Shown piece by piece: positions 1-9,756 of a stretch of DNA of 9,756 nucleotides. The notes under the pieces are model-generated. The model worked only from the letters and a program-made list of their open reading frames with translations. It ran no database searches and was not told where the DNA came from. The DNA is from an uncultured Oscillospiraceae bacterium (GTDB taxonomy: Bacteria; Bacillota_A; Clostridia; Oscillospirales; Acutalibacteraceae). The stretch spans positions 1 to 9,756 of the forward strand of contig CAJLZR010000022.1 in the NCBI GenBank assembly GCA_905211185.1. Reading direction: 5' to 3'. Each line of letters opens with the position of its first letter. The stretch's first letter is position 1. Both the position numbers and the translations under genes were made by a program.

Positions 1-31
1 CCGGCTCCTTAAACCACTCGGACACCTCTCC
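1..31 (-). tRNA. tRNA-Ser, 5' half only (cut by window start)
   Basis: Read on the minus strand from position 31, the sequence starts with a 7-base acceptor strand GGAGAGG, then T8 and G9. The D-stem TCC and GGA (tRNA positions 10-12 and 23-25) enclose the D-loop GAGTGGTTTAA. The first four bases of the anticodon stem, CCGG, follow and the window then ends. This 5' half is the typical form of bacterial tRNA-Ser, a class II tRNA with a long variable arm. The anticodon lies outside the window. From memory, the CCGG stem resembles the UGA-reading isoacceptor, but this is only a guess. A good promoter lies just upstream at 57-85. Confidence 0.85.
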
Positions 32-56
32 AAGGTGGCCCTCCACGACAATATGA

Positions 57-85
57 ATTTTAGCATATAAAAAAAAGTAAGTCAA
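57..85 (-). promoter_or_regulatory. Sigma-A type promoter for the tRNA-Ser gene
   Basis: On the minus strand the -35 box TTGACT (80-85) is separated by exactly 17 bases from the -10 box TAAAAT (57-62). TGC directly precedes the -10 box, making an extended -10. Transcription would start near position 50, about 19 bases before the mature 5' end of the tRNA, leaving a short leader for RNase P to remove. Seen by consensus matching only. Confidence 0.75.
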
Positions 86-170
86 CGGTGTAATTTTTGT
101 TTTTTGAAATTTAAACTTTGGGGACAAATAATGGAGTTTTATGCCAACTTTTCAAATATTTTTTTGGTAA

Positions 171-199
171 TTGAGAAACCTAATGTTATTCAATATAAT
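171..199 (+). promoter_or_regulatory. Sigma-A type promoter for uvrC
   Basis: The -35 box TTGAGA (171-176) and a perfect -10 box TATAAT (194-199) are spaced by 17 bases. The start point would be near 206, about 30 bases before the ATG at 236. This decides the uvrC start: the upstream in-frame ATG at 104 would lie before the promoter, and the SD-like AGGAG at 203-207 would be at or before the RNA 5' end. Confidence 0.75.
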
Positions 200-235
200 G
201 TTAGGAGTACGATTATTCTTATGAGGTTTAAAGAA

Positions 236-2083
236 ATGAAAAAATATACAAATTTGAAGAATGAAGTTCGCAAATTACCGAGTAATCCCGGTGTATACCT
301 TATGAAAAGTAAAGAAAATGAAATAATATATATAGGTAAAGCGAAAAATTTGAAAAATAGAGTTTCCTCATATTTTTTATCAAATTCCGGACATAGCGAT
401 AAGGTCAAAAAAATGGTTAGTAACGTTTATACTTTTGACTATATAATAACCGATAGCGAATTCGAGGCTCTTGTTTTGGAATGCAGCCTTATAAAAAAGC
501 ATCAGCCAAAGTATAATATACTTTTAAAAGATGATAAAGGGTATAGCTATATTAAAATTACCAATGAAAAGTGGCCGAGAATTCTTCATGTGAAGCAAAA
601 ATTAAACGATGGAGCCTTTTATATTGGGCCATATACCAATTCTTTTTCTGTGAAAAATACAGTTGAAGAAATTGTAAATATATTTAAAATTCCAACGTGC
701 AACAGAGATTTTTCTAAGTTTTATAAGCGCGCGTGTTTAAATTATTATATAAAAAAATGTTCAGCCCCGTGTATAAGAGCCATAACAAATGATAAGTACA
801 TGCAAAATATTGATGAAGCAAAGAAGTTTATAAAGCATGGTAGCAAAGATACTGTAAAGTACCTAAATGAAAAAATGAAACTTGCTTCGGAAAATTTAAA
901 TTTTGAATATGCCGCGGAACTACGAGATAGAATAAAAGCAATAGCAAACATAAAGGAACGTCAAAAAGTGGTTTCCTATAAAACGAAGGATTTAGACGTA
1001 ATAGCCTGTGTTTATGACGAAAAAAATATTTCTTTTGAAGTTTTTAGATTTAGCAAAGGAGATTTATATGACAGCCAAAATTTTATAGTTGATTACTCAG
1101 ATGATATTTCTGAGGTAAGGTCTGAATTTTTAAGTCAGTACTATAGCATTTCTGATCGCATTCCAAAAAATATATTTATTGATGGCGAAGTAAATTCACG
1201 TGATGTAGTAAAAGAGTTTTTGGAAAACAAAAGGGGGTCAAAAGTAAATATAAGCAGTCCCAAAATAGGGGATGGCTTGCTACTTTTGGAAATGTGCAAA
1301 AATAACGCCAACGAAGCGCTACTTAGAAACAAGGAAAATAAAAACTTTTACGAAGATATTTTGGAAAGTATAAAAAATGTGTTATTACTTAAAAATGTTC
1401 CGGAGTATATAGAAGCTTACGATATTTCGAATTTAAAAGGTACGGATAATGTTGGCTGTATGGTTGTGTTTAAGGACGGTAAACCATTTAAATCGGCATA
1501 TAGAAAATTCAAAATTAAAGATGTTTCCGGTCAAGATGATTATGGCTCAATGAAAGAAATGCTTTCAAGAAGATTTGATGAATATTTAAAAAGTGAAAAT
1601 AGTTCGGAAAACACTTTTTTCAATATGCCGGATTTAATTTTAATAGATGGTGGTATGGCACATACCGCTGCGGCAAAAGAAGTTATAAGCAGTAAAAACT
1701 TAAAAATTCCTATTTTTGGTATGGTAAAAGACGGAAAACACCGTACAAGAGCGATCACAACAGAGGGCGAAGAAATAGAAATAAAAAATAATAGTCGTGT
1801 GTTTTCGTTTATTACATCTGTTCAAGATGAAGTCCATAGATTTACAATAGGATATCATAAAAAACTCAGAAACCAAAGAATTAAAAAATCAGAGCTTACA
1901 AAAATTGAGGGCATAGGGGATGTAAGAGCAAAAAAATTGCTTAAAGTTTTTGGTTCGGTAAAAAGAATTGCAGACGCATCTTCTAAAGAGCTTGCTTTGG
2001 TTGACGGAATGAACGAACTTTCCGCAAAATCAGTTTATGATTATTTTCACGGTGATAAAGATAATTACGAATCAGAAATTTAA
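236..2083 (+). CDS. uvrC: UvrABC system protein C (excinuclease subunit C)
   Basis: UvrC makes both incisions, 3' and then 5' of a lesion, in nucleotide excision repair after UvrA/UvrB damage recognition. The protein from ATG 236 has 615 residues, normal for the family. Domains in order are: an N-terminal GIY-YIG nuclease (GVY at 19-21, YIG at 32-34, Arg42, acidic EALVLE near 77-82); four cysteines C155, C167, C175 and C179; a UVR domain that contacts UvrB at about 205-240; an RNase H-like nuclease with Asp396 (EAYDISNLKG), Asp471 (LILIDGG) and His534 (SVQDEVHRF); and helix-hairpin-helix repeats at about 557-600. The frame is open from 104, but the promoter at 171-199 and the GAGG at 223-226, nine bases before ATG 236, fix the start. 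ATG 221 is a weaker alternative. The stop overlaps that of the convergent rluD-type gene. Confidence 0.97.
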   Translation: MKKYTNLKNEVRKLPSNPGVYLMKSKENEIIYIGKAKNLKNRVSSYFLSNSGHSDKVKKMVSNVYTFDYIITDSEFEALVLECSLIKKHQPKYNILLKDDKGYSYIKITNEKWPRILHVKQKLNDGAFYIGPYTNSFSVKNTVEEIVNIFKIPTCNRDFSKFYKRACLNYYIKKCSAPCIRAITNDKYMQNIDEAKKFIKHGSKDTVKYLNEKMKLASENLNFEYAAELRDRIKAIANIKERQKVVSYKTKDLDVIACVYDEKNISFEVFRFSKGDLYDSQNFIVDYSDDISEVRSEFLSQYYSISDRIPKNIFIDGEVNSRDVVKEFLENKRGSKVNISSPKIGDGLLLLEMCKNNANEALLRNKENKNFYEDILESIKNVLLLKNVPEYIEAYDISNLKGTDNVGCMVVFKDGKPFKSAYRKFKIKDVSGQDDYGSMKEMLSRRFDEYLKSENSSENTFFNMPDLILIDGGMAHTAAAKEVISSKNLKIPIFGMVKDGKHRTRAITTEGEEIEIKNNSRVFSFITSVQDEVHRFTIGYHKKLRNQRIKKSELTKIEGIGDVRAKKLLKVFGSVKRIADASSKELALVDGMNELSAKSVYDYFHGDKDNYESEI

Positions 2084-3003
2084 TTTGAAATATTTTCTAA
2101 AACTTTTTGGAAGTATGTTGGTAAGTCGCTTGTAAATTTCAAATACTTTTTTGTGGAGGGGTGTATAAAACCTATTTTGCGCGCATGTAAGCACTGCCCT
2201 TTTAAAAATGATTTAAACGGGTTGTTTTTAGGATTTGCATAAACCTCATCGCCAACTATGGGATGACCTATATAAGATAAATGCACTCTTATTTGGTGCG
2301 TTCTGCCTGTTTCAAGTTTAAGTTTTAAATGCGTGTAATTGCCGTATCTTTTTAAAACTTCATAATGAGTAACTGCGGGTTTACCGCTGCCGATTACAAC
2401 TGCCATTTTTTTGCGGTCTGATTTATGTCTTCCTATATTTCCTTTAATTGTTCCCGTATCGTTTTTTATATTCTCATATACCACAGCTTCATATTCTCTT
2501 GTGAAACTGTGATTTTTTATTTGTTCAGATAAAAACTGATGAGAGGTATCATTTTTCGCAACTATTAAAAGTCCGCTTGTGTCTTTATCTATTCTGTGTA
2601 CTATACCCGGTCTTAAAAATCCGTTTATTCCAGAAAGCGAATCCTTGCAGTGATATAAAAGCGCATTTACGAGCGTTCCCGTATAATTTCCTGCCGCCGG
2701 GTGCACTACCATGTTTTTGGGCTTATTAACTACCAGTAAATCACTATCTTCATAAATAATATTTAGATCTATCTTTTCGGGCAAAACGTCAATCGGTTTA
2801 GGATCCGGTATGAGCACTTTTATTTGGTCGCCCGGCATTACTTTATACTTTTTGTTTGTTTTACTGCCATTTATTAAAACTTTTTCTGTATCTATTAATT
2901 TTTGTATGTATGAACGTGATATTTCGCCAAGCTCCGAAAATAAAAATTTATCGAGTCGCTCGCCTTCTTGATCTTGCTGGGTTTGTATATCAATTTCTTG
3001 CAA
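2080..3003 (-). CDS. rluD: RluA/RluD-family 23S rRNA pseudouridine synthase
   Basis: This enzyme isomerises uridine to pseudouridine in RNA, for RluD in helix 69 of 23S rRNA. The protein has 307 residues. An N-terminal S4 RNA-binding domain (about 14-70, starting GERLDKFL) is followed by the catalytic domain, with the family signature HRIDKDTSG at 136-144 and the catalytic aspartate at Asp139. The later LETGRTHQIRVHL motif and the HARKIGF segment are also typical. Paralogues such as RluA or YlyB-like enzymes share these motifs, so the exact target uridine is inferred. The start is TTG, four bases after the stop of the radical SAM gene; no ATG lies between it and the S4 domain, and AGGGGTGGG at 3012-3020 could serve as ribosome site. 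Its stop shares a TTAA with the uvrC stop. It is probably last in a three-gene transcript. Confidence 0.93.
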   Translation of the reverse strand: MQEIDIQTQQDQEGERLDKFLFSELGEISRSYIQKLIDTEKVLINGSKTNKKYKVMPGDQIKVLIPDPKPIDVLPEKIDLNIIYEDSDLLVVNKPKNMVVHPAAGNYTGTLVNALLYHCKDSLSGINGFLRPGIVHRIDKDTSGLLIVAKNDTSHQFLSEQIKNHSFTREYEAVVYENIKNDTGTIKGNIGRHKSDRKKMAVVIGSGKPAVTHYEVLKRYGNYTHLKLKLETGRTHQIRVHLSYIGHPIVGDEVYANPKNNPFKSFLKGQCLHARKIGFIHPSTKKYLKFTSDLPTYFQKVLENISN

Positions 3004-3007
3004 AATA

Positions 3008-3703
3008 TTATCCCACCCCTAAATCAATGATATTAAGTAAAATTTCTATTTGAGGGTCATCCTTAATTTTCGGGTATATTTCTTGTATAAACCGATTTAT
3101 AAGCGGCCTGTTTTCTTTAATTTTTTTACTGTTTGGAGAAAATACATTTACCATACACCGCTTAAAATAGTTTTTTGCAATTTTAATATCAGAAACAGCA
3201 TCTTCAAAAGTTTGATTTTCTGCTCCGACCAATAATCCAACGCTCTTAAAGTATTTTGCTATGTCATCGGGAGAGACACTTTCATCTATGCCTTTATTCC
3301 AAGAACTCCGTAGTTTAGGATTAAAAGTTTCAATTCCTACTTTGTAATCTAACTTAACATTTTCAAATTTTTCTGAAAAATTATCTAGTTGGTTTCGGTA
3401 TTGCCAGTGAACCTCGCACCAAACTTCCTTGATTTTTTTTTCTTTGACTTTATCTATGAGCATATTAAGCGTTTGGCTGTCGAGCTCCATAATCGAGCCT
3501 GAATTAGCTACGTCTACTATTCCGAATTCTCCCGTAATATTTTCAATAACTTTGGAATTTATTTCAAAAGGATTTTTGCTTACATCTTCGTAAAAATCGC
3601 AAAAGGCGCACTTTTTCCAAAAACAACCAAGCCCCTGGAGTAAAATAAACTCCCGAGGAAACTTTTTTGTTATTTTTGAGTATCTGATTTCTACAGGTTT
3701 CAT
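3008..3703 (-). CDS. Small radical-SAM-like protein with CX4CX2C motif, function unknown
   Basis: The protein has 231 residues from ATG 3703. Cysteines 27, 32 and 35 (GCFWKKCAFCDF) form a CX4CX2C cluster motif where the canonical radical SAM motif is CX3CX2C. The aromatic residue after the last cysteine pair fits a 4Fe-4S/SAM site. NSGSIMELD near 70-78 and VGIETFN with the following LRSSWNKGID resemble the later strands of Fe-S oxidoreductases of the archaeosine synthase subunit (RaSEA) type. I recall similar short clostridial proteins annotated only as radical SAM. The bacterial queuine lyase QueL is a non-canonical radical SAM enzyme and a possible relative, but I cannot verify this. An in-frame GTG at 3718 overlaps the upstream gene by ten bases. 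I prefer the ATG because the conserved part begins MKPVEIRYSK and it lies five bases after the upstream stop, suggesting translational coupling; no strong SD precedes either start. Confidence 0.75.
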   Translation of the reverse strand: MKPVEIRYSKITKKFPREFILLQGLGCFWKKCAFCDFYEDVSKNPFEINSKVIENITGEFGIVDVANSGSIMELDSQTLNMLIDKVKEKKIKEVWCEVHWQYRNQLDNFSEKFENVKLDYKVGIETFNPKLRSSWNKGIDESVSPDDIAKYFKSVGLLVGAENQTFEDAVSDIKIAKNYFKRCMVNVFSPNSKKIKENRPLINRFIQEIYPKIKDDPQIEILLNIIDLGVG

Positions 3704-3708
3704 AGTGT

Positions 3709-4467
3709 TTATAAACACACTCTTTCAATTGTGGGATGTACTTCACGGCTATCCACAATCTCGCCTCGTAGCTCTACTTCATTAGCACTTCCGATCGGGA
3801 GCTCGAGATTGCATATTCCGTCGCTTAAATACCTATAAAAATTATACAGCTCCATGTATATATCTGCAACCCGGTTTGTTTGCCACAGGTGGTTTGTTGC
3901 TAATTCTTCGTAGCGATTTTGTAAAATTTGTCTGGATGAATCCGATGGTTCCGGAATATAACCGGTTCCATTTTGGAGAAAGTCATATAGGGCGCAGAGG
4001 TTTATTAAAAGGTACTCTTTAAGCACTTTAGCATCGTTTAGGTTTATATAAACGTCGTTGTTAAGAGTTCTTACAAAATCCATATTTAGCCTTTTAGTAT
4101 GGGACTTTAGCATTCCTAGGCCTACCATCATGGGTGAAAGCTTAATATATTTTTGATCTTCTTGATTTTTCTGCGTAGGATAAGAGTTTATTCTTTCTAT
4201 AAAATTTTGTTCCATATTTTTCGCTATATCTTCACGGTTTAGTCCTTGCGATCCTTGTGGACTGGTTAAATATTTATAAATATAATATACAGTTGGAAGC
4301 GCAACCGCCGTAGTACCAATGGTGATTATAGCAGCATTTTCATAGTTGTGGTTATCTTTTTTGTCTTTTGAGTTTTCGTTTGGTTTTTTGGCAGAGGCGA
4401 CCATGACTCCGCTTAGCGCTACCGTTATTGCAAGAATATATACTGTTACTTTTTTAAAAAAATTCAT
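3709..4467 (-). CDS. Exported, membrane-anchored protein of unknown family (paralogue A)
   Basis: I do not recognise this family. The 252-residue protein starts with a signal peptide: basic NFFKK, a hydrophobic stretch to about residue 24, and a possible cleavage after ASA at 24-26. A short charged, Asn/Lys/Asp-rich linker leads to a second hydrophobic segment at about 45-66, then a soluble domain of roughly 180 residues rich in predicted helix. If the signal is cleaved, the protein would be anchored by the second segment with the C-terminal domain outside the cell. Three blocks are shared with 4710-5471: EQNFIERINSYPT (86-98), VYINLNDAKVLKEYLLINLC (139-158) extending to 164, and the segment 186-211 with ELAT and ADIYMELYNFY. 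The start is ATG with AGGAGG at 4481-4486, a somewhat long 13 bases upstream. The promoter is at 4504-4532. It is the first gene of a transcript continuing into the radical SAM and rluD-type genes. Confidence 0.85.
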   Translation of the reverse strand: MNFFKKVTVYILAITVALSGVMVASAKKPNENSKDKKDNHNYENAAIITIGTTAVALPTVYYIYKYLTSPQGSQGLNREDIAKNMEQNFIERINSYPTQKNQEDQKYIKLSPMMVGLGMLKSHTKRLNMDFVRTLNNDVYINLNDAKVLKEYLLINLCALYDFLQNGTGYIPEPSDSSRQILQNRYEELATNHLWQTNRVADIYMELYNFYRYLSDGICNLELPIGSANEVELRGEIVDSREVHPTIERVCL

Positions 4468-4503
4468 AGAAAATAATAAACCTCCTAAAGAAATTACATA
4501 TTT

Positions 4504-4532
4504 ATTGTAACATGTTCAAAACATTTTGTCAA
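4504..4532 (-). promoter_or_regulatory. Strong sigma-A promoter for the exported protein / radical SAM / rluD operon
   Basis: On the minus strand a perfect -35 box TTGACA (4527-4532) and a -10 box TACAAT (4504-4509) are 17 bases apart. The RNA would start near 4497, giving a leader of about 30 bases that holds AGGAGG at 4481-4486. The spacer carries a small inverted repeat, ATGTT-TTG-AACAT, which could be an operator or chance in AT-rich DNA. Confidence 0.8.
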
Positions 4533-4604
4533 GTTTACGCCGCAATGGTATTAGCCGAAACTACCTTTTGACTTGCTATAAAAATCTAACTTATAAATCA
4601 AAAA

Positions 4605-4620
4605 ATCCTTTATTAAAGAT
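4605..4620 (-). terminator. Possible weak intrinsic terminator after paralogue B
   Basis: On the minus strand ATCTTT-AATA-AAAGGAT folds into a six-pair stem (one G-T pair) with a four-base loop. It is followed at once by six T residues (forward A run 4600-4605). It lies about 90 bases after the stop of the 4710-5471 gene and before the next promoter at 4504-4532. The stem is AT-rich and short, so efficiency is doubtful. Confidence 0.4.
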
Positions 4621-4621
4621 A

Positions 4622-4649
4622 CTAAAAAATAAATTTTTTATATTTTTAG
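4622..4649. repeat. AT-only inverted repeat between the two paralogues
   Basis: CTAAAAA (4622-4628) pairs with TTTTTAG (4643-4649), and a few more A/T pairs inside continue the stem after one bulged base. Together with the adjacent hairpin at 4605-4620 it could form a two-way termination zone. Composition alone makes such repeats likely in this stretch, so the significance is modest. Confidence 0.35.
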
Positions 4650-4688
4650 ATTTTTCCTTTTAATAGATCCTCCCCAATAGTATTTACA

Positions 4689-4704
4689 CATGCTTTGAAG
4701 CACG
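4689..4704 (-). repeat. Small hairpin just after the stop of paralogue B
   Basis: On the minus strand CGTGCT-TCAA-AGCATG forms a six-pair stem (one G-T pair) with a tetraloop, beginning six bases after the TAA of the 4710-5471 gene. No T run follows, so it is not a classical terminator. It may protect the RNA 3' end or be incidental. Confidence 0.35.
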
Positions 4705-4709
4705 AGCTA

Positions 4710-5471
4710 TTATATTCGGCACCCCGCAAATGCGCTTTCTATGGTTGCTTCATTGGCAGTGCTGTCCGGGTCGTTAAGATCCAGTATTTCGTTTTCCAAA
4801 ACAGTATAAAAATTAAATAGTTCCATATAAATATCTGCGATTTCATTAGATTCCCACGCTTTGCTTGTTGCGAGTTCTTGATAGTGGTTATCTAAATAAG
4901 TAAAAATGTCGGGTGTTCTACTCGGCGATAGCGGTTCACCGCTGCTACTGTGAAGTATGTCATATAAAGCACATAAATTTGTGAGCATACATTCTTTTAA
5001 TGCGTTAGCTTCTGTCAAGTTTACATAAACACCGAGTTTAAGACTTTCTGAAAAGCTTGGTGGGATTCTTTTAACAGGGGATATTTCGGACATTTTTTTG
5101 CAAATACCTTTAGGCGATAAACTAATATATTTTTTATTTTCCAAACTTTTTTCCGTAGGATACGAATTTAACCTTTCTATAAAGCGTTGTTCTATGATAT
5201 GGGCCATGTTTAGTGGGGTTAACGGATAAGCCGCATCTGTGGATGACTCCGGATTTTTGGTTGTGGTGGGGCTTTTATGGTGTGAGCGCCAAAATTTATG
5301 TATAAATGGTGATGCGCCTAATGCGGTGCCTACGAAAATTGTTATGGCGGTTAAATGGTTGGATTTCTTTTTTTTCTTTGTTTTCGAAGGTGATGCCAAA
5401 ACCGTCATGGTTCCACTAAAAGCGAGTACTGCTGCTAAAAAAGTGGATATTGATTTTTTTAAAAAATTCAT
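4710..5471 (-). CDS. Exported, membrane-anchored protein of unknown family (paralogue B)
   Basis: Not a family I recognise, but clearly homologous to 3709-4467. The 253-residue protein has the same plan: signal peptide MNFLKK plus a hydrophobic core ending near LAS at 26-28, a very basic linker (KTKKKKK, 30-36), a second hydrophobic segment at about 40-60, a Ser/Thr/Pro-rich spacer (67-87), and a helical C-terminal domain. Shared blocks are EQRFIERLNSYPT (94-106), VYVNLTEANALKECMLTNLC (149-168) and on to 173, and 197-222 with QELAT and ADIYMELFNFY. The start is ATG 5471. The open frame runs back to a TTG at 5534, but that lies inside the -35 box, and an intermediate ATG at 5507 lies in the -10 box; the start also matches paralogue A's N-terminus. 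GGGGTGG about ten bases upstream is a weak SD. It has its own promoter and is probably monocistronic. Confidence 0.85.
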   Translation of the reverse strand: MNFLKKSISTFLAAVLAFSGTMTVLASPSKTKKKKKSNHLTAITIFVGTALGASPFIHKFWRSHHKSPTTTKNPESSTDAAYPLTPLNMAHIIEQRFIERLNSYPTEKSLENKKYISLSPKGICKKMSEISPVKRIPPSFSESLKLGVYVNLTEANALKECMLTNLCALYDILHSSSGEPLSPSRTPDIFTYLDNHYQELATSKAWESNEIADIYMELFNFYTVLENEILDLNDPDSTANEATIESAFAGCRI

Positions 5472-5505
5472 ATTGAAGCCACCCCATGTTAAATAATATA
5501 TACTC

Positions 5506-5534
5506 ATTATAGATACTACGAAATATTTGTTCAA
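5506..5534 (-). promoter_or_regulatory. Sigma-A promoter for paralogue B
   Basis: On the minus strand TTGAAC (5529-5534) and a perfect TATAAT (5506-5511) are 17 bases apart. The RNA would begin near 5499, about 28 bases before ATG 5471, almost the same leader length as for paralogue A. It shows that the longer open frame starting at 5534 is not the gene start. Confidence 0.75.
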
Positions 5535-5642
5535 TGTAGAGTTTTATTTATATTAATTGTTACAAAATCACTAAATATATAATTAGCCAAATTTATAGTT
5601 TGAAAAAATTATTTATTAAAAATAAAAAAATTCAATAAATGC

Positions 5643-5671
5643 TTGTAAAACATCGCACAAGGTATTAATAT
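5643..5671 (+). promoter_or_regulatory. Likely promoter for the small membrane protein and lipoprotein genes
   Basis: TTGTAA (5643-5648) and TAATAT (5666-5671) are spaced by 17 bases, giving an RNA start near 5678 and a leader of about 80 bases. An inverted repeat CTTGT (5642-5646) / ACAAG (5657-5661) lies over the -35 box and spacer and might be an operator. A weaker alternative is TTGTTA (5557-5562) with TATAAT (5578-5583), but its 15-base spacing is short. Confidence 0.5.
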
Positions 5672-5759
5672 GTTACACATGATAGTTAAAAATTATTAAA
5701 ATATATATCCTGCGACAAGTTTTTTTGTTTTTATAACATAAGTAAAGGAGAATTTATTT

Positions 5760-6173
5760 ATGGAAGAAAAAAATAATTTTTTAAAGAGCATTCAGGATGA
5801 TACTTCTCAGTTTAGTAAAGAGGAAATCGATGACGGCAGAGTGATGGGTGTTATATCGTATCTTGTTCCGTTTGTTCCATATTATGCAAAAAAGCATAAT
5901 AAATTTGTAAGATATCACGCAAAGCAGGGCATGAATTTAATGATTGTATATTTTATGTACGTTTTCGTGAAAATTGCTACCAGTTTTATAAAAGTGAGAA
6001 GAACCATTTATTTTGGACGAGTTGAGTACTGGACTTCGCCTTGGTGGATTGATTATCCCCTTAAAGTTATTTTGCTTTGTATACTGGCTTTGGTAATTTG
6101 GGGGATAGTAGATGTTTGTAATGGTAAGGCAAGAAAATTTCCGATTTTGGATAAAATTAGAATTATAAAATGA
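5760..6173 (+). CDS. DUF4870/Tic20-like small membrane protein
   Basis: The protein has 137 residues. An acidic, soluble N-terminus (1-27) is followed by GVISYLVPFVPYY (30-42) and then FVRYHAKQGMNL (49-60), the pattern of DUF4870/Tic20-like proteins in which a hydrophobic turn precedes an F-V-R-x-H-A-x-Q-G motif. Membrane segments are seen at about 58-77 and 101-120, and the tail is basic. The role of this family in bacteria is not established; no catalytic residues are apparent. The ATG has a good AAAGGAG (5744-5750) nine bases upstream. A lipoprotein gene follows after 32 bases, and both precede the terminator at 6641-6670, so they are probably co-transcribed. The family call rests on motif recall. 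Confidence 0.8.
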   Translation: MEEKNNFLKSIQDDTSQFSKEEIDDGRVMGVISYLVPFVPYYAKKHNKFVRYHAKQGMNLMIVYFMYVFVKIATSFIKVRRTIYFGRVEYWTSPWWIDYPLKVILLCILALVIWGIVDVCNGKARKFPILDKIRIIK

Positions 6174-6205
6174 GTGTACATATTTTTTTAAAGTAGGTAA
6201 TGCTT

Positions 6206-6616
6206 ATGAAAAAGAATAATTTGTTTTTGATTCTCTTATTTATACTTTTTGGGTTTTTGGTAGGCTGTTCAAATATGCAAAATAGCTCCGAATCTATCGG
6301 TTCGGAAGGTTCTGTGCTTGATAAGGTTGTCTTTGAAAAAAATCGTGAAGATTGCAGCGAAGTTATGGCTATATATTTTAAAGGCGACAATATAACAAAA
6401 GTGGAAACCAAGGAAACATATACAGATAAAGATGCGCTTACAAAAGCTTACAGTACGTATTCAGAATCTACGGACTATATTAATTTGAGAACCAGCGGAC
6501 TTGATATAGGATATGAATATTCAAGCTCCCGCATATATAATTCTTTTGATGGAATTAGGGGCAAAGATAAGATAATAGATGAATTAGAAAAAAATAGAGG
6601 ATATGCTGTTAGATAA
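6206..6616 (+). CDS. Small lipoprotein, possibly DUF1307/YehR-like
   Basis: The protein has 136 residues from ATG 6206. MKKNN plus a hydrophobic core ends in a lipobox LVGC, with the lipidated cysteine at 21, so the mature protein should be tethered to the outer face of the membrane. It is followed by a Ser/Asn-rich linker and a domain of about 100 residues. The segment around YFKGDNITKVETKETYTD and a helix at the C-terminal end (KDKIIDELEKNRGY) recall the DUF1307/YehR lipoprotein layout, but the match is weak and I would not rely on it. An ATG six bases earlier (6200) is in frame, but AGG at 6195-6197 is only two bases from it and eight from 6206, so the later start is preferred. No function can be given. 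Confidence 0.75.
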   Translation: MKKNNLFLILLFILFGFLVGCSNMQNSSESIGSEGSVLDKVVFEKNREDCSEVMAIYFKGDNITKVETKETYTDKDALTKAYSTYSESTDYINLRTSGLDIGYEYSSSRIYNSFDGIRGKDKIIDELEKNRGYAVR

Positions 6617-6640
6617 AAAGATTAGAAAACTGATTTTATG

Positions 6641-6670
6641 AGTCGGCAATTGTTAGGAGCCGACTTTTTT
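6641..6670 (+). terminator. Strong intrinsic terminator after the lipoprotein gene
   Basis: AGTCGGC (6641-6647) pairs perfectly with GCCGACT (6659-6665) around an 11-base loop. The T run 6665-6670 continues into further T-rich sequence. It begins 24 bases after the lipoprotein stop and separates that unit from fumC. Confidence 0.9.
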
Positions 6671-6697
6671 GTTTTTGTTTTAATAATAGTGTAGAAT
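6669..6697 (+). promoter_or_regulatory. Probable promoter for the fumC operon
   Basis: TTGTTT (6669-6674) and TAGAAT (6692-6697) have 17-base spacing, giving a start near 6704 and a short leader to ATG 6732. A second reading, TTGTTT (6675-6680) with TATAAA (6697-6702) and 16-base spacing, overlaps it. Both -35 boxes fall in the T-rich end of the upstream terminator and are poor beyond TTG. Confidence 0.5.
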
Positions 6698-6731
6698 ATA
6701 AAGGTAAGAAAATTAGTTATCGGGAGAGCAT

Positions 6732-8120
6732 ATGGAAAATTTAAATAATGAATCCGAATATAGAACAGAAAAAGATTTTTTAGGTGAAATTAAGGTTCCA
6801 AGCGATAAATTTTGGGGCGCGCAAACCCAAAGAAGTTTGCAAAATTTTAAAATAAGCGAAGAAATTATGCCATGGGACGTTATAAAAGCTCTGGTTTATA
6901 TAAAAGAAGCTTGCGCCGAGGCAAATTATAGGCTTGGTAAACTTGATGAAAAACGCAAGGAAAGTATTATACATGCGGCAAATTACATAACAGAAAACAG
7001 CCTTAAAGATAATTTCCCGCTCCGTGTATGGCAGACAGGAAGCGGAACGCAGACAAATATGAACGTAAATGAAGTTATTTCTCATATTTGTAACGAAAAC
7101 AGCTCGGAAGAATTTTTTGTTCATCCCAATGACCATGTTAATATGTCGCAAAGTTCAAATGATACCTTCCCAAGTGCTATGAAAGTGGCGGCGCTTTGCA
7201 GCATTGAAAATTATCTGATACCTGCCGCAAAAGGATTAATAAAGGTTTTTAAGAATCTTGAAGAAGAAAATAAAGATGTTGTAAAAATAGGAAGAACACA
7301 TCTCCAAGACGCCGTCCCTATCGGTTTTTTTCAAGAAATAAGCGGTTGGCGAGCACTTACCGAAAAATCTCTTGAAGCGGTAATAAAAAACATGGATTTT
7401 TTAAGAGAAATTCCAATTGGCGGAACAGCAGTGGGAACAGGAATTAATTGTCCGAAAGGGTTTGACGAAAAAGTTTGCGAAGTTTTATCAAGTAAGCTCA
7501 GCACAAAGATTACTCCTGAAAAAAATAAAATACATTCTTTAACGGGGATGGATGCATTTGTCATTATTCACGGAGCGATGAAATCGTTAGCAGCAAACCT
7601 AATGAAAATTGCAAATGATATACGCTTTCTTGCAAGCGGGCCGAGGTGCGGAATAGGGGAGATATCTATTCCGCAAAATGAGCCGGGCAGCTCTATTATG
7701 CCTGGCAAGGTTAATCCTACTCAGTGCGAAGCAATTACTATGATAGCAGTGCAGGTAATTGCTAATGACTTAGCTGTTGGTATGGCTGCTTCTCAAGGAA
7801 ATTTTGAACTAAATGTATTTATGCCTGTATGTATATATAATTTTTTGCAGTCCGTAAGACTCCTTTCGGACGGTATAAATTCTTTTACGAAAAATTGCGT
7901 TTGCGGCATCAAACCTATAAAAAAGGTAATGGAAGGAAATTTGGAAAAATCTCTTATGAATGTTACGGCTTTTAATTCAAAGATAGGGTATGAAAATTCC
8001 GTAAAAATAGCAAAACTTGCTTTTAAAGAAGATCTTTCCTTAAAACAAGCAGCGCTAAAGCTTGGATTTCTTTCAGAAGATGAAATTGATAAGATATTAG
8101 ACCCTAAAAACATGATATAA
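6732..8120 (+). CDS. fumC: Class II fumarate hydratase (fumarase C)
   Basis: Fumarase C interconverts fumarate and L-malate in the cytoplasm without an iron-sulfur cluster. The 462-residue length is normal for a homotetrameric class II fumarase. Family features seen are TGSGTQTNMNVNEV (102-115), the substrate-binding SQSSNDTFPSA (139-149), catalytic GRTHLQDA with His190, and the signature GSSIMPGKVNP (319-329), whose first serine, Ser320, matches the catalytic base position. These separate it from aspartase (usually GSSIMPGKVNP too, but without the HPNDHVN site at 131-137) and from argininosuccinate lyase. GGGAG at 6722-6726 lies five bases before ATG 6732. The malic enzyme gene follows after 37 bases with no terminator between, so together they could carry fumarate to pyruvate, or the reverse. 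Confidence 0.96.
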   Translation: MENLNNESEYRTEKDFLGEIKVPSDKFWGAQTQRSLQNFKISEEIMPWDVIKALVYIKEACAEANYRLGKLDEKRKESIIHAANYITENSLKDNFPLRVWQTGSGTQTNMNVNEVISHICNENSSEEFFVHPNDHVNMSQSSNDTFPSAMKVAALCSIENYLIPAAKGLIKVFKNLEEENKDVVKIGRTHLQDAVPIGFFQEISGWRALTEKSLEAVIKNMDFLREIPIGGTAVGTGINCPKGFDEKVCEVLSSKLSTKITPEKNKIHSLTGMDAFVIIHGAMKSLAANLMKIANDIRFLASGPRCGIGEISIPQNEPGSSIMPGKVNPTQCEAITMIAVQVIANDLAVGMAASQGNFELNVFMPVCIYNFLQSVRLLSDGINSFTKNCVCGIKPIKKVMEGNLEKSLMNVTAFNSKIGYENSVKIAKLAFKEDLSLKQAALKLGFLSEDEIDKILDPKNMI

Positions 8121-8144
8121 TCACATTAAAAAGTTTAATTATTC

Positions 8145-8150
8145 GGAGGA
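8145..8150 (+). promoter_or_regulatory. Ribosome binding site that supports the TTG start of malic enzyme
   Basis: GGAGGA lies seven bases before TTG 8158. No ATG occurs in frame before residue 65, which is inside the malic enzyme domain, so the strong SD settles the TTG start. Confidence 0.8.
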
Positions 8151-8157
8151 ATTTTAA

Positions 8158-9303
8158 TTGCAAGAAAATTTAAAAAATGAAGCTCTCGAACTTCACAGTA
8201 AACTTGGCGGAAAAATTGAAGTTAATTCGCGGTACCATATAAAAACGAAAAAAGATTTATCGTTGATATACACTCCCGGAGTGGCGGAAGCCTGTTTGGA
8301 GATAAAAAAAGATTATCAAAAGTCTTTTGACCTCACAAGGCGTTCAAATATGGTTGCTGTTATTACTGATGGCAGCGCAGTGCTTGGGCTTGGAAATATC
8401 GGCCCCGCTGCAGCTATGCCTGTTATGGAGGGAAAATGCGCTTTATTTAAGGAATTTGCAGATGTAGATGCTTTCCCTATATGCATTAATTCCCAAGATG
8501 TTGATGAGATAGTTCAAACTGCTTATTTAATTTCTAAAAGCTTTGGCGGAATAAATTTAGAGGATATATCAGCTCCTCGTTGCTTTGAAGTGGAAAGACG
8601 CCTTAAAGAAATCTGCGATATACCGGTATTTCACGATGACCAACATGGAACGGCTATAGTTGTGGCGGCTGCCCTTATAAATGCAGTTAAAGCCACAAAA
8701 AAAGAAATGGGTAAATTAGAAATCGTTATTAATGGCGTAGGTGCAGCGGGTTCGGCAATTGCGGAGCTCCTTATTTCCATGGATTTCGGTAATATTGTTC
8801 TTTGTGATATAAATGGAATTTTAGATGTTAATGACGCAAATCTTAACAATAAACAAAAAGAGCTTGCCCTAGCTACAAATAAAAAAGGTTTAAAAGGAAG
8901 TCTTGCGGATGCTTTAAAGAGCGCAGATGTGTTCATTGGAGTTTCAAGAGGAAATTTAGTTTCAAAAGAAATGGTTAAGTCTATGAACTCGCCTATTGTT
9001 TTTGCTATGGCAAATCCCATTCCTGAGATATTTCCCGAAGATGCACACGAAGCGGGAGCTATTATATGCGGAACTGGAAGGTCGGATTATAAAAATCAGA
9101 TTAATAATGTTTTGGCGTTCCCCGGAATATTTAAAGGACTTTTATCGGCAAAAATCAAGGATATTAATTTAGACATGATGAAAAAAGCAGCTTTTGCCAT
9201 TTCTTCTATGGTAAGCAAGGCGGAACTTGACGAAGGAATAATAGTTCCCGATGTTCTTAATAAAGCGGTTGCGGAAAAGGTCGCTCGGGAAATTATAAAA
9301 TAG
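8158..9303 (+). CDS. Malic enzyme, short bacterial type (oxaloacetate-decarboxylating malate dehydrogenase)
   Basis: Malic enzyme oxidatively decarboxylates L-malate to pyruvate and CO2, reducing NAD(P). The 381-residue protein fits the small bacterial form without a phosphotransacetylase extension. Motifs in order are IYTPGVAEAC with Tyr38 as probable catalytic acid, TDGSAVLGLGNIGP (70-83), MEGKCALFKEFADVDAFPI with Lys93 as probable catalytic base, metal-binding acids near 135-136 and in FHDDQHGTA (158-165), and the dinucleotide site GVGAAGSA (193-200). Asp217 at the end of the second Rossmann strand (VLCDING) suggests NAD preference, an inference. The start is TTG behind GGAGGA. It lies 37 bases after fumC and 20 before luxS, and is probably co-transcribed with both. 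Whether it is catabolic or supplies malate cannot be read from sequence. Confidence 0.95.
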   Translation: MQENLKNEALELHSKLGGKIEVNSRYHIKTKKDLSLIYTPGVAEACLEIKKDYQKSFDLTRRSNMVAVITDGSAVLGLGNIGPAAAMPVMEGKCALFKEFADVDAFPICINSQDVDEIVQTAYLISKSFGGINLEDISAPRCFEVERRLKEICDIPVFHDDQHGTAIVVAAALINAVKATKKEMGKLEIVINGVGAAGSAIAELLISMDFGNIVLCDINGILDVNDANLNNKQKELALATNKKGLKGSLADALKSADVFIGVSRGNLVSKEMVKSMNSPIVFAMANPIPEIFPEDAHEAGAIICGTGRSDYKNQINNVLAFPGIFKGLLSAKIKDINLDMMKKAAFAISSMVSKAELDEGIIVPDVLNKAVAEKVAREIIK

Positions 9304-9323
9304 GATTTTGGTAGGATAATATT

Positions 9324-9756
9324 ATGAAAAAAATTAAAAGTTTTGAAGTTGACCACACGAAAATAGAAAAAGGCTTATATATATCACGAGTAGATGAAAA
9401 TATAATCACATACGATTTACGTATGGTAAAGCCGAATACGCCGCCATATCTTGAAAATGCGGGGATACACACGTTTGAACACTTATTGGCAACATATTTG
9501 CGCAATAGTAGTTTTGAAAATAATACCGTTTATGTAGGCCCAATGGGTTGCCGTACGGGATTTTATATTTTGCTAAAAGACGTTCTAAAGGGCGATGCCC
9601 TGAATCTTATAAAAAGCGCTCTGGATTTTATAAAAAACTTTAGCGGCAATATTCCGGGAGCTACGGAAAAAGAGTGCGGAAACTTTAGGGAGCACGATTT
9701 AAAAACCGCCAAAGTTTATGCAAAGGATTTGGCAGATGTTTTAAACGGTATGATGA
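9324..9756 (+). CDS. luxS: S-ribosylhomocysteine lyase (AI-2 synthesis), C-terminus cut by window end
   Basis: LuxS cleaves S-ribosylhomocysteine to homocysteine and DPD, the precursor of autoinducer-2, within the activated methyl cycle. The window holds 144 codons of an enzyme usually about 150-160 residues long, so only the last few are missing. The metal site is HTFEH (His49, His53) plus Cys118 in ECGNFREHDL. The catalytic cysteine is Cys76 in GPMGCRTGFY. VDHTKI (9-14) and DLRMVKPN (31-38) are typical of the N-terminus. AGGA at 9313-9316 is seven bases before ATG 9324. It follows the malic enzyme stop by 20 bases with no terminator, suggesting read-through from the fumC promoter. No pfs (nucleosidase) gene is visible in the window. 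Confidence 0.95.
   Translation, partial: MKKIKSFEVDHTKIEKGLYISRVDENIITYDLRMVKPNTPPYLENAGIHTFEHLLATYLRNSSFENNTVYVGPMGCRTGFYILLKDVLKGDALNLIKSALDFIKNFSGNIPGATEKECGNFREHDLKTAKVYAKDLADVLNGMM

Follow-up and report, generated by a model that had tools for sequence, protein, structure and literature searches.

Within the 9,756-nucleotide stretch of DNA analysed here (hereafter the window), two paralogous genes follow one another in the same orientation (minus strand). Their products, A and B, are rather likely to be effector-like proteins that leave the cell through Sec and are directed at a host, the bacterium being a clostridial parasite of gut protists with a reduced genome and an intracellular life. 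According to the mechanism that we propose, the signal peptide would export both proteins through Sec into the vacuole or the cytoplasm of the host, the weak second hydrophobic segment would let the chain pass the bacterial membrane and would associate with the host (vacuole) membrane around the bacterium, and the helical domain would then bind a host protein. A and B would bring an orphan folded domain to a lineage for which Sec has been proposed as the export route of eukaryote-like proteins (PMC10579323).

The tandem pair of 252 and 253 residues announced in a preliminary description of this DNA is borne out (Table 1). Both ORFs are present, with an upstream TTG as alternative start of B (274-aa ORF), and their full-length BLASTP alignment yields 40% identity and 54% positives over 258 columns (E 1e-51). 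The local alignment score of the C-terminal parts reaches 339, far above 500 shuffles (mean 30.9, sd 4.9, maximum 53), and that of the N-terminal parts 88 (500 shuffles: mean 24.5, maximum 45). The longest direct repeat, a 73-base copy at 78%, lies within A and B and represents this same paralogy. The three conserved blocks of the preliminary description were also recovered: among seven sequences (A, B and five database relatives), 67 columns are invariant, all within A82-A241, in a set where N-terminal columns could not be listed since one relative, P0006, lacks the N-terminus. Likewise, the linker was said to diverge, and pN is indeed 0.50 in the linker (A 28-75) versus 0.24 (A 76-113) and 0.27 (139-211) in the conserved blocks. 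The data support an old duplication of A and B that has evolved mostly under purifying selection (overall dN ~0.52 and dS ~1.59, obtained with our own NG86 script and with synonymous sites near saturation). The selection claimed earlier is not uniform, however, as pN about equals pS in the stretch 114-138 (0.53 versus 0.54) and exceeds it in the tail 212-252 (0.47 versus 0.38, 31 codons). Regarding expression, a strong promoter-like site lies 37 bases upstream of A and is the best of the 20 such sites found in the AT-rich region 2900-6700, where 16.1 are expected by chance; that of B, 35 bases upstream, is weaker. No RNA feature reached the gathering score.

Table 1. Features of the window, contents of the corresponding gene slot in relatives, and clade proteins sharing the N-terminal layout of A and B.
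Feature	Position	Strand	Description
RluD-type pseudouridine synthase	2080-3003	minus	used for placement
Radical-SAM-like protein	3008-3703	minus	~231 aa, directly downstream of A
Protein A	3709-4467	minus	252 aa ORF
Sigma-70-like promoter of A	4504-4532	minus	TTGACA-17-TACAAT, TG before second hexamer, 11/12
Protein B	4710-5471	minus	253 aa ORF, paralogue of A
Sigma-70-like promoter of B	5506-5534	minus	TTGAAC-17-TATAAT, 10/12
Layout of A	residues ~1-26, ~27-44, ~45-63, ~76-236		signal peptide, polar linker, marginal hydrophobic segment, helical domain
Layout of B	marginal segment ~40-58, helical domain ~85-245		signal peptide, Lys-rich linker, marginal hydrophobic segment, Ser/Thr/Pro linker, helical domain
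Slot in G004, G005			signal-peptide UCH protein
Slot in G011			signal-peptide GNAT, Ser/Thr kinase behind
Slot in G008			Ser/Thr kinase without signal peptide
Slot in G006 (by eye), G007		opposite	unrecognised signal-peptide-like proteins
Slot in G001, G002, G003			short conserved membrane protein
Slot in G010			385-aa protein
RabGAP-TBC protein (G004)	L172:11606-12775		signal-peptide-like start, two-segment layout, E 1.1e-6, above curated cut-off
AAA-domain protein	L162:13146-15509		two-segment layout
Alpha/beta hydrolase-domain protein	L153:6605-7729		two-segment layout
Leucine-rich-repeat-like protein	L170 (= L081)		two-segment layout, repeat-like region just under cut-off

The C-terminal domain had been called helical and of unrecognised family, and both statements hold. 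No above-cut-off match to the A/B family was found in Pfam, NCBIfam, PHROGs (best match at E 0.13), PADLOC or PDB sequences, and neither protein gave a UCH (PF00443) match, even with E values up to 1 admitted. A match of B to YaaC (E 0.0037, 17.2 bits), which A lacks, fell below the cut-off of 27 and was rejected. Structure prediction yielded a helical C-terminal domain for B (pLDDT 82.9, pTM 0.81), and the order of structural elements is the same in A and B. Neither a confident match to a known domain nor a disordered C-terminal part, which the preliminary description had named as arguments against itself, was thus obtained. Foldseek and VIA-align searches with both models returned no clear PDB match and nothing above common helical arrangements, which is no proof of a new fold, and the B domain found nothing in a viral structure library at E 0.001. 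BAG domains recur among the best fold rows for B, tied with ferritins, CorA and designed bundles. Since no catalytic signature was seen (zero invariant His and one invariant Cys in the seven sequences), binding would be likelier than catalysis as the putative function of this domain, in which no host-like homology was recognised.

Six relatives were found among 5.8 billion proteins, all of them A- or B-like and one an A/B recombinant, and the C-terminal domain had no match in any of 12 clade genomes. The expanded exported family that had been anticipated is thus not supported by these searches, which yielded an A-type, a B-type and a single recombinant. The database gives two of the relatives, P0004 and P0003, on contigs of 272 kb and 34 kb. 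Scanning genome contigs with A gave 40 pattern stretches and scanning viral contigs with the alignment gave 73, none of which was confirmed. The recombinant, P0006, occurs on three contigs; 64 of its residues are identical to B 89-152 and, from position 66, it is A-like with four differences. Such a fusion, with B in front and A behind, is the expected product of a deletion joining the two tandem genes. As the longest exact DNA stretch common to A and B is shorter than 13 bases, k-mer assembly would not be expected to create a chimera from these alleles; P0006 itself is known as a protein sequence.

Broader searches returned marginal matches. The full alignment matched 14 of 147 genomes of relatives at E up to 1, the best being an N-terminal match in G005 (9.1e-5). 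A family-wide search matched 15 of 398 genomes at E up to 0.1, all matches being short or marginal and the best again N-terminal and in G005 (3.6e-5); five of these 15 touch mainly the domain (E 0.02-0.09). The 398 genomes are a draw from a larger group rather than every clade genome, and the 12 clade genomes were searched separately. In G005, an exported 191-aa protein (L081) runs on into a leucine-rich-repeat-like region and not into the A/B domain; a homology of its N-terminus with that of A and B is possible, judging from the signal peptide and the hydrophobic segment. A 251-aa membrane protein of a larger-genome relative (G128, L091:1459-2214; profile positions 77-229) was too weak to be retained (E 0.25) and is possibly a chance match or a very distant relative of A and B.

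The genomic context places the window in a lineage of small genomes. Its UvrC is nearest, at 57-66% identity, to that of six MAGs of uncultured Clostridia, among them one titled goat duodenum and one titled goat jejunum. Sequence totals range from 0.8 to 1.3 Mb in these six and in five more relatives. With all 11 the window forms a group supported at 98/97 in a 25-row RluD tree, G016 coming next (82/96). An ATP/ADP translocase (PF03219) and a ubiquitin hydrolase (PF00443) were detected in the same 12 of 59 relatives, namely the 11 clade genomes and G016, and neither was found in the other 47 relatives or in 14 control genomes. Two genomes of 1.0 Mb (G030) and 1.1 Mb (G033) lack both markers, so that a small genome alone is not a mark of the clade. 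From the markers and the RluD tree, we infer that the window belongs to the "small genome clade", a group of Acutalibacteraceae that Takahashi and others reported as parasites inside gut protists (PMC10579323), and its source bacterium is probably such a parasite. According to that report, clade members were seen inside protist cells, with a host membrane around two of three; ubiquitinyl hydrolases and signal peptides are mentioned for the clade, at least 20 of its 42 eukaryote-like proteins carrying a signal peptide (PMC10579323).

Some of these genomes show peculiarities. The sole translocase match of G005 is divergent (G005:C36:47698-48858, E 9.2e-15, profile positions 19-456), and G004, a near relative of G005, also has a strong match (E 2.3e-140); the lack of a strong translocase in G005 may reflect an incomplete MAG. 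Ras-type GTPases were considered as a further clade marker and rejected, since 57 of the 59 genomes match because housekeeping GTPases match too; the informative matches are the strong ones, which are mostly in G016. This 1.3-Mb genome has 34 Ras-family matches (e.g., L195), down to E 1.1e-44 and many in frames of 200-300 aa, an abundance recalling the Rab-rich Improbicoccus genome reported in PMC10579323.

Directly downstream of the pair, the start of the radical-SAM-like gene (position 3703, set by eye from relatives) lies 5 bases past the stop codon of A. Its product falls below the Pfam Radical_SAM cut-off and contains a cysteine cluster whose spacing, read directly off the sequence, is CX4CX2C. 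This gene has matches in all 11 nearest genomes (a partial one in G009) and is followed by RluD in the ten relatives whose surroundings were viewed. By contrast with these conserved core genes, the slot occupied by A and B is variable: in four of the ten relatives it holds a UCH, GNAT or kinase protein, three of them with a signal peptide (Table 1), and the 385-aa protein of G010 is presumably a tRNA-modification enzyme. Protein kinase domains are not a eukaryotic speciality, being present in ordinary bacteria too, and the independent fillings are fewer than the loci, as G004/G005 and G008/G011 are close pairs. As a plain tally of ten loci, the slot contents are suggestive of a host-directed role, and such a variable slot is a place to seek further effectors of uncultured gut symbionts. 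Among individual loci, the gene immediately upstream of the radical-SAM-like one encodes a UCH/USP-type deubiquitinase with a signal peptide at L106:4304-5488 and L107:4498-5406, that of L106 with a tandem KKDSSTDPIIL-type repeat between its signal peptide and its domain. In G007, a 263-aa protein with a signal-peptide-like start (L144:2954-3745) matches OGFr_N just above the cut-off (E 8e-5).

The N-termini of A and B are central to where their domains would reside. Both proteins begin with a signal-peptide-like sequence, as described earlier, here according to a home-made rule and not SignalP; for B, the rule sets cleavage after residue 17, a position at ~26 being equally good by eye. The second hydrophobic anchor of the preliminary description exists in both proteins as a segment but is marginal (Kyte-Doolittle 19-residue mean of 1.58 in A and 1.46 in B). 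Standard topology rules would place a domain inside the bacterium when it comes after a cleaved signal peptide and a single spanning segment. Given this rule and the weakness of the second segment, the surface "stalk" suggested earlier is not established, while the host-facing role suggested along with it is supported by the clade and by the gene slot. The deubiquitinases of the clade, which have the UCH domain that A and B lack, are here informative. Two N-terminal hydrophobic stretches with a polar linker precede the functional domain in 5 of their 17 frames by rule (L116, L119, L120, L125, L128) and in 7 when two found by eye (L121, L124) are added, the remaining 10 having a signal peptide alone (2), a single later stretch (2) or neither (6, two of them fragments). 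As bacteria lack ubiquitin, the substrate of deubiquitinases, the presence of the same layout on these enzymes argues against a cytoplasmic location of the A/B domain in the bacterium; for the same reason we take the second segment as too weak to stop Sec. A deubiquitinase would have little use in the bacterial cytoplasm, so that the shared layout opens the way to testing it as a module for delivery or anchoring.

Across the clade, this layout was counted in 15 of 904 ORFs (68 loci), whereas four relatives with larger genomes had it in 2 of 583 ORFs (36 loci; p 0.023), a p value that is optimistic since the rule was tightened and loci were added after a first count, in which a looser rule had shown no difference (16/640 versus 5/280). 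Among exported-like ORFs, the counts are 15 of 185 and 2 of 89 (p 0.065). On visual inspection, nine or ten clade ORFs look genuine and about five look false, a penicillin-binding protein being one of the latter; neither of the two controls looks genuine. The excess over larger-genome relatives is thus weak. It is conceivable, albeit doubtful, that a modular leader (signal peptide, polar linker and marginal segment) carries unrelated host-directed domains via Sec into a host-derived membrane; with the same reserve, its candidate cargo might comprise deubiquitinase, Rab-GAP, leucine-rich repeat, AAA and orphan helical domains, the latter being those of A and B. If this were true, it would represent a Sec-based Gram-positive counterpart of the chlamydial Inc strategy.

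Other explanations for A and B have to be weighed against export toward the host. Signal peptides alone are no proof of host targeting, and both proteins might serve the envelope or the spore of this particular lineage, being exported without having a host as their target. The short membrane protein that fills the slot in three of the ten relatives is presumably SpoIIIA-like. Endospores have moreover been seen in two clade members (PMC10579323). Housekeeping genes of this kind should nevertheless be conserved in the clade, whereas none of its 12 genomes matches the A/B domain and four of the ten slots hold UCH, GNAT or kinase proteins; we consequently hold an envelope or spore role to be unlikely. 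The topology rule would be obeyed literally if A and B were type I membrane proteins with the helical domain in the bacterial cytoplasm, acting for instance with the radical-SAM-like or the RluD protein, and the 5 bases between A and the next gene suggest co-transcription. Such an arrangement is harder to reconcile with a second segment as marginal as that of A and B (1.58 and 1.46), with the same layout on part of the clade deubiquitinases, which need ubiquitin, and with the radical-SAM-like gene being found in 11 of 11 genomes devoid of the A/B domain, and it appears distinctly improbable. An origin from a phage, a plasmid or another mobile element, as toxin, immunity or defence proteins, would fit the narrow distribution, the orphan sequence and the changing content of the slot. 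Neither A nor the alignment found a match in phage, plasmid and viral collections, the PHROGs and PADLOC searches brought nothing beyond the E 0.13 match, and a scan of ten window proteins revealed no recognisable gene of a mobile element, which leaves very little probability for this origin.

To our knowledge, little has been established about the way in which Gram-positive endosymbionts that have no known injection machine bring proteins to a eukaryotic host, and the preferred reading of A and B as host-directed exported proteins invites comparison with several systems. In phytoplasma effectors of the SAP family, the signal peptide is the sole hydrophobic segment, unlike in A and B, and phytoplasmas differ from the bacterium encoding A and B in being wall-less. 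The Sec-dependent effectors of phytoplasmas (PMC12108763) are nonetheless like A and B, as read here, in being small proteins exported by Sec from an intracellular bacterium with no dedicated injector. Chlamydial Inc proteins (PMC3656976; PMC3290821; PMC3048545) would share with A and B the principle of a hydrophobic stretch in the host vacuole membrane and a domain facing the host cytosol; they differ in their type III secretion and in their bilobed hydrophobic domain, which is absent in A and B, where one signal-peptide-like stretch is accompanied by a separate marginal segment (1.46-1.58). The closest comparison is with the secreted proteins of the small genome clade itself (Candidatus Improbicoccus and relatives, PMC10579323): the RluD tree and the markers assign A and B to the same clade, both have a Sec signal peptide by rule, and their slot is one that some relatives fill with signal-peptide enzymes. 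They differ from the eukaryote-like proteins of this clade in having no recognisable eukaryote-like domain and an orphan C-terminal domain. As a kind, A and B are candidate secreted effectors, such as have already been proposed for the clade (PMC10579323), while as proteins they form an orphan family in the searches made. The main-text sections of PMC10579323 make no mention of the A/B pair, of the slot or of the two-segment layout, and no other literature on host-directed proteins of the clade was found among the titles and abstracts listed.

Finally, other small proteins were observed in the window and in its relatives. Within the window, positions 6200-6616 encode a 138-aa lipoprotein-like ORF (LVGC by eye) with DUF4870 and fumarase as neighbours, for which Pfam offered no match within an E value of 1. 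Beside uvrC, clade genomes encode small proteins with double-glycine-type leaders (VSGG, VVGG) at L001:8993-9313, L003:9517-9864 and L003:11880-12191, and a double-glycine-type stretch is also present near the start of the UCH frame L121.
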